This document shows, piece after piece, positions 1-64,000 of a stretch of 64,000 nucleotides of DNA; the stretch's first letter is position 1; every line of letters starts with the position of its first letter. The notes under the pieces were generated by a model. The model saw only the letters and a list, made by a program, of their open reading frames with translations. It had not been told where the DNA came from and did no database searches. The stretch comes from Limnohabitans sp. Lineage in GTDB: Bacteria; Pseudomonadota; Gammaproteobacteria; Burkholderiales; Burkholderiaceae_C. Where the stretch lies: contig VERE01000012.1 of assembly GCA_018882835.1 (NCBI GenBank), positions 1 to 64,000 of the forward strand. Reading direction: 5' to 3'. A program made the position numbers and the translations under genes.

Positions 1-302
1 GCCTTGGTGGCTTCCAGGGTTTCCACACTGTCGACCTCGAAGGCAATGTGCTGCACCCACTCGGGCGTGTTGGTGTCACGCCCCATGGCTGGCGAATTGG
101 GCAGCTCGAAAAACGCCAGTACATTGCTGCCGCCGGCATCCAGGAACAGGTGCATGTAAGGGTCGGGCGCATGGGTGCTGGGCACGTGGTCTTCGGCAAT
201 CGCCAACACGAAGTTCATGTTCAGGTGTTTGACATACCAGTTGACGGTTTCTTTGGCATCCTTGCAGCGGTAAGCCACGTGGTGCATTCTGCGGATCTTC
301 AT
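1..302 (-). CDS. VOC (glyoxalase/extradiol-like) family protein, cut by window edge
   Basis: The first 100 residues of a vicinal-oxygen-chelate fold protein are visible; the C-terminus lies before base 1. Candidate metal ligands sit in the usual places: His7/His8 after the first strand, Glu66 in the FFELP segment, and His85 in QHIAFEV. It begins with ATG at 302 and lies 28 bp downstream of the DUF2783 gene, so it is probably the third gene of the FAD monooxygenase operon. VOC enzymes in such operons are often ring-cleavage dioxygenases or isomerases acting on the hydroxylated product. That role is inferred from context; the sequence alone gives only the fold. Confidence 0.75.
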   Translation of the reverse strand, partial: MKIRRMHHVAYRCKDAKETVNWYVKHLNMNFVLAIAEDHVPSTHAPDPYMHLFLDAGGSNVLAFFELPNSPAMGRDTNTPEWVQHIAFEVDSVETLEATK

Positions 303-330
303 GGGCGTCTCCTTCGACAAAAATGAGGGC

Positions 331-573
331 TCAGTCGGCCGCGCGGGCCAGGCGCATGGCCTCGCGCAACACGCCGATGTCGCCAATGTGGTTGGACAGG
401 ATAAGAATCAGGCGCGCATTGGCCTGCGCGCTTTGCTCGTCGCTGAGGTCACGGTGCATGTCGATCAGCGCTTCATAAAAGTCGTCACCGGGCGTGAAAT
501 CGCGAAAGTAGCGGCGGCCAGGCTCCCGAAAATTGGGCTGCAGGATGAGCGCTTGCGGTTCTGAGGGGGTCAT
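331..573 (-). CDS. DUF2783 family small protein
   Basis: An 80-residue protein with the pattern FYEAL, then LILILSNHIGD, seen in DUF2783. The frame stays open upstream into the monooxygenase gene, but the ATG at 573 is the sensible start, giving MTPSEPQ and a gap of about 20 bp after the monooxygenase. The same small family lies directly downstream of the second FAD monooxygenase in this window (30390-30626). No function is established to my knowledge. Repeated pairing with MhpA-like hydroxylases suggests an accessory or stabilising subunit, which is inference. Confidence 0.7.
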   Translation of the reverse strand: MTPSEPQALILQPNFREPGRRYFRDFTPGDDFYEALIDMHRDLSDEQSAQANARLILILSNHIGDIGVLREAMRLARAAD

Positions 574-592
574 GCTGAGGTCTCCAATCGGT

Positions 593-2257
593 TCAGGCTT
601 GGGCAGTGGCGCGACGCAGGGCATGCAGCACCGCCGCAGCGTCAAGGTGACGCCAACGCGCTGCCACATGCTGGTCGGGACGCAACAAATAAGCAGTCCC
701 CGGCCGCGCATCGTAACGTTGGGCCATCAGGCCGTCCACATCGTGCAGCACGCACAAGTCAGAGGCAGTGGCGGTGGCTTTGCGAGCGATCAGCAAGGTC
801 TGAATGGCCGGCGTGGCCTGCTGCAAAGACCGCAAAGCCTCGCGCTCACTGTCGGTCAACACAGCAACATCGCCGACGAAGTACAGACATTGGAAGCGCT
901 GGCCCAAATGATCCAGCAGCCAACCGCGCGCTCCGTTGCAAATCACAGGCGCATCGTCCAGGGGCGCGCCGGGTACCATGGCACCTGCAAAGGGCTCGGC
1001 ATCGGGCGTGTTCAATGGGGAGTTCACCAAGAAGGACGGCATGGACAAGCGTCCAGAGTTCACCAGCTTGCGGGCAAAGCTGTGATCGCGCGCCAGCTCG
1101 AGCACCGCATTGCGAAAGTGGCGGCTGGTGCGTGTTTTTGGCGTGATGAAGTCGGTCGAGCGGGTGGAGTTCAAAATGTTTTCATCGGCAGCGAACTCGC
1201 GCTCCTGGGCATAGCTGTCCAGCAATTGATCGGGGGCTTGTCCTTGCAGAACCAGCGCCAGCTTCCACATCAGCGCATCCGTGTCTTGAAAACCCGAATT
1301 GGCGCCGCGTGCGCCAAAGGGCGATACCTGGTGGGCAGCATCGCCCACGAACAGCACGCGGCCATGGCGAAACTCGTTCATGCGGCGACACTGGAAGGTG
1401 TAGATACTGACCCATTCCAATTCGAAGGGGCGCTCGTCGCCCAACATGGCTTGAATGCGCGGAATGACTTTCTCTGGCTTCTTTTCTTCTTCCGGGTCGG
1501 CGTCCCACCCGAGTTGAAAATCGATGCGCCAAACGTTGTCGGCTTGCTTGTGAAGCAACACGCTTTGCCCTGGGTGAAACGGCGGGTCGAACCAAAACCA
1601 GCGCTCGGCCGGGTAGTCTGCCTTCATGACCACATCGGCAATCAGGAAGCGGTCCATGAAGACACGGCCCTCAATGTCCAGGCCCAGTTGCCGGCGGATG
1701 GGGCTGCGCGCACCGTCTGCCACAACCAGCCAGTCGGCCTCGATCTCGAATTCGCCATCGGGGGTTTCAACCCGTAGCAAAACATGGTCGGCTTGGGGTT
1801 GGACAGCAATCACTTTGTGTTGCCAGCGAATGTCCGCACCCAAAGCCAGTGCTCGGGCGATCAGCATTTCCTCCAGATGGTATTGCTGCAGGTTGATCAT
1901 GCCCGGGCGCTTGTGGCCGGCGTCGGGCACCAGGTTGAACTGGAAGACCTCTTCTTCGTTCAGAAAGGTGCGGCCCACATTCCAACTGACCCCTTTGCTG
2001 CAAGCTTCCTCGCCCACGCCCAAGCGGTCCAGAATTTCCAGTGAGCGTTTGGCGTAGCACACTGCCCGCGAGCCCACCGACACAGTCTTGTCTTCGTCGA
2101 ACAGCAAGACCGGCAGGTTTTGCAAGCGCGCGTCAATCGCGGCGGCCAACCCCACAGGCCCAGCACCCACCACGATCAGCGCACGCCGCTGGGGCGGCGT
2201 GCACCGCAGGTCGGTCGGCGCGCGGTACGGGTAGGTTGGATTGACGTAAACACCCAT
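593..2257 (-). CDS. FAD-dependent aromatic monooxygenase (MhpA/PheA/TfdB-like)
   Basis: 554 residues, class A flavoprotein hydroxylase. The dinucleotide-binding GAGPVG is at 31-36, the DG motif (VVADGARSPIRR) near 178-189, and the FAD-ribityl GD motif (VGDAAHQ) near 304-310. A C-terminal thioredoxin-like region ends in AYLLRPDQH, as in phenol and 3-hydroxyphenylpropionate hydroxylases. These enzymes use NAD(P)H and O2 to hydroxylate a phenolic ring. The substrate cannot be read from sequence. ATG at 2257 follows a clear AGGAGG. DUF2783 and VOC genes follow, and a MarR gene is divergent across an AT-rich gap. Confidence 0.85.
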   Translation of the reverse strand: MGVYVNPTYPYRAPTDLRCTPPQRRALIVVGAGPVGLAAAIDARLQNLPVLLFDEDKTVSVGSRAVCYAKRSLEILDRLGVGEEACSKGVSWNVGRTFLNEEEVFQFNLVPDAGHKRPGMINLQQYHLEEMLIARALALGADIRWQHKVIAVQPQADHVLLRVETPDGEFEIEADWLVVADGARSPIRRQLGLDIEGRVFMDRFLIADVVMKADYPAERWFWFDPPFHPGQSVLLHKQADNVWRIDFQLGWDADPEEEKKPEKVIPRIQAMLGDERPFELEWVSIYTFQCRRMNEFRHGRVLFVGDAAHQVSPFGARGANSGFQDTDALMWKLALVLQGQAPDQLLDSYAQEREFAADENILNSTRSTDFITPKTRTSRHFRNAVLELARDHSFARKLVNSGRLSMPSFLVNSPLNTPDAEPFAGAMVPGAPLDDAPVICNGARGWLLDHLGQRFQCLYFVGDVAVLTDSEREALRSLQQATPAIQTLLIARKATATASDLCVLHDVDGLMAQRYDARPGTAYLLRPDQHVAARWRHLDAAAVLHALRRATAQA

Positions 2258-2274
2258 GCATGGCCTCCTGCCAT

Positions 2275-2299
2275 TAATTCACAATTAGTAAACGAATTA
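2275..2299. promoter_or_regulatory. Candidate MarR operator in divergent promoter
   Basis: The AT-rich gap between the monooxygenase (start 2257) and marR (start 2400) holds TAATTC at 2275-2280 and its exact inverse GAATTA at 2294-2299, separated by 13 nt. This size and position suit a MarR dimer site controlling both directions. The assignment rests only on symmetry and location. Confidence 0.35.
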
Positions 2300-2399
2300 C
2301 GATATGGTAAATTTTAATAGGCTTGCGCCAACTTCTGCAAGCCCTCTGCACCGCCCTCATCAGCACGCTGAAAATCAGCACAGCCTTTAGAATCCGGTC

Positions 2400-2879
2400 A
2401 TGTCGAAAAAAAGCACCGACACCTCCATCGACCTGGGCCGCTTGCCAGGTCACCAAATCAGGCGATTGCACCAGATCGCTGTGGCCATCTTTTTGCAGGA
2501 CACACAAGCGCATGGGCTGACCCCGGTCCAGTATGCGGCCATGCAGGCCATCCAAGCCAGCCCCCTGATTGACCAGCGCACGCTGGCCAGCAAAATTGGC
2601 CTGGACACCTCGACCATGGGGGGTGTCATTGACCGGCTGGAAGCACGAGAGCTGCTGCAGCGAAACAAGTCGCCGGGTGACCGCCGCGTCAAATTGGTCT
2701 CATTGACCGAACAGGGCGAGGCAGCCTTGGCATCGATTCAACCTGCCATGGCCAAGGCGCAAGAACGTATCCTCGCACCCCTGACCTCGACCCAGCAAGC
2801 ACAGTTCATGACGCTGCTGAACATCCTGGTCGAGAGCAACAACGAGCTCAGCCGCGCGCCGATTCCTCGCACCGAGTAA
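2400..2879 (+). CDS. MarR family transcriptional regulator
   Basis: 159 residues with a winged-helix domain from about 40 to 130. The recognition-helix region (GLDTSTMGGVIDRLE) and wing (SPGDRRVKLVSLT) are typical MarR. It is divergent from the FAD monooxygenase operon and probably represses it until an aromatic ligand binds. A second MarR (32346-32780) sits beside the second monooxygenase of the window. The Shine-Dalgarno sequence before ATG 2400 is weak. Confidence 0.85.
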   Translation: MSKKSTDTSIDLGRLPGHQIRRLHQIAVAIFLQDTQAHGLTPVQYAAMQAIQASPLIDQRTLASKIGLDTSTMGGVIDRLEARELLQRNKSPGDRRVKLVSLTEQGEAALASIQPAMAKAQERILAPLTSTQQAQFMTLLNILVESNNELSRAPIPRTE

Positions 2880-2953
2880 AACAGCGGACACGCGCGCCGC
2901 CAGTTCCCGGCATACTCCTGCATTTCCTCTCTTTGTGCCGGAAACACCGCCTC

Positions 2954-3907
2954 ATGAACCGCCCACGCATTCTTCAAAATGGTCGCCTGCTGCCCAGCCT
3001 GGAAGCAGCCCTGGAGCAATCATTCGATGTTCACCCTTTGTGGAAAGAAGCCGACCCTGACGCCTACCTGCGCGACCATGGCGGCGAGTTCGTGGGCATG
3101 GTCACCTCGGCCATCAAAGGGGGCTCGCGCGAATTTCTGGCGATGCTGCCCAACCTGAAAGTGATCTCCAGTTTCGGCGTGGGCTACGACGCGCTTGATG
3201 TGGTGGGCGCACAGAGCCGTGGCATTGCCGTGGGCTACACCCCCGATGTGCTGAACGACTGCGTGGCCGACACCGCCTTCAGCCTGGTGATCAATGTGGC
3301 GCGCCGCTTTCCTGCCTGCGATCAGTTCACGCGCCGGGGTGACTGGCTCAAGGGCGCATTTCCCCTGACCACCAAGGTCAGCGGCAAACGCATGGGTATC
3401 CTGGGCCTGGGACGCATTGGCCAAACCATTGCCCGCCGCGCCAGTGGTTTTGACATGGCCATTCGCTACCACAACCGCAAGCCACGCAACGATGTGGCTT
3501 ATGACTACGAGCCGTCCTTGAAAGCCCTGGCCGAGTGGTGCGACTTTCTGGTGATCGCCAGTGCCGGCGGCGCAGAAACAAAGCACCTGGTGTCGCGCGA
3601 AATTCTGGAGGCCGTGGGCCCCAAGGGTTTTGTGGTCAACATCTCGCGCGGCTCGGTGATTGACGAAGACGCCATGATCGATGCCCTCGAGCACGGCCAA
3701 CTGGGTGGCGCGGGCCTGGATGTTTACACCCACGAGCCCAACGTGCCCGAGCGTTTGCTGAAACTTGACAATGTGGTGCTGCTGCCGCACCTGGCCAGTG
3801 CCACGCATGAAACACGGCAGGCCATGGCTGACCTGGTGCTGGCCAACCTGCATGCATTTTTCGAATCGGGGCACGTCAAAGTGGCGGTGCCGCCTTTAAC
3901 CGCCTGA
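2954..3907 (+). CDS. D-isomer-specific 2-hydroxyacid dehydrogenase
   Basis: 317 residues, NAD(P)-dependent, reducing 2-oxoacids (glyoxylate/hydroxypyruvate reductase type) or oxidising D-2-hydroxyacids. The Rossmann motif GLGRIG is at 151-156. The catalytic triad is present as Arg232 (NISRGS), Glu261 (HEP) and His279 (LPHLAS). An upstream in-frame start at 2933 exists, but ATG 2954 begins at the conserved N-terminus. It is followed 21 bp later by an RraA-like gene and then a Bug protein, which suggests uptake and processing of a hydroxy- or oxo-acid. Confidence 0.85.
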   Translation: MNRPRILQNGRLLPSLEAALEQSFDVHPLWKEADPDAYLRDHGGEFVGMVTSAIKGGSREFLAMLPNLKVISSFGVGYDALDVVGAQSRGIAVGYTPDVLNDCVADTAFSLVINVARRFPACDQFTRRGDWLKGAFPLTTKVSGKRMGILGLGRIGQTIARRASGFDMAIRYHNRKPRNDVAYDYEPSLKALAEWCDFLVIASAGGAETKHLVSREILEAVGPKGFVVNISRGSVIDEDAMIDALEHGQLGGAGLDVYTHEPNVPERLLKLDNVVLLPHLASATHETRQAMADLVLANLHAFFESGHVKVAVPPLTA

Positions 3908-3928
3908 CCCCTTGCCACAGGAATTGCC

Positions 3929-4645
3929 ATGTCACTTCAAAACGCTACCCGTGACAAATTAAAAACCGTCAGCACCGCCACCTTGTGCACCGCCTTGTTC
4001 AAGCGCGGTTTGCGCAACCAATTCATCCAGGATGTGCACCCGCTCAACCCACAGCGCGGCAACATGGTGGGCGAGGCTTTCACGCTGCGCTACATTCCGG
4101 CACGCGAAGACCTGAACCCCATCACGGTGTTTCTGGACCGTTCGCATCCGCAACGGGTGGCGGTTGAGCAATGCCCTGCGGGTGCGGTCATGGTGTTTGA
4201 CAGCCGCAAGAATGCACGCGCCGCCTCTGCAGGCTCCATTCTGGTCACACGCCTGATGAAACGCGGTGTGGTGGGCGTGGTGACCGACGGCGGCTTTCGG
4301 GACTCGCCCGAAATTGCAGCGATGGACATTCATGCGTACCACAACCGGCCCAGTGCCCCGACCAACCTGACCTTGCATCAGGCTATGGACATCAATGTGC
4401 CTATTGGCTGCGGCGACGTGGCAGTGTTTCCCGGCGATGTCATGGTGGGCGATGGCGAAGGCGTGGTGGTGATTCCAGCGGCCATCGCTGACGAAGTGGC
4501 CCTCGAAGCGGTTGAAATGACCGCATTTGAAGACTTCGTCACCGAGAAAGTGCAAGAGGGCCGCTCCATCCTGGGCCTGTACCCGCCCACCGACGAGCAA
4601 AGCCGCATCGATTTCGAGGCCTGGCGCAAGCGCCACAACCGTTGA
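3929..4645 (+). CDS. RraA-family aldolase (HMG aldolase-like)
   Basis: 238 residues of the RraA/4-hydroxy-4-methyl-2-oxoglutarate aldolase family. The signature TDGGFRDSP (119-127) carries the Arg-Asp pair used for metal and substrate binding, and GDVMVGDGEGVVVIP follows near 170. Members with this motif cleave 2-oxo-4-hydroxy acids to pyruvate using Mg2+; true RraA RNase E regulators are shorter (about 160 aa). The neighbouring hydroxyacid dehydrogenase and Bug protein support a catabolic role. The exact substrate is unknown. Confidence 0.8.
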   Translation: MSLQNATRDKLKTVSTATLCTALFKRGLRNQFIQDVHPLNPQRGNMVGEAFTLRYIPAREDLNPITVFLDRSHPQRVAVEQCPAGAVMVFDSRKNARAASAGSILVTRLMKRGVVGVVTDGGFRDSPEIAAMDIHAYHNRPSAPTNLTLHQAMDINVPIGCGDVAVFPGDVMVGDGEGVVVIPAAIADEVALEAVEMTAFEDFVTEKVQEGRSILGLYPPTDEQSRIDFEAWRKRHNR

Positions 4646-4666
4646 TTCATTTTGAGAAAGTTGCGC

Positions 4667-5668
4667 ATGACGAACCTTCGACACCCTACCTTGCGTGCCC
4701 TCACCCGCTACAGCGCTGTGATGTGTTTGTCCTTATGGGGGGCCGCTGCGGCGTGGGCACAAGCCACCGCTTGGCCGACCAAGCCGGTCACCATCATCGT
4801 GCCCTTCGCTGCAGGCGGCGGCACAGACATTGGCACCCGCATCGTGGCGCAGCGCTTGTCGCAGCTTTGGGGGCAAAGCGTGCTGGTCGACAACCGTGGC
4901 GGCGCGGGTGGCAACGTGGGCTTGGAGGTCGTGTCGCGCGCCAAGCCGGATGGCTACACCCTGCTGACGGGCAATGTGGGCACCCAGTCGATCAACCCCA
5001 CGCTTTACCGCAAACTCAATTACAACCCCGACACCTCGTTTGTGCCCATTGGCTTGTTTGCCGAATTGCCCTTTGTGCTGGCGACCACCGCATCGCTGCC
5101 TGCGAAGAATGTGAAAGAACTGGTCGAGCTTGCCAAAGCCAACCCCAACCAATTGACATATGCCAGCTCGGGCAACGGCGGCTCACCGCACTTGTCCGCC
5201 GAGACCTTCAAAATTGCCACCGGCACGCAAATTCTGCATGTGCCCTACAAAGGAGGCGGCGCAGCCATGACCGACCTCATCTCTGGCAATGTCCACATGC
5301 TGTTTGCGTCTGTGCTGGAAACCTCGGCCTACATCAAGGCTGGCAAATTGAAAGCCTTGGCCATCACCAGCAAAGAGCGTGTGTCTGCCATGCCTGATGT
5401 GCCCACCCTGCAGGAAAGTGGCGTGACGGGTGCGGAGTCGGGCTCTTGGCTGGGTCTGCTGGCACCCGCTGGCACACCGCCTGAAGTGGTTGAAAAAATT
5501 TCGCGCGGCCTGCAGCAAGTGGTCAGCGCCGCCGATGTGCAGCAACAACTGCTGGCACAAGGTGCGATTGCCAAAACCGGGACGCCGCAAGACTTCGTGC
5601 AGCTCATTGCCAACGATCGCAAACGCTACGCTCGCATCATCCTCGACAACAAACTCACCATCGACTGA
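4667..5668 (+). CDS. Bug/TctC-family periplasmic solute-binding protein
   Basis: 333 residues from ATG 4667 (a TTG at 4652 in the same frame is less likely). A signal peptide ends near residue 31 (AAAWAQA). The mature protein opens with the family hallmark WPTKPVTIIVPFAAGG. Bug proteins bind carboxylates, amino acids or aromatics in the periplasm, and most lack dedicated TctAB membrane partners, as here. It is the last gene of the 2954-5668 group and converges on the SDR gene at 5694. The ligand is probably the acid handled by the two upstream enzymes. Confidence 0.85.
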   Translation: MTNLRHPTLRALTRYSAVMCLSLWGAAAAWAQATAWPTKPVTIIVPFAAGGGTDIGTRIVAQRLSQLWGQSVLVDNRGGAGGNVGLEVVSRAKPDGYTLLTGNVGTQSINPTLYRKLNYNPDTSFVPIGLFAELPFVLATTASLPAKNVKELVELAKANPNQLTYASSGNGGSPHLSAETFKIATGTQILHVPYKGGGAAMTDLISGNVHMLFASVLETSAYIKAGKLKALAITSKERVSAMPDVPTLQESGVTGAESGSWLGLLAPAGTPPEVVEKISRGLQQVVSAADVQQQLLAQGAIAKTGTPQDFVQLIANDRKRYARIILDNKLTID

Positions 5669-5693
5669 GGTCTTCGCTCGAGATAACGGGGGC

Positions 5694-6479
5694 TTAGGCC
5701 ATGACCAGGCCGCCATCCACCATCAGCACTTGACCCGTCACAAACCTGCTCCAATCCGAAGCCAGGAACATCACAGGCCCGGCGATGTCCTCTGGCGAAG
5801 CCAATCGACCCATGGGGGTTTGCGCCACGATCATGTCTTTCACGGCTTCTTTGGTAGGAAGGCTTGAGGCTGTGGGATGCACCAACCCCGGCGCAACGCA
5901 GTTGACGCGAATTCCCAGTGGCCCCAATTCGGCAGCCAGATTGCGGCTGAAGCCTATCAGCGCCGACTTTGCTGTGGTGTAGTCGTGGTACGGCACCGTG
6001 GGGCGCGCCACCAGGTCGCTCACCATGTTGACGATGCTGCCTTTTCCGCGCTGACGAAAGTGCGGCAACGCTGCCTGGGTGACTTGAAAAGCCGCCTGCA
6101 CCGCACCTTCAAATTGTGTTTGGTAGGAAGGCCAACCCAACTCCCAGAATCGTGCACGCTGCTCGGGGTCAAACCGGTAGGGCGCAAATGCATTGTTGAC
6201 CACAGCGTCCAAGCGCCCGGCTTCTGCCACGAAGCTGTCCACCATGGCCCGCACCGCTTCGGGAACGCGCACATCTGCGGGCAAGGCGATGGCGTCGCCG
6301 CCTTCGGCTTGGCATCGCGCCACCACAGCATCGGCTGCGGCAGCGTTGCTCAGAAAATTCACACCAACCAAGGCGCCTTCGCGGGCAAAAGCCAAGGCCA
6401 ACGCCGCTCCGATGCCACGCCCAGCGCCAGTGATCAACACCGCACGACCTTTGAAGGTGCCCGTTGCGAGGGTGCTCAT
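5694..6479 (-). CDS. Short-chain dehydrogenase, last gene of the TPP-riboswitch operon
   Basis: 261 residues, classical SDR. The cofactor motif TGAGRGIG is at 17-24, NNAF near 95-98, and the catalytic Ser154, Tyr167 and Lys171 are present. Its ATG overlaps the stop of the binding-protein gene by 4 bp (6476-6479), so it is translationally coupled into the operon. Closest general relatives are FabG-like 3-oxoacyl reductases. In this operon, where LuxE and LuxC homologues could make an aldehyde, an alcohol-forming aldehyde reductase role is attractive but is inference. Confidence 0.8.
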   Translation of the reverse strand: MSTLATGTFKGRAVLITGAGRGIGAALALAFAREGALVGVNFLSNAAAADAVVARCQAEGGDAIALPADVRVPEAVRAMVDSFVAEAGRLDAVVNNAFAPYRFDPEQRARFWELGWPSYQTQFEGAVQAAFQVTQAALPHFRQRGKGSIVNMVSDLVARPTVPYHDYTTAKSALIGFSRNLAAELGPLGIRVNCVAPGLVHPTASSLPTKEAVKDMIVAQTPMGRLASPEDIAGPVMFLASDWSRFVTGQVLMVDGGLVMA

Positions 6480-7486
6480 GGCGCGGGCAACAGATCTTGG
6501 CTGACCACGTCTTGCACCGACAGGTCACGTTGAATCAGGCCCAAGGCTTTGTAGGCCTGGGCGCCTTTTTGCAAGGACACCAAATCGAACGCGCCCAAAC
6601 CTTTGGTCTGTGTGGTGCTGGACACGCTGGAGGCATTGCGCAGTTTGATGATCTCCAAATTCATGGCCAGATGCTGGCCATCGATGGCACGCTTGACGGC
6701 CAACTGCGCAGCCTCCTCGGGAGAGCGCATCATCCAGGTCATGCTGTCTTTATAGGCTTGCAGGAAACGCCTGAGCACGTCTTTGCGGCGCTGGTAGGTC
6801 TCTTCGCGCACCACGAACAAATCGCTGGAAAGGTTCAGATGGTTTTTCACTTCCATCACATTCACGTCGCCCAAGCCACGCTGGCGCCCCACCAGCAAGC
6901 CCGTGTCCGTGGCCGCCGTGGCATCCACCTGACCTTGTATGAGGGGCGCGAAGTTCAACAAGCCGGTCACCACCAATGTGACATCCGATTCAGTCAGGCC
7001 CGCCTGGTGCAGCAGCACCTGCAGGTTTTGCCGCGTGCCACTCGACAAGCTGTAAACACCGATGCGCTTGCCCTTGAGGTCGGCCGGCTGGCGAATGTTT
7101 TGGGCTTTCAGTGAAACCACATTGAACACGTTTTGCGGGTAGATGTCGTAAATGGCCCGCAGCTTTTCGCCCTTGTCGAGCGCGGCAAAGAAAGAGCCGG
7201 GATCGGTGAACGCCACATCGGCCTGGCCGCTGAGCAGGTTGCGCAAGGCGTCGCCACCGCCGGCACCGGGCAAATACCCCAAGTCAATGGCACGCGCTTT
7301 GAAAAAACCCTTGTCTTCTTCCACCAGCAGATTGGTGATTTCTGTGATGGGCTTGCTCCAGCCTGCCACCACCACCTTGTCAAGCTTGCCTGGGGTTTGC
7401 GCCAGCACGCTGGCCGAAAAACCCACTGTCACAAGGCAGGACAGCCACCAACCTTGCAGGAAATTTCTTCGCTTTTGCTTCATCAT
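6476..7486 (-). CDS. ABC transporter substrate-binding protein, NMT1/THI5 (ThiY)-like
   Basis: 336 residues with a signal peptide ending near VLAQT (residue 31). The mature part has the NMT1/THI5-like fold: KGFF early in lobe 1, then QADVAFTDPGSFF, then LKGKRIGVYSLSSGTRQ. The family includes ThiY (pyrimidine precursors of thiamine) and SsuA/TauA (sulfonates). A TPP riboswitch heads the operon, so a thiamine-related pyrimidine or thiazole ligand is favoured. Two ATGs lie in tandem at 7486 and 7483. The gene is 21 bp after the permease gene. Confidence 0.8.
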   Translation of the reverse strand: MMKQKRRNFLQGWWLSCLVTVGFSASVLAQTPGKLDKVVVAGWSKPITEITNLLVEEDKGFFKARAIDLGYLPGAGGGDALRNLLSGQADVAFTDPGSFFAALDKGEKLRAIYDIYPQNVFNVVSLKAQNIRQPADLKGKRIGVYSLSSGTRQNLQVLLHQAGLTESDVTLVVTGLLNFAPLIQGQVDATAATDTGLLVGRQRGLGDVNVMEVKNHLNLSSDLFVVREETYQRRKDVLRRFLQAYKDSMTWMMRSPEEAAQLAVKRAIDGQHLAMNLEIIKLRNASSVSSTTQTKGLGAFDLVSLQKGAQAYKALGLIQRDLSVQDVVSQDLLPAP

Positions 7487-7507
7487 TTTGAGAGTATCCC
7501 AATGTCA

Positions 7508-8245
7508 TTATTTCAACAAAGACCGTTCGATCCAGACCATGCCCTGGTAGGAGATCCAACCCAAGACGGTGATCACGACCAGCACGGCAAACATCAAGGG
7601 GGTGTCCATGGAGCCCTGGGCGGCAATGATCAGGGCACCCAGGCCGCGGCTGGCGCCAATGAACTCGCCCACCACCGCGCCCACCCAGGCCAGCACCACC
7701 GCCACACGCAAGCCCGCCAGAATGGCCGGCTTGCCGTCGGGCACTTTCAAACGCCAGATGGTTTGCCAGCGGCTGGCACGCAGCATGCGAAACAGCTCCA
7801 GCCGCTGCGGAGCCACATGCTGCACAGCCGTGAGGGTGTTTTCCAGCAAAGGAAAAAAACAAATCAAGGCCGTGATGACCACCGTGGGCGTCGCACCAAA
7901 GCCCAGCCAGACGATCAACAGCGGCGCCAAGGCCAGCTTGGGCACCACCTGACTCACCACCAGATAGGGCATGAAGACACGCCGCGCCGCGGGCCATTCG
8001 CCCAGGGCAACGCCGCCCAGAAACCCCAGCAAACTGCCCAGGGCAAAGCCCAGCACCACTTCGAGCAAGGTCTGCAACACATGGGGCCCCAAATACCCAG
8101 AGGCAAAACCATTGCGCAAAGCCGTCATCACCATGGACGGCGCAGGCAACACCAAGGTGGAAAGCTTGAGACCGGTGGCCGCAAGCTCCCATGCGACCAC
8201 CAACAGCATGCCCAGCAACAGTGAAAGCCAGCTACTGCGTTGCAT
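7508..8245 (-). CDS. ABC transporter permease (ThiX/SsuC-like)
   Basis: 245 residues from ATG 8245; about six hydrophobic segments. The cytoplasmic coupling loop characteristic of BPD_transp_1 appears as GAVVGEFIGASRGLG in the C-terminal half. The start overlaps the ATPase stop (TGATG at 8243-8247), showing translational coupling. It forms an importer with the ATPase (8245-9000) and binding protein (6476-7486). TPP-riboswitch control suggests thiamine-precursor uptake (ThiXYZ type). Confidence 0.85.
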   Translation of the reverse strand: MQRSSWLSLLLGMLLVVAWELAATGLKLSTLVLPAPSMVMTALRNGFASGYLGPHVLQTLLEVVLGFALGSLLGFLGGVALGEWPAARRVFMPYLVVSQVVPKLALAPLLIVWLGFGATPTVVITALICFFPLLENTLTAVQHVAPQRLELFRMLRASRWQTIWRLKVPDGKPAILAGLRVAVVLAWVGAVVGEFIGASRGLGALIIAAQGSMDTPLMFAVLVVITVLGWISYQGMVWIERSLLK

Positions 8246-9000
8246 CACCCCCCCTCGTCCATCATGGCGCGCAGTTCGGCGCACAAAGCATTGAAGCGGG
8301 GCGTGTAGCGCACGCCGTTTTGGCGCGGGCGTGGCAAGTCGACCTGCACCGCGCCGTTCAACTTGCCATGCGCCATGACCGCCACCCGGTCGGCCAGGTA
8401 CACCGCTTCGGCCATGTCATGGGTGACAAACAACACCGAGCTGCCCTGGGCTTGGCACACCGCCAGCAAATCGTTTTGCAGCTCTTCTCGGGTGATGGCG
8501 TCCAGCGCGGCAAAGGGCTCGTCCATCAGCAAAAGATGCGGCCGTGTGACCAAGGCACGCGCAATGGCCACGCGGCTTTGCTGGCCGCCAGAAAGCTGCG
8601 GCGGCCTTTGCTGTGCCAGGGCAGACAAGCCCATACGCGCCAGCAAGTCGAGGGCATGGGCTTCATCTTCACGCCGGGCGGCTCGGTGCAGCGTGATTGG
8701 CAACAGCACGTTGTCGAGTACGCTCAACCAGTCCAGCAACGTCGGCGACTGAAATACAAAGCCCATGTCGGGATGCGGTGACATGACCGGTTGAGACCCC
8801 AGCGAAATCAACCCAGCCTCGGGCTGAATCAGGCCTGCCGCCAATTTAAGCAACGTGGTTTTGCCACAGCCGCTGCGCCCCACCAGACAGTGAATCTCTC
8901 CCGGCGTCATCGCCCAGTCCACTCCGTCCACCACCGGCGGCCAGCCAGGGTAGGTGTAGCGCACCTGACGCATCTGCAACATGGCGGACTCAATCGGCAT
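8245..9000 (-). CDS. ABC transporter ATP-binding protein (ThiZ/SsuB-like)
   Basis: 251 residues from ATG 9000, which overlaps the end of the LuxC-like gene by 11 bp (ATG 8982 is an alternative). Walker A GRSGCGKTT is at 41-49; the signature LSGGQQSRVAIARAL and Walker B LLLMDEP follow, then the switch His (FVTHDMAEA). It belongs to the nitrate/sulfonate/taurine/thiamine-precursor subfamily. It energises the importer encoded by the next two genes. Confidence 0.88.
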   Translation of the reverse strand: MPIESAMLQMRQVRYTYPGWPPVVDGVDWAMTPGEIHCLVGRSGCGKTTLLKLAAGLIQPEAGLISLGSQPVMSPHPDMGFVFQSPTLLDWLSVLDNVLLPITLHRAARREDEAHALDLLARMGLSALAQQRPPQLSGGQQSRVAIARALVTRPHLLLMDEPFAALDAITREELQNDLLAVCQAQGSSVLFVTHDMAEAVYLADRVAVMAHGKLNGAVQVDLPRPRQNGVRYTPRFNALCAELRAMMDEGG

Positions 9001-10450
9001 ACGGCGCAAAACTTTCTGCCGACAACTCGGTGGAAGCTTCGATGTCCACCATGCGCACCAGATCCAGCAAACTGAAGCGGCCATCATGGTGCCATCCGGC
9101 CTCGGGCGAAGTCATGGCACCAATGGCACAAATGCGGGTCACGCCTGCATCCCCCAAGGCCTGGGCCAAGGGCATCAATTCCTCTGGCGAGGCGGCCAAG
9201 CCAGCGGTTTGCAACACTTGACGCGCGTCTTTCAACAAGGCTGGAACATCGCCCAAATGGTTCACCGCCACCACCCACACAGACCGCATCAGGGCTGTAG
9301 GCTGCAAGGCCATGGCATGGTCGCAGTACACCACACACGCAGCATCCTCGGGCGAGCCCAGCACCGTCTGCTCAGGATGCGCCAAACTTTGCACCGTCTG
9401 TGAATCACGCCAGGTGGCCACTGCAGCCGCCTCTTCCAGGCTCAAGTTGCGGCGCGGGAATCGCGGCTGCAAGGCTTGCAATTCCGCCAGCAAACGTTGC
9501 GCAAACTCCAGTGGGCTGATGCGCCCCCCCTTGGCGACATAAAACACCTGGGGCGAGTAACAGCCACTTTGTTCGTAACGCATGACATCAAGCGCAGCCT
9601 GTTGCACCACCGCCTGTCCCTTGCGGATGCTCAGGGCCGACGCGGCGACCATGCCAAAGCTCAGCTTGTGGCCGTGGGGCAAAAAGCGCGTGGTGACTGG
9701 AACCTGTTGCTGCAGGGCCGACAAGCTGTCATTGCCGCCATAAGCCAGAACCACGTCGGCTAGAGCCAATGCCACGCGCTCCTGCGCCAGGTCACCGCCT
9801 TGCCACCACACCACGGCCAGGCAATTGGCCCAGCGCGGCTCCACCTCGACCAGCAAGCGCGCCATCACGCTGGCAAAGACCGGCTCGGCGCTGGCTACTT
9901 TGCCCACCGTGCCAGCCTTGACCAGCAAGCCCGACACCAGGCTCCATAGCGGCAACGCAGGCACGTTGCCTGCCCAGACATGCAACAGCAGATCGGGGCC
10001 CACGGCTTTGGCCCATCCTCCTTTGGGGCGCGGCTGGAACTCATCGAGCATCTTGGGGTTGGCGAAGTCCTCGGCCACAAAGCGCTGCAACTGCAAGGCC
10101 CGAAAGGTCTTGAGAAAGGCATTCAAACCCAGGCGCACCATGTCTGGCGCCAGCCCGCTGCAGCGCGGCAACCATTCGGCCAGCTGTTGACGATAGGGGT
10201 CTTGCTCGTCCAGCAAGCGCGCCACAGCAGTGTCAATCACCGCAATGATGGAAGACAGGTTGCGTGCTTTCAAATGGCGCTGGCTGGCGCTTCGCACGCG
10301 CTCAGCCAGCGCCGTCATTTGCGCTGGCGTCAGCACGGGAACTTCCACTTCACAGGCGCTGTCACCTTGGCCAAAGGACAAGCGCTGCCAGGTCAGTTGG
10401 TTCTCCTTCAGGCCTGGCAAATAGCCCGCACGAAACACAGGAAGGCTCAT
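8990..10450 (-). CDS. LuxC-like acyl-CoA/acyl-thioester reductase
   Basis: 486 residues from ATG 10450, which overlaps the LuxE-like stop by 4 bp (ATGA). The frame is open further upstream, but that part only shadows the LuxE-like gene. LuxC features: GNVPALPLWSLVSGL near 161-175 in the nucleotide/acyl region, and the catalytic Cys297 in YEQSGCYSPQ, which forms the acyl-thioester reduced by NADPH to an aldehyde. There is no luxA, luxB or luxD anywhere in the window, so this is not bioluminescence. With the LuxE-like protein it would turn a carboxylate into an aldehyde. The operon's TPP riboswitch points to a thiamine-related acid. Confidence 0.85.
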   Translation of the reverse strand: MSLPVFRAGYLPGLKENQLTWQRLSFGQGDSACEVEVPVLTPAQMTALAERVRSASQRHLKARNLSSIIAVIDTAVARLLDEQDPYRQQLAEWLPRCSGLAPDMVRLGLNAFLKTFRALQLQRFVAEDFANPKMLDEFQPRPKGGWAKAVGPDLLLHVWAGNVPALPLWSLVSGLLVKAGTVGKVASAEPVFASVMARLLVEVEPRWANCLAVVWWQGGDLAQERVALALADVVLAYGGNDSLSALQQQVPVTTRFLPHGHKLSFGMVAASALSIRKGQAVVQQAALDVMRYEQSGCYSPQVFYVAKGGRISPLEFAQRLLAELQALQPRFPRRNLSLEEAAAVATWRDSQTVQSLAHPEQTVLGSPEDAACVVYCDHAMALQPTALMRSVWVVAVNHLGDVPALLKDARQVLQTAGLAASPEELMPLAQALGDAGVTRICAIGAMTSPEAGWHHDGRFSLLDLVRMVDIEASTELSAESFAPYAD

Positions 10451-11523
10451 GCTTGGGCTGCTTTCAAAAAGTCTTCCACGGCCAACGAACAGCCCTTGAC
10501 TTGTGCGCCTTGGGCACGACCCAATAGCACAAAGCCATCGCCGGTGGCGATGCCGACATCTTCCGTCAGGATGGTGCACACCGAGTTGAAGTTGGCCAGA
10601 TCGGTATGCGCCAAGATGCCGCGCTCGCCGCGCGGCACTTCGCGGCCGGTGAGCGGGTCCAACAGGCGAGAGCGAATCCAGTGCGGCCCGCGTTTCACAG
10701 AGGGCACCACAGCGTTGCCCGCATCGTAAAACTGGGTGCTGAGTTCGGTCATGCCGTACATGTTGATGCAATCCTTGCGGTGCACGCCAAAACATGCAGA
10801 CAGCTGGTCATAGAAGTCTTCCATCGGAATTTCTCGCGACTGCCCCTTGAAGCCACCGGTGTCCAACAAGCGGCTGCCCGCAGGCAGTTGAAATTTTTTT
10901 CCTGCGGCCTGCATCCGATCCATGCAATGCACAAAGCTGTAACTGGCGCCCAGTAAAGCCATGGGTTCGCCCGTCTGTTGCGCCTGCGCCAAGACCTCGC
11001 ACAGCGCTTCAAAGCGCAAGCCTTCGCTGTCAAGAAAATAGCCGCTGTCAGGCGTGCCGAAATGTTTCAAGGCCAAGGCCAGGTAATGCGCCAGCGAAGA
11101 ATGGGGCATGGCTTGCTCGGTGGGAAACAAGATGCCCATGCGAAGGCGCTCGCGCCCTTGCATGAAGCTGGCCTGGAAATGCCCTTGCATGGAAGGGTCA
11201 TAGAGCACCATGGAAGGATGGTAGTGCCGCCCTTTGACGTCGCCTCGCGTGGTCCCGCTGGTCATGAACACCCGCTCACAGCTTTCGGGAGCAGCGCAAC
11301 TCAGGGTCAAGTCTTTGAAAGCGTTGATGGGCACGGCAGGGATGTCATGCCAATGTCGAACGCTGCGCAAGGTTTTGCCACGCTGCTGGCAATAGCGTTG
11401 GAACGGCACATTGTGTTGGAACTGGTGAGCAAACAGGCGCAAAGCCAGCGCATTGAAGCGCTCTTCAGAGGCCGATACTTCGGTGATATAGGCCAGCAGA
11501 TCGCGTACGAGCTCGGATGTCAC
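10447..11523 (-). CDS. LuxE-like acyl-protein synthetase/acid-activating ligase
   Basis: 358 residues starting with GTG at 11523; an AAAGG lies 6 nt upstream, while the further-upstream TTG at 11553 has no good site. The ATP/AMP-binding loop MTSGTTRGD is at 87-95 and the adenylation motif NMYGMTEL at 254-261, both typical of LuxE and related AMP-forming ligases. The expected reaction is carboxylate plus ATP to acyl-AMP, then transfer to a Cys thiol. It is the first gene after the TPP riboswitch and is translationally coupled to the LuxC-like gene. The substrate is unknown. Confidence 0.85.
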   Translation of the reverse strand: MTSELVRDLLAYITEVSASEERFNALALRLFAHQFQHNVPFQRYCQQRGKTLRSVRHWHDIPAVPINAFKDLTLSCAAPESCERVFMTSGTTRGDVKGRHYHPSMVLYDPSMQGHFQASFMQGRERLRMGILFPTEQAMPHSSLAHYLALALKHFGTPDSGYFLDSEGLRFEALCEVLAQAQQTGEPMALLGASYSFVHCMDRMQAAGKKFQLPAGSRLLDTGGFKGQSREIPMEDFYDQLSACFGVHRKDCINMYGMTELSTQFYDAGNAVVPSVKRGPHWIRSRLLDPLTGREVPRGERGILAHTDLANFNSVCTILTEDVGIATGDGFVLLGRAQGAQVKGCSLAVEDFLKAAQA

Positions 11524-11528
11524 AAATA

Positions 11529-11567
11529 ACCTTTCGGTGGCGTGCTTGCACAAGTGCTCCGAAAAGT
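11529..11567 (-). promoter_or_regulatory. Predicted Shine-Dalgarno-sequestering stem (riboswitch expression platform)
   Basis: On the minus strand ACTTTTCGG (11567-11559) can pair over 9 bp, with one G-U, with CCGAAAGGT (11537-11529). The latter contains the ribosome-binding site of the LuxE-like gene. A small self-complementary CTTGTGCAAG lies in the loop. This fits translational control: with TPP bound, the site is hidden. The pairing was found by eye, not folded computationally. Confidence 0.5.
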
Positions 11568-11587
11568 GTGGCAGGTCGAGGGGCCTG

Positions 11588-11685
11588 GCAGCTCTCCTTA
11601 CGTCGGCATGATCCGATTCAAGTTCGCGGGTTCGGTGTCACCATCTCAGCCAGCCATGTATCCACATGGCATGCACCCCGGAGCG
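11588..11685 (-). promoter_or_regulatory. TPP riboswitch (THI box)
   Basis: The minus strand carries the THI-box landmarks in order: GGGGTGC (11679-11673), a variable P3 arm, GGCTGAGAT with the invariant CTGAGA at 11649-11644, then GAACTTGAATCGGATCATG, and GCCGACGTAAGGAGAGC closing the aptamer at 11607-11591. This matches the TPP aptamer consensus (CUGAGA, ACCUGAU, GCGUAGGGA) with few changes. It lies about 65 nt upstream of the LuxE-like GTG and so controls the six-gene operon down to 5694. Confidence 0.92.
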
Positions 11686-11690
11686 TTTGG

Positions 11691-11696
11691 ATTCTA
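11691..11696 (-). promoter_or_regulatory. Candidate -10 element for the riboswitch operon
   Basis: TAGAAT on the minus strand lies 6 to 7 nt before the aptamer, which would place the RNA 5' end right at P1. No strong -35 box is visible 17 nt upstream. The gap to the preceding gene is only about 45 bp, so read-through from the 17-kb operon is also possible. Confidence 0.4.
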
Positions 11697-11730
11697 AACC
11701 AAAGCCCCCAATGGCGTGACCCTGAGGGTT

Positions 11731-12819
11731 TCAGCCAAGGTGGCGGCACACCGCTTGCGTGACTTCGCTGCAACGGGCCGTGCCACCTTGGTCGTAGGGC
11801 ACGGTTTGACCGGCCGCCAACACCTCTTCCACGGCTTTTTCAATGCCATCAGCCGCCGAGCGCAGGCGCTCGTCCGCATGGCGATCACCCAGCCAACGCA
11901 GCATCAACGCCGCTGACAAAATGGTGGCCAGCGGGCTGGCCACATCTTGCCCCGCAATGTCGGGCGCCGAGCCGTGCGCGCCTTGAAACAAGCCGTGGTC
12001 CAGACCCAACTCAGCAGAGGGCGCCATGCCCAAGCCGCCGACGGTGCCAGCGCCCAAGTCGGAGATGATGTCTCCGAACATGTTCTCAGCAACGATGACG
12101 TCGTAGAAATCGGGTTTTTTCAGCATGTGCACCGTGATGGCATCGGCATAGGCATAGTCGATTTGCACATCCGGGTACTGGCTGGCCACCTCGGTGCAGA
12201 CAGCGCGGAAAAAAGCGTAGGTCTTGAGAATGTTGGCCTTGTCGCACACGGTGACGCGTCGCTGGCCATCGCGCGGCGCGCCGTGGCGACGCCGTGCCAG
12301 GTCGAACGAAAATTGGGCCACACGTTCCACGCCCTTGCGGGTCATGACCAAGGTATCGGTCACCAATTCATCGCGCAGATTCACGCCCGCACCTCGGCTG
12401 GCATAGAGGCCCTCGGTGTTCTCGCGCACGATGACGTAATCAATTTGTCCGGCTTTCCAATCCGAGAGGGTGGACTTGACGCCCTGGTAAAGGCGGATGG
12501 GGCGGACATTGGCGAACAAGTCGAGCTTGAAGCGCAACTGTAAATGCAGGTCGTTGCCCACTTCCGTGCCATCGGCATAGGTCACCCCCGGAATGCCGGC
12601 GGCGCCATGCAAAGTGGCGTCCGCGGTACGGCAGGCATCAAAGGTTTCTTGCGGCAACACAAAGCCGCTGCGCTGGTAATGGCCTGCGCCACCTTCATGC
12701 GAGGCAAAGCGCAGCAGGCTCGAACCGCAGGCTTCGCGCAACACCTGAAGGGCAGCCTGACAGACTTCGGGGCCAATGCCATCCCCATCCAGGGTGACGA
12801 TGTCGTAAGTGTTCTTCAT
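11731..12819 (-). CDS. Isocitrate/isopropylmalate dehydrogenase-family enzyme
   Basis: 362 residues from ATG 12819. It shows the beta-decarboxylating dehydrogenase signature: DGDGIGPEV at the N-terminus, VRENTEGLY for substrate, and NMFGDIISDLGAGTVGGLGM near 250-270 for the metal and cofactor. Relatives include isopropylmalate, isocitrate, homoisocitrate and tartrate/D-malate dehydrogenases. No leuABCD genes are near, and it sits last in a catabolic operon (17050 to 11731), so a D-malate or tartrate-type substrate seems more likely than leucine synthesis. That is inference. Confidence 0.8.
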   Translation of the reverse strand: MKNTYDIVTLDGDGIGPEVCQAALQVLREACGSSLLRFASHEGGAGHYQRSGFVLPQETFDACRTADATLHGAAGIPGVTYADGTEVGNDLHLQLRFKLDLFANVRPIRLYQGVKSTLSDWKAGQIDYVIVRENTEGLYASRGAGVNLRDELVTDTLVMTRKGVERVAQFSFDLARRRHGAPRDGQRRVTVCDKANILKTYAFFRAVCTEVASQYPDVQIDYAYADAITVHMLKKPDFYDVIVAENMFGDIISDLGAGTVGGLGMAPSAELGLDHGLFQGAHGSAPDIAGQDVASPLATILSAALMLRWLGDRHADERLRSAADGIEKAVEEVLAAGQTVPYDQGGTARCSEVTQAVCRHLG

Positions 12820-12831
12820 GACGCCCGCCAC

Positions 12832-13704
12832 TTAGCGCGCCACCAAGCGCGTCACGACCTCGGGCAGGAAGGCGTTCGGGTCGCCCTCCTCTTTGGCTTG
12901 GGCCAGCGTGCGCAACACGGCCTGGGCCACGGTGCGGTCGGCATGCGTGTCTTCGGCCATGGTGTTGTAGTAGCTCAGGTCTTTGTGCGCATTGGCAATG
13001 CTGAACTTCAAGCCCGAGCTGTCGCCGTCGGTCAGGAAGGGCTTGAGGCGATCGAGTGCCGCCCCCCAGCCACCGCCCACCCCCAGCACCTGCACAAAGG
13101 TGGCCGGGTCCATGCCGGCGCGCTGCGCGCAAGCGGCCGCTTCGGCAATCAAGGTGACCGAACCCAAGGACACATAGTTGTGCAACAGCTTCATGCGATG
13201 GCCAGCACCCACCGGGCCCACATGCGTGATGTTTTCGGCGAAGCAGGCCAACAAGGGGCGGCATTCATCAAACAAGGCCTTGTCGCCACCCACCAGCAAA
13301 TTCAGACGCCCTTCGGCGGCTTCCTTGGGGGTGCGGGTCATGGGCGAGTCGATGAAACGGCCGCCTGCAGCGTGCACCATTGCGGCCATGCGTTCGGTGG
13401 AAGCAGGCACGGCGGTTGAACAGTCAATCACGACTGTGCCGGGGCGCAGACCTTGCAAGGCGCCGTCGGGACCTGTGAGCACGGCTTCCACTTGAGGCGA
13501 ACCAGTGACGCACAAAATCAGCACATCGACTTGCGTTGCCAGCTCACGCGGCGTGATCGCGGTGGTGACACCTAGGGCCTTCAAGCCGTCCAGGGGTTGA
13601 TTGCCAGCGTGCTCCAACACCCGCAGCGGATGTCCGTGCTTGACCAGGTTGCTTGCAATCCCGTGGCCCATCAGGCCAATGCCAATCATTCCAATGTGCT
13701 TCAT
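12832..13704 (-). CDS. 3-hydroxyisobutyrate dehydrogenase-family oxidoreductase
   Basis: 290 residues from ATG 13704. The N-terminal Rossmann motif MIGIGLMGHGIA is followed by CVTGSPQVEAVL and the substrate-binding CSTAVPAST; the catalytic Lys lies in GAGHRMKLLHNY. These enzymes oxidise beta-hydroxyacids (3-hydroxyisobutyrate, tartronate semialdehyde, 6-phosphogluconate-like) with NAD(P). It is part of the same-strand dehydrogenase operon, upstream of the IMDH-like gene. Confidence 0.83.
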   Translation of the reverse strand: MKHIGMIGIGLMGHGIASNLVKHGHPLRVLEHAGNQPLDGLKALGVTTAITPRELATQVDVLILCVTGSPQVEAVLTGPDGALQGLRPGTVVIDCSTAVPASTERMAAMVHAAGGRFIDSPMTRTPKEAAEGRLNLLVGGDKALFDECRPLLACFAENITHVGPVGAGHRMKLLHNYVSLGSVTLIAEAAACAQRAGMDPATFVQVLGVGGGWGAALDRLKPFLTDGDSSGLKFSIANAHKDLSYYNTMAEDTHADRTVAQAVLRTLAQAKEEGDPNAFLPEVVTRLVAR

Positions 13705-13726
13705 GCTGTCCTTCACTTTCAATACA

Positions 13727-13843
13727 CGTCATCGCGAGGCGCACAGCGCCGAGGCGATCTTAACCGCGTCATCGCGAGCGCAGCGCGGCGATATTGCACC
13801 GCAAAGGGATGGCCGCGGCCCCTTTGGGGCCTCACAATGACGA
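13727..13843. repeat. REP-like palindromic repeat, one partial and one complete unit
   Basis: Between two genes of the operon lie a short unit (13727-13761) and a full unit (about 13766-13843). The full unit starts CGTCATCGCGAG and ends with its imperfect inverse CTCACAATGACG, with internal GCGCAGCGCGGCGAT. Related units occur at 19302-19330 and 25126-25202. This looks like a dispersed non-coding REP/MITE element; it may also form a hairpin in the operon mRNA. Confidence 0.75.
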
Positions 13844-13845
13844 CA

Positions 13846-14925
13846 TCAGGGGGTGCGACGGGGGGCTTCGCGCAGGAGGTCTGCGAGTTCTTTTTTCCAC
13901 CAGCGTGCCTGCCCCGTGGTGCCATGGCCGGATGTGTTTTCACTGCCAGGGATCAGCAACAAACGCGCACCTGGAATGCGCTGAAGCTCACGCGTCATGA
14001 AACCCAACTCGGGCGGGTTTCTTTCGTCATCGGCGGAGTTGATGGCCATCAACGTGGCCCGGATTTTTTCCAAGTCGGGAGAAGCGTTGTAGTCGCGTGA
14101 GGCATCCCACTGGTAGAGGTGGTCGTTGGCATCGCCCGCAAATTTGGCTTTCAGCCGCGTGTCCAGCAACTGATCCGCTTTGTCACGGTTCGGGGCCAGT
14201 TTTTGCAGGCCCTGATGCCCTCCATTGGTTCCGATGGCGTAAAACACCGAGGCAAATTGGAGGCTGCGTGGTTGCTGGCTGTAGTTGCCACCCATCCATT
14301 CGGGATCGTTGCGAATCATGTCGATGATCAAGCGGCGCATCATCCAGTTGCGGCCCGACATTTCGGTGGGCATGGAGGCCATGGGGACCAGAACATCCAT
14401 GAAGTCGGGGTACATCGTGCCCCACAACCAGGTGTGCATGCCGCCCATGGAGTTGCCTTGGATCAGGCGCACATGCTTGAGCTTCAAGCCTTCGGTCAGC
14501 AACAGGTGTTGTGCACGCACCATGTCCACATAGTTGTAGCGCGGAAAGCGGGCGCGCAAGCCATCGGAGGGCTTGCTGGATTGGCCCGTGCCAATCGCAT
14601 CCGGAAGGATGATGAAGTGCTTGCTGGCATCCAGGGGTTGACCGGGGCCAAACAACTCTCCTCCAAACGCTGGATTCAGCATGCCCTTGCCTGAGCCCGT
14701 GGTGCCATGCAGGATGACCACAGCCTCATGTGCGGGGTTACCCAAGGTGACATAGCCCAGCTTGAGCTCAGGCAAGACTTCCCCAGTGTGGAAACGGAAA
14801 TCCTTGGCAACCCAAACACCCTCCTGTTGCCCAGAAAACAACGGCGTCCCCGTCTGCCCCACCGCAGCTGAACCCATCACCATCATGCAAACCCCACACC
14901 ATTTCTTAAGCCATTCAGACAACAT
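13846..14925 (-). CDS. Secreted alpha/beta-fold hydrolase (MetX-like fold)
   Basis: 359 residues from ATG 14925, with AAGGAG upstream. The frame runs on upstream only as a shadow of the SDR gene. A signal peptide covers residues 1 to about 24. The nucleophile elbow GNSMGG holds the catalytic Ser, in the context LIQGNSMGGMHTW, and a late SGHGT suggests the His. The fold resembles homoserine acetyltransferase-like hydrolases, but export argues for a periplasmic esterase or lactonase. It could release the acid consumed by the neighbouring dehydrogenases (inference). Confidence 0.75.
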   Translation of the reverse strand: MLSEWLKKWCGVCMMVMGSAAVGQTGTPLFSGQQEGVWVAKDFRFHTGEVLPELKLGYVTLGNPAHEAVVILHGTTGSGKGMLNPAFGGELFGPGQPLDASKHFIILPDAIGTGQSSKPSDGLRARFPRYNYVDMVRAQHLLLTEGLKLKHVRLIQGNSMGGMHTWLWGTMYPDFMDVLVPMASMPTEMSGRNWMMRRLIIDMIRNDPEWMGGNYSQQPRSLQFASVFYAIGTNGGHQGLQKLAPNRDKADQLLDTRLKAKFAGDANDHLYQWDASRDYNASPDLEKIRATLMAINSADDERNPPELGFMTRELQRIPGARLLLIPGSENTSGHGTTGQARWWKKELADLLREAPRRTP

Positions 14926-14966
14926 CGCATTCTCCTTGAGCGCTGTAAAAAAAGAAAATCGCGCGC

Positions 14967-15728
14967 TCAGGCGGCCGTCCAGCCGCCATCCAGCATCAGC
15001 GCGCTGCCGGTCATCAGGCTGGAAGCGTCGCTGGCCAGGAAGAGCATGGCACCCATGACGTCTTCCACTTGGCCAATGCGGCCGAGCGCAATCTTGCTGA
15101 CGACCCACTCTTTGAAGGCGGGGTCCTTGAACATGGGCGCAGTGAAGTCGGTCTCGATGAAGGTCGGGCAGATCGAATTCACCCGAATGTTGGCCGGCCC
15201 CAACTCCCATGCCAACGCCTTGGTCAGGCCTTCCAGCGCGTGTTTGCTGGCGCAATAAAGGGTGCGCCGCGGACTGCCGACAGTCCCCATTTGAGAGGAG
15301 ACATGGATGATGGAGCCTGGCAAACCTTGTTTCAGCATCCCTTGTGTCACCACGCGGGTGACGTAAAAGGCGGCCTTCACATTCAAATCGAACACCGCAT
15401 GGATGTCATCATCCTCTACTTCCACCAGGGGCTTGGGGCGGTTCATGCCCGCATTGTTTACCAAAATTTGAAACGGCTCACAAGCTGACAGTTTGGCTTG
15501 AACCGCCTTGGCATCGGTCACATCCAGCACCAGGATGTCGCATTGCCCGCCAGCGGCGCGAAGCGCGGCTGCAGCGGCTTCCAAGGCTTCCAGGTGTCGC
15601 GCCACCAGAGTCACATGTGCGCCAGCCCCAGCCAAGGCTGCCGCTGCCGCCAGGCCAATGCCGCGACTCGCCCCGGTGACCAAAGCCCGACGTCCATCCA
15701 GCCTGAAGCTGGGCATTTGCGGCAGCAT
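14967..15728 (-). CDS. Short-chain dehydrogenase/reductase
   Basis: 253 residues. The TGASRGIG cofactor motif is at 18-25, NNAG near 91-94, and the catalytic residues are Ser (HVSSQMG), Tyr and Lys (YCASK). It starts 3 bp after the HisD-like stop, so the two are tightly coupled. The pair could act in two oxidation steps on a diol or polyol, as in dihydroxypropanesulfonate catabolism where an SDR and the HisD-like HpsN occur together. Substrate not established. Confidence 0.82.
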   Translation of the reverse strand: MLPQMPSFRLDGRRALVTGASRGIGLAAAAALAGAGAHVTLVARHLEALEAAAAALRAAGGQCDILVLDVTDAKAVQAKLSACEPFQILVNNAGMNRPKPLVEVEDDDIHAVFDLNVKAAFYVTRVVTQGMLKQGLPGSIIHVSSQMGTVGSPRRTLYCASKHALEGLTKALAWELGPANIRVNSICPTFIETDFTAPMFKDPAFKEWVVSKIALGRIGQVEDVMGAMLFLASDASSLMTGSALMLDGGWTAA

Positions 15729-15730
15729 GC

Positions 15731-17050
15731 TCAGTCCTTGGCAGGCACAGGCTGGTACCAGGGCACCTCGCTGCGGGTGCCATAGCGTCGCACGCGAAGG
15801 TTGGCCTGTTCACCATGCCCTGCGAAATTTTCCATGTGGCACAAGCGAGAGCAGTACTCGCCCATGGTTGCACTGGCCTCGTCGGTCAGCACCCGCTGGT
15901 AGGTGCAGGTCTTGAGAAACTTGCCAACCCACAGACCGCCGGTGTAACGCGCGTTCTTGTTGGTGGGCAAGGTGTGGTTGGTGCCAATGACCTTGTCGCC
16001 AAAGCTGACGTTGGTGCGTGGTCCCAGGAACAAGGCACCATAGTTGGTCATGTTGGCCAGGAAGTAATCGGGGTCGCGGGTCATCACCTGAACATGCTCG
16101 GAGGCAATCTCGTCGGCCATTTTCAGCATTTCGGCCTCGGTGTCGCACACGATCACTTCGCCGTAGTCGGCCCAGCTTTGGGCGGCGATGGCGGCGGTAG
16201 GCAGAATTTTCAGTTGACGCTCTACCTCGGCCATCGTGCTTCGCGCCAGCTTCTCACTGTTGGTCAGCAAGATGGCGGGCGATGTAGGGCCGTGCTCGGC
16301 CTGCCCGAGCAAATCAACGGCGCACATCTCGCCATCGACCGACTCGTCAGCAATCACCAGGGTTTCGGTAGGGCCGGCAAACAAGTCGATGCCCACCCGG
16401 CCATACAACTGACGTTTCGCTTCGGCCACGAACATATTGCCCGGTCCGACCAACATGTCGACCGGCGCAATGGAGGGCGTGCCAATGGCCATGGCCACCA
16501 CGGCCTGCACGCCGCCAAGCACCAGAATTTCATCGGCGCCCGCCATCGACATGGCCGTGACTATGGCGGGATGGGGCTTGCCCTGGTAGGGTGGCGCCGT
16601 GGAGAGCACGCGCTTGACGCCCGCCACCTTGGCGGTCAGCACGCTCATGTGGGCAGAGGCCAGTAAAGGGTATTTGCCGCCGGGAATGTAGCAACCCACG
16701 GCGTTGACCGGAATGTGTTTGTGACCCAACACCACCCCAGGATAGGTCTCAACCTCGACATCCTTCATGGAGTCGCGCTGTATCTGGGCGAAGTTGCGCA
16801 CTTGTTTTTGAGCAAAGGCAATGTCTTCGATCTCGCGGGCCGACAGACTCTTGCGCGCAGCCTCGATGTCCGCTTGCGACATGCGGAAATCTGCCGGGTC
16901 CCAATTGTCAAACTTGCGGCTGTACTCGCGCACCGCTTCATCGCCGCGCGCCTCGATATCGCGCACAATGCCTTCCACGGTCTGACGCACTTTGGCATCG
17001 TCTTCAGAGCGAACTTGAACGTCTTTGCCACGCTTGAGGTATCGGATCAT
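15731..17050 (-). CDS. Histidinol dehydrogenase-like enzyme (HpsN-type candidate)
   Basis: 439 residues spanning the full HisD family, with the Zn-ligand regions [12 protein letters not shown] and [12 protein letters not shown] and the catalytic Glu-His in [11 protein letters not shown]. No other his genes are present, and the neighbours are SDR, hydrolase and other dehydrogenases. It is therefore likely a catabolic paralogue such as sulfopropanediol 3-dehydrogenase (HpsN), which oxidises a primary alcohol to a carboxylate in two NAD-linked steps. It is the first gene of the operon, divergent from the HpcH/HpaI aldolase across 240 bp. Confidence 0.78.
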
Positions 17051-17290
17051 GAATCGTCCTTGGGGGTCGGTTATTTAAATGAATGCGATGTGGCATGCTA
17101 CACAAATTCAGCGTCCCTCCTGGCATGCAGGTGACTCCATCGGTCCCTGGCCACTGGCAGAATCAACAACTGGAACAGCGCGTTGATGGCTGGCAACCGG
17201 GATGCACACTACCCGCTCCAGGGCCGCGATCTTTCAAGGACGAACGCCTGAAAGCGTCGTCAATCCGGAAACTCTGACTGGGAAAAAACC

Positions 17291-18076
17291 ATGAAGCTTC
17301 AAGACAACCAACTCAAGGCCTCGTTCAAAAACCACCAACTGCAACTGGGCCTGTGGTGCGCCCTCTCCAGCAGCTACTCTGCCGAAATCGTGGCGGGCTC
17401 GGGCTACGACTGGTTGAACCTGGACATGGAGCACTCGCCCAACGACCTGTACACCATCCTGACGCAACTGCAAGCCTTGGCCGCCTACCCGGTGGAGCCG
17501 GTGGTTCGGCCCATTCGCTTTGACAAAGACCTGATCAAGCAGTACCTTGATCTGGGTGTGCGCAACCTGATCCTGCCCAATGTGGAATCTGCAGAGATGG
17601 CGCAAGCCATCGTGGCTGCCACCCGCTACCCGGGACGCGGCATTCGTGGCGTGGCGGGCCAACAGCGCGCCAACCGCTGGGGGCGCGTGCCCAACTACCA
17701 TGCAACGGCAGACCAGCAGTTGTGCATCATGGTGCAGATCGAATCGGAAGCCGGCGTGAAAAACGCCAAAGCCATTGCTCAAGTGGAAGGCATTGATGCG
17801 GTGTTCGTTGGCCCCAATGATCTTGCCGCCAGCATGGGGTACCTGGGACAGTCGGGGCATGCCACGGTGCAAGACACCATCCGCAACATTCGCAACGTCA
17901 TACAGGAGACCGGCAAGGGCGCCGGTATTTTGGCTGCCTCCCCGGCCGATGGCCACCGTTACATCGAGTGGGGCTACACCATGGTGGGCATCGGCTCCGA
18001 CCAAGGCTTGTTGATCAAGGCCAGCGACGATCTGATTGGCCAGTTCCGCAAAGACTTGAGCGCGAAAAAATCCTGA
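17291..18076 (+). CDS. HpcH/HpaI-family class II aldolase
   Basis: 261 residues. The family cleaves 4-hydroxy-2-oxo acids to pyruvate and an aldehyde with a divalent metal. The segment LDMEHSPND (early) and the metal ligands in MVQIESEAG and GPNDLAASMG are present. It is divergent from the HisD-like operon and is likely functionally linked, taking a 2-oxo-4-hydroxy acid to central metabolites. The intergenic 17051-17290 shows no strong palindrome by eye. Confidence 0.85.
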   Translation: MKLQDNQLKASFKNHQLQLGLWCALSSSYSAEIVAGSGYDWLNLDMEHSPNDLYTILTQLQALAAYPVEPVVRPIRFDKDLIKQYLDLGVRNLILPNVESAEMAQAIVAATRYPGRGIRGVAGQQRANRWGRVPNYHATADQQLCIMVQIESEAGVKNAKAIAQVEGIDAVFVGPNDLAASMGYLGQSGHATVQDTIRNIRNVIQETGKGAGILAASPADGHRYIEWGYTMVGIGSDQGLLIKASDDLIGQFRKDLSAKKS

Positions 18077-18176
18077 GCAAACCCGATTAAGATCTCGCCA
18101 CCTGCCTTCGGGGCATTGGAGCCTGGCTCCTCGTGTGCGCCGACAGGTGTTTCGTCCTATATCCGGAGATCTCTTC

Positions 18177-19292
18177 ATGACCCCCGTTCGCCGTTCCCTG
18201 CTCAAGGGCGCGGCAGCTCTTGGCGCGCTCAGTGCTGCGCCGCTGGCTGCCCTTGCCCAGACTACCGCCACGACTGCGCGCCGCTTCGAGCCGCGCCCAG
18301 GCACCTGGCGTGAATTCGAAATCACCACCCGTGTCGACATCGCTGCCATGGAAGGCGCCACCCGCGTCTGGGTTCCTGTGCCCAGCCTGGAAACTTCGTG
18401 GCAAACCACCCTGGACTCGCGTTTCAGCAGCAATGGCCGCAGCCGCATGCTGTCTGATGGCGTGAATGGTTTTCGCATGGTGCGGGCAGAATTTGACGCC
18501 GATGCTCGCCAACCCTTTGTGGAAGTGACCAGCTGGGTGCGCACGCAAGACCGCCGCCAAGACCTGGCAGCCGCGCCCAGCCTGACACGCCAGGAAGACG
18601 CCGCCACGCTGCGCTATCACACCCGCGCCACCCAGCTTTTGCCCACCGACGGGATCGTGCGCACAACGGCACTGAAAATCACTCAAGGCGCCAAGAGCGA
18701 CCAGGAAAAGGCCCGTGCCATTTATGACTGGGTTGTCGCCAACGCCTGGCGCGAACCCAAGGTGCGGGGTTGCGGCGAAGGGGACATCAAAACCATGCTC
18801 GAAACAGGCAACCTCGGTGGCAAATGTGCCGACATCAATGCCTTGTTCGTGGGTTTGTGCCGCGCCGTAGGTTTGCCTGCCCGTGACGTGTATGGCATTC
18901 GCCTGGTGCCCTCGGCATTTGGTTACAAAGAACTTTCGGGCAACCCTGCCAACCTCAAGGGTGCGCAACATTGCCGCGCCGAGGTGTACCTGCAAGCCCA
19001 TGGCTGGGTGGCGATGGACCCGGCAGATGTGGCGAAAGTCATGCGCCTTGAAACCAGCGAATGGCTCAAGTCCACAGCGCACCCCGTCGTACAACCGGTC
19101 TACCGCGGCTTGATGGGCGGCTGGGAGGGCAATTGGCTGGGTTGGAACACAGCCCACGATGTCAGCTTGCCGGGTGGCAAAGAAGGTCCGTTGGGCTTCT
19201 TTATGTACCCCGTGGCAGAGAACGAGCAAGGCCGTTTTGACTCCTACGCCCCCGACAGCTTCCGATACCAGATCACCGCCCGTGAACTCTGA
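18177..19292 (+). CDS. Exported transglutaminase-like protein
   Basis: 371 residues from ATG 18177. The N-terminus RRSLLKGAAALGAL is a twin-arginine-like signal, with cleavage likely after AALAQ (28). The transglutaminase-core triad is Cys217 (GGKCAD), His265 (AQHCRAEV) and Asp281 (MDPADV). Bacterial members act as cysteine proteases or amidases in the periplasm. It overlaps the TlpA-like gene by 11 bp, and the pair may act together on envelope proteins. The upstream in-frame ATG at 18135 would place the signal internally and is rejected. Confidence 0.83.
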   Translation: MTPVRRSLLKGAAALGALSAAPLAALAQTTATTARRFEPRPGTWREFEITTRVDIAAMEGATRVWVPVPSLETSWQTTLDSRFSSNGRSRMLSDGVNGFRMVRAEFDADARQPFVEVTSWVRTQDRRQDLAAAPSLTRQEDAATLRYHTRATQLLPTDGIVRTTALKITQGAKSDQEKARAIYDWVVANAWREPKVRGCGEGDIKTMLETGNLGGKCADINALFVGLCRAVGLPARDVYGIRLVPSAFGYKELSGNPANLKGAQHCRAEVYLQAHGWVAMDPADVAKVMRLETSEWLKSTAHPVVQPVYRGLMGGWEGNWLGWNTAHDVSLPGGKEGPLGFFMYPVAENEQGRFDSYAPDSFRYQITAREL

Positions 19293-19815
19293 ACGCCTCC
19301 GCGCCATTGCGAGCGCAGCGCGGCGATCGCTGACTGCCGTGCTGCTGATCGCCTGCAGCCAGTGGTCTTTCGCTCAATACGAAAAACAGCCCTGGCCTGA
19401 CAAGCAAGCCTTGCCTGTACTGCATGGCACCGACCAGAACGGCAAGGTTTGGGATCTGAAAGCCTTGAAGGGCAAGGCAGTGATTTTGAATTTCTGGGCA
19501 ACCTGGTGCGCCCCTTGCAAAGAAGAGTTGCCATCGCTTCAAACGCTGGCAGATCTGCAAGAAGGCGCCCTGCAGGTGCTGACGGTGAACGTGAAAGAGC
19601 CTGCGCAGCGGGCCTGGCGCTATGCCCACGCAACGGGTCTTCAAGTGCCAGTGATCCCCGACCCGAAAGGGGAGTTGGCACAGGCCTTTGGCGTCAAAGT
19701 GTTTCCCACCACCCTCGTGATCGATGTGCAAGGGCAGCCTTTGTACCGCGTCGTCGGCGCAGTGGATTGGACCGACCCCAATAGTCCCGCTGTCATCTCG
19801 CGCAAAGGCCGCTGA
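19282..19815 (+). CDS. TlpA-like thioredoxin/thiol-disulfide protein with repeat-derived N-terminus
   Basis: 177 residues from GTG 19282, overlapping the transglutaminase gene. The thioredoxin active site FWATWCAPCK has Cys76 and Cys79, and the cis-Pro region is VKVFPTTLVID. The N-terminus is a signal peptide; LIAC (22-25) could be a lipobox. Codons for residues 7 to 16 (RAIASAARRS) coincide with the REP-like repeat seen at 13.7 and 25.1 kb, so the signal peptide seems partly made from a repeat. It probably reduces periplasmic disulfides. Confidence 0.8.
   Translation: MNSERLRAIASAARRSLTAVLLIACSQWSFAQYEKQPWPDKQALPVLHGTDQNGKVWDLKALKGKAVILNFWATWCAPCKEELPSLQTLADLQEGALQVLTVNVKEPAQRAWRYAHATGLQVPVIPDPKGELAQAFGVKVFPTTLVIDVQGQPLYRVVGAVDWTDPNSPAVISRKGR
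19302..19330. repeat. REP-like unit inside a coding region
   Basis: GCCATTGCGAGCGCAGCGCG and the following GCGATCGC match the core of the units at 13766 and 25126 but lie in frame within the 5' end of the TlpA-like gene. The matching part is short, so the unit is partial. Confidence 0.6.
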
Positions 19816-19870
19816 TCTGCTTGCGTTGCAACGTTGCCGAGGCCCTTGGGCCATGCAACAGCGTGGTATT

Positions 19871-20578
19871 TCAAGCGCCGGTTTGGCGGTACAGGGCGTT
19901 GGCGCGGGTGAGGTGCTCTTCCATGGCTTGCACAGCGCGTTGCGGGTCGTTGCTCGCAATGGCGTCCACGATGCGTTGGTGCTCGGCCAAGGTGAGCGCT
20001 TCAGCACCTGGGGCACGCACAATCGATTGGTAATAGGCGCTGGCCCAGCCAAACAATGCTTCCACAATGGCAGGGAAAATGGGGTTGCCTGAAATGCGCG
20101 CGATCTCGCGATGAAACAGCATATCGAGTTTCATGAACTGATCCAGGTTGACCATGGATGCGCGGTGCTCTTCGATGCGTTGCTGCAAGCGCAACACATC
20201 GTCGGGCGTGGCGCGCTCTGCGGCACAACGGACCATGCCAGTTTCCAAGAACAGGCGCGCCTCTTTCAAGTGCGCAAGCATTTCGGGTTGCATCCGCAGC
20301 AAGTGCCGCGCGCCCCCTGCAATTTGCTCGATCAGCAAATGCGCTGTGGGCACCACCACTCTGGCGCGTTCGCCATGCGATATCTCCACAATGCCGGAGC
20401 GCGCCAACTCTTGCAAGGCTTCGCGGACTGCGACGCGGCCTACGCCGTACACCTCCATGAGCTCGCGCTCGGAGGGCAGCTGCTCTCCCGCAGCGATTTC
20501 ACCGGACTCGATGCGCTGCATCAAGCGGTCCACAATCTCCTGGTACAGCTTTCGCCGCTGAATGGGTTCTGTGCTCAT
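19871..20578 (-). CDS. GntR-family (FCD/FadR-type) regulator
   Basis: 235 residues from ATG 20578. The N-terminal winged helix contains GEQLPSERELMEVYGVGRVAVREALQ, of which LPSERELM and VGRVAVREAL are the GntR hallmarks. The C-terminal FCD domain has His-rich metal or ligand positions (FHREIA; EHQRIVDAI; EEHLTRA). It overlaps the kinase stop by 4 bp, so it is the last gene of the RuBisCO-like operon and is likely its local regulator. Confidence 0.85.
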   Translation of the reverse strand: MSTEPIQRRKLYQEIVDRLMQRIESGEIAAGEQLPSERELMEVYGVGRVAVREALQELARSGIVEISHGERARVVVPTAHLLIEQIAGGARHLLRMQPEMLAHLKEARLFLETGMVRCAAERATPDDVLRLQQRIEEHRASMVNLDQFMKLDMLFHREIARISGNPIFPAIVEALFGWASAYYQSIVRAPGAEALTLAEHQRIVDAIASNDPQRAVQAMEEHLTRANALYRQTGA

Positions 20579-21951
20579 GGGTGCCCACGCAAAACGTCGC
20601 CATAAAAAGACGCTGTGCCCATTTGACCACCCTTGAGCACAATTTCCAAACCATCGCGTGCGGCATTGGATGACCAGGCTCGGCAAAGGGGCGCGCCCGG
20701 GGCCAAGCCCGCGGCAACAGTCAAAGCTTGAATGCCCAGATGGCTGGCGACGGCGCCCGAACTGTCGCCCCCCGCGACCACGACACGGCGCACGCTGGAG
20801 GCAGCCAGCAAGCGTTGCATGATGTCGGCCAGGCACTCGCCAATGCGATGGGCCGCTTTGGAAGGTTCGAGGTTGGCAGCGCGTGCTGTGGCCTGGAAAT
20901 TTTTCACAGCGGGATCGTCTGGGCCCTTTGCAGAGTAAATGACGGGCGAGACACCCCGACCCAACGCATCCAACGCGGCGCGTACAACCCGCGCCAATTC
21001 AGAGGCCTGCGTGCGCGGGTCCAGGCATTGGGCAATGTCGAGTCGATCCACATGAAAGCCGTGGGCTTGCGCCCACTCGATTTGCGCAGCGCTCATCGGG
21101 GAGCAACTGCCACTGACCACAGCAATGGCCTCGGCCTGATGCGCCAGCGGCAAACTGGGCTCGGGGGGCAACCAGCCCAACGCGCGCCAATAAGCGACCA
21201 GGGCGTACTGCAAGCCGGAAGACGAGGCGCTGAAAATGCCTGACCCGCGGTTCTCCCACACCAGGCGGCCCGCTTCGATTTGGGACGCAGGGTCCACCAC
21301 ATCGATCATCACCACAGGTTGGTCATCGCCTTGCAAGGCAGACAGACGGTTCGAGGCTTGCCCTTGCGCGATCTGAGCCACGTCAATCAGGCCGATGCGA
21401 CGCTGGGTTTGCGCCGCCAGGTGGACTCGCAAGTCGCCCTCGTTCATGGGTGTTACAGGATGGCGCGACATGGTCGGATGCCGATCGATGCGGTAGACCT
21501 CCCCTTGCGCCGCCGCAAACAAATGCCCAAAAGCCTGGTAACGCTGCAAACGCGGCGCTCCCACCACCATGGGCGACCATGGGGCTTGGGTTTCGGTCAC
21601 CCCCAGATCGATGGCTTGACCAATCGACCCGACCGTGGGCGAAGAGTCAAAGGTGGAACACACCTTGTACTGAAGAATCGGCGCCTGCAGTGAGGACAAG
21701 GCTTTGAAAGCCTGCGGCAGTTGCGCTCGCATCCATGCGGGCGATTGTCCCCGCGACTGACCGGCCAGGCCCACACATTTCATGTCGGCAAAGCGCGCCA
21801 GGTCTGTCGGCTGCGGTGGCTCGAGAAACAATACCGTGGGCACACCAGCGGCGGTGAAGGCTTCCATCACGTCGGTGGAGCCGGTGAAGTCATCGCCGTA
21901 GTACGCCAACAAGCGTCCTGCGGGCATCACTTCCTGAGAAGCTTGGGTCAT
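20575..21951 (-). CDS. Four-carbon acid sugar kinase family (DUF1537), OiaK-like
   Basis: 458 residues. The N-terminal YYGDDFTGSTDVMEAF is the DUF1537 signature; the C-terminal nucleotide domain holds VVAGGDSSGAVASHLG. Family members phosphorylate acid sugars (OtnK, DtnK) or 3-oxo-isoapionate (OiaK). It sits 4 bp after a RuBisCO-like gene, and OiaK-RLP pairs are known from D-apiose/D-apionate pathways. That makes OiaK the leading assignment, but tetronate kinase remains possible. Confidence 0.75.
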   Translation of the reverse strand: MTQASQEVMPAGRLLAYYGDDFTGSTDVMEAFTAAGVPTVLFLEPPQPTDLARFADMKCVGLAGQSRGQSPAWMRAQLPQAFKALSSLQAPILQYKVCSTFDSSPTVGSIGQAIDLGVTETQAPWSPMVVGAPRLQRYQAFGHLFAAAQGEVYRIDRHPTMSRHPVTPMNEGDLRVHLAAQTQRRIGLIDVAQIAQGQASNRLSALQGDDQPVVMIDVVDPASQIEAGRLVWENRGSGIFSASSSGLQYALVAYWRALGWLPPEPSLPLAHQAEAIAVVSGSCSPMSAAQIEWAQAHGFHVDRLDIAQCLDPRTQASELARVVRAALDALGRGVSPVIYSAKGPDDPAVKNFQATARAANLEPSKAAHRIGECLADIMQRLLAASSVRRVVVAGGDSSGAVASHLGIQALTVAAGLAPGAPLCRAWSSNAARDGLEIVLKGGQMGTASFYGDVLRGHP

Positions 21952-21955
21952 GCCG

Positions 21956-23200
21956 TTACCAAAAAGTCAGGGCGCTTTTCAGCGCAGGCCGGGTCTGGGC
22001 GTAGTCCGCCAGGCTGATGCCCTGCATGGCGGCCTCCCAGGCTTCGCGCAATGCCGTGACGCCGGCAGCCACGCCGTTCGGATGCCCAAAAATGCCGCCG
22101 CCAGCGGTGCATATCAAATCTGCGTTGCCCAGGGCGGCATAGGTGTCGTGCGCTTGCAAGCCGGTTTGCGCCGAGCTGAACACGGGCACGGCTTGCATGG
22201 CGGCATCCGCATACAAAGGTTGAATCACAGAGCGTGCGGCCGCCACCACCACCTCGTCGGGGTCGCTGAATTTGTTGCGCAGTCCATTCACATGCAAATG
22301 GTCGGCACCGGCCAGGCGCCACAATTTTTGCCAAGCAGCAAATTCCCAGCCCAAGGCAGGGCTGCGCGTCAGGTAACCCCAGCCTGCACGGTGCCCATGG
22401 ATGGGCAGCTGACTGTGCTTGCGCAATGCCGTCATGCCCACCAGGCCAATCGCGTTGAGACACACCATGACACAGGTGCCCTGGTGCTGCATGACCCAGT
22501 CGTGGCGACGCTTCATCTGATCCAGCTCGCCCGTGATATTGAACGCCACCATCGCACGGCGGCCTGTCTTGTCAGCGGCCTGATTGACCACTTTCATCAC
22601 GGCGCTGACGCGCTCTTCAAACGGACAGTGCGGGCCATCGGCTTGCAACTCATCGTCCTTGATGAAGTCAATGCCCCCGTCCACCAGCATTCTCACTTGC
22701 TCGGCGGTTTCTGCCGGGTTCAAGCCCACACTGGGCTTGATGATGGTGCCAATCAAGGGGCCTTGCGCCACGCCACTGAGTTGGCGCGTGCCAGCCATGC
22801 CAAAAGCAGGACCGGGGTAGGCTTGGGCGAACGCAGGTGGCAGTTGCAGATCCAGCAAACGCAGGCCCGAGACTTGTCGCAACTCAAACAAATTGCCTGC
22901 CACTGTGGCCATCAGCGTGGGCAGACAGGGCCCCAGGTTTTCCAAAGGCCAGGACAGCTCCAGCAAACACTGCGTGTAACTGTTCGAAGGCATGCCACCC
23001 GGCAAGCTGGGCTGGGCGACGCGATCCAGCAGTTGCAAGGACTCGACGCGCGCGCCAGAGCGGGCCTTGAGCTCGGGCGTTTCCGCCGCGAGCTTTAAAA
23101 AAGTGCCGCTGGATTGCTCACCTGCAATGACCTCGGCAGCGCGGGTCGGGTCATCGCCCGTTTCAAGCCAGTAACGGGCATGAATCCGCTGAGAGCTCAC
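21956..23200 (-). CDS. RuBisCO-like protein (OiaX-type candidate)
   Basis: 414 residues, RuBisCO large-subunit superfamily. Lys155 (IIKPSVGL), the metal-site Lys181-Asp183-Glu184 (DFIKDDE) and the His/Arg pair in IHGHRAGWG are kept, as is the phosphate-binding AGGGIFGHPNG. The loop-6 region does not look like true RuBisCO, and there is no small subunit or phosphoribulokinase nearby. With a DUF1537 kinase next to it, the likely reaction is on 3-oxo-isoapionate-4-phosphate, by transcarboxylase/hydrolase (OiaX) or decarboxylase chemistry. Choice between these is not possible by eye. Confidence 0.8.
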   Translation of the reverse strand: MSSQRIHARYWLETGDDPTRAAEVIAGEQSSGTFLKLAAETPELKARSGARVESLQLLDRVAQPSLPGGMPSNSYTQCLLELSWPLENLGPCLPTLMATVAGNLFELRQVSGLRLLDLQLPPAFAQAYPGPAFGMAGTRQLSGVAQGPLIGTIIKPSVGLNPAETAEQVRMLVDGGIDFIKDDELQADGPHCPFEERVSAVMKVVNQAADKTGRRAMVAFNITGELDQMKRRHDWVMQHQGTCVMVCLNAIGLVGMTALRKHSQLPIHGHRAGWGYLTRSPALGWEFAAWQKLWRLAGADHLHVNGLRNKFSDPDEVVVAAARSVIQPLYADAAMQAVPVFSSAQTGLQAHDTYAALGNADLICTAGGGIFGHPNGVAAGVTALREAWEAAMQGISLADYAQTRPALKSALTFW

Positions 23201-24174
23201 TTGAAGTCTTGAATCTTGCGGATGTTGTCGGCGCCAAACTCTTTCGAGTAATTGGCGTAGGTGGCACGCAGGGATTCACGGAAAGCCGCGCCATCGACCT
23301 TGCGCACCACAGTCATGCCTTCTTTTTCAAGCTGTGCGATGCCGTTGGCTTCGTCCTCGTTGACCTTCTGACGCTGTGCCACCGTGGCTTTCTTGGCCGC
23401 CTCGTAAAACACCTTTTTGTCGGCTTCGCTGAGCTTGTTCATCACGCGCGGGGAGGTCAGGTAAAGCGCGGGTGAATACACATGGCCGGTCAGCGACAAA
23501 TGCTTTTGCACTTGCGAAAACTTGGAGGACAGGATCACGGGGATGGGGTTCTCCTGACCATCGACGGTGCCCTGCTGCAGCGCGCCAAACACTTCCGGGA
23601 AAGCCATGGGCGTGGGCTGAATGCCAAAGGCGCGATAGCCTTCCATGTGCACCTTGTTTTCCATGGTGCGCATCTTCAGACCCGATGCATCTTCGGGCTT
23701 GACGATGGAACGCTTGCTGTTGGTCATGTGACGGAAGCCGTTTTCAGTCCAGGCCAGGGCCACCAGACCTTTGGCGGGGAACTTGGTCAGCAGCTCCTGG
23801 CCGGGGCCATCCAGGTAACGGCGTGCATGGTCGTAGTCACGGAACAAGAAGGGAATGTCCACGATTTTCACTTCGGGCACGAAGTTGCCCACAGGCCCGG
23901 TGGAAGTGTTGACAATGTCCAGCGTGCCCAGTTGCACCGCTTCGATCATCTCGCGCTCGCCGCCCAGGGAACCGTTGGGGAAGTGCTGGCACTTGTAACG
24001 GCCTTGCGTGCCCTTTTCGATTTCATCACACAGCACGGTCGAGCCCACGCCGTAGTGCGAGGTCTGCGTCGGGGTGTAGCCGATTTTCAGAATGGTTTGC
24101 GCGCCTGCAGCGGCGTATGCCAAGGCCAGAGCGCCAGCGATCGAGGCCAGGCGCAAGCTTTTTTCAAATGTCAT
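23197..24174 (-). CDS. TRAP-type (DctP) periplasmic binding protein without DctQM
   Basis: 325 residues with a signal peptide ending near AAGAQ (26). The DctP fold is marked by PNGSLGGEREMIEAVQLGTLD, of which the core GGEREMIEAV is diagnostic, and by the carboxylate-binding Arg region GLKMRTMEN. Its stop overlaps the RuBisCO-like start by 4 bp. No DctQ or DctM membrane gene is in the window, so it either uses a transporter encoded elsewhere or has lost it. The ligand is probably an acid sugar. Confidence 0.85.
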   Translation of the reverse strand: MTFEKSLRLASIAGALALAYAAAGAQTILKIGYTPTQTSHYGVGSTVLCDEIEKGTQGRYKCQHFPNGSLGGEREMIEAVQLGTLDIVNTSTGPVGNFVPEVKIVDIPFLFRDYDHARRYLDGPGQELLTKFPAKGLVALAWTENGFRHMTNSKRSIVKPEDASGLKMRTMENKVHMEGYRAFGIQPTPMAFPEVFGALQQGTVDGQENPIPVILSSKFSQVQKHLSLTGHVYSPALYLTSPRVMNKLSEADKKVFYEAAKKATVAQRQKVNEDEANGIAQLEKEGMTVVRKVDGAAFRESLRATYANYSKEFGADNIRKIQDFK

Positions 24175-24218
24175 GTGAGTCTCCTAAAAAAAGGGGGTTG
24201 AGGAAGCTGGAGCGGGCA

Positions 24219-25049
24219 TCAGGTGATGCGCTCAATGCTGTCGGCAATTTCTTGCTTGTCGAACACCTGCTTCCAGTCGTCGCGCATCAGGCGCGGCTTG
24301 CCGAAGGTGATGGCCTTGTTACAGGCGTCCGAGAACTGACCCGGAATCTGCTTGAAGATCACTGCCGACAAAATGGTCATATGCCCCAACAAGAAATCGC
24401 GTGCAGCCTCTGCGGGAACGCCACGCGAGACCACCTCGTCCATGGCCTCGCGCATCACGTCCAGCAAGGTGGCGCACACCGTTTCCGACAGGCCAGGCTC
24501 CAGCAAGGCCATCTGCTCCACGGTCACGCGGTACGAGCGCAGAATCGGCTGGTAGATGGTTTTGGCAATGTCTTCGCCCAAGGCAAAAGCCTCTTCGGGG
24601 CCTTGCATCAGGGCGCTGACGATCGATTGCGGCGCGGTGACGCCGCCGAAATAATCTGGCGCGCCCGGGGTGTGCACTTCGGGGCTGAAAATGGTCGGAT
24701 GGCACGGGTGCGCGACGAAATACACCAGGTCATCACGCTTGGGCAAATGGCCTGCAAAAGGGGCCGCCGCGTCCAGGGTCATGACCATAGTGCCTGCCGA
24801 CAGCTTGGGGGCAATCTCGGCCGCCAGACGGCCAATCAGAGTGTCTGGCACGGCCAGAATGACCACATCCACATTCTTCAGGGCGTCGTCTACCGAGCAG
24901 CAGGCAATGCCCAACTCGTCTTTCAGGCGCTTGCGCCCGACTTCACCCACTTCCACATGGCGCACTTCATAGCTGGACCCCATCAGGTTTTTGGACAAAC
25001 GCACGCCCATTTTTCCGCCAGCGCCAAACAATGCAATCGACTTTCCCAT
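24219..25049 (-). CDS. NAD-dependent oxidoisomerase-like protein (ApnO candidate)
   Basis: 276 residues. The Rossmann motif LFGAGGKMGVRL is at 7-18, then VVILAVPDTLIG, a cofactor-binding strand. The C-terminal part resembles phosphogluconate-dehydrogenase-like domains, with the motif HPCHPTIFSP in between. D-apionate oxidoisomerase (ApnO) has this architecture and makes 3-oxo-isoapionate, the substrate of OiaK. It is the first gene of the operon that also carries the RuBisCO-like and DUF1537 genes. The name is a context-supported guess; a plain 6PGDH-like dehydrogenase is the alternative. Confidence 0.6.
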   Translation of the reverse strand: MGKSIALFGAGGKMGVRLSKNLMGSSYEVRHVEVGEVGRKRLKDELGIACCSVDDALKNVDVVILAVPDTLIGRLAAEIAPKLSAGTMVMTLDAAAPFAGHLPKRDDLVYFVAHPCHPTIFSPEVHTPGAPDYFGGVTAPQSIVSALMQGPEEAFALGEDIAKTIYQPILRSYRVTVEQMALLEPGLSETVCATLLDVMREAMDEVVSRGVPAEAARDFLLGHMTILSAVIFKQIPGQFSDACNKAITFGKPRLMRDDWKQVFDKQEIADSIERIT

Positions 25050-25125
25050 ACCCCTCCCGGCTAAAACTGGTCAGATGGTATGATGAGTGAACCACTCAAA
25101 AGCTAAGTGTTTACCCTGATCCTTT

Positions 25126-25202
25126 TGTCATCGAGAGCGAAGCGCGGCGATCTCGCACCGGGTAGGCTTTGCTGCGGCCCCTGTGGCGCCTCCCAAGGAC
25201 GG
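25126..25202. repeat. REP-like unit upstream of dbpA
   Basis: TGTCATCGAGAGCGAAGCGC begins a unit that continues GGCGATCTCGCACCGGGTAG and ends GCGCCTCCCAAGGACG, parallel to the complete unit at 13766-13843. It lies in the divergent gap between the apionate-type operon and dbpA. Confidence 0.7.
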
Positions 25203-25218
25203 CGTTGATAATGGGTGC

Positions 25219-26619
25219 ATGACTTCTCCCCCTGCCTCTCCAGCCTTCGCCTTTGAATCTCTGGCGCTCAGCCCCGCCACCATCGCCAATCTTCAGCAAC
25301 TGGGCTATTTGCAAATGACGCCCATTCAGGCCGCAAGCCTGCCGCGGGCGCTGCTGGGCAAGGACCTGATTGCGCAAGCCTCCACCGGCAGTGGCAAGAC
25401 AGCCGCCTTCGCCCTGCCTTTGCTCGCGACTTTGAACCCACGCTTTTTTGGCGTACAGGCCCTGGTGTTGTGCCCTGTGCGAGAGCTGGCCGATCAGGTC
25501 AGCACAGAAATTCGCCGGCTGGCACGTGCCGAGGAAAACATCAAGGTGGTCACACTTTGCGGCGGCGTACCCCTGCGTGGCCAGGCCATCAGCCTGTCAC
25601 ACGGCGCGCACATTGTGGTGGGCACACCCGGTCGCGTCATGGACCATTTGGAGCGTGGCCACCTGAGCCTGGACGGCCTGAAAACCTTGGTGCTCGACGA
25701 AGCCGATCGCATGCTGGACATGGGCTTCTTTGACGACATTGCCACTGTCGCGCGCCAGTGCCCCAGCGAGCGCCAGACTTTGCTGTTCTCCGCCACTTAC
25801 CCCGAAGGCATCGAGAAGCTGAGCCGACAGTTCATGCGGCAGCCCGAGATGATCAAGGTTCAAGCCCAACATGCCGACACCAAGATTGAACAGCGTTGGT
25901 ACGAGGTGAAGGCCACAGAGCGCTTGCACGCCGTGTCGCAATTGCTGAACCATTTCCGTCCGACGTCCACGCTGGCATTTTGCAACACCAAGCAGCAATG
26001 CCGCGATTTGGTGGCGGTGCTGCAAGCCCAGGGCTTCAGCGCGCTGGCCTTGTATGGCGAGCTGGAACAGCGCGAGCGCGATCAGGTCCTGGTGCAGTTT
26101 GCCAACCGCAGCTGCTCGGTGCTGGTCGCCACCGATGTGGCGGCACGCGGGTTGGACATTGCACAACTGGAGGCCGTCATCAATGTGGATGTCACGCCCG
26201 ATCCTGAAGTGCACATCCACCGCGTCGGGCGCACAGGCCGTGCCGATGCGGCGGGCTTGGCCCTGAGCCTGGCCAGCCTGGACGAGATGGGCAACGTTGG
26301 AAAAATTGAAGTGCTGCAAGGGCGCGAATCGCAATGGCACCCGCTGAGTGAACTGACCAGCAGCGCCCAAGGCCCATTGGTTGCGCCGATGTCGACCCTT
26401 CAGATCATCGGCGGTCGCAAAGAGAAAATTCGCGCAGGCGACGTGTTGGGCGCCATGACCGGCGAGTTGGGCTACGCCAAAGAGCAAATCGGCAAAATCA
26501 ATGTCAATGAGTTTTCAACCTATGTGGCCGTCGACCGTCAGATTGCCGACCAGGCCGTGGCGCGCCTGAACCAAGGTCGCATCAAAGGGAAAAGCGTGAA
26601 GGTGCGCCGCGTAGGCTAG
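25219..26619 (+). CDS. dbpA: ATP-dependent RNA helicase DbpA
   Basis: 466 residues from ATG 25219. DEAD-box motifs are in order: Q motif (MTPIQAASLP), I (ASTGSGKT), Ia, II (DEAD in VLDEADRMLD), III (SAT), V (ATDVAARGLD) and VI (HRVGRTGRAD). The C-terminal 75 residues (from LQIIGGRKEKIRAGDVLGA) form the DbpA RNA-binding domain that recognises hairpin 92 of 23S rRNA, so it acts in 50S subunit assembly. Five bp separate its stop from that of the convergent acyl-CoA dehydrogenase. Confidence 0.93.
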   Translation: MTSPPASPAFAFESLALSPATIANLQQLGYLQMTPIQAASLPRALLGKDLIAQASTGSGKTAAFALPLLATLNPRFFGVQALVLCPVRELADQVSTEIRRLARAEENIKVVTLCGGVPLRGQAISLSHGAHIVVGTPGRVMDHLERGHLSLDGLKTLVLDEADRMLDMGFFDDIATVARQCPSERQTLLFSATYPEGIEKLSRQFMRQPEMIKVQAQHADTKIEQRWYEVKATERLHAVSQLLNHFRPTSTLAFCNTKQQCRDLVAVLQAQGFSALALYGELEQRERDQVLVQFANRSCSVLVATDVAARGLDIAQLEAVINVDVTPDPEVHIHRVGRTGRADAAGLALSLASLDEMGNVGKIEVLQGRESQWHPLSELTSSAQGPLVAPMSTLQIIGGRKEKIRAGDVLGAMTGELGYAKEQIGKINVNEFSTYVAVDRQIADQAVARLNQGRIKGKSVKVRRVG

Positions 26620-26624
26620 CCGCA

Positions 26625-27893
26625 TCAAACCGCGTCGTCGCGCGGCTCGCCCTCGTTGTAAAGCAGACCTTTGCCCAAACGGTCGAGGCAAATTTCAGCA
26701 GTCCAGGGCAACATCAGGGCGCCACAACGGCTGTCGCGGAACAGGCGTTCCAGCGCAAAAGTTTTCAGCATGGCCTGTCCGCCGCACACTTTCACGGCCG
26801 CTGAGGCGATGTCGGCGGCGTAGTCCATCACGGTGTACTGTGTGGCCAAGGCACGCATGCGCTCGCTGCGCGAAGGGTCCAGCTTGTATTCGGACGTGGC
26901 CCGGTGAAACAGCGCCCATGCCTGTTGCAACTTCACATACATTTCGGCGATGGCGATTTGTTTGGTCGGGTACATGCGCCGCTTCACCCCCACCCCGTCC
27001 ATGTCGGCCCGCAAATAGGCTACCGCGAAGTCATACGCCGCCTGTGCAATGCCCATGTAAGTCGGCGTGAGCGTCATGAACATGTGCGGGAAGCGACTGG
27101 CTGCCTGGGCGTAAATGCCGCGCGGCATCAAGGCAGCCTCATCCGAAATATGAATGTCTTTCAAAAGCAAAGTGCGCGAGACTGTGCCTCGCATGCCCAG
27201 CGGGTCCCAGTCGCCCACAATGGTCAGGCCAGGTGAAGTCGCCGGCACCGCCACGAACAGGGTGTTGGCCATGCTGGGGTTGTCCACATCTTCGGTGCAC
27301 AGCACGCCGTAGTAATCAGCAGAGCCAGACAGGGAGGCAAAGATTTTTTTGCCATTCAAGACCCAACCGCCCTCGCGACGCGTGGCCAGAGTGCCAAAGG
27401 GATGGCGGCCGGCAGCAGCCCCGCTGCCCTCGGAAAAGGGCTGCGCATAAATTTTCCCCGCCAGCATGTTGGCGTAATGCACCCGGCGGTTGTGTTCATG
27501 GCTGGCCCGCTGCTCGGGTGTGAGGTCAAGCTTGTCCACCATGTCCGCCGACCACAAGGCGTTGGCATTGTGCATGTTGAAGGTATTGGCAGTGGAGCCA
27601 CAGTAGTAACCAATGCGTGAAGCCACCAGCATATAGGTGCGATAGTCGGCACCGATGCCTCCAAAGCGCTCAGGCACGCACAAGCCCAGAAAGCCCATGT
27701 CTTTCAGATCTTTGAAGTTTTCCGTCGGGAAGCTGGCTTCGCGGTCATGCTGAAACGCACGCTCAGCCCAGGTCACCCCGCGTGCATCGACCTTTGCGAT
27801 CAGTTCTTTCTGAAGGGCCGTTAAAGGAGCGGCATCAGCGAATGCGTTGGCATCGGCAGATTGCGCATAGGTGCGAAGGTAGTCACTGGACAT
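26625..27893 (-). CDS. Acyl-CoA dehydrogenase-family flavoprotein
   Basis: 422 residues from ATG 27893 (an upstream ATG at 27911 is possible). N-terminal, middle and C-terminal acyl-CoA dehydrogenase domains are recognisable: LKDMGFLGLCVPERFGG early, GWVLNGKKIFASLSGSADYY in the middle, and CGGQAMLKTFALERLFRDSR near the end. FAD oxidises an acyl-CoA and passes electrons to ETF. The usual catalytic Glu could not be placed by eye, so a group like the acyl-CoA dehydrogenase-type monooxygenases is not excluded. Confidence 0.8.
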   Translation of the reverse strand: MSSDYLRTYAQSADANAFADAAPLTALQKELIAKVDARGVTWAERAFQHDREASFPTENFKDLKDMGFLGLCVPERFGGIGADYRTYMLVASRIGYYCGSTANTFNMHNANALWSADMVDKLDLTPEQRASHEHNRRVHYANMLAGKIYAQPFSEGSGAAAGRHPFGTLATRREGGWVLNGKKIFASLSGSADYYGVLCTEDVDNPSMANTLFVAVPATSPGLTIVGDWDPLGMRGTVSRTLLLKDIHISDEAALMPRGIYAQAASRFPHMFMTLTPTYMGIAQAAYDFAVAYLRADMDGVGVKRRMYPTKQIAIAEMYVKLQQAWALFHRATSEYKLDPSRSERMRALATQYTVMDYAADIASAAVKVCGGQAMLKTFALERLFRDSRCGALMLPWTAEICLDRLGKGLLYNEGEPRDDAV

Positions 27894-28007
27894 CCAAACT
27901 CCCGGGATCAATGGATCGTTGAAGGTTTCGAATTATCGACCATGCCACCGCGCCTTCCGCAGCAGAAGCCTTTACAGTAGCCCTGTGCGCGCGTTTCTAA
28001 AAATTGC

Positions 28008-29243
28008 ATGACCGAACCCCTTTCTCCTCAAGTCGCCATCGTCGGTGGCGGCCCCGCCGGGCTGATGGCCGCTGAAACCCTGGCCCAGGCCGGGCATGAT
28101 GTGGCGGTTTACGATGCCATGCCTTCGATGGGACGCAAACTTTTGCGCGCTGGCATTGGGGGCCTGAACATCACGCACAGCGAAGCCTTCGAGCGCTTTT
28201 GCACGCGCTATGGCGAGCGTTCGCCTCAGCTGCGCGCCATGCTCGACGCCTTTCCGCCCGAGGCTCTGCGCGCCTGGGTGCATGCCTTGGGCATCGATAC
28301 CTTTGTGGGCAGCTCTGGCCGGGTGTTTCCGGCCGAAATGAAAGCGGCCCCCCTGCTTCGCGCTTGGCTGCACAGGCTGCGTCGCCAAGGCGTTCGTCTG
28401 CACACGCGTCACCGCTGGCTGGGCTGGCTAGAGGACGGCAGCTTGCGCTTGCAACACGCAGCGCAAGAGATTCACCTGAAGCCTCAAGCCACCGTGCTGG
28501 CGTTGGGCGGCGGCAGTTGGCCACAACTGGGCTCGGATGGCGCCTGGGTGCCCTGGCTGCAAGCACGAGGGATTGCGGTGACCGCGCTGGAAAGCGCCAA
28601 CTGCGGCTTCAATATCGACTGGACACCGCACATGCGCGACAAGTTTGCGGGGGCGCCATTGAAGTCCATCGCCATGAGCGTGACGGACGTTCACGGGCAC
28701 ACCGAAACACGGCGCGGCGAGCTGGTGATCAGCAGCTATGGCATGGAAGGCAGCCTGGTGTATGCGTTTTCGCACAGCCTGCGTGCGTTGCTGCATGCGC
28801 ACGGCCAGGCATGGTTCCACCTGGACCTGTTGCCCAGCCGGGATGCGGCAAGCGTGCTGGCCGAAGTCAGCCACCCGCGCGGGTCACGCTCGTGGTCAAG
28901 CCACTTGCAAAGTCGCTTGGGCCTGACAGGCGCCAAAACCGCTTTGTTGTACGAGGTGCTCGACAAGGCAGACTGGTCCGATCCGGCACGGGTTGCCGCG
29001 GGCCTGAAGGCCCTGCCCCTGTGTGCCGCATCTCCCCGTCCCCTGGCGGAAGCCATCAGCACGGCGGGCGGGGTGTCTTTCAATGCGCTGTCCGAGCGCT
29101 TGATGTTGCGCGAATTGCCCGGCGTCTTTTCAGCGGGCGAAATGCTGGATTGGGAGGCCCCAACCGGCGGCTATTTGCTCAATGCCTGTCTGGCCACGGG
29201 GCGCTGGGCTGGCCAAGGGGCTGCAGATTGGCTGGCCCGTTGA
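28008..29243 (+). CDS. HI0933/BaiN-like NAD(P)/FAD-dependent flavoprotein (TIGR03862 type)
   Basis: 411 residues. [18 protein letters not shown] (9-26) is the FAD-binding motif, followed by the family-specific KLLRAGIGGLNITHSE and GRVFPAEMKAAPLLRAWL. The C-terminus GVFSAGEMLDWEAPTGGYLL closes the FAD site. The family is widespread and its physiological reaction is unsettled. It stands alone, divergent from the acyl-CoA dehydrogenase. Confidence 0.85.
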   Translation: MTEPLSPQVAIVGGGPAGLMAAETLAQAGHDVAVYDAMPSMGRKLLRAGIGGLNITHSEAFERFCTRYGERSPQLRAMLDAFPPEALRAWVHALGIDTFVGSSGRVFPAEMKAAPLLRAWLHRLRRQGVRLHTRHRWLGWLEDGSLRLQHAAQEIHLKPQATVLALGGGSWPQLGSDGAWVPWLQARGIAVTALESANCGFNIDWTPHMRDKFAGAPLKSIAMSVTDVHGHTETRRGELVISSYGMEGSLVYAFSHSLRALLHAHGQAWFHLDLLPSRDAASVLAEVSHPRGSRSWSSHLQSRLGLTGAKTALLYEVLDKADWSDPARVAAGLKALPLCAASPRPLAEAISTAGGVSFNALSERLMLRELPGVFSAGEMLDWEAPTGGYLLNACLATGRWAGQGAADWLAR

Positions 29244-29260
29244 GTCTTGCATCACCCCTG

Positions 29261-29290
29261 TTGACAATCTAAATGCAAATCGTTATCATT
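29261..29290 (+). promoter_or_regulatory. Sigma70 promoter overlapped by a Fur box
   Basis: TTGACA (29261-29266), a 17-nt spacer and TATCAT (29284-29289) form a near-consensus promoter. AATGCAAATCGTTATCATT (29272-29290) overlaps it and resembles the Fur consensus GATAATGATAATCATTATC. The iron-binding-protein gene starts at 29321, so iron repression is expected. Confidence 0.75.
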
Positions 29291-29320
29291 TAGCTTATTC
29301 GATTGACAAAACGCTTTTCC

Positions 29321-30370
29321 ATGGTCTCCTTCCTGCCCCGCATCCTCGCTCTCTTGGTAGCCTGCATGATGGCTTTCGCCGCTCATGCGCAAGAAAAAAT
29401 TCTCAACATCTATTCCGCCCGCCACTACCCCACCGATGAGGCGCTGTACAGCGACTTCACCAAAGCCACGGGCATCCGCATACAGCGTGTTGACGCCGAC
29501 GACGCCGGCATCCTGGCACGCCTCAAGGCAGAAGGCACCGCCTCGCCGGCCGACGTGATCCTGCTGGTGGACGCATCGCGCCTGTGGCGTGCGGAAATGG
29601 ATGGCTTGTTCTTGCCCATCAAATCGGCCAAACTGGAAGACGCCATTCCGGCGCAATTGCGTGCCCAGGCCGCCGAGAACGGTGGCACGTCTTGGTTTGG
29701 CCTGTCCACGCGCGCACGCCTGGTGGTTTATGACAAAAGCAAATTCACCAAATCCGACGTGGACAGTTATGAAAAACTGGCAGACCCCAAACTCAAAGGC
29801 CAGCTCTGCATTCGATCTGGCTCGCATCCCTACAACCTGAGTTTGTTTGGTGCGATGACAGAACATCTCGGTCCGGTGAAAACCGAGGTCTGGCTGAAGG
29901 GCTTGGTCGACAACATGGCGCGCACGCCCAAGGGCGGCGACACCGACCAGATCAAGTCTGTGGCGGCCGGTGAATGCGGCGTGGCCCTGACCAACAGTTA
30001 CTACCTGGCCAGACTGATGCGCTCCAGCAACCCGGCCGACCGTGCCGTCACCGAGAAAATTGGCGTGTCCTTTCCCAATCAGGCCAGCTGGGGAACGCAT
30101 GTGAACATTGCGGGTGGCGCGGTGGCCAAGCACGCTAAAAATGTCGACCACGCCATCCGCTTTTTGGAATATCTGGCAAGCCCTGCGGCGCAAAATCATT
30201 TCGCCAATGGCAACAATGAATGGCCTGTCGCCAAAGGCGTGAGCTTTGACAACCCTGCCTTGAAAGCCATGAGCGGCGGTACGTTCAAGAGTGAATTGAT
30301 CCCCATCTCTGCGGTGGGCATGCACCAAATCAAGGTGCAACAAATGCTGGACCGCGTGGGCTTCAAGTAA
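29321..30370 (+). CDS. Fe(III) ABC transporter substrate-binding protein (FbpA/FutA-like)
   Basis: 349 residues from ATG 29321 (a TTG at 29303 is also in frame). A signal peptide ends at AAHAQ. The mature protein starts with KILNIYSARHYPTDEALY, typical of ferric-binding proteins, and the conserved Tyr pair lies in TNSYYLARL, matching the iron-ligand tyrosines. No permease or ATPase genes follow, so the rest of the importer is elsewhere. Fur control agrees with the function. Confidence 0.88.
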   Translation: MVSFLPRILALLVACMMAFAAHAQEKILNIYSARHYPTDEALYSDFTKATGIRIQRVDADDAGILARLKAEGTASPADVILLVDASRLWRAEMDGLFLPIKSAKLEDAIPAQLRAQAAENGGTSWFGLSTRARLVVYDKSKFTKSDVDSYEKLADPKLKGQLCIRSGSHPYNLSLFGAMTEHLGPVKTEVWLKGLVDNMARTPKGGDTDQIKSVAAGECGVALTNSYYLARLMRSSNPADRAVTEKIGVSFPNQASWGTHVNIAGGAVAKHAKNVDHAIRFLEYLASPAAQNHFANGNNEWPVAKGVSFDNPALKAMSGGTFKSELIPISAVGMHQIKVQQMLDRVGFK

Positions 30371-30389
30371 GGCCGCGGCGCCCTTTTTG

Positions 30390-30626
30390 TCAGCCAGTCA
30401 TTGTTGAATCCTCGCCAGTGGTCTGACTGTCTGGAAAAAGGTCTTGCAGCGCGATGTCCACATTCGCCAGAAAGGGCGCTGCATCGCCCATGGCATTGGC
30501 GTTCAGCAAGGCCAGCTTCACCAGAAACAGTTGGGCTTTGTCCGGCCCTGCCGTGTCGATGGCTTGTGCCAGCGCGTCGTAGACGGTTTCAAGACCGTCG
30601 ATGCTCAAGTTTGTCGGTGAAGGCAT
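30390..30626 (-). CDS. DUF2783 family small protein, second copy
   Basis: 78 residues with TVYDALAQAID and FLVKLALLNANAMGD, the same pattern as the protein at 331-573. It lies 15 bp after the FAD monooxygenase stop, in the same relative place as the first copy. Function is unknown; see that entry for the proposed accessory role. Confidence 0.7.
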   Translation of the reverse strand: MPSPTNLSIDGLETVYDALAQAIDTAGPDKAQLFLVKLALLNANAMGDAAPFLANVDIALQDLFPDSQTTGEDSTMTG

Positions 30627-30641
30627 GTGCGATCTCCTGTC

Positions 30642-32333
30642 TTATTGGGGCAATGCCGCGTCCAGAGCCGCTTGCAGCCGGGCGGCGTCCAAGGTGAGCC
30701 AACGCGCACAGACGTGCTGGTCTGGGCGCAGCAAATAGGCGGCGCCGCTCGCGGGCACACCGTAACGCTGGCGAAAGTGGCCGTCGGCATCGGCCAGGGT
30801 GTCATCGGCGCCTTGAACAGGTTGTGACGCCCCAACGGCCAGGATGCGCAAGGGCACGCCGCGCGCGCGCGCCTTGCCCACCACCTGCATCAATTGCGCG
30901 GGCACGGCTTGCGCCTGGGTGAAGTACAGCAAGTCAAAGCCTCCGCCCAAGTGATCGAGCAAAAAGTCATTGGCCGCCAAGCGAATGTTTTGAGGGGGCG
31001 CGCCATGCCCAGGACCCGCGGTGAACAGGGGGTTGTCATCGTCACAACTGTTCAGCACAGAGTGTGTGTACGCGTGCGGGCGCGAGGTTCGCCAGTGGTA
31101 CAGGGGGCGCACAAACTGCTGTGACAGCGAGAGCGACAACACGGCATCGCGCAACAGCGCGAAGCCACCCGCTGGCGGCGCCATGAAGCGGGTGCTCTTG
31201 CCTGCTTCATGAATGATTTCACGGGCAGCGCCCACTCGCTCTGCGCTGTGGTTGGCCAGCAGGCTCGGCCCAGCCAAGCCCTTCAGTACAAACGCCAAGT
31301 GCCAACCCAGGGACTGCGCATCCTGAAACGCGGTATTGGCGCCGCGCACACCAAAGATTGGCAGCAGGTGGGCGGCATCGCCGGTGAAGATGACACGTCC
31401 CTGCACGTAGTCCGGCAAAGTCAGTGTACGGGCGGAATACACCGAACACCAATCCATTTCCCAGGTCTTGCCGGCAAAACCAATCATGGCCAATTGCGCA
31501 TCGATGCGGGCTTTCAGCGACTCTGGACGCAAGGCTTCTTCAGGCGACTCACCCTTGGGTAATTGGTAATCGACGCGCCAAATGCCATGCGGCTCACGGT
31601 GCATGAGGATGGTGTTGCCCCGATTCCATTCAGGATCGAAGTACGCCAGGCGTTCGGTGGGCAGTGGCAAATCGATCTTGATGTCGGCGATGACAAAAAA
31701 ACCTTCATACGAGGCCCCTTCCATTTGCAGGTTCATCATGCTGCGAATTTCGGAGCGGCCCCCATCGGCGGCAATCAGCCAGTTGGCAGAGAGCGGGTAA
31801 GGCCCTTCTGGCGTGTCAATGACCGCTGCCACGTGGTCAGGCTGCTGGCTTACTTGCGTCACCTTGTTGCCCCAGCGTACCTCGATCAAAGGGCTGGCCT
31901 CACAGGCGTCCAACAAATACTCCTCAAGGTATTGCTGCTGGATGTTGAGCATTGGAAAAAAGCGGTCGTCCGGATCGTGCGGCGCCTCCATGCGGAACAC
32001 ATGCTGGCCCCGGTAATAGGAATTGCCGAAGCGCCAGGGTAAGCCGTTCTCGGTCATGCGATCGGCCACCCCCACCTGCTGCAGTATCTCCATGGAGCGG
32101 CGGGTGAACACAATGGCGCGGCTGCCTTGTGAGACTTGCAACTCGGAGGTCAAAATGACGCTGGCAACGCCATGCCGGGCCAACTCCAGCGCTGTCACCA
32201 GGCCCGCCGGACCCGAGCCCGCAATCACGACCGGATGGCGCGGCTGAGCCGGATGCGCAGACGCCAGCCAGGGCTTATGAACTTTGTAGCGGTAGTAAAT
32301 GGAAGGCCGAGCCTCGGTGGAGGGGCTGTGCAT
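30642..32333 (-). CDS. FAD-dependent aromatic monooxygenase, second module
   Basis: 563 residues of the same family as 593-2257 but clearly diverged. The FAD motif is GSGPAGLVTALELARHG, the DG motif AADGGRSEIR, and the GD motif FTGDAAHLLPIFG; the C-terminus again ends in AYLLRPDQH. Upstream within 13 bp is a MarR gene on the same strand, and DUF2783 follows. This gives a MarR-monooxygenase-DUF2783 operon, unlike the divergent layout of the first module. Substrate unknown. Confidence 0.85.
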   Translation of the reverse strand: MHSPSTEARPSIYYRYKVHKPWLASAHPAQPRHPVVIAGSGPAGLVTALELARHGVASVILTSELQVSQGSRAIVFTRRSMEILQQVGVADRMTENGLPWRFGNSYYRGQHVFRMEAPHDPDDRFFPMLNIQQQYLEEYLLDACEASPLIEVRWGNKVTQVSQQPDHVAAVIDTPEGPYPLSANWLIAADGGRSEIRSMMNLQMEGASYEGFFVIADIKIDLPLPTERLAYFDPEWNRGNTILMHREPHGIWRVDYQLPKGESPEEALRPESLKARIDAQLAMIGFAGKTWEMDWCSVYSARTLTLPDYVQGRVIFTGDAAHLLPIFGVRGANTAFQDAQSLGWHLAFVLKGLAGPSLLANHSAERVGAAREIIHEAGKSTRFMAPPAGGFALLRDAVLSLSLSQQFVRPLYHWRTSRPHAYTHSVLNSCDDDNPLFTAGPGHGAPPQNIRLAANDFLLDHLGGGFDLLYFTQAQAVPAQLMQVVGKARARGVPLRILAVGASQPVQGADDTLADADGHFRQRYGVPASGAAYLLRPDQHVCARWLTLDAARLQAALDAALPQ

Positions 32334-32345
32334 GCGGTATCTCCG

Positions 32346-32780
32346 TTATTTTTTGACGTTGTGCGCTACCAGGCGATCCAGCCACTGGCTGAGGGTGGCT
32401 TGCTCTTCAGGACTCAGGCACCCCAAAATTTGCTGGTTGCGTGCCTCGATCAATTGCATCGTAGGCTTCCACAGCCTGCGGCCCTGGGGCGTGAGGCTCA
32501 ATGCCACCCCGCGGGCGTCGTTCGGGTTGTCTTTTTTGACAACCAGGCCCTTGTCGACCAGCCCCTGTGCGGCGCGGCTGGCCTGGCCCTTGTTCAAGTT
32601 GCCCTTCTCGGCCAAGTCCATCACCGACATGGGTTCAAAAGAGCCGACCGTTGCCAGGCAACGCGCCTCACTCATGGACAGGCCCACGCCGTCCACGTAG
32701 GCCTTGTGGCTTTCATGGTCAGACACCTTGTGCAGCAGGTGCAGGCGGTAGGTGAAAGTTTGATCGAGCTTGCGTGTCAT
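32346..32780 (-). CDS. MarR family transcriptional regulator
   Basis: 144 residues from ATG 32780. Winged-helix features include EKGNLNKGQASRAAQGLVDK for the recognition region and the wing KKDNPNDARGVALSLTPQG. It heads the operon with the FAD monooxygenase and DUF2783 genes. A perfect inverted repeat 20 bp upstream (32800-32823) suggests autoregulation relieved by an aromatic ligand. Confidence 0.85.
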   Translation of the reverse strand: MTRKLDQTFTYRLHLLHKVSDHESHKAYVDGVGLSMSEARCLATVGSFEPMSVMDLAEKGNLNKGQASRAAQGLVDKGLVVKKDNPNDARGVALSLTPQGRRLWKPTMQLIEARNQQILGCLSPEEQATLSQWLDRLVAHNVKK

Positions 32781-32799
32781 GGCCCCCGATGATAGTTTT

Positions 32800-32823
32800 A
32801 ATTGGTTGCGCACGCAACCAATT
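32800..32823. promoter_or_regulatory. MarR operator: perfect 11-bp inverted repeat
   Basis: AATTGGTTGCG (32800-32810), CA, and CGCAACCAATT (32813-32823) make a 24-bp dyad with no mismatch, placed between marR and ahpC. Size and location fit a MarR dimer site. Confidence 0.7.
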
Positions 32824-32836
32824 CACACCCCAATGG

Positions 32837-32862
32837 CTATCGCGGCCATAGAAATTTCCGAT
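32837..32862 (+). promoter_or_regulatory. Candidate OxyR site upstream of ahpC
   Basis: CTAT (32837), 7 nt, ATAG (32848), 7 nt, then CGAT (32859) matches three of the four spaced tetrads of the OxyR consensus with one mismatch. The first tetrad is not seen. ahpC is a usual OxyR target, which supports the call. Confidence 0.35.
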
Positions 32863-32948
32863 CACACGGGGCTTGGCGATCCTCTATGATTCACCCCAAT
32901 GAGTTTTTCTCATTCGATAGTTTTTATCAACCAACCAAAGGAAACACC

Positions 32949-33512
32949 ATGTCCCTGATCAACACGCAAGTTCAGCCTTTCAAGGCCCAGGCATTCCACA
33001 ACGGCAAATTCGTCGAAGTCACCAATGAGTCGCTCAAGGGCAAGTGGTCCGTGCTGATTTTCATGCCGGCTGCTTTCACCTTCAACTGCCCGACCGAAAT
33101 CGAAGACGCCGCCAACAACTATGCCGAGTTCCAGAAAGTCGGTGCCGAGGTTTACATCGTGACCACCGACACCCACTTCTCGCACAAGGTGTGGCACGAA
33201 ACCTCCCCGGCCGTGGGCAAGGCCAAGTTCCCCCTGGTTGGCGACCCCACCCACCAACTGACCAACGCCTTTGGCGTGCACATCGCTGAAGAAGGCCTGG
33301 CCTTGCGCGGCACCTTCGTGATCAACCCCGATGGCGTGATCAAGACCATGGAAGTGCATTCCAACGAGATCGCCCGCGACGTCTCCGAGACCCTGCGCAA
33401 GCTGAAGGCTGCGCAGTACACCGCCGCCCACCCCGGCCAAGTGTGCCCCGCCAAGTGGAACGAAGGCGCCAAGACGCTGACCCCTTCACTCGACCTGGTC
33501 GGCAAGATTTAA
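32949..33512 (+). CDS. ahpC: Alkyl hydroperoxide reductase subunit C (peroxiredoxin)
   Basis: 187 residues, the usual AhpC length, from ATG 32949. The peroxidatic Cys is in [11 protein letters not shown] and the resolving Cys in GQVCPAKW, so it is a typical 2-Cys Prx1/AhpC. It reduces H2O2, organic peroxides and peroxynitrite and is re-reduced by AhpF, whose gene follows after 85 bp. Confidence 0.95.
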
Positions 33513-33544
33513 TTTTCCTGTCTTTGGCAGTGTGACTGCTCGAG

Positions 33545-33567
33545 GGGATGCGCCACAAGTGCGTCCC
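33545..33567 (+). terminator. Hairpin between ahpC and ahpF
   Basis: GGGATGCGC, a 5-nt loop and GTGCGTCCC pair over 9 bp with two G-U pairs. There is no long T-run, so it more likely limits read-through or stabilises ahpC mRNA than acts as a full terminator. Confidence 0.4.
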
Positions 33568-33597
33568 TTCTGTCAGAGACATTACAAGGAGTTCACC

Positions 33598-35184
33598 ATG
33601 TTGGACAGCAATCTTCAAACTCAGTTGCAGGCTTATCTGCAGAATTTACGCCATCCCATCCGTCTGATCGCCTCACTGGACGACAGCAGCCATGCCGCTG
33701 AAATGCGCGAACTGTTGACGGAGATCGCCTCCTTGTCGGACAAGGTCAGCGTGGACACCACCGGCAACGACGCACGCAAGCCGTCGTTTGTCATCGCCAA
33801 GCAAGGGGAAAGCCGAGGCGTGCGCTTTGCCGCCATCCCCATGGGACATGAGTTCACCTCCTTGGTGCTGGCCCTGTTGTGGACAGGCGGCCATCCCCCC
33901 AAGGTGGATGCGCAAGTGATTGAACAAATTCAAGCGCTCGACAGCAACATGAATTTCGAGGTCTACATGTCCTTGTCCTGCCACAACTGCCCGGACGTGG
34001 TGCAGGCAGCGACCCTCATGGCCATCTACAACCCGAAGATCAACACAGTGGTGGTCGACGGCGCGTTGTTTCAAGACGAGGTGAATGCACGGCAAGTCAT
34101 GGCCGTCCCCATGGTTTACCTGAACGATGCGGTGTTTGGTTCAGGCCGCATGAGCCTGGAAGAAATCGTTGCCAAGATTGACACCCAGTCTGAGAAACGC
34201 GAAGCCGCCAAGCTGAATGACAAAGAGCCCTTCGACATGTTGATCGTTGGTGGCGGCCCTGCAGGCGCAGCGGCAGCCGTGTACGCCGCTCGCAAAGGCA
34301 TTCGCGTGGGTGTGGCTGCCGAGCGTTTCGGCGGCCAGGTGAACGACACCATGGCCATCGAGAACTACATTTCTGTGCTGGAAACCGACGGTCCCAAATT
34401 CGCAGCCGCGCTGGAAGCGCAAGTGCGCCACTACGAAGTGGACATCATGAACCTGCAACGCGCCACCAAAATTTTGCCGGCCACCGAGATCGGCGGCTTG
34501 ATTGGCGTGGAAATGGCCAATGGGGCCACCCTTCACGCGCGCAGCGTGATCTTGTCCACCGGGGCGCGTTGGCGCAACGTGAACGTACCCGGCGAATCCG
34601 AGTACAAGAACAAAGGCGTAGCCTATTGCCCGCACTGCGATGGCCCCCTGTTCAAGGGCAAGCGCGTGGCCGTGATTGGAGGCGGCAACTCGGGGGTGGA
34701 AGCGGCCATCGACCTGGCCGGCGTGGTGGCGCATGTGACCTTGGTGGAATTTGCCGACGCGCTCAAGGCCGATGCAGTACTGGTCAGCAAGCTCAAGAGC
34801 CTGCCCAACGTCAGCATTCATTTGAATGCGCAAACCACCGAAATCACGGGCGACGGGCAAAAAGTCAATGGCTTGAGCTACAAAGACCGCACCACCGAGC
34901 AAACACACCATGTGGCCTTGGAAGGCGTGTTCGTCCAGATTGGCCTGGTGCCGAACACCGAGTTCTTGAAGGGCACGGTCGAGCTAAGTAAATTCGGCGA
35001 GATTGTGGTGGATGCCAAAGGCCACACCAACCTGCCTGGCGTGTTCGCCGCGGGCGATGTCACCACCGTGCCTTACAAGCAAATTGTGATCGCAGCCGGT
35101 GAAGGCTCCAAGGCAGCATTGAGTGCCTTTGACTACCTGATTCGCACGCCCATCAAAACGCCTGCGCAAGCCGTCGCGGCTTGA
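33598..35184 (+). CDS. ahpF: Alkyl hydroperoxide reductase subunit F
   Basis: 528 residues from ATG 33598 with AAGGAG upstream. The N-terminal tandem thioredoxin domain has the active CxxC at 128-131 (SCHNCPD). The C-terminal thioredoxin-reductase-like part has the FAD motif [18 protein letters not shown], the redox CPHC (about 345-348) and [15 protein letters not shown] for NAD(P)H. It transfers electrons from NADH to AhpC. Confidence 0.95.
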
Positions 35185-35188
35185 TACC

Positions 35189-35222
35189 GCAAAGGCTGCA
35201 GGGCACGCCCTGCAGCCTTTGC
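35189..35222 (+). terminator. Strong hairpin after ahpF
   Basis: A 15-bp perfect stem beginning GCAAAGGCTGCAGGG with a 4-nt loop lies 4 bp after the ahpF stop. No T-run follows, but stem strength and place fit transcript 3'-end formation, perhaps bidirectional. Confidence 0.6.
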
Positions 35223-35268
35223 ACATTCCTCATACACTCGCATCAGCACCATCTGCCAATGCGAGTTC

Positions 35269-36645
35269 ATGACCAGCGCTTCTGCCTCTCGCCCTGATCA
35301 ACATCCGTTGCTCAGCGGCCCCATCCTCCCGACCTTGTTGAAGCTGTCGGCGCCCAATGTGCTGGCGATGACCATGGCTGTCGCAGTGGGGGTGGCAGAA
35401 ACCTGGTACATCGGCTTGCTGGGCACTGGCCCCCTGGCGGCCATGGCGCTGGTGTTCCCCTTCAACATGCTGACCCAAATGCTGTCCTCCGGCGCGATGG
35501 GGGGCGGCGTGTCCTCTGCGGTCAGCCGGGCCTTGGGCGCGGGCGACGATGCGCGCGCACGCACGCTGGCCTTTCATGCCACGGTCATTGGCGCCATCGC
35601 AGGTCTGGTCTACACCTTTTTGTTTTTGACCTTTGGCCCTGCCCTCTATGCCATGCTGGGTGGCAAAGGCCAAGTTCTGGCCGATGCCGTGGCTTACGGC
35701 GGCACATTGTTTTGCGGTGCCACGCTGGTGTGGCTGATGAATGCGCTGGCCTCGGTGGTGCGCGGCACGGGCAACATGCGCGTGCCCTCGGTCACGATCC
35801 TGATCACCTCTGCCTTGCAAATTGTGGTGGGCGGCGTGCTGTGCCTCGGATTGGGGCCTGCACCGGCGCTGGGCCTGCAGGGTATTGCGATTGGCAACAT
35901 CGTGTCCTCGGGCGTGGGCACTGCCTTTTTGCTCTGGTATTTGATGACGGGCCAAGGGCGACTGGTCTTGCGTTTGCAAGGGGTGCAATTGCAACGCGGC
36001 ATGTTCGCCGACATCTTGAAAGTGGGCGCACTGGCGTGTTTGTCGCCCCTGCAATCGGTGCTGACCACCTTGGTCTTTACCGGCTTTATCGCACGCCTTG
36101 GCACTGAAGCTCTGGCCGGCTATGGCATCGGGCAACGCCTGGAGTTCATGCTGATCCCGATTGCCTTTGGCATTGGCGTGGCATCCGTGCCCATGGTGGG
36201 CATGGCCGTGGGTGCCGGCCAAGTGCCCCGCGCGCGCCGCGTTGCCTGGATCGCAGGGGGCGTTTCTGCCGTGAATCTGGGGGTGGTTGGTTTGATTGTG
36301 TCGCTGATGCCAGAGGTCTGGAGCAGCCTCTTCTCCAACGATGCGCAAGTGCTGGCGTCCGCCAGCCAGTACCTCAGCCTGGCCGGGCCGGCCTTTCCTC
36401 TCTTCGGTTTCGGCCTGACCCTTTACTTCGCATCCCAGGGCTCAGGCAAAGTTCTAGGCCCCGTCATGGCAGCCACACTGCGCCTGATTCTGGTCATCGC
36501 GGTCGGCTCATGGCTGTCCAACGGCAAGCCAGAGGCCTGGCACTACTACGCACTCGTTGCCGGCGCGATGGCAACCTACGGCCTAGCCACAGCAACAGCC
36601 ATCTGGCTCACCCCTTGGGGAAATGGAAATGGGGTCAGGTCTTGA
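35269..36645 (+). CDS. MATE family multidrug/toxin exporter, C-terminus from a repeat
   Basis: 458 residues with twelve hydrophobic segments in two MatE halves; LLKLSAPNVLAMTMAVAVG near the start and GIGQRLEFMLIPIAFGIGVA in the second half are family-like. It exports cationic drugs or metabolites by Na+ or H+ antiport. The last four residues Gly-Val-Arg-Ser and the stop are encoded by the left arm of palindrome A (36631-36645), so the original stop seems to have been lost on repeat insertion. Confidence 0.87.
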   Translation: MTSASASRPDQHPLLSGPILPTLLKLSAPNVLAMTMAVAVGVAETWYIGLLGTGPLAAMALVFPFNMLTQMLSSGAMGGGVSSAVSRALGAGDDARARTLAFHATVIGAIAGLVYTFLFLTFGPALYAMLGGKGQVLADAVAYGGTLFCGATLVWLMNALASVVRGTGNMRVPSVTILITSALQIVVGGVLCLGLGPAPALGLQGIAIGNIVSSGVGTAFLLWYLMTGQGRLVLRLQGVQLQRGMFADILKVGALACLSPLQSVLTTLVFTGFIARLGTEALAGYGIGQRLEFMLIPIAFGIGVASVPMVGMAVGAGQVPRARRVAWIAGGVSAVNLGVVGLIVSLMPEVWSSLFSNDAQVLASASQYLSLAGPAFPLFGFGLTLYFASQGSGKVLGPVMAATLRLILVIAVGSWLSNGKPEAWHYYALVAGAMATYGLATATAIWLTPWGNGNGVRS

Positions 36646-36734
36646 GTTTTGCCTTTTTTCTGTGGATAACTACATATGCTGGCTAACAACTTGAGTTATC
36701 CACAGAAAAAAGGCAAAACTCAAGACCTGACCCC
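36631..36734. repeat. 104-bp palindromic element, copy A
   Basis: Perfect 41-bp arms (36631-36671 and 36694-36734) flank a 22-nt loop. The outer end is GGGGTCAGGTCTTGAG. Each arm carries a perfect DnaA box, TTATCCACA (36696-36704) and its inverse (36661-36669). The T-rich stem segment is CTTTTTT paired with AAAAAAG. It lies between the MATE gene, whose stop it supplies, and the copper gene. Confidence 0.9.
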
Positions 36735-36744
36735 ATTTTTTCTT

Positions 36745-37656
36745 TTAATGCTGATGTGGCATTCCGGCTTCGAGGCTGATTTCCATTTGTGATTTAACCC
36801 CTTTGGCATCCTGAAAGTGCAAAATCAGCGGCACTTTGCTGTTGTTGGTGATGGGCGATTTCAAATCCATCAGCATCACGTGAAAGCCACCAGGCTTGAG
36901 TTCCACGGTTTTGCCCGAGGGCAAACTCAATGACGGAATGGAAGCCATCTTCATGATGTCTTTTTCCATTTTCATTTCATGAATTTCAGCCACGCCGGCC
37001 ACTGGGCTGCTGACACCCACCAGTTTGGCGGTTTCTTTGGCTGTGAGTTTCATAAAAGCGCCCGTTGACTTCTGACCCGCGACTGTCGGTCGAACCCATG
37101 CGTCGTTGACCGTGATACCCGCCGCCGATGTCACCGCGGCACTGTCTGACTTGATCATTAGCAACGCAGCTGGCGATTTCAATCCTTTGGTGGATGTCCC
37201 AGAGCTCGGGACCTCTGACCAATCGATCTGACCGACCTCACAAGTCTGCAAGACTTTCATCCAGACCGGGCCCGCCTGCTCGGGTAAGCGGCTCATGAAT
37301 GAAAATTCGTCAAAGTGCTCATCCAGCAAGGCTGACTCTTTGCTGGCAGCTGTCCAGCGCAACTCGACCACATCCTCGGTGATGAGCTTGCCGTGACTGG
37401 TGTAAGGCTGCACCAGTTTGGCTTTACGCGTCAACAGATCCCAACCTGCCTTGGGCTGAGGCTTAGCCCCCTGAAAACCAGCAGGTACAGTGACCGTGAT
37501 GCCGGTGGTGGATGAGCCATTGCAACCATGCCCCACGCGCAAACTGGCTTTGAAATAAGCGCCGGCCTGAGCCTGGCTTTCGGATAAAACAACATGTGCC
37601 TGAAGATGTTGGGAGAAGGCAGCCAACAACAAACAGGCGATACCAGAATATTTCAT
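36745..37656 (-). CDS. YcnI (DUF1775)-PCu(A)C copper-binding fusion protein
   Basis: 303 residues from ATG 37656; the frame open upstream is a shadow of the TonB gene. The signal peptide ends before AHVVLSE, placing a His at or near the mature N-terminus as in YcnI. Residues about 20-175 are DUF1775 with GHGCNGSSTT. From about 180 on is PCu(A)C, with the Met/His copper site HEMKMEKDIMKM and FHVMLM; the tail MPHQH may also bind metal. Fusion of the two is uncommon. It ends a DUF2946-TonB-YcnI operon, so copper capture in the periplasm is likely. Confidence 0.85.
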   Translation of the reverse strand: MKYSGIACLLLAAFSQHLQAHVVLSESQAQAGAYFKASLRVGHGCNGSSTTGITVTVPAGFQGAKPQPKAGWDLLTRKAKLVQPYTSHGKLITEDVVELRWTAASKESALLDEHFDEFSFMSRLPEQAGPVWMKVLQTCEVGQIDWSEVPSSGTSTKGLKSPAALLMIKSDSAAVTSAAGITVNDAWVRPTVAGQKSTGAFMKLTAKETAKLVGVSSPVAGVAEIHEMKMEKDIMKMASIPSLSLPSGKTVELKPGGFHVMLMDLKSPITNNSKVPLILHFQDAKGVKSQMEISLEAGMPHQH

Positions 37657-37678
37657 GGCAATCCTTGTGTGAAAAGAG

Positions 37679-39784
37679 TTAATCGAATTTGGCATCCATG
37701 CCAAAGTAAATAGAGCGCCCATCGCCCGGGTAGTAATAAGCGCCCGTTGGCGCCGAGGCATAACTGGCAGCAATGTTGGTGGTAGCCGCGTATTTTTGAT
37801 TGGCCAGATTTCGTGCATCTGCAAACCAAGACCACTTCTTGTCAATGGCATGGCCTGCCTTGAAGCCTATCAATGCATAAGCATCGTTAAACAAGGTGTT
37901 GGCGTTGTCCATCGGTGCCTTGCGCGGGACCCATTCCAACTTGGGTCCGAAGTAGGACGCTGGCTTGCCATTCACTTCAGCACCAAAGCGGTAAAGCGAC
38001 TCGCCCCGCACGATCAGCGGCGGGAACCCAGGCAAAGCGTTATTCCCATAAAACGCACTGTTCACGAATTTGAAATCGCTGTACAGCAACGCCATGCGAC
38101 TGTCGAATTTTCGGTCGTACACATGGCTAAGCCCCAACTCAATGCCTTGATGGCTTGATTTGGGGACATTGGTGGTCGTGGGCGTGGTACATCCGGCCAC
38201 CACACATGCAGACAAGAATTCATTGGAAAGCTGAGCCCGATAGTAGGTCACGTCCCAGGTGTACTGGCTTCGGTCCGACTTGATATCCCCACGCGAGCCA
38301 ACTTCGAATGTCGTCCCGGTTTGTGCCTTGTTGGCTTGTGTGGTGGTGCCAGCCAAACCAAAAATTGGCGCTTCGAAGTTGCGACTGATGCTGGCAAACA
38401 CCTGACTCGAAGGCGTGAGGTCGTGCGTCAAGCCAAGCCGCGGACTCCATTGACTGAAGGCATGGTCATAGTTGTTGGAGGACAGAATGGCGTCGGCCAC
38501 TTTGCGTTTCGCACGGTCATATTGCAAGGCTGCCGTCCAAGTGGTGCGTTCGGACAGCTTGTACTTGTCTTCGATGAAAAAACTGTTGTTCAACGATTCT
38601 TGCCGATACAACGAGGTGGCAGGTCCGCTGGCTGCCCCCTGGTTGTTGGATGGCTTGGAAGAGCCATGCGTCGAACCGACACTGGGCAAATACGCCCAGC
38701 TCAGTTGGTGAGGCCCCAGGAAATACGTCGCCTTGAGATGACCGCCTTGTGTTTTGGCGTTTTGCTCGATGATGCTGTCAATCGGATGCCACAAGCTGTA
38801 ATTCATCGCATAAGCCGCAAACTCGTAGAGGACGTTGCCATCCCGAACGGTGGTCTTGTTGGCAAAGCGCTGAGCATCTACGTCGCGGCGCCGATTGGCC
38901 TCTTCGCGGTAGGGGTAAATCGCACCCACTTTGGAGCTGTTGGCCATGGAAGGGTCGAGACTCAATTCCGACTTGGTGAGGTAGCCGGGCAGTTGTGTCC
39001 TGCTTCGAACCGTTGCCACGTAAAAGCGCGACTCGACATCACGATTCAGCTTCACGCCAACATTGCCCAGCAACTTTTGATTTTCCATCTGCGCATGCTC
39101 CCGAAAACCGTCTTGCTGCGTCTGAGATACCGCCAGGTAGTGGTCCCACACATGGCTAGTTTGTGCATCGGTACGGGTCATGCCCGCCGTGCTTGCAAAC
39201 ACTTTTTGAAAGCCAAAACTTCCTACCTCTGCACGGCCTATGCTGCCCTTTTGCGTGTAACCGGTGGGCGCCACGAAATTGATGGCACCACCGAGGGTGT
39301 TGGCGCCATAGGTGGTTGCATTGGGGCCACGCAAGACTTCGACATAACGCGAAGCATTGGGATCCACCGTCTGCATGTCGAAAAAGCCGTCTGCGTAATT
39401 GATGGGCACGCCGTCTTGCATGACCTTGGTGCCAAAGCTGTGATAGGTTCGACTCAAGGCAGAACCGCGAATCGAAAGACGCGCCTCTTCGGAACCAAAT
39501 CGGTCTTGAATGAAAACGCCGGGGGCCAAACCCAGGCTGTCGGTCCAGGTAGATTGGCGCCCTTCGCGGACCTGGTTCAAGTCAACCACCGAGGCGCCGC
39601 CAGGGATGGCTTTGACCATCTCTTTCGCACTGTCGATGCTGCCTTGCGTCAGAGAATCGACGCGGCCTGTGACCTGTACCGTTGCCAAATTTGGCGCATC
39701 ATTGGCTTGCGCTTGGGCCATGTTCAAAAATCCGACGCTGATAGCCAAGACACAGGGTCGGACAAAGTCATTTGCTTTTTTCAC
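37679..39784 (-). CDS. TonB-dependent outer-membrane receptor, copper locus
   Basis: 701 residues from GTG 39784, which has GGAG 7 nt upstream; a GTG at 39802 is the alternative. The signal peptide runs to NMAQAQA. The plug domain is at about 50-170 (GVFIQDRFGSEEARLSIRGS; VEVLRGPNATTYGANTLGG), followed by a 22-stranded barrel ending in FGMDAKFD with C-terminal aromatic Phe. Neighbours YcnI-PCu(A)C and DUF2946 favour copper or a copper-chelate as substrate, by context. Confidence 0.87.
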   Translation of the reverse strand: MKKANDFVRPCVLAISVGFLNMAQAQANDAPNLATVQVTGRVDSLTQGSIDSAKEMVKAIPGGASVVDLNQVREGRQSTWTDSLGLAPGVFIQDRFGSEEARLSIRGSALSRTYHSFGTKVMQDGVPINYADGFFDMQTVDPNASRYVEVLRGPNATTYGANTLGGAINFVAPTGYTQKGSIGRAEVGSFGFQKVFASTAGMTRTDAQTSHVWDHYLAVSQTQQDGFREHAQMENQKLLGNVGVKLNRDVESRFYVATVRSRTQLPGYLTKSELSLDPSMANSSKVGAIYPYREEANRRRDVDAQRFANKTTVRDGNVLYEFAAYAMNYSLWHPIDSIIEQNAKTQGGHLKATYFLGPHQLSWAYLPSVGSTHGSSKPSNNQGAASGPATSLYRQESLNNSFFIEDKYKLSERTTWTAALQYDRAKRKVADAILSSNNYDHAFSQWSPRLGLTHDLTPSSQVFASISRNFEAPIFGLAGTTTQANKAQTGTTFEVGSRGDIKSDRSQYTWDVTYYRAQLSNEFLSACVVAGCTTPTTTNVPKSSHQGIELGLSHVYDRKFDSRMALLYSDFKFVNSAFYGNNALPGFPPLIVRGESLYRFGAEVNGKPASYFGPKLEWVPRKAPMDNANTLFNDAYALIGFKAGHAIDKKWSWFADARNLANQKYAATTNIAASYASAPTGAYYYPGDGRSIYFGMDAKFD

Positions 39785-39881
39785 TATTTTTCTCCACAAC
39801 ACTCTTCGCCCGCTACCGTGTCAACAGACAACAGCGGGCCCATTCGGTGATCTGCTCCTGAAGAGCAAATCCGGTTCAGAA

Positions 39882-40241
39882 TCAGAGGGAGAAAAGAGGC
39901 GGTCCGCGAGAAGGCAGCGGTGGCGCTGTCAGGGACGCAATGTGAGCCGCTGCAATCGGTTGCAGGGCATGAGAAAGAGAAGACAGTTTGACAAATGTCG
40001 CAGGCACCACGGGGACAGGCGCCATGCCCGACGCGCAAAGCGGGCAGTCCATACCAGAAGCGACGCTGACCTCGGCGCCCCCTTCATCGGTCGTGACCAT
40101 TTTCATCCCGCCAGAAGCGGAACACACCATTTGCAGGTCAGTCGGTTTGACCAGCGGTGAGGCCACAGCTGCACCAATGAAAAGCGCAAACCACACCAGC
40201 ACCAAGCGGGTGATGAATTTGGCGTTGCGCAGTCCTTGCAT
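39882..40241 (-). CDS. DUF2946 family small membrane/metal protein
   Basis: 119 residues from ATG 40241. A hydrophobic N-terminal segment (FITRLVLVWFALFIGAAVA) is followed by the DUF2946 motif GMDCPLCASGM with a CxxC. DUF2946 genes are commonly found upstream of TonB receptors and DUF1775/PCu(A)C in copper loci. The start is about 98 bp upstream of the TonB gene's end of the gap, so it is probably the first gene of the operon. Confidence 0.75.
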   Translation of the reverse strand: MQGLRNAKFITRLVLVWFALFIGAAVASPLVKPTDLQMVCSASGGMKMVTTDEGGAEVSVASGMDCPLCASGMAPVPVVPATFVKLSSLSHALQPIAAAHIASLTAPPLPSRGPPLFSL

Positions 40242-40260
40242 GTTTGAAATTATATGGCGT

Positions 40261-40301
40261 AGGGTCAGGTCTTGAGTTTTGCCTTTTTTCTGTGGATAAC
40301 T
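40261..40301 (+). repeat. Palindromic element, half copy B
   Basis: Only the left arm is present, starting AGGGTCAGGTCTTGAG (first base changed from G to A) and ending with the DnaA-box inverse TGTGGATAA (40291-40299). The next 22 nt resemble the loops of A and C, but the right arm has decayed. Confidence 0.8.
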
Positions 40302-40476
40302 GTATGCGCTATCTTGCCGACAATTTGTGGCGCCCACAATCTTTTTGGATATAAGTCACCAGATACACATCGCCCACGATAGTGGCGTGGACGCGATCCA
40401 AGAATTTTTGAAAAACAAGATGACCAGAATCACTTAGGGTGTGAATTCGTCTGGCAACCCCTTCATCGTGCGGTGA

Positions 40477-41289
40477 TCAGAACGCAGCGATTTCACCGGG
40501 CTTGAGAGGGTGTACTTTGAACTTCGCATTGTTCATGAATCCCATGAACTGCGCCAACGTCCCCTTGGCCAAGGGATTGGCGCCATAGTGCATGGCGATG
40601 ATGTTGGGGATTTTCAATAGCTCGGTGGCCGCGTACGCCGCCTCTTGTGGCCCCATGGTGAAATTGCCGCCAATGGGCATCAGGACCAAATCAGGCTTGT
40701 AATAGTCGGCAATCATTTTCATGTCGCCAAACAGGCCCGTGTCCCCCATGTGGTAAATCTTGAAGCCGTTCTCCAGCTCGATGATGAAGCCCACTGGCTC
40801 CCCGCCTGGATGAATTTCGTCCTTTTGGGTCTCGGGATTCTTCCAGTTGATGACGGAAGAGTGCTCGGCCCGAACCGCCGTAACCTTGATTCCAGGGCTA
40901 GGCTCCACCATGCCGGACTTGTTGAACCTGGGTGCCAGCTGTGGCGGGAGTATTCCCAAGGCAACCACTGACGCATTCATGTCGCCGGGTGCGTACATGG
41001 GCACGTTGTTCAGCTTGGCAATCGCAGGGGCATCGGCAAAATGGTCCAAGTGACCGTGGGTGACCAAGAGCACATCCACCTTGCCCAGGTTTTCAATCGA
41101 CTTGAACTCTGGGGGCGTCAAAGGGTTGGCTTTCAGCCAAGGGTCCGTGATGATTACCTTGCCCTGGGGGCTGGTAATTTTGAACGCAGCCTGTCCGAGC
41201 CACTGCACTTTCACCAATGGCGTTTGAGCTTGCACTTGCAAGCAGACAAAGGCTAGGAAAAACGTCAGCAACTTTTGAATCATCGTCAT
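40477..41289 (-). CDS. Exported metallo-beta-lactamase-fold hydrolase
   Basis: 270 residues. A signal peptide covers 1-22 (QVQAQ). The metal motif THGHLDH is near 76-82, a second His is in AEHSS, Asp in HMGDTGLFGD, and a late His in AMHYGAN. This is the UPF0173/L-ascorbate-6-phosphate lactonase-like branch of the superfamily. Substrate unknown. The reading frame stays open for 55 codons after its TGA without a start; see findings. Confidence 0.8.
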   Translation of the reverse strand: MTMIQKLLTFFLAFVCLQVQAQTPLVKVQWLGQAAFKITSPQGKVIITDPWLKANPLTPPEFKSIENLGKVDVLLVTHGHLDHFADAPAIAKLNNVPMYAPGDMNASVVALGILPPQLAPRFNKSGMVEPSPGIKVTAVRAEHSSVINWKNPETQKDEIHPGGEPVGFIIELENGFKIYHMGDTGLFGDMKMIADYYKPDLVLMPIGGNFTMGPQEAAYAATELLKIPNIIAMHYGANPLAKGTLAQFMGFMNNAKFKVHPLKPGEIAAF

Positions 41290-41308
41290 TGTCCTTAAAC
41301 GTTTAAGT

Positions 41309-41412
41309 GGGGTCAGGTCTTGAGTTTTGCCTTTTTTCTGTGGATAACTAAATGCGCTTGCTGATAACTTAAGTTATCCACAGAAAAAAGGCAAAACTCA
41401 AGACCTGACCCC
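41309..41412. repeat. 104-bp palindromic element, copy C
   Basis: Perfect 41-bp arms (41309-41349; 41372-41412), loop 22 nt (41350-41371). DnaA boxes at 41339-41347 and 41374-41382. The stem segment is identical to copy A. It lies between the divergently ordered hydrolase promoter and the DODA gene end. Confidence 0.9.
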
Positions 41413-41424
41413 ATCGCTACATCG

Positions 41425-42219
41425 CTAATCGAAGCGCCAAGCGCCGATGCTGGTGGGACCGATGGTACCGCGCCAGAGAGTGCGGCCGGGGGCATCGGAG
41501 CCAGCGCCGCTGGCAACCATCAAAGGGAGCAAGTGTTCTTCTCGGGGATGAGAGGCACGTCCGCCCGGTGCTGTTTGCCAGGTGGCCAAATGTTCGCGGC
41601 GCTCGTGCCAGTTGCCTGCAAGAGCCTGATCCAGCCAGTCATGGAAGGCATGTGAAGCCGGTGCCTGCGCTGCAAAATCGCGAAGGTTGTGATAGCTCAT
41701 GCCGGCTCCCAAAATCAAAACACCTTCCTCTCGCAAGCTGCTTAACGCCAAGCCCAGATCGACATGTAACTCAGGATCCAGGCTTTCATGCAAGGACATT
41801 GCCACCACGGGAATATCCGCTGCAGGGTACATGACCTTCAAAGGGATAAAGACGCCATGGTCCCATCCATAATGGGCATCCACGTTGCAAGGAAAACCCG
41901 CGTGGCGAAGCAACTCCGCAGCACGCTTGGCAAGCAAAGGGGCACCGGGCGCAGCGTATTGCAAGGTGTAGGTTTCAGGCGGAAAACCGTAGTAGTCGTA
42001 AATCAGACCCGGATTCGCACCACCAGTGAAAGCAGGCACAGCCGTTTCCCAATGCGCTGTGACAATCAGAATGGCCCGCGGCTTCTGGGGCAATGTATGC
42101 TGAATGCCGCGCAGAAAATCTTCGGTTGCCTGGTAGCGCTGCTTCCTCTCGCCAGTCATGAAAAAGGAGGGACCGCCGCCGTGCGGAATGAACAGAGCGG
42201 GCATTCGCGCAAGGGTCAT
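41425..42219 (-). CDS. DODA-type (LigB superfamily) extradiol dioxygenase
   Basis: 264 residues. The metal His residues of the DODA/YgiD group are visible: IPHGGGPSFF (start), VTAHWET, and a third in AHYGWDHGVF; another His in MSLHES may be catalytic. Members open catechol-like rings such as DOPA. It is the last gene of the aromatic operon and starts 1 bp from the LigI-like stop. The substrate is unknown. Confidence 0.85.
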   Translation of the reverse strand: MTLARMPALFIPHGGGPSFFMTGERKQRYQATEDFLRGIQHTLPQKPRAILIVTAHWETAVPAFTGGANPGLIYDYYGFPPETYTLQYAAPGAPLLAKRAAELLRHAGFPCNVDAHYGWDHGVFIPLKVMYPAADIPVVAMSLHESLDPELHVDLGLALSSLREEGVLILGAGMSYHNLRDFAAQAPASHAFHDWLDQALAGNWHERREHLATWQTAPGGRASHPREEHLLPLMVASGAGSDAPGRTLWRGTIGPTSIGAWRFD

Positions 42220-43041
42220 TCAAAATCCAAGGTGGTGCTTGGCAGAAAGCCACATCAACTGGTGCCGCTCTTGCGAGGAGAACATTTGTTCGTATACGCG
42301 CAACATGGGGCCGTAATCCAATCGGTAAGGCGCCTTGAGATAGGGCCAGTCCGATGCCCAGACACACTGTGACAAACCAAAGCTGTGAGCCAAGGCTTCC
42401 ACATACGGCCGAGCATCGACAAAGGGGTACCCCGCTTGCGAAAACTTGGCAAATCCAGACAGCTTGACGACAGCACGCTGTTCTCGGCCCAAGGACAACA
42501 AGGACTGAAATCCAGGCTGCGAGACGCCGCGCATGCCGTCTGGGCGACCACAATGGTCCACCATCATCTTCACGTCCACCCGAGACAACATGGGTAGAAA
42601 ATTCAAAAGCAATTCGTTCTCGACCTGAAATTGGGCCCACATATCGAGTTGCTGCAAACGGCGCAACAAGGGCTCGATGTCGGCATAAAAATCAAAACCC
42701 ATCAGCGCCGCATTGAAGGCAACCCCAATCACCCCCTGTGATTTCAACTGCTCTAGGCTGTCAAGATCGCAGTCGTTGGGCACAACAGCGATCCCCTTGA
42801 AAGCCCCTTGCCCCAGCTTGAGGGCATCCAGCAAACACCGGTTGTCCGTGCCGTAACCCGAGTTAGGCCCCACCAGCAAGGCGTGCTGCACTTGGTAGCA
42901 CGCCATCAACTGCAGGAAATACGATGCGTTGCCCATTTCTTGACCGGCCGGGTGATAAGCCACGCTGGCGGGGTAAGGAAACCGCACAGGATCGAGCACA
43001 TGGCAGTGGGCGTCGATTTTCGGCTCGGCGAGGACACTCAT
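42220..43041 (-). CDS. Amidohydrolase-superfamily, LigI/PDC lactonase-like
   Basis: 273 residues, TIM-barrel hydrolase. DAHCHVLD at 10-17 carries the HxH metal site, VDHCGRPDG holds a catalytic His/Asp pair, and ASDWPY is the last-strand Asp. The family includes 2-pyrone-4,6-dicarboxylate lactonase (LigI), which hydrolyses PDC to 4-oxalomesaconate. That step fits next to a protocatechuate/gallate dioxygenase-like protein. Other lactonases of the family are possible. Confidence 0.8.
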   Translation of the reverse strand: MSVLAEPKIDAHCHVLDPVRFPYPASVAYHPAGQEMGNASYFLQLMACYQVQHALLVGPNSGYGTDNRCLLDALKLGQGAFKGIAVVPNDCDLDSLEQLKSQGVIGVAFNAALMGFDFYADIEPLLRRLQQLDMWAQFQVENELLLNFLPMLSRVDVKMMVDHCGRPDGMRGVSQPGFQSLLSLGREQRAVVKLSGFAKFSQAGYPFVDARPYVEALAHSFGLSQCVWASDWPYLKAPYRLDYGPMLRVYEQMFSSQERHQLMWLSAKHHLGF

Positions 43042-43044
43042 GAT

Positions 43045-43887
43045 TTAGAAAGTTGCCAAAATCGCTTGGCGCAACTCATCCGTGATTTCGGGCTTCACAC
43101 CAAACCATGCTTCAAACGCAGGAATGGCCTGATTGAGCAACATGCCAAGACCGTTGGTGGTCACATTGCCACGCGTGCGAGCGGCGGCCAAAAGAGGCGT
43201 TTCAAGCGGGATGTATATGAGGTCTGACACCAAAGCTGATGTGGGCAAAGCATCCAGCTGAATGTCCAGCGCAGGCTGCCCATACATCCCCTGATTGGTG
43301 GTATTCACAAGCATGGCCGCACCGTCGAGCGCAGCGTGGCGCTCCGACCAATCGAACACCTTGACCACCGCCGGGTTGGCCGCACTGAGCTCTTCGGCTT
43401 TGGCACGGGTGCGATTGATCAAGCGAATTTCCTGGGCGCCCTCGTCCAGCAAACTGATGACCACTGCACGTGCTCCGCCACCGCAGCCAAGTACGGTGAT
43501 GGGACCGGCATCAGCGCGCCAATGAGGCTGAATATCCTTCAGGCTTTGGATGTAGCCAAAGCCATCGTTGTTGAAACCATGCAAGGCACCATCAGGCTGA
43601 ACCACGATGCAGTTGATTGCCCCAATGCGCTCAGCCATGGGGCTCAACTTGTCCATCAGCTTCATCGCCATCAATTTGTGCGGCTGCGTGATGTTGCAGC
43701 CCGCAATCCCCAGCGCAGACAAGCCGCGGATCGCGGCTTCGATGTTTTCCACTTGGACCGGGAAATGCCCGTAGGCACCGCGCAGGCCATATTTTCGAAT
43801 CCAGTAGTTGTGCAGGATGGGAGAGCGCGATTGAAAAACCGGCATTCCCATGACCCCGGCCAACTTGAACTGTTGACTTTCGGACAT
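43045..43887 (-). CDS. Shikimate dehydrogenase (AroE)-like
   Basis: 280 residues. The substrate domain contains SRSPILHNYW (15-24, the SKSPxxHN motif variant) and NITQPHK; the cofactor motif is LGCGGGARAVV, and NTTNQGM follows. It sits in a ring-cleavage operon, so it may act in quinate/shikimate catabolism (toward protocatechuate or gallate) rather than aromatic amino-acid synthesis. The gap to the LigI-like gene is 3 bp. Confidence 0.85.
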   Translation of the reverse strand: MSESQQFKLAGVMGMPVFQSRSPILHNYWIRKYGLRGAYGHFPVQVENIEAAIRGLSALGIAGCNITQPHKLMAMKLMDKLSPMAERIGAINCIVVQPDGALHGFNNDGFGYIQSLKDIQPHWRADAGPITVLGCGGGARAVVISLLDEGAQEIRLINRTRAKAEELSAANPAVVKVFDWSERHAALDGAAMLVNTTNQGMYGQPALDIQLDALPTSALVSDLIYIPLETPLLAAARTRGNVTTNGLGMLLNQAIPAFEAWFGVKPEITDELRQAILATF

Positions 43888-43901
43888 CGTCTGTGCTTTC
43901 T

Positions 43902-45038
43902 TTATTTTTTGCTGACTGGCGGCAAGATTTCGCTGACCACCTGTTTGCCGTTGACAACGGTCGTCAGGTAGCTTTCGCGGTCCAGGTCGCCATTCTCATC
44001 GTAAGAAATGTCCAGCAGCAAACCCGGATGGGTTTTGGCGGAGAGGCTGATGTTTTTCATGGCTGCTGCAAAGGCTTTCGAATCAAATTTACCGATCTTC
44101 TCGGTCACGGCCTTGACCGTGTACATGCCAATGTAGCCCTTCAAGCCATTGTGATCGGAGCGAGAGTTGAATTCCTTCTGAAATGCGGCATCAAATTTTT
44201 TCACCGAGGCTTGAGGTGCATCTGCCGTCAAACCCACGTGCGCAATGGCGCCGTTGGCGGCGTCGCCCGCGAGTTCAATCACCTTTTGGCTGGTCAAGAC
44301 AGTTTCGCCCAGAATCGGTTTCTTGTAACCCTGCTTTTTCAGCTCACGCAACAAACGCGCAGACTCTTCTTCGTTGGTGTACGCGAACAAGGCGTCGCCA
44401 TTCGATTGCTTGGCCTTGACCACCACACTGCTGAAGTCCACTTGACCCGGCTCCGAGGAGATGTCTGCGCCGATTTTGATGCCTCGCGACTCCAGCGCCT
44501 TGATGATCAGATCACGACCACCTTTGCCGAAATCGTTGTTGACGTACACCACATCCACGGTCTTGGCTTTCACCTTGTCACGGATGTAATTGGCAATCTT
44601 GGGCATGGCCGTGGACTGGGTGAAGGAGGTTCGGAAGACATAGGGGTTTCCTTGCTGGGTGATCGCAGCTGCTTCGCCTCCCGTGAAATTGGGAATTTCT
44701 GCACGCCGCGTGGAGGCCATGCTGACCATGATGGAACCCGAGAAAACCGGGCCCATCACCACATAGGCCTCATCATCGACTGCCTTGTCCGTCAAGCCCT
44801 TGGCGACGCCGGGGTTGGACTGCGTGTCGTAGGACACATAGTCAATCTTGCGCCCCAGAATACCGCCAGCAGCATTGATTTCCTTGACCGCCAACTTGAT
44901 ACCGTTGTCAAAGTTCGTGCCGGATGTGGTACCCGTTCCCGTCAATTCCACAAGTCCGACAATTTTCACGCTCTGAGCCTGCGCAGAAGCGAATAGCGTC
45001 ACAAATGATGTGATCAAAACACTCTTAAAAAACTTCAT
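43902..45038 (-). CDS. LivK-type ABC substrate-binding protein (Peripla_BP_6)
   Basis: 378 residues with a signal peptide ending at ASAQAQ (about 22). The opening VKIVGLVELTGTGTTSGTNF and VVMGPVFSGS are typical of branched-chain amino acid/aromatic binding proteins. No LivHMGF genes are nearby. Location in the dioxygenase operon suggests an aromatic acid ligand. Confidence 0.85.
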   Translation of the reverse strand: MKFFKSVLITSFVTLFASAQAQSVKIVGLVELTGTGTTSGTNFDNGIKLAVKEINAAGGILGRKIDYVSYDTQSNPGVAKGLTDKAVDDEAYVVMGPVFSGSIMVSMASTRRAEIPNFTGGEAAAITQQGNPYVFRTSFTQSTAMPKIANYIRDKVKAKTVDVVYVNNDFGKGGRDLIIKALESRGIKIGADISSEPGQVDFSSVVVKAKQSNGDALFAYTNEEESARLLRELKKQGYKKPILGETVLTSQKVIELAGDAANGAIAHVGLTADAPQASVKKFDAAFQKEFNSRSDHNGLKGYIGMYTVKAVTEKIGKFDSKAFAAAMKNISLSAKTHPGLLLDISYDENGDLDRESYLTTVVNGKQVVSEILPPVSKK

Positions 45039-45058
45039 CGATATCTCCTAAGTGAAAT

Positions 45059-45162
45059 GGGGTCAGGTCTTGAGTTTTGCCCTTTTTCTGTGGATAACTC
45101 AATTGGCACGCTTGCTAGTGTAGTTATCCACAGAAAAAGGGCAAAACTCAAGACCTGACCCC
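45059..45162. repeat. 104-bp palindromic element, copy D
   Basis: Perfect 41-bp arms (45059-45099; 45122-45162), loop 22 nt. The stem segment is CCTTTTT paired with AAAAAGG, a compensatory variant of copies A and C. DnaA boxes at 45089-45097 and 45124-45132. It interrupts the aromatic operon and supplies the end of the dioxygenase gene. The loop is the reverse complement of the loop of copy E but for one base. Confidence 0.9.
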
Positions 45163-46425
45163 ATGCTGGACACCGCGGCCGGCTACTGAATAGCGCATGG
45201 GCACTTTGCGTGTAGCTAAAAATTGTTCGATGGTTTCTCCTCTGAAAGCAGCATAAACCTCTGGATTGGAAACACCTAGGACAGCGGCCATTTTCTCTAG
45301 AACGAAGAAGCTCACGCCACGACGTACCATTGCTATCCACTGCCGGTTGCGTACCAGGTCTTTCTCTTCCTGGGTCAAACCGCGCTCAGCTGCCAATGCC
45401 TCAAAGTCGTTGACGAACCGCTGCCGATGGGCAGGTTGGACCAGGTCATGCAAGAAGCTGTTTAGGCGCAGGTTGGTTTGGCTTCGAGCGTGCGTAAAGG
45501 GATAGGTGCCCGGCACGCTCCCCGCGCCTTCCAACTCGTACCCGATATGCAAGCGATGCGCCTGAACATTTGCCGCATCGGGCGGATCGCCCAGATCATC
45601 GAATACCAAGGTGGCAATGTTGGTCACCGAAGGGGCATAGGTTTGCTTGTGCACCAAACGAACACGTTCGGACAGCGCGCCGCGCATGATCAGCCACATG
45701 ATGACTTCGGCGCCTTCCATGCCGCCCTTCTCTACATATTCAGCGAGGCGCATGTTCATCAAACGGTCAGGCGACTTCTCCAGGAGTTCCAAAAATTCGG
45801 CGTCCCAGGCCTCGTTCAAAAATCCCGCACGCTCGCCATGCACCTGGTGCGACAAGCCGCCCGTGGCCATGATCGCCACATTCAAATCTTGTGGGTAACT
45901 CTCCACGGCGCGGCGTAGGGCTTGACCCAGTTTCCACATGCGCTTTGCATTGGGAATGGGCAGTTGCAGAACCCCCACCTGCAAAGGCACCACCTGACCT
46001 GGCCAAGGACCGTTGGCATCCCCAAGCATGGACAGGGGCGAAAGAAAGCCATGGTCGACCGGTTTGCCCTGAAAGAAAGACATGTCGAATTCATCGGCCA
46101 TCAACGACATACCGATGTGCTGTGACAGGCCCAGATGCCCCATCGCTGGCGCTACATCCCGGGGCCCTCCGCCCTCGTCAGCAGCTACATAGCTGTCATC
46201 TATACCTAACACAAACGCCGAATAGTGATCGAAAAAAAACGATGTGACGTGATCGTTGTAGATCATGAACAACACGTCGACTTTTTTCTCGTGCACCCAG
46301 CCGCGAATGGCGTCAAAGCCGTCAAAGATGGGCTTCCAAGCCGGGTCGTTTTGCTTGCCTGTGTCCTTGGCAAAACCAATGGTGGGCGAGTGAGAGGCGC
46401 CAATGCCGCCAACGATGCGTGCCAT
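45148..46425 (-). CDS. Protocatechuate 4,5-/gallate dioxygenase-like, LigB-LigA fusion
   Basis: 425 residues. Residues 1 to about 280 are LigB-like with His12 (GASHSP) and His59 (YNDHVTSFF) as iron ligands and His in GGLSHQVHG; from about 305 on is a LigA-like helical domain. GalA/DesB gallate dioxygenases have this fused form and length. Ring cleavage gives 4-oxalomesaconate or the 2-hydroxymuconate semialdehyde. The final Gly-Val-Arg-Ser and stop come from palindrome D. Gallate versus protocatechuate cannot be decided by eye. Confidence 0.83.
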   Translation of the reverse strand: MARIVGGIGASHSPTIGFAKDTGKQNDPAWKPIFDGFDAIRGWVHEKKVDVLFMIYNDHVTSFFFDHYSAFVLGIDDSYVAADEGGGPRDVAPAMGHLGLSQHIGMSLMADEFDMSFFQGKPVDHGFLSPLSMLGDANGPWPGQVVPLQVGVLQLPIPNAKRMWKLGQALRRAVESYPQDLNVAIMATGGLSHQVHGERAGFLNEAWDAEFLELLEKSPDRLMNMRLAEYVEKGGMEGAEVIMWLIMRGALSERVRLVHKQTYAPSVTNIATLVFDDLGDPPDAANVQAHRLHIGYELEGAGSVPGTYPFTHARSQTNLRLNSFLHDLVQPAHRQRFVNDFEALAAERGLTQEEKDLVRNRQWIAMVRRGVSFFVLEKMAAVLGVSNPEVYAAFRGETIEQFLATRKVPMRYSVAGRGVQHGVRS

Positions 46426-46440
46426 ATCGCTTTCCTTTGC

Positions 46441-47403
46441 TCAGTCGAGCGCAGCTTTGGACTTTTGAATCACGGCAGCCTGCTTGGCCGATTCTGCCTG
46501 AATGTATTGAATGAACTGATCACGGGTAGGCGTGAAAGGCTCGTAGCCAAACGAGACGAACTTTTCGCGAATATCTGACTCGGCCAATGCCTTGGCAATG
46601 TCCGCATTGATCTTGTCGGCTACAGCCTTGGGCAAGCCCTTGGGCGCCGCAATGGCGGTCCATCCGCTCACCTCAAAATCTTTCGGGCCACCCGCTTCGG
46701 CCACAGTGGGCACGTCCTTGTAAGCCGCCAAGCGCCGCGGCGCCGCAATCGCCAAAAACTTAAGCTTGCCAGATCGGTACAAAGGACCTGCTGTGGCACT
46801 GGTACCCAGCGCAAACGCCAACTCGCCGGTGGATACGCCCGTGTAAAGCTGAGAGGTTTCCTTGTAGATCACGTGCTGCATTTCAGTGCCTGTGACAGTT
46901 TCAAACAAAGCAGACCCCAAATGCACCGGATTCCCCACGGACCATGAGCCGTAATTTAGCTTGCCTGGGTTAGCCTTGGCATCGGCCACGATGTCGGCCA
47001 CATTTTTGTACTTACTCTCGGTCGAGGCTGTGAAAAAGAAATAGGTTTTGAACAACGGCAGCAACACATCAAAGTCTGCCTTGGCGTCGTATGGCAATTT
47101 TTTGAACAAATGGGGGTAGGCTGTTAGGTGCACATTGTCGAGTTGGATCAGATCGGTGCCATCGGTGGCACCACGTTTGAAGGCGTCAATGGCAATGAAG
47201 CCATTGCCGCCCGGGCGGTTTTCTACCGTTACCGGTTGGCCCCAGGTTTTCGACAGTTTGTCAGCCACCAGGCGCGCCACCCCTTCCGGGCCGCTTCCCA
47301 CGGGAAAAGGTGTGATGATGCGAACAGCTTTGGTCGGGAAAGTTTGTGCATGAGCACCCAGGGCCAAGCCCAAAGCCAGAACGGAAAAAAGACGACGGAT
47401 CAT
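46441..47403 (-). CDS. Bug/TctC-family periplasmic binding protein
   Basis: 320 residues from ATG 47403. The signal peptide ends at LGAHAQ; mature FPTKAVRIITPFPVGSGPEG follows. It heads the ring-cleavage operon, 15 bp before the dioxygenase gene, and is divergent from LysR. It is likely to bind an aromatic acid. No TctAB partners are present. Confidence 0.85.
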   Translation of the reverse strand: MIRRLFSVLALGLALGAHAQTFPTKAVRIITPFPVGSGPEGVARLVADKLSKTWGQPVTVENRPGGNGFIAIDAFKRGATDGTDLIQLDNVHLTAYPHLFKKLPYDAKADFDVLLPLFKTYFFFTASTESKYKNVADIVADAKANPGKLNYGSWSVGNPVHLGSALFETVTGTEMQHVIYKETSQLYTGVSTGELAFALGTSATAGPLYRSGKLKFLAIAAPRRLAAYKDVPTVAEAGGPKDFEVSGWTAIAAPKGLPKAVADKINADIAKALAESDIREKFVSFGYEPFTPTRDQFIQYIQAESAKQAAVIQKSKAALD

Positions 47404-47507
47404 GTGAAAGGTCTCCTGATGCTTGCGGTATGTCAATTGGGGACAAGAAACAAAGCCGAGATTTTGAAAAGCATGCAGGCAAATGAATAGATCTCAAAAA
47501 CGCGTTC

Positions 47508-47528
47508 GCGATATCATTTGGTTATCGC
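47508..47528. promoter_or_regulatory. LysR-type operator (T-N11-A dyad)
   Basis: GCGATA (47508-47513) and TATCGC (47523-47528) are exact inverses and contain T-N11-A. The site lies 16 bp before the LysR start and in front of the divergent Bug gene, fitting autoregulation plus operon activation. Confidence 0.6.
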
Positions 47529-47543
47529 AAAACCTTTGTTGCC

Positions 47544-48434
47544 ATGAAAATTTCCGCCCTTAAGGCCCTCGTCGCAGCGATTGAAGAAGGCAGCTTGCGC
47601 GGCGCAGCTCGCCGCCTGGGTACTTCTCAACCCGCTTTGACCAAACTTGTGCGAGAGCTGGAAATTGAATTGTCTGCACCACTGCTAGATCGGCATTCCA
47701 AAGGCGTCATGGCCACGGCGCAGGGGCAGGTGCTGTTCGAACATGCCCACAAAGTGCTCTGCGAACTCGACACCGCCACGGAGCTGATTCAGCAAATGGA
47801 TGGGCGCATGCAAGGAGAGTTGAACGTGGCCGCAGTTCCCGTCGCCATGATGTTGCTCATTCCTGAAACCCTGCGTACCTACAGCCGCGCCTTCCCGGAA
47901 ATTCGCTTGCGGGTCAGTGAAGAAATGTTTGTCGAGCAACTGCAAAAACTTCGCAAAGGCGAAGTTGACCTAGTGGTCGGGGGTATCCCCGAGGGTCTTC
48001 CCGCCGGGGAATTCATCACCGAATCCTTGATGGAAACCAAGATGGTGGTAGTGGCGCGCCGAGGCAGTCGACACGCGCGCGCTAAAAAATTAGCTGATTT
48101 GGTTCAAGAGTCATGGATCTACACCGGTAACTCGCAGCAGACCGGCTACGCATCTCGCTTGTTTGAAGCGCACGGGATGGCACCGCCACCTGCTGGAGCG
48201 ATGGTCAACTCTACCCTGGCCCTGCTGGCTTTGCTGGGGTCTGCAGACCTTTTGGGCTTGATGCCCGAACAAATCATTTCGCACCCGCTGGGACACAACA
48301 TCACCCGGGTGCCCGTGCAAGAACCCGGCCTGCCATTAACGGTGGGCATCATCGTGCGCAGCAGTTCGGTAGTCTCGCCCGCGATTCGACACTTTATTTC
48401 ACACTTGCATAGGGCTGCGCACCAACTTAGGTGA
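47544..48434 (+). CDS. LysR-family transcriptional regulator
   Basis: 296 residues. The N-terminal HTH is GSLRGAARRLGTSQPALTKL (17-36), followed by the linker and a LysR substrate domain of periplasmic-binding fold. It is divergent from the 47403-41425 aromatic operon and is its probable activator. An inducer could be gallate, protocatechuate or a ring-cleavage product. Confidence 0.9.
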   Translation: MKISALKALVAAIEEGSLRGAARRLGTSQPALTKLVRELEIELSAPLLDRHSKGVMATAQGQVLFEHAHKVLCELDTATELIQQMDGRMQGELNVAAVPVAMMLLIPETLRTYSRAFPEIRLRVSEEMFVEQLQKLRKGEVDLVVGGIPEGLPAGEFITESLMETKMVVVARRGSRHARAKKLADLVQESWIYTGNSQQTGYASRLFEAHGMAPPPAGAMVNSTLALLALLGSADLLGLMPEQIISHPLGHNITRVPVQEPGLPLTVGIIVRSSSVVSPAIRHFISHLHRAAHQLR

Positions 48435-48452
48435 AATGGAAAAGGGGGAAAT

Positions 48453-48556
48453 GGGGTCAGGTCTTGAGTTTTGCCTATTTTCTGTGGATAACTACACTAG
48501 CAAGTGTGCCAATTGAGTTATCCACAGAAAATAGGCAAAACTCAAGACCTGACCCC
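48453..48556. repeat. 104-bp palindromic element, copy E
   Basis: Perfect 41-bp arms (48453-48493; 48516-48556), loop 22 nt. The stem segment is CTATTTT paired with AAAATAG, again compensatory. DnaA boxes at 48483-48491 and 48518-48526. It lies between the convergent LysR and CoA-transferase genes. Confidence 0.9.
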
Positions 48557-48566
48557 TTTTATGCAC

Positions 48567-49790
48567 CTAAATCACTTGCTTGATTTTGAGCTTCTCACAC
48601 TCTGTCTCGCTCAGGTTCATGGCCGCATAGAACGCTTTGTTGTGCTGGCCTCTCTGCGGTCCCGTTTGAGGCACAGGCAATGTCTTGCCGACAAACCTGG
48701 GCACAATGCAGGGCGCTTTGACGGTGCCAAGGTCGGCATCGGGTAGATCGATGAAGGCTTCACGCGCCTGGAAATGTGGATCCTGCAGAACTTCAGCAAT
48801 CGAATTGACGCGGCTGTAAGGCGCCTCTTGTGCATCAAGCCGTTGCATCACGTAGTCGATCGGATGTTGCTTGCACCACTGGGCAATTTCTTGGTCCAGC
48901 GCCTCCAGATGGCGCGTTCTTTCGAGGTTGTTGGCAAACCGGGGATCGGTCAGCAAGTCAGGACGGTCCATGGCGGTGCAAATCCGCTCAAAAATCGGGT
49001 TGCCTGTCCCTACGATGGTGATCCATTGGCCATCCGCAGATTCAAACACGTTAGAGGGCGCCGTGTAGGAGGCGCGAGAACCACTGCGCTGTCTGACCAA
49101 CTTCATGAATTGCATTTCTGCGGCCAAGGGGTCCAGCAGGCGCGACAAGGCTTCAGTTGCTGCAAGGTCAATTTCACACCCCTTGTACGCATCAGGCGCA
49201 GTGCGCGCGCGCTCTGCCAAAGCGGTTGAAATGGAGAACGCGCCAAACAATCCGGCAATGGCATCCCCCAAAGGGTAATTCATGTGCTGAGGTGGGCCGT
49301 CGGCCTCTCCCGTCAAATGGGTGAAGCCACTCATCGCCTCAAAAATCCGGGCAAAGCCCGGACGCTTGGCATAAGGGCCGGTTTGCCCAAACCCTGTCAA
49401 GCGCAAGACAATCAAATTCGGGTTGTGCGAATGCAGGGTGGCCATGTCCAAACCCCAGGCATCCATGGTACCGGTGCGAAAATTTTCAATCAGCACGTCA
49501 AATTGCGGCAGCATCCGCAGCAACAGCTCGCGGCCCTCAGGCTGACGCACATCCAGTGTGATGCCTTGCTTGCCACGGTTCGCCACTTTCCAAAACAACG
49601 CATGCTGCTGCCACACAGGCGCCAAGGTGCGCAAGGCGTCGCCGCCCTGGGGCAATTCGAGCTTGACCACTTCGGCCCCCATGTCGGCGCACAAGGTGCC
49701 CGCCAGCGGGGCCGCAACGACCGTGGCCATGTCCAGAATGCGCACGCCGCGCAACGGACCTGGCGCTGTGGCAGCTTGCTGTGCAGCCAT
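48567..49790 (-). CDS. CaiB/BaiF (class III) CoA-transferase
   Basis: 407 residues from ATG 49790. The family start GVRILDMATVVAAPLAGTLCADMGAEV is followed by the catalytic Asp region LIENFRTGTMDAWGLD and TGFGQTGPYAKRPGF. It moves CoA from succinyl-CoA or similar to a carboxylate. It follows a Bug gene by 1 bp and an acyl-CoA dehydrogenase gene, giving an uptake, activation and oxidation set under the divergent IclR. Confidence 0.88.
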   Translation of the reverse strand: MAAQQAATAPGPLRGVRILDMATVVAAPLAGTLCADMGAEVVKLELPQGGDALRTLAPVWQQHALFWKVANRGKQGITLDVRQPEGRELLLRMLPQFDVLIENFRTGTMDAWGLDMATLHSHNPNLIVLRLTGFGQTGPYAKRPGFARIFEAMSGFTHLTGEADGPPQHMNYPLGDAIAGLFGAFSISTALAERARTAPDAYKGCEIDLAATEALSRLLDPLAAEMQFMKLVRQRSGSRASYTAPSNVFESADGQWITIVGTGNPIFERICTAMDRPDLLTDPRFANNLERTRHLEALDQEIAQWCKQHPIDYVMQRLDAQEAPYSRVNSIAEVLQDPHFQAREAFIDLPDADLGTVKAPCIVPRFVGKTLPVPQTGPQRGQHNKAFYAAMNLSETECEKLKIKQVI

Positions 49791-49791
49791 G

Positions 49792-50766
49792 TCAATGGCC
49801 CGACAAGTTAAGTTTGCCCAACATCGGGTCCCAGGCCCTGCGGTCCTGGCGCACACGCTCCTCGAACGCTGCAACGGTGGTGGGCAACGGGGTGGCTCCC
49901 AGCTGCTGCAATTTGTCTTTGAGGGCCGCTGAACCCATGGCTTTCGTCAAGGCCTGGTTCAAGGTTTTGAGGATGTCGGCGGGTGTCCCTTTGGGTGCCA
50001 CCAACCCCATCCACAAGCCCGCCTCCAAACCTGAGATGCCCAGCTCGGCAAACGTGGGGACATCGGGCACGGCTGCAGACCGGGTCTTGCCTGTTTGCGC
50101 CAATATGCGAAGTTGACCACTGCTCATGTAAGGCAGGGTACCGCCCAGGTTGTTGCACATCACAGGGATATGCCCTCCCATCACATCGGCCACAGCCGGT
50201 GCGTTGCCCTTGTAGGGCACATGCTCCAGTTGTGTACCGGCCTGAAAATTCACCATCTCGCAAACCAGGTGAGAGGGGGTGGCCACACCTGCGGATGCGA
50301 AACTGATGCTCTTGGGCTTGGCTTTCTCGGCCTTGATCAAGTCTTCGAGCTTTTTATAGGGCGTGGCCGCATGCACCGCCAGCACATTCGGCAAATCGGC
50401 GACCAGCCCTATGCTGGCAAAGTCATCGACCGGATGAAAGCGCAAATTCTTGTGCACATAAGGCAGAAAAACATTGGTGAGTCCCGCCATCAGCAAGGTG
50501 TACCCATCGGGGGCCGCCTTGGCAACCGACTCGGACCCCAGCAAGCTGCCGGCACCGGCTCTGTTTTCCACCACTACGGTTTGTTTGAGCGCAGCCCCCA
50601 GCTCGACCACCAAGGCGCGCGTGACCAAATCAGTGCTTCCCCCAGCCGGAAATGGCACCACCACCTTGATGGGCTGGCTCGGATAATCAGCCGCTTGCGC
50701 AGCCAATGCCCACATGCTGGCTCCGATGCATGCCAGGGCCAAGCGACGATGAAAACGAAAAGTCAT
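49792..50766 (-). CDS. Bug/TctC-family periplasmic binding protein
   Basis: 324 residues. Signal peptide to ALAAQAA (about 25); mature YPSQPIKVVVPFPAGGSTDL. It stands between the acyl-CoA dehydrogenase and CoA-transferase genes on one strand, so its ligand is probably the acid these act on. Confidence 0.85.
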   Translation of the reverse strand: MTFRFHRRLALACIGASMWALAAQAADYPSQPIKVVVPFPAGGSTDLVTRALVVELGAALKQTVVVENRAGAGSLLGSESVAKAAPDGYTLLMAGLTNVFLPYVHKNLRFHPVDDFASIGLVADLPNVLAVHAATPYKKLEDLIKAEKAKPKSISFASAGVATPSHLVCEMVNFQAGTQLEHVPYKGNAPAVADVMGGHIPVMCNNLGGTLPYMSSGQLRILAQTGKTRSAAVPDVPTFAELGISGLEAGLWMGLVAPKGTPADILKTLNQALTKAMGSAALKDKLQQLGATPLPTTVAAFEERVRQDRRAWDPMLGKLNLSGH

Positions 50767-50801
50767 GGTGTCTCCAAATGGAAAGGTTCAATCGATTGGG
50801 C

Positions 50802-51971
50802 TCATGCCGTGCCATGGTCACGCAGCACCAGCTTGGCTATGTTCATCTGGTGAATTTGACTGGTACCCTCGTACAGACGGAACAATCGCACATCGCGGTA
50901 ATAACGCTCGATGGGGCTGAAATCTGCCACATAGCCTGCGCCGCCAAACATCTGCACGCACCGATCCGCAACGCGACCGCACATCTCCGAGGCAAAGTAT
51001 TTGCACATGGAAGCCGTGAGCGCAACATCCTCGCCACGATCACGGGCTCGCGCCGCTTCCAGAATCATGGACTGGGCGGCATAAATCTCTGTCTGGCTGT
51101 CGGCGACCATGGCTTGAAGCAATTGAAAATTGCCCACGGGTTGACCGAATTGCTGACGTTGCTGGGTGTGCTCAATGGCCAGATCCAGCATACGGATTGC
51201 GGGTCCGGTGCACAGCGCAGACAGGTGCAAGCGCTGTTTGTTGAGCACCTTCATGATGGTCTTGAAGCCCACGCCTTCTTGCCCCCCAATTAAATTTCCA
51301 ACAGGAATGCGACAGTCCTCGAAATACACATCGGAAACAGGTGAGCCCGCCTGACCCATTTTTTTATAAGCAGGCCCCGTGCGCAAGCCTGGCGTTTCAC
51401 GCTCGACAATGAAAGCCGACAAACCCGCACTGCCCTTGCTGCCGGCCTCTGTACGCGCGACAACGGTGAACACATCGGCAATCGGCGCATTGGTGATGTA
51501 GCACTTTTGCCCACTGAGAATGTAGTGATCGCCCGCCAGCCTGGCGGTGGTTTTCACATTGGTCGCTTCTGAGCCGGCGTCCGGCTCGGTCAAGGCCAAG
51601 CAACCCGTCAGCTCGCCAGTTGCCATGCGCGGCAGCCAACGTTGCTTTTGGACCTCTGTGCCATCCGCCACCAAAGCTTCAGAACCAATGCCCGTGTTGG
51701 TCCCCACCCGCGCGCGCAAGGCCACCGAGGATTGCGAAAGCTCAAACGCCGCCAGAATCAACTCCTCGGTACTCAAACCCAAGCCGCCATACGCCTGGGG
51801 AATGCTCCAGCCAAAAAAGCCGCGCTGCCGCAATTCATTGACGACGTCGTCCGGCACCTGGTCAAGCCGCTCCACTTCGTTTTCCAAAGGGTGCCAGCGC
51901 TCGCGCACAAAGGAACGAACCTCGGCGAGCAGTCTTTGCAGTTTTTCAGTGTCTCGAATCATGCTTGCCAT
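50802..51971 (-). CDS. Acyl-CoA dehydrogenase
   Basis: 389 residues, full-length. LTEPDAGSEATNVKTTA in the middle domain, SGQKCYITNA, and the C-terminal MFGGAGYVADFSPIERYYRD are typical; the catalytic Glu is expected near YEGTSQIHQM, whose Glu is present. It is the first gene of the operon divergent from IclR. It introduces a double bond into an acyl-CoA, likely the product of the CoA-transferase. Confidence 0.9.
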   Translation of the reverse strand: MASMIRDTEKLQRLLAEVRSFVRERWHPLENEVERLDQVPDDVVNELRQRGFFGWSIPQAYGGLGLSTEELILAAFELSQSSVALRARVGTNTGIGSEALVADGTEVQKQRWLPRMATGELTGCLALTEPDAGSEATNVKTTARLAGDHYILSGQKCYITNAPIADVFTVVARTEAGSKGSAGLSAFIVERETPGLRTGPAYKKMGQAGSPVSDVYFEDCRIPVGNLIGGQEGVGFKTIMKVLNKQRLHLSALCTGPAIRMLDLAIEHTQQRQQFGQPVGNFQLLQAMVADSQTEIYAAQSMILEAARARDRGEDVALTASMCKYFASEMCGRVADRCVQMFGGAGYVADFSPIERYYRDVRLFRLYEGTSQIHQMNIAKLVLRDHGTA

Positions 51972-52003
51972 GGTGCGCGATAGTGGTTAAGGTGTGAACA
52001 GTT

Positions 52004-52020
52004 GTTTCAAATATTGAAAC
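52004..52020. promoter_or_regulatory. Candidate IclR operator
   Basis: GTTTCAA, ATA, TTGAAAC is a perfect 17-bp palindrome between the acyl-CoA dehydrogenase start and IclR. Size and place fit an IclR-family dimer site for both directions. Confidence 0.6.
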
Positions 52021-52060
52021 TTTGATTGACCCTTTGCCGCACTTCCGCGACCCTTCAACC

Positions 52061-52885
52061 ATGCGCACCCACTCGGCCCCTCAACAACTTCGCGACCAAG
52101 GCGAATTGCAATTGCTGCGGGAGGAGAACCCCAGTTTTGCAGGAACGCTGGCCAAAGGCATGATGATTTTGCAGTGCTTTGTCAGCGACCCTAGACCGCT
52201 CGCCAACAGCGAACTGGCCCAACGCCTGGGCATGCCACGCCCCACCATTTCGCGCCTTTGCCGCACGCTGCAAGCCATGGGCTACCTGGACCACGACGAG
52301 CGCCTCGACCGTTATTTCATTGGACCAGCCGTCGTCTCTTTGGGCTATCCGTACCTGATCAGCACCCCCTTGCTGAGCTTGTTGCGGCCCGCCATGCAAG
52401 CCATGGCAACAGAAGTCATGGGCGCCGTGTCGATGGGCGTGGCCATGGACCTCGATGTGGTTTACCTGGAGACTTGCAGCCATGAGCAAGGCACCTTGAA
52501 GCGTCCGGCTGTCGGCGCCGTGCGTGGCATTGTGGAAACCGCCATGGGACGCGCATTGCTCGCTTCACTTGATGAAAACGAACGCAACACCATGCTTGAA
52601 AGAATACGCAGCCAGCGGCCCGACGATCACCAACGCTGTCAGGTAAGCGTGGAGGAAAGCCTTGCGCACTACAGAAAACGTGGGTTTGCCATCAACTTGG
52701 GGGATGCCGGCATGGGCGTTTTGGCGGTCGGTGTCGCCTCGCGCATCCGCTACGGGTCGCGGCAACTGTTGTTCAATTGCGCGGTGCCTGGCTACCGCAT
52801 CAAACACCAGGACCTGGTGAAGACCATCGGCCCGCGCTTGACCGAGATGGTGCGCATGGCCGATGCTCAACCGGGTCTGCGCTGA
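52061..52885 (+). CDS. IclR-family transcriptional regulator
   Basis: 274 residues from ATG 52061. The winged helix has ANSELAQRLGMPRPTISRLC, and the effector domain runs from about 110, with MGRALLASLDENE in its typical place. It is divergent from the acyl-CoA dehydrogenase operon and upstream of a Bug gene and a DUF1254 gene on its own strand. Confidence 0.9.
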   Translation: MRTHSAPQQLRDQGELQLLREENPSFAGTLAKGMMILQCFVSDPRPLANSELAQRLGMPRPTISRLCRTLQAMGYLDHDERLDRYFIGPAVVSLGYPYLISTPLLSLLRPAMQAMATEVMGAVSMGVAMDLDVVYLETCSHEQGTLKRPAVGAVRGIVETAMGRALLASLDENERNTMLERIRSQRPDDHQRCQVSVEESLAHYRKRGFAINLGDAGMGVLAVGVASRIRYGSRQLLFNCAVPGYRIKHQDLVKTIGPRLTEMVRMADAQPGLR

Positions 52886-52914
52886 AGTCAAACTTTAAAA
52901 AAAGAGGCGAACCG

Positions 52915-53874
52915 ATGAAACGCAGATCCCTGAACATGGCCACCTTGGCATGGTGGCTTCATGCCTCGGCTTGGGCATCAAATGAAGAACCCTTCCCATC
53001 CAAACCCCTGAAAATCATCGTCCCCTACCCCGCTGGTGGCGTGGTGGACTTGCAAACCCGCGCCATGACGCAAGGTCTGTCCGCAGAGCTTGGCTCGACG
53101 GTGGTGGTCGACCCGCGACCCGGCGCCAATGGCAACATTGCAGCAGAGGCTGTGGCGCGTGCGCCTGCTGATGGCTACACCTTGCTGGTGACGGCGCCAT
53201 ACCTGATCAACAACCCCTTGATCGATAACAACCTCCGATGGGGCCCCAGAGACTTTGTGCCACTGGCGCGCTTTTCGATGTCACCCAGCTTCCTGTGCGT
53301 TCCCGCCGCCTCGCCTGCTCGCTCAGTTCGCGAGTTTGTCGAGATGGCGCGCCGGGCCAGACCTGCATTGCAATTTGGCGACCCTGGCGCTGGCACCACG
53401 CAAACCATGTCGGTTGAAATTCTCAAGTCGACCGCCGGCATCGAGCTCGAAGGCATTGCCTACAAAGGGGCTCCCCCCTTGGCGATCGACCTGATCAACA
53501 ACACCTTTTCCATGTCGGTCCTTCCCTCCAGCGTGGCCTACCCTCACGTCAAATCAGGCAAGCTTCGGGCGTTGGCCACCACCAGCCCAACACGCTCGGC
53601 GCAACTGCCCGACGTGCCCACCATCGCCGAAGCGGGCTATCCGGAGGCCACCGTCATTTCTTGGTATGGCTTGCATGCACCGGCCACGACCCCTGCCGCC
53701 GCCCTGCGAAAGCTGGATGCCGCCATCAAGGCAGCGGTGCAAAAAGCTGACACGCAAAGTCGCCTGGTCAGTGCCGGCGGCGAGGCCGCGTATTTGGGCA
53801 CAGAAGACTTCACGCGATTCCTGGCCGCAGAAAGTCAAATGTGGGAACGGATCAACCGGACGATGCGCAAATGA
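52915..53874 (+). CDS. Bug/TctC-family periplasmic binding protein
   Basis: 319 residues from ATG 52915 with AAGAGGCGA upstream. The signal peptide ends near SAWAS; mature FPSKPLKIIVPYPAGGVVDL. The upstream open frame shadows iclR. It overlaps the DUF1254 gene by 4 bp. It is the fourth Bug gene of the window, none with TctAB. Confidence 0.85.
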   Translation: MKRRSLNMATLAWWLHASAWASNEEPFPSKPLKIIVPYPAGGVVDLQTRAMTQGLSAELGSTVVVDPRPGANGNIAAEAVARAPADGYTLLVTAPYLINNPLIDNNLRWGPRDFVPLARFSMSPSFLCVPAASPARSVREFVEMARRARPALQFGDPGAGTTQTMSVEILKSTAGIELEGIAYKGAPPLAIDLINNTFSMSVLPSSVAYPHVKSGKLRALATTSPTRSAQLPDVPTIAEAGYPEATVISWYGLHAPATTPAAALRKLDAAIKAAVQKADTQSRLVSAGGEAAYLGTEDFTRFLAAESQMWERINRTMRK

Positions 53875-55151
53875 ATGACCTGAAAGCTCTGGCAAGACGT
53901 GCCATCGTCTATGCCTTGCCTGTTTATGAAATGGCGCGCATGCGCTCGGCCAGCACCTTGCGCAAAACACCCCAGGGACAATTTGCCGACGCGCAAGGCG
54001 GGCCAGCGTCGTTGCGGCGATGGGTCAATTTGTTTTCGCATTCCCGAAGACTCCTCAACGCCAGTGACCGGCGGGTGGTCACCCCGAACAACGACACGCT
54101 GTACACCAATGCGTGGCTGGATCTGAGCCATGGCCCTTTGCGCATTGACACCCCAGATACCGGCTCGCGCTATTACGTGTTGGGGCTGATTGACATGTAC
54201 ACCAACCCCTTCGCGCATCTGGGCACCCGCACCAGCGGCAATACCGCTCAGAGCTTTTGGCTCCAGGGCCCGCAATGGCAAGGGGAAGTGCCCGCAGGGT
54301 GCACCCCCGTGCGCTGCCCCACCAACAGCGTATGGGTGCTCGGCCGCATCCTGGCCCATGCCGATGAAGACCTGGCCCCGGTACACGCATTGCAAGACGC
54401 ATTTGCCATCACCACTGCCGAGGGTGTGCCAGCGCAACGGGTATACGAATGCAACCTGCAACCGCAGGCACTACCCAGCGATGCAGCCACCTTTGTGCGG
54501 GTGGTCAATCATGAAATGGCGATCAACCCTCCACCCCCGTGCGACGCAGCAGAATTGCACGCCTGGGCTGCTCTGGGCATCGGTCCTGGCTTGCCGGTTC
54601 CTGCCGATTTAGACCTGCTGCAACAAGCCTTGACCGACACCCTGAAAGAACTCGATACACCCACAGCAGCTGATCTGCAAGGAGGCTGGAAAGCCGCCGT
54701 GGAAGTTCAAGACAATTTCAATGGCGACTGGCTGACCCGGGCGCGTGTGGCCCGCGCCTACATAGGCATCTTGGGTTCACAAGAGGTGCTCTACTTGCTG
54801 GCCTTTCGAGACAGCCAAGGGCGAGTCCTGGAGGGCCATAGAAACTATCAATTGCGTTTTCCGCCCGGAGGATTGCCACAGGTGGGCGCGTTCTGGTCAC
54901 TCACCCTGTACCGAAAGGCCGACTACCTTTTTTACGATCATGCGGAACAGCGCTTTGCCATTGGTGACCGTACGGAAGGGTTGGCCTATGACACCGACGG
55001 TGGGCTGACTTTGTTCATTGGCCATACACGGCCAGAACAACCCAGCAATTGGCTGCCTGCACCTGCAGAAGAGTTTTATTTGGCATTGCGCCTCTACCTG
55101 CCCGGCGAGGTTCACCAACTTAGGAAATACGAATACCCTGCCATCGTCTGA
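53871..55151 (+). CDS. DUF1254/DUF1214 domain protein
   Basis: 426 residues from ATG 53871. DUF1254 is in the N-terminal part (TPNNDTLYTNAWLDLSHGPL is its hallmark region) and DUF1214 in the C-terminal part (FWSLTLYRKADYLFYDH). No signal peptide is obvious. The function is unknown; the family occurs near hydrolases and binding proteins. Translational coupling to a Bug gene suggests action on the same solute. Confidence 0.8.
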   Translation: MNDLKALARRAIVYALPVYEMARMRSASTLRKTPQGQFADAQGGPASLRRWVNLFSHSRRLLNASDRRVVTPNNDTLYTNAWLDLSHGPLRIDTPDTGSRYYVLGLIDMYTNPFAHLGTRTSGNTAQSFWLQGPQWQGEVPAGCTPVRCPTNSVWVLGRILAHADEDLAPVHALQDAFAITTAEGVPAQRVYECNLQPQALPSDAATFVRVVNHEMAINPPPPCDAAELHAWAALGIGPGLPVPADLDLLQQALTDTLKELDTPTAADLQGGWKAAVEVQDNFNGDWLTRARVARAYIGILGSQEVLYLLAFRDSQGRVLEGHRNYQLRFPPGGLPQVGAFWSLTLYRKADYLFYDHAEQRFAIGDRTEGLAYDTDGGLTLFIGHTRPEQPSNWLPAPAEEFYLALRLYLPGEVHQLRKYEYPAIV

Positions 55152-55177
55152 ATGTCCGTGGAGGATGGTCAACGATG

Positions 55178-55320
55178 TCAACCGACGCTTGTCACAGCCT
55201 CAAAGATGGCGCAAGTGGTCGATGCATGCGCATACAGCTTGCCATCAGTCCCCACCACCCGCGCATTGGATGCGCCAATTTGTCGGCCCACATGAATGGC
55301 ATGGCACTCACAAAAATCAC
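55178..55320 (-). pseudogene. Remnant of a hotdog (PaaI-type) thioesterase
   Basis: The minus strand can be read as HVGRQIGASNARVVGTDGKL, then YAHASTTCAIFEAVTSVG and a stop at 55180-55178. This resembles the last strands of PaaI/YbgC-like thioesterases (GR-x-I...A.V...DGKL.A.AS...). Upstream the frame loses similarity and no start is seen, so it looks like a decayed gene tail. The call is tentative. Confidence 0.35.
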
Positions 55321-55402
55321 AGGCTGCTGATGGCATACAGCAGGACGCCACCGGCCAGAAAGTGTCTCTGCCCTCAGCGGCAGGCCAGTCGGGCGGTGAC
55401 GT

Positions 55403-56200
55403 TCACGGCGAGATCACAATCTTGGCTTGGTTCTGAAGCTGGTTGGTGTAATTTATGCGTTTCTGCTGCATCAAGCCCTGCCGCACACGCTCTTTCGATT
55501 CTTCAAAACCTGGAACTGCATACGGTCGCTTGTCATCCAGACGTATCACATGCCATCCGGTTGGAGTTTGGATCGGGGCCGTCACCGTGGCTCCCTTGGG
55601 CAGATTGACAATCACGTTCGAGATGAGCGGCACTATCTGGTCGGCCAGCAGCCATCCCATGTCTCCGCCCTGCTGCTTGCTTGCATCCAGCGACATTTCA
55701 CGCGCCACAGTCTCGAAGCGCTCGCCTTTTGTCAAGCGCCCCAGGGCGGCTTTGGCGTCGGCCTCATTGGCCAAAACCACATTGCTGATCTTGTATTGCT
55801 GAACCCCTGCCAGCAGAGCAGATTGCCGGTCGTACTCCTTGCGTACCTCCTCGTTGCTGACGGGATTCTTCCCTAAATGATCAGTCATCAGCAGTTCGAC
55901 CAAATAGTTTTGCCGTAACAACGTCAGCTGGTTCTTAGCCTCCTCTGTCTTGTCCAGCCCCCGTCGGGTAGCTTCTTGCGACAACACTTCCCGAAGGATC
56001 AACTCATTTCGGATCAACTGGCGCAATTCAGGCGTTTCCGTGATGTCTTGCTTGGCATTGTTTCTGACTACCTGCTCCAGCAAGGTGGCCGGCACAGTGA
56101 CGCCATTGACAGTGGCTACCGCAAGCTGGGCGTTCACAACTTGACACACTCCCCAACAAAGCGCTCCCATCAACCATGTTTTGAGTTTGCAGTCCCTCAT
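55403..56200 (-). CDS. Periplasmic peptidyl-prolyl isomerase, parvulin (PpiC/SurA-like)
   Basis: 265 residues. Signal peptide to VVNAQ (about 25), a SurA-like N-terminal helical segment, and a parvulin domain near 120-220 with DMGWLLADQIVP and PTGWHVIRLDDKRP (the conserved GWH). It lies 21 bp downstream of the giant adhesin gene on the same strand and probably helps the adhesin or its TpsB partner fold in the periplasm. Confidence 0.85.
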   Translation of the reverse strand: MRDCKLKTWLMGALCWGVCQVVNAQLAVATVNGVTVPATLLEQVVRNNAKQDITETPELRQLIRNELILREVLSQEATRRGLDKTEEAKNQLTLLRQNYLVELLMTDHLGKNPVSNEEVRKEYDRQSALLAGVQQYKISNVVLANEADAKAALGRLTKGERFETVAREMSLDASKQQGGDMGWLLADQIVPLISNVIVNLPKGATVTAPIQTPTGWHVIRLDDKRPYAVPGFEESKERVRQGLMQQKRINYTNQLQNQAKIVISP

Positions 56201-56221
56201 ATTTCTTCCATTTTCAAGTGA

Positions 56222-59200
56222 TCAACTGTTTCTGAAGTCAAGCGTCAGCCGCCAGAAACGTCCGTTGATCTGGACGTTCACCTGGATGGTTTCCACACCT
56301 GGTGGAACAAATTGAGCGCTGAAAACCTGTCGAACCGGGTCAAAAGATAACCAAAGCGGCAAGCTGCTTGAACTCACTGTGGTTTCGCCCACGCCCGACA
56401 ACTCTCTGGGCATTGGAATGAGAAGCGTTTTACCCGGCGCTGGTAGCTGGTTGACCACCAGAGTAGCAACCCCCGCTTCGCTCCCCTGAGGGGGCGACTC
56501 AATCGTCAGGCGTATGCCCGGGGCTGTAGGTGACTCCCTCACCTTGATACTGTTAGGCAATGCGCTGACCGACAAGCTCTCAGGCTTGCTGGTGGTAGTC
56601 ACGACTGAGGAGGCTACTGGGTTGATCAACAATGCACTGGGCGTGACAACGGCGATTGTCAATCGCCCTTCTCGGTACACCATGTCGTAGTTTTTAGCCG
56701 TCAACCCTCGTGGCAATATGCTGTAAGTTCCCACGCTGACAGCTCCCTGACTGGTACCCCCATACGACAAGCTACCCCCCAGCACACTCTCAGTTTCGCC
56801 CTTTATCCAGCCGCTGTAAGTCACCCCCCTGCCACCGCCGTAGGGAACGCTGTCGTAAGTCTTGTTGTCATTGTTCGCCGTGATCGTCAGTTGTTTGGGG
56901 ATGATGTCGGCCACCAGCCCGGTCGGCTGAACCACGATGTAATTGCCTGCTTCGTTGCCAGACAGGGCGTAGCCAGTGACCATCACGTTCTTGCCCACGC
57001 CAGCGCTGACGGTGTCAAATGTGCCCGTGGCAGCAGTTTTAACTAAAGCGACCCAATCGTTGTTGAACGGCGAAATCGTCCCTCCACTCAGCGATGCCAC
57101 GTGTGTCCCATCGTAGACTTTGCTCGCAACCGTCACGCCTGTTACCGGCAAGCTTGAAGGCGTGATTGTCAAATCCGCAGTTGCGGGCAATGCATAGTTG
57201 TCCGCATTGCCTCCGACCACAGAAATCGCCAACCCCGTGAGCGGACGAGCTGTGTAAATCCCCACGTTGGCAGACGTCGTATTGGCAGAGCCCGCCGTTA
57301 CTGTCACCGTCTGGCCGCTAACCGCGCCTGTTACCCCAAAATCCTGAAAAGTGAAAAGCGTCGTGCCGTTGTATTGACGTGTACCAGCGATTGTCAGCAG
57401 ATTGAGCGCCTGCTGAGTGATCGTGGCGTTGGTTGTCTGCTCCGCAATGCTGTAGTTGCTGTTGCTCAATACCAATCCCGAAACGGTCACTTTCTTAGCA
57501 GTACCCGCATCAGGATCTGAAAAATAGGCACTTGCGTGGGTGGTTATCAGGCTGACTGTGTCACCCGTGTAGTACTTGTTATCGCTGTCCGAACTGGCGC
57601 CTCCTGTCAGGCTGCCATAACTGCTGATCGATGCAGTATTGCTGGTGTCGTAGACCTTGTTGTTGGCTGTGAGTCCCGTCAGGGTGAGAGTCTTGGGTGT
57701 GATATTTGCAGTTGTCGTCTGGTCAGCAATGCTGTAGTTGCTGTTGCTCAGGCTCAAGCCTGTCACCGTCACCGTCTTGGCACTCTGTGCATTCGCATCA
57801 GCAAAGCTGCTGCTGGCACTGGTGGTGCCCAAGCTGACGCTGTCTCCGCTGTAATACTTGTTGTCACTGTCCGAACTGGCGCCACCTGTCAGGCTGCCAT
57901 AGCTGCTGATCGATGCAGTATTGCTGGTGTTATAGACCTTGTTGTTGGCTGTGAGTCCCGTCAGGGTGAGAGCCTTGGGTGTGATGTTTGCAGTTGTCGT
58001 CTGGTCAGCAATGCTGTAGTTGCTGTTGCTCAAGCTCAAGCCTGTCACCGTCACCGTCTTGCCACTCTGTGCGTTCGCATCAGCAAAGCTGCTGCTGGCA
58101 CTAGTAGTAACCAGACTCACCGAATCTCCGGTGTAGTACTTGTTGTCGTTGTCTGCGCTCGCGCCACCTGTCAGGCTCCCGTAGTTGCTGATGGTGGCCG
58201 CCGCACTGGTGTTGTACACCTTGTTGTTGGCAGTCAAGCCACTGAGCGTCAATGCTTTGGGTGTGATGTTTGCAGTCGTCGTCTGGTCGGCAATGCTGTA
58301 GTTACTGTTGCTCAGGCTCAAGCCTGTCACCGTCACCGTCTTGTCACTCTGTGCGTTCGCATCAGCAAAGCTGCTGCTGGCACTAGTGGTCACCAGACTC
58401 ACCGAATCTCCGGTGTAGTACTTGTTGTCGTTGTCTGCGCTCGCGCCACCTGTCAGGCTGCCATAACTACTGATCGGTGCAGTATTGCTGGTGTTATAGA
58501 CCTTGTTGTTGGCTGTGAGTCCCGTCAGGGTGAGAGCCTTGGGTGTGATGTTTGCGGCTTGAGTGCCTAAACTCAGCGTGTAATTGCTATTGGTTGACGC
58601 CAAACCCTCAAAGGTCACCAGCGTGGCACTGGCTACGTCCTTACTGTTGTAGATACCGCTTGCCGTCCCCGTCAAGCCCACCACATCACCTGTATATGGC
58701 TTGCCATCGCTGTCGGTACCCGTGCCTGCGGCGATGTCTGTCAGCAGGCTGGGCGTTCCACTGACCGCCGCTGTCATAGTCGCGTTATAGGTTTTGCTTG
58801 CCGTAGTCAACAGACCAGTGACGGTGAGCACCTTGGGTGTGATGTTTGCAGTTGTCGTCTGGTCAGCAATGCTGTAGTTACTGTTGCTCAGGCTCAAGCC
58901 TGTCACCGTCACCGTCTTGCCACTCTGTGCGTTCGCATCAGCAAAGCTGCTGCTGGCACTGGTGGTTACCAAGCTGACGCTGTCTCCGCTGTAATACTTG
59001 TTGTCACTGTCCGAACTGGCGCCACCTGTCAGGCTGCCATAGCTGCTGATCGATGCAGTATTGCTGGTGTTGTAAACCTTGTTGTTGGCAGTCAAGCCAC
59101 TGAGCGTCAACGCTTTGGGCGTAATCATGGCTGATGCATTCGCCACATTCAGGGTTGGCAATTGGTAATTGCTCTCAAGGTAACTACCGTTATTCGCCAA

Positions 59201-62200
59201 CGTCAGCGCGACAAGATGGTTACTTCCGTTAGCGCTGACATTTTTGTCATTGTAGGTAGCATCAGTGAAGCTTAGCGTTTCAGCTCCAACACCCTGGATA
59301 GTCATTGTGGTGTTGCCTTTGCCGACTCCACCGTCATATGTCTTAGTGATTCCACTCAGGCTAACCGTCGCTTTGTTGACCGTGAAGTTGGCAGTATTCA
59401 ACTGCACATAGCTGAACCCCGTATTAACCACAGCTGCCGTAGAAAAACTGTAAAGGTAGTTGCCACTCGCATTTGCGGTGCTGCTATTTCCCGTCGAGGC
59501 GATAACGGGTAATGTTGTCAAGGCGTCGGCTAAGCTACTGTCAACATAGACCCCGCCATAAATGCTTGCACTGAAGGCTTTACCAGAAAAGCCATAGGAC
59601 AGACTGTTGCTCAAATCGATTGCAGCGGCTCCATACGTTTTGCTAGTTGGCAGAGTTGTGGCCGTCACGGTACCGTCCGAAACGGAGAAAACATATCGAT
59701 TCCCCGAGCCAACGCTTGCGGGTGCAAGCGATACGTAGGTCCCCCCCCAATAGGCTTTGTTTCCGCTGCTAAGACCATCAAAGGTATTGCTTGCAGGATC
59801 ACTGCTGTAAACAATCCAACGATATCCGTTAGCGGTAGAAAGTGCCCCACTGCCGGCATTATTGATGAAATTTCCCGTTGTCGACAGCACGATGTTGGCC
59901 CCAGAACTGGTAATGCTGCTGCCACTGGCCAACGTGAGGTTACCGGCGATGATGGCCAAGACAGAACCGGTTCCGCTGATCGTGTTGGTTATGCTTGTCG
60001 CCACGTTTCGGTTAAAAATCAGACTGGCACTGTTGTTTACCGCGCCTGTACCCAGCGTTCCAGTAGAACCACCGCTACCGATTTGCAGCGTCCCCGCATT
60101 GATCGTCGTTAGCCCCGAATAGGTGTTCGTGCCAATCAACGTCATCGTCCCCGACCCTTGCTTGGTCAAACCTCCACCTGCCCCGCTGATCACCCCCGCA
60201 AAGCTGGTGTTATTGGTATCGCCTGTAGCGAGTGTGAAACTTCCCACCGCCACCGCACCGCCCGAACCGCTTACATCAGCCAAAGAGCCAATCGTTTCAT
60301 TGCCTCCTAGAGTAAGTGTCGCGCCAGAAGCAACCACTAGCGCCGTGCTGTCCGACAGTTTTTCCGCTCCTGACGTTGCCAAGGTCCCCGCACTGATCGT
60401 CGTTAGCCCGGTGAAAGTGTTCGTACCACTCAGCGTCAATGTCCCCGCTCCCTGCTTGGTCAAGCCACCTGTCCCACTGATTACGCCTGCAAAGCTGGTG
60501 CTGTTGCCATCGCCTACCGTCAGAGTCGCCGCACCAAGAGTCACATTTCCGCCATTCGTACCACCCCCGCTTAGAGAACCAATCTCCGTGTTGAAACCGG
60601 TAATATCCAACGCCACAGCCGAAGTGTTGGACAGCGTTACGGCCGATCCCTTGCCAAAGGCACCACTGGTTCCGGATACTGAACCCACCCCCGCTTTGAG
60701 TATCCCGGCATTGACGGTCGTAGCACCCGTATATGTGTTCGCACCACTCAGCGTCAGCATTCCCGAACCCGCTTTGATCAGACTGCCCGCACCACTCAGC
60801 ACTCCCAAGTATGCTGTCGATAGATTGTTCTGCCCCACCGTCAGCGCCACCGCAAGGCTGCTGTCATTGGCCAGTGTCAAATTACCCGAGCCGCTCAACG
60901 CCCCCAAAGTTGCCGTCGTCAAACTGGCGAATGACAACGAGCCTGCTCCAATGCCTAATGAGAGCGTGCTGTTCTGCAATGCCAAAGAATGACTCAATAC
61001 CAGCGTGCCACTGCTGACTGTCGTTGTTCCACTGAATGTGCTGGCGCTTGCGAGCGTCAATGTGCCGCCCCCAGACTTGGTCAGACCCCCTGTTGTCGTC
61101 GCACTGGCGCCGCTGATGGTCAAATTGCTTCCTGCTGTGACTTCAATCGTTGATGTCTTACCCGTCGACAGCGTGAATGCCCTATCGGTCGCGGCCGTTG
61201 CCCCCGAGTACTGTAATGTGCCACCGTCCAGCAACCAATTACTGGCCGAGGAAGCTGCCTGGCCCACGTTACCCGCCACACCCCCGTTACCGATGTTGCT
61301 GACAATCAAGGTTCCCGCGCTGATCCTCGTCACGCCCGTGTAGCTGTTGACGCCCGACAAGGTCAATGTACCTGCACCCGATTTGGTGACGCCACCAGTG
61401 CCTGAAGCGACGCTTGATCGACCACCACTGATGATTCCTGAATAGGTTCCGGCTCCGGCAGCAGTGTTAAAAGTCACAGTACCGTTGTTGAGAAAAAGAT
61501 TGCCCGTGCCACTGATTGAATTTCCTGCATTCAATGTCAGGTTGAACGCACCACTGTTTGAACTGAGGTCCGCATTGACGGCAATGCTCCCAGCAGCATT
61601 CAGCGTTAACGTTATGCCGTTACCACCTGTCTTGGCAATTGGAGAAGATATGGTGATGTTGCCCGTCCCTGCTCCGGAAGTTCCAGAGTTGGTCGTGGTG
61701 ATGGTCACGGAGGTGGAGCTGTTCAACGCCGCTATCAACGTCGAGGCGCTGACTGTCGTATTACTCACACCTGAATCAGGTGTATAAGTGTTACTGATAG
61801 GAGTGAAATTACTATCCGAACCACTAGAAGTGATATTCACATCCGCTGGATCCAGCAACCACTCGCCAGCAAGTCCCTTGGGTGCGGCGGTACTGACTTG
61901 TGCGTTTTCGCTCACATGCAGGTGGCTGGCCGAGGTCTCTACAAAACCGCCGTTGCCACCTTGTTCGCCTGCTCTGGCACTCAAACTGCCGCTGACCATG
62001 GTCAGGCTTTGGAGGTTGTTCAAGTCGGCAATCAGGGTGATGTTGCCTCCTTGACCATCGCTGTTGGGCACCGCATCGGCCTGGATCACTCCACGGTGGT
62101 TGATCTGATCCGAGGCCCTCAGCAAAATGCGCCCACCATCCTTGACCACGCCATTGGCTTGCAAGCTGCCCGTGTTGTTCACCACCCCGCCTTGCAAGCG

Positions 62201-63052
62201 ACTGGCTGCCTGAGCTGACAGGATGATCAGCCCCCCGGGTGCCTGCACCGCGTTGCCGTTTTCTACCAACGCCTTCATCGTCGCTGGCGTCACAAGCACA
62301 TTGGACAACAGGCCTGCGCCATCAAACTGCAAAGTGTAGGCATCTCCCGCTGCCAACACCACCGTACCGATTTGCGCGATCACCACACCGTTGTTGCGCA
62401 CTTCCGGTGCCAGCAAAGCGATATAGCCGCCCAGATTGGCGCGCAATTGCCCTTCGTTCACGATGCTGCCCGTAGCGCCATGACGCACCAGGGTATTGCG
62501 CCCAGTCATGAAATCCTCGTTGCTCAAGTTGTGTGTGGTAGCAATCAGGCTGCCGACTTCCACACTGGCACTGGGCGCAAAGTAAGCCCCACTCGGATTG
62601 ACCAGATAAACCTGCCCCGGTGCCGTGATGCGTCCAAAAATCTGGCTGGGGTTGTTATCCAGCACGCGGTTCAAGGTCACGCTACTGCGGCTGGGTTGGT
62701 TGAAGTTGACCTGCGCAGCCGAGCCTACATTGAAAGTTTGCCAATCGATGACCGCGCGCTGGCTGCTCTGAAGGATGTTCAGCATCGAGGGGGTTTGGCT
62801 GAGGGTGGCTTGCCCAGCCACCACTTGACCACCCGATGGCAATTGGGTGGGGTACGGCCCAATCGCCCAGGCGCTGACCCAACCCCACAAAACCAGTGCC
62901 ATCGTCAAGGGACGCAACACAAATTGTTGCTCGGCCTGTAAGACGCTACCACACCGCACCCAAGCCGATGGGCCATGCGACTTGGCCAACTCTGAGACGG
63001 GCACCCAATGCTGTGTCTCTTTGCTCCAGACAATTCGGTATTGCTTGTTCAA
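56222..63052 (-). CDS. TpsA haemagglutinin-type exoprotein (two-partner secretion)
   Basis: 2276 residues starting with TTG at 63052, chosen because the peptide then begins MNKQYRIVWSKETQHWVPVSE, an extended signal peptide region. A hydrophobic core follows at about 45-62. The TPS secretion domain is about 63-320 (NPSGAYFAPSASVEVGSL). Autotransporter-type beta-strand repeats (GGLTKSGAGTLTLSG) fill about 480-1010. Then come YDG/MBG-type repeats of 94 residues, encoded at 57429-59132. The C-terminus has MBG_2 and a short beta domain. It is exported by the TpsB at 63067 as a surface fibre or adhesin. Confidence 0.9.
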   Translation of the reverse strand: MNKQYRIVWSKETQHWVPVSELAKSHGPSAWVRCGSVLQAEQQFVLRPLTMALVLWGWVSAWAIGPYPTQLPSGGQVVAGQATLSQTPSMLNILQSSQRAVIDWQTFNVGSAAQVNFNQPSRSSVTLNRVLDNNPSQIFGRITAPGQVYLVNPSGAYFAPSASVEVGSLIATTHNLSNEDFMTGRNTLVRHGATGSIVNEGQLRANLGGYIALLAPEVRNNGVVIAQIGTVVLAAGDAYTLQFDGAGLLSNVLVTPATMKALVENGNAVQAPGGLIILSAQAASRLQGGVVNNTGSLQANGVVKDGGRILLRASDQINHRGVIQADAVPNSDGQGGNITLIADLNNLQSLTMVSGSLSARAGEQGGNGGFVETSASHLHVSENAQVSTAAPKGLAGEWLLDPADVNITSSGSDSNFTPISNTYTPDSGVSNTTVSASTLIAALNSSTSVTITTTNSGTSGAGTGNITISSPIAKTGGNGITLTLNAAGSIAVNADLSSNSGAFNLTLNAGNSISGTGNLFLNNGTVTFNTAAGAGTYSGIISGGRSSVASGTGGVTKSGAGTLTLSGVNSYTGVTRISAGTLIVSNIGNGGVAGNVGQAASSASNWLLDGGTLQYSGATAATDRAFTLSTGKTSTIEVTAGSNLTISGASATTTGGLTKSGGGTLTLASASTFSGTTTVSSGTLVLSHSLALQNSTLSLGIGAGSLSFASLTTATLGALSGSGNLTLANDSSLAVALTVGQNNLSTAYLGVLSGAGSLIKAGSGMLTLSGANTYTGATTVNAGILKAGVGSVSGTSGAFGKGSAVTLSNTSAVALDITGFNTEIGSLSGGGTNGGNVTLGAATLTVGDGNSTSFAGVISGTGGLTKQGAGTLTLSGTNTFTGLTTISAGTLATSGAEKLSDSTALVVASGATLTLGGNETIGSLADVSGSGGAVAVGSFTLATGDTNNTSFAGVISGAGGGLTKQGSGTMTLIGTNTYSGLTTINAGTLQIGSGGSTGTLGTGAVNNSASLIFNRNVATSITNTISGTGSVLAIIAGNLTLASGSSITSSGANIVLSTTGNFINNAGSGALSTANGYRWIVYSSDPASNTFDGLSSGNKAYWGGTYVSLAPASVGSGNRYVFSVSDGTVTATTLPTSKTYGAAAIDLSNSLSYGFSGKAFSASIYGGVYVDSSLADALTTLPVIASTGNSSTANASGNYLYSFSTAAVVNTGFSYVQLNTANFTVNKATVSLSGITKTYDGGVGKGNTTMTIQGVGAETLSFTDATYNDKNVSANGSNHLVALTLANNGSYLESNYQLPTLNVANASAMITPKALTLSGLTANNKVYNTSNTASISSYGSLTGGASSDSDNKYYSGDSVSLVTTSASSSFADANAQSGKTVTVTGLSLSNSNYSIADQTTTANITPKVLTVTGLLTTASKTYNATMTAAVSGTPSLLTDIAAGTGTDSDGKPYTGDVVGLTGTASGIYNSKDVASATLVTFEGLASTNSNYTLSLGTQAANITPKALTLTGLTANNKVYNTSNTAPISSYGSLTGGASADNDNKYYTGDSVSLVTTSASSSFADANAQSDKTVTVTGLSLSNSNYSIADQTTTANITPKALTLSGLTANNKVYNTSAAATISNYGSLTGGASADNDNKYYTGDSVSLVTTSASSSFADANAQSGKTVTVTGLSLSNSNYSIADQTTTANITPKALTLTGLTANNKVYNTSNTASISSYGSLTGGASSDSDNKYYSGDSVSLGTTSASSSFADANAQSAKTVTVTGLSLSNSNYSIADQTTTANITPKTLTLTGLTANNKVYDTSNTASISSYGSLTGGASSDSDNKYYTGDTVSLITTHASAYFSDPDAGTAKKVTVSGLVLSNSNYSIAEQTTNATITQQALNLLTIAGTRQYNGTTLFTFQDFGVTGAVSGQTVTVTAGSANTTSANVGIYTARPLTGLAISVVGGNADNYALPATADLTITPSSLPVTGVTVASKVYDGTHVASLSGGTISPFNNDWVALVKTAATGTFDTVSAGVGKNVMVTGYALSGNEAGNYIVVQPTGLVADIIPKQLTITANNDNKTYDSVPYGGGRGVTYSGWIKGETESVLGGSLSYGGTSQGAVSVGTYSILPRGLTAKNYDMVYREGRLTIAVVTPSALLINPVASSVVTTTSKPESLSVSALPNSIKVRESPTAPGIRLTIESPPQGSEAGVATLVVNQLPAPGKTLLIPMPRELSGVGETTVSSSSLPLWLSFDPVRQVFSAQFVPPGVETIQVNVQINGRFWRLTLDFRNS
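57429..59132 (-). repeat. Tandem 282-bp repeat array in the adhesin gene
   Basis: Six units in tandem: near-identical 282-bp units starting at about 57711, 57993, 58275 and 58851, a more diverged 282-bp unit at 57429, and one 294-bp unit of the same fold but different sequence at 58557. Each encodes one YDG-like domain (LTGLTANNKVYNTSNTA is the recurring start). Near-identity of the DNA suggests recent duplication and scope for length variation. Confidence 0.85.
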
Positions 63053-63066
63053 GGCTTCATCACACT

Positions 63067-64000
63067 TCAGAGTGAGAACGGCACATTGGCCGATAGCCAG
63101 TAACGGTTCGTGATCAGGCTGCCATCTTGATCGGTGCCGGTACTGGAGGGGTTGGGGTTGCTGCCCATGCGGCGAGCCCAACTGAACTTCAAGCGAACGC
63201 CCCCAGGAAGGCTCTCCACCCATGCCAGTCCGGAACCCTTTAGGGCGTAGGCATTCAAGACGGTTGACGCAGTCTTATCGCGAAGCAAAGTCACGTGCCC
63301 CCAGTCGAAGAAGCCAATCAGGCTGCTGCTGTCCGATGCACGCCAACGCATCTCTAGGTTAATCAGTTGCCCCTGCGCCCCCACCCCTTCACTACCTGGG
63401 TAGGCTCGAACCCCTGATTCACCCCCGAGAATGAATTTCTCGGAAGAGTCCAGGTTTTTGCTTGCCAACTGACCATTGAAGCCAACATACCCCGTCAGCC
63501 CCGATGAAAAGGACTGATGTCGACTTAGCGCATATCGCAGCTTGTCAAAGCGCCCAGCGGTTTGTGCACCTGCGGCATCTCGGCTTTGGGTCGGCGAACC
63601 ATTCAAATTCAGCAGACCGCTGACCCAACTCAGGCTGCCCGAGGTCGATCCGCCCCAGGCATCATTGAAATTGCCCAACAAACTCGCTACCACCGCGGTG
63701 CTTTTGTATTGACTTTCCGTTGCGCCATTGGATTGGTTGTCAAAGCCCTTTCGCTCGACTTGAAAGTTGGCATATAAGTTACGAGTGGGCGATCGCAGCA
63801 CAGGGTAGTTGGCTGACAGCCCCAAAGTATTGGAAGTTCCTTTGGAGTTGCTGGCCAGAAATTCCGGCGATACGATGCGGTAACTCAGGTGGACGTCGTA
63901 GATAGCAAGGCGCCAGCCTTTGTAGCCCACGGGCCAACTGACATCGGCCCTCAGGTAGGTACTGCCCTCCGATTTCACCGCAGTGAGTGTTGCCAAATCT
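63067..64000 (-). CDS. TpsB (ShlB/FhaC-type) outer-membrane transporter, partial
   Basis: 310 C-terminal residues; the N-terminus with POTRA domains lies past base 64000. The barrel has alternating hydrophobic strands, the family VRGY/F motif as GVRAYPGSEGVGAQG, and a C-terminal aromatic end (VPFSL). The 14-bp gap to the TTG start of tpsA shows a tpsB-tpsA-ppiC operon. It exports the adhesin. Confidence 0.85.
   Translation of the reverse strand, partial: DLATLTAVKSEGSTYLRADVSWPVGYKGWRLAIYDVHLSYRIVSPEFLASNSKGTSNTLGLSANYPVLRSPTRNLYANFQVERKGFDNQSNGATESQYKSTAVVASLLGNFNDAWGGSTSGSLSWVSGLLNLNGSPTQSRDAAGAQTAGRFDKLRYALSRHQSFSSGLTGYVGFNGQLASKNLDSSEKFILGGESGVRAYPGSEGVGAQGQLINLEMRWRASDSSSLIGFFDWGHVTLLRDKTASTVLNAYALKGSGLAWVESLPGGVRLKFSWARRMGSNPNPSSTGTDQDGSLITNRYWLSANVPFSL

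What the first reader, a model, noticed from the sequence alone, without database searches (positions are those of the whole stretch)
5694..11685. TPP riboswitch controlling a LuxE-LuxC-ABC importer-SDR operon: a possible new thiamine-precursor salvage route
The sequence shows a clear THI-box with CTGAGA and the closing GCCGACGTAAGGA, followed by six coupled genes: LuxE-like acid-activating ligase, LuxC-like reductase, an NMT1/THI5-type importer and an SDR. LuxE and LuxC are known only to turn acids into aldehydes, and no luciferase is present. TPP control says the operon serves thiamine supply. I therefore infer that a carboxylated thiamine breakdown product is imported, reduced to an aldehyde and then by the SDR to an alcohol. 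Candidates are the pyrimidine 5-carboxylate (giving HMP) or 4-methylthiazole-5-acetate (giving hydroxyethylthiazole). I know of no described pathway of this kind.
Basis: partly seen in the sequence, partly recalled or inferred. Interest (0 to 1): 0.93.

Follow-up and report, generated by a model that had tools for sequence, protein, structure and literature searches.

The report
Vitamin B1 operon with lux-type enzymes
A thiamine-sensing RNA switch controls a conserved set of genes that looks like an undescribed way to import an acid form of the vitamin B1 pyrimidine ring and reduce it to the usable alcohol, apparently standing in for the normal ring-making enzyme in bacteria that lack it.

Summary
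A TPP riboswitch (window 11578-11690, minus strand, 55.2 bits, cut-off 54.3) precedes LuxE, LuxC, ABC ATPase, permease, NMT1/THI5-type binding protein and SDR. It is the only TPP riboswitch found in the genome. In 250 genomes of the family, all 24 LuxE carriers keep thiazole synthase ThiG. Ten genomes have ThiG but no ThiC: seven carry LuxE, the other three a CytX-like transporter. The window's genome has thiD, thiO, thiG and thiE but no ThiC, TenA or CytX match. In three loci thiD lies between riboswitch and LuxE. The binding protein's two closest folds bind thiamin and FAMP. Best reading: import of 4-amino-2-methylpyrimidine-5-carboxylate and its reduction by LuxE/LuxC/SDR to HMP. No activity, substrate or expression was tested. 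I found no description in the open-access library held.

The parts
11578..11690 (-). TPP riboswitch (RF00059) in the leader of the operon
   Evidence: cmscan 55.2 bits, gathering score 54.3, E 4.5e-8; only RF00059 match in the genome
11524..11577 (-). linker between aptamer and LuxE start; possible hairpin (CTTTTCGG / CCGAAAGG) covering the AAAGG before the GTG start, which would fit translational control
   Evidence: minimum-energy folds, but no more stable than shuffles (z 0.51 and -0.43): suggestive only
10447..11523 (-). LuxE-type acid-activating ligase with a C-terminal cysteine (KGCS)
   Evidence: PF04443 76.3 bits; phmmer to 7xc6 LuxE E 2e-17, KGCSL aligned; Cys invariant in 14 of 14 aligned
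8990..10450 (-). LuxC-type acyl reductase with catalytic cysteine C297
   Evidence: PF05893 275.9 bits; phmmer to 7xc6 LuxC E 3.8e-19, Cys aligned; Cys invariant in 14 of 14 aligned; best Foldseek hit 7xc6_A
8245..9000 (-). ABC importer ATPase (nearest NCBIfam models: nitrate, taurine, sulfonate importers)
   Evidence: PF00005 110.5 bits; the 25 NCBIfam matches listed are all below cut-off
7508..8245 (-). ABC importer permease (start ATG 8245 or GTG 8248/8284)
   Evidence: PF00528 99.5 bits; candidate starts
6476..7486 (-). NMT1/THI5-type periplasmic binding protein
   Evidence: PF09084 165.1 bits; model pLDDT 89.7; best folds 4nmy (thiamin-bound), 3ix1 (ThiY, FAMP), 3qsl (ligand not stated), Thi5
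5694..6479 (-). SDR-family oxidoreductase, proposed aldehyde-to-alcohol step
   Evidence: PF13561 193 bits; TGAGRGIG and YTTAK motifs; closes the operon in the 66 complete loci and is kept in L033, L047 and L073, which lack the ABC importer

Best explanation
The operon is a TPP-repressed salvage route for the pyrimidine half of thiamin. The ABC importer with the ThiY/Thi5-like binding protein takes up 4-amino-2-methylpyrimidine-5-carboxylic acid (inferred). [quoted passage not shown] cofactors recalled from lux enzymes). ThiD, ThiE and the ThiG branch then make thiamin phosphate. In genomes without ThiC, such as this one, the operon replaces ThiC as the source of HMP; in genomes with ThiC it is an extra salvage route. 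Shown here: the genes, the riboswitch match, their conservation, and the genome-content pattern. Not shown: substrate, activity, expression.
For: Riboswitch upstream of LuxE in 71 of 80 loci and six-gene order in 66 of 80. Family sample of 250 genomes, at least 90% complete: LuxE in 24; ThiC-/ThiG+ genomes are 10, of which 7 have LuxE and the other 3 a CytX-like transporter, none both; LuxE in 0 of 72 ThiC-/ThiG-, 17 of 165 ThiC+/ThiG+ and 0 of 3 ThiC+/ThiG-; Fisher within ThiG+ p = 3.6e-5 (relatedness not corrected). The window's genome has thiD, thiO, thiG, thiE and no ThiC, TenA or CytX match. Loci L059, L068, L070: thiD between riboswitch and LuxE, a thiE-like match (33-36% identity) after the SDR, with thiO and thiG following in L059 and L068; no ThiC was found in their genomes. 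Paenibacillus L073 has a xanthine/uracil-type permease in place of the ABC importer. The binding protein's two closest folds are a thiamin-bound protein and ThiY with FAMP; HMP synthase Thi5 is close behind. Cysteines of LuxE and LuxC conserved in all 14 aligned pairs.
Against: No biochemical or growth data. LuxE as such is not enriched in ThiC-lacking genomes before ThiG is taken into account (7 of 24 against 75 of 226). The CytX-like label is weak: none of the matches reaches the curated cut-off, and CytX-like genes by themselves are not enriched in ThiC-/ThiG+ genomes (3 of 10 against 47 of 165, p = 1). Outside the family sample, of 40 genomes tested G018 and G041 have LuxE but neither ThiC nor a strong ThiG, and G032 has ThiC but no strong ThiG. 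No completeness is given for those genomes and many are MAGs, so some absences may be assembly gaps. TenA is present in 4 of 18 ThiC-/LuxE+ genomes. Five Bacillaceae loci have thiM-thiD-thiE-thiW, a set that also serves thiazole salvage, just upstream. The SDR's nearest NCBIfam model is a 3-oxoacyl-ACP reductase (278.1 bits, cut-off 292), so its substrate is open. An unrecognised HMP transporter could supply HMP. I saw no measurement of the 5-carboxylate in natural waters; passages of an aquatic vitamer paper list HMP, AmMP and FAMP (PMC10881298).
Confidence: 0.68

Rival explanations
1. Thiazole branch: 4-methylthiazole-5-acetate is imported and reduced to hydroxyethylthiazole, which ThiM phosphorylates.
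For: Same acid-to-alcohol chemistry; thiM and thiW lie upstream in L049, L052, L053, L054, L057; G032, G018 and G041 carry LuxE without a strong ThiG.
Against: All 24 LuxE carriers in the family sample keep ThiG; there LuxE goes with missing ThiC, not missing ThiG; thiD is the thi gene inside the operon in L059, L068, L070; the binding protein's nearest folds are pyrimidine- or thiamin-linked.
Confidence: 0.06
2. The importer brings in HMP (or another known pyrimidine vitamer), and LuxE/LuxC/SDR do something else under thiamin control, for example handle a by-product or an unrelated acid.
For: Binding protein resembles ThiY; the three enzymes occur without the ABC importer in L033, L047, L073.
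Against: The three enzymes and the importer stay together in 66 of 80 loci and share one riboswitch; where the ABC importer is missing, enzymes and riboswitch remain, so the enzymes are the constant core.
Confidence: 0.14
3. Thiamine acetic acid (oxidised thiamin) is imported and reduced back to thiamin.
For: Best fold hit of the binding protein is a thiamin-bound protein (4nmy); the acid-to-alcohol chemistry fits (recalled).
Against: It would not explain why ThiG is kept in all 24 sampled carriers nor why thiD stands inside the operon in three loci.
Confidence: 0.05
4. Ordinary fatty-acid reduction (LuxC/LuxE on long-chain acids) that happens to sit under a TPP riboswitch.
For: LuxC/LuxE of the lux operon act on fatty acids; same families by Pfam.
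Against: Far below the NCBIfam cut-offs for fatty-acid LuxC (93.9 of 750 bits) and LuxE (75.4 of 550); linkage to TPP riboswitches and thi genes in two phyla; no luciferase gene among the operon's six genes.
Confidence: 0.05

Closest known systems
ThiXYZ / ThiY-TenA salvage of FAMP (degraded thiamin)
   Same: ABC importer with an NMT1/THI5-fold binding protein, feeding HMP into ThiD (pathway recalled); fold match to 3ix1, TM-score 0.88 by target length
   Different: There the pyrimidine is freed by hydrolysis (YlmB, TenA; recalled); here the enzymes are an acid-activating ligase, an acyl reductase and an SDR, and no TenA match lies in the window's genome
LuxC-LuxE fatty acid reductase of bioluminescence (PDB 7xc6)
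   Same: Pfam families, aligned cysteines, predicted LuxC fold
   Different: Far below the NCBIfam cut-offs for the fatty-acid enzymes; no luciferase gene in the operon; TPP riboswitch, ABC importer and SDR instead
HMP transporters of thiC-less bacteria (ThiV, CytX)
   Same: Supply the pyrimidine to genomes that keep ThiG but lack ThiC; CytX-like genes, below the curated cut-off, are in the three such genomes without LuxE
   Different: Transport of ready-made HMP without reduction; ThiV was not searched for here
ThiC (HMP-P synthase)
   Same: Supplies the thiamin pyrimidine; the operon also occurs in genomes that lack it
   Different: De novo radical SAM synthesis from AIR (PMC11117688, abstract start in listing) against salvage of an imported acid

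Membership tests
TPP riboswitch RF00059 | covariance model score at or above the gathering score | tested here: met
   55.2 against 54.3 bits
TPP riboswitch RF00059 | binds TPP and represses the operon | not testable with these tools
   no binding or expression data
LuxC (PF05893) | profile score and catalytic cysteine | tested here: met
   275.9 bits; C297 aligned with 7xc6 LuxC, invariant in 14 of 14
Fatty-acid LuxC equivalog (NF052251) | NCBIfam cut-off of 750 bits | tested here: not met
   93.9 bits
LuxE (PF04443) | profile score and C-terminal acyl cysteine | tested here: met
   76.3 bits against 24.9; KGCSL aligned with 7xc6 LuxE, Cys invariant in 14 of 14
Fatty-acid LuxE equivalog (NF052244) | NCBIfam cut-off of 550 bits | tested here: not met
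   75.4 bits
Bioluminescence lux operon | luciferase luxAB beside luxC/luxE | tested here: not met
   no luciferase among the six genes by Pfam; the rest of the genome was not searched for luxAB
ThiY-type pyrimidine-binding protein | NMT1/THI5 family and fold | tested here: met
   PF09084 165.1 bits; Foldseek 3ix1 E 5.9e-22
ThiY-type pyrimidine-binding protein | binds FAMP or HMP | not testable with these tools
   pocket residues were not compared; no ligand data
Thiamin pyrimidine (HMP) supply pathway | TPP riboswitch, thi gene neighbours, complementarity with ThiC among ThiG carriers | tested here: met
Thiamin pyrimidine (HMP) supply pathway | the enzymes make HMP | not testable with these tools
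   needs an assay or a growth test

The most novel reading that the evidence does not exclude
A widespread, undescribed vitamin B1 route: bacteria of at least two phyla import 4-amino-2-methylpyrimidine-5-carboxylate, a vitamer not listed in the aquatic B1 papers whose passages I read, and reduce it with lux-type enzymes to HMP, in some genomes fully replacing ThiC. Some thiC-less freshwater bacteria now called HMP auxotrophs would live on this acid.
Probability: 0.6. Interest if true: 0.88.

Novelty: new variant of a known kind. Interest (0 to 1): 0.85.

Why it matters
It would give LuxC/LuxE enzymes a role in vitamin supply, add an acid to the set of exchanged B1 vitamers, and explain how bacteria such as Limnohabitans that keep the thiazole branch but lack ThiC obtain the pyrimidine. 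A 2025 paper calls thiC-less Limnohabitans HMP auxotrophs that rely on thiV, thiY and/or cytX (PMC12637900, passages); the binding protein here may be what such screens call ThiY (inference). The window's genome shares its genus label with G288, whose LuxE and ThiG coordinates equal those of Limnohabitans sp. B9-3 (L007/G004). It also makes a growth test on one defined compound directly possible.

Tried and rejected
Thiazole-acid reading: set aside because ThiG is kept in all 24 LuxE carriers of the family sample. Simple 'LuxE marks ThiC loss': not true without taking ThiG into account (7 of 24 against 75 of 226). TenA as the hidden HMP source: absent in 14 of 18 ThiC-/LuxE+ genomes and not enriched. 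Riboswitch expression platform: a hairpin over the LuxE ribosome site is predicted but is no better than shuffles. Promoter and terminator scan: nothing above chance. Transporter beside the three-gene versions: none recognised by eye in the ORFs of L033 4400-6767 and L047 1-1800; other parts were not read. Automatic gene calling by longest ORF was misled by high G+C and not used. In one search the thiC query came out empty, so thiC was not sought in the loci there; ThiC absence rests.

Papers: ten searches. One search (TPP riboswitch with acyl-protein synthetase) found 0 papers. The others list only the best rows: 20 of 117, 12 of 67 (35), 15 of 23 (36), 3 of 3 (39), 11 of 11 (43), 20 of 54 (44), 15 of 28 (47), 3 of 3 (61), 20 of 62 (76); in the rows and abstract starts I saw none describes this operon. 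Read only as passages: PMC3766115, PMC10881298, PMC10470507, PMC12637900, PMC6971282; of PMC7780320 only one reference-list entry (40). The library is open-access only, so a description elsewhere cannot be excluded.
Full report
What is there. On the minus strand a TPP riboswitch (11578-11690; 55.2 bits, gathering score 54.3, E 4.5e-8) leads into six genes: LuxE (10447-11523), LuxC (8990-10450), an ABC ATPase (8245-9000), a permease (7508-8245), an NMT1/THI5-type binding protein (6476-7486) and an SDR (5694-6479). A search of the whole genome (3.28 Mb, 97.97% complete, 5.15% contamination) with RF00059 found only this one riboswitch.

Conservation. One scan of the genome collection with the LuxE protein gave 80 loci (83 stretches encoded a relative, the best 80 were kept). 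All six genes stand in the same order in 66 of 80; nine loci are cut by a contig end, L046 lacks a match for the ATPase, L033, L047 and L073 have LuxE-LuxC-SDR without the ABC importer, and L081, a distant relative (37% identity), has LuxE-LuxC only. RF00059 searches of the 80 genomes, mapped to the loci by coordinate and strand and checked for the core motif, put a riboswitch within 1.5 kb upstream in 71 of 80; five of these were also seen directly in the locus by cmscan (L033, L047, L053, L068, L073). Four of the nine others have under 200 bases upstream; L040, L048, L062, L066 and L081 are real misses. A LuxE tree (76 rows; L011, L056 and L077 left out as cut, two more rows dropped for a stop in the matched stretch; bootstrap not settled) groups 12 of 13 Bacillota copies with three alphaproteobacterial ones (99/97); Paenibacillus L073 stands apart on a long branch. 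The distribution is patchy: 24 of 250 genomes of the window's family.

Which half of thiamin. Of the 51 genomes I tested 40, all with the operon. ThiC was absent in 13 of 40 including the window's, while 37 of 40 had a strong ThiG (weak in G018 and G032, none in G041). No completeness is given for these genomes and many are MAGs. The family sample is cleaner: 250 genomes at least 90% complete, LuxE at E 1e-30, ThiC at 0.001, ThiG at 1e-40 (cross-tabulated). ThiC+/ThiG+ 165 (LuxE 17), ThiC-/ThiG+ 10 (LuxE 7), ThiC-/ThiG- 72 (LuxE 0), ThiC+/ThiG- 3 (LuxE 0). Within ThiG+ genomes LuxE goes with missing ThiC (Fisher p = 3.6e-5); within ThiC- genomes it goes with ThiG (p = 3.2e-8). Without splitting by ThiG there is no association (7 of 24 against 75 of 226). 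The seven cases fall in five genera, and relatedness was not corrected for. The three ThiC-/ThiG+ genomes without LuxE (three genera) all have a CytX-like transporter (210-240 bits, below the curated cut-off of 309.85), which none of the seven has. Against over-reading this: CytX-like genes occur in 51 of 250 overall, none over the cut-off, and by themselves are not enriched in the ThiC-/ThiG+ set (3 of 10 against 47 of 165, p = 1); five ThiC+ genomes have both LuxE and a CytX-like gene. TenA does not explain the pattern (1 of 10).

Gene neighbours. In L059, L068 and L070 the order is riboswitch, thiD, LuxE, LuxC, importer, SDR, a thiE-like match (33-36% identity), and in L059 and L068 thiO and thiG follow; no ThiC was found in these genomes (G034, G043, G044). 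In L055 thiD and thiE follow the SDR. In Limnohabitans-type loci thiD (opposite strand), thiO and thiG follow directly (for example L002, L007, L016). In five Bacillaceae loci thiM, thiD, thiE and thiW precede LuxE, with a second riboswitch before thiW-LuxE in L053. In L073 a xanthine/uracil-type permease (PF00860, 240.3 bits) sits between riboswitch and LuxE; a nucleobase transporter that carries HMP is known (PLUTO, PMC5874261, title and abstract start in the listing). The window's own thiD, thiO, thiG and thiE lie on another contig (L086).

Enzymes and binding protein. LuxE and LuxC keep the cysteines that align with those of the 7xc6 complex, invariant in all 14 aligned pairs; that these carry the acyl group is recalled knowledge of lux enzymes. 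Both score far below the NCBIfam cut-offs for the fatty-acid enzymes; the SDR's nearest NCBIfam model is a 3-oxoacyl-ACP reductase (278.1 bits, cut-off 292), which leaves its substrate open. The LuxC model (pLDDT 81.8) has 7xc6 as best fold. The binding-protein model (pLDDT 89.7) has as best folds the thiamin-bound 4nmy, ThiY with FAMP 3ix1 (TM-score 0.88 by target length), the Bordetella protein 3qsl and HMP synthase Thi5. Sulfonate and taurine binders follow, so the fold alone does not fix the ligand.

Mechanism. If the product is HMP, as the genome pattern says, an acid-activating ligase, an acyl reductase and a dehydrogenase point to 4-amino-2-methylpyrimidine-5-carboxylic acid as substrate. 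That acid is on record as a thiamin metabolite in rat urine (title of Neal and Pearson 1964, seen in the reference list of PMC7780320). Import, activation, reduction and the final step are inferred; none is shown.

Known or new. The ten paper searches turned up no description of LuxE/LuxC in thiamin metabolism, within an open-access library and judged from the listed rows and from passages. A comparative study of riboswitch regulons names thiamin biosynthesis and transport genes under TPP control and has no 'lux' match in its main text (PMC3766115, passages). Thiamin pyrimidine salvage under TPP control is a known kind; this enzyme set and substrate would be a new variant of it.

Noticed in passing
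L073 6396-11375: Paenibacillus version: riboswitch, xanthine/uracil-type permease (PF00860), LuxE, LuxC, SDR, with no ABC importer match.
   Followed up: partly
G308 C121 13648-13750 and 13774-13876 (beside L022): Two RF00059 matches in tandem upstream of LuxE, the outer one weak (31.1 bits).
   Followed up: no
L033, L047: MAG loci titled Rhodospirillaceae with riboswitch-LuxE-LuxC-SDR and no importer recognised in the parts read; the acid's route into the cell is unknown there.
   Followed up: partly
G032 (L057), G018 (L033), G041 (L066): LuxE carriers without a strong ThiG match; G018 and G041 also lack ThiC but have TenA.
   Followed up: no
G021 and G028 (Desulfosporosinus, L044 and L051): Three ThiC matches each besides the LuxE operon.
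   Followed up: no
G123, G216 (same genus as the window): No match for ThiC, ThiG or LuxE: thiamin synthesis seems lost in part of the genus.
   Followed up: no
window 4652-5668 (+), 11731-12831 (-), 12832-13722 (-): Flanking genes by Pfam: TctC-type receptor, isocitrate/isopropylmalate dehydrogenase family, 6-phosphogluconate/hydroxyisobutyrate dehydrogenase family; they look like a catabolic set and not thiamin genes.
   Followed up: no
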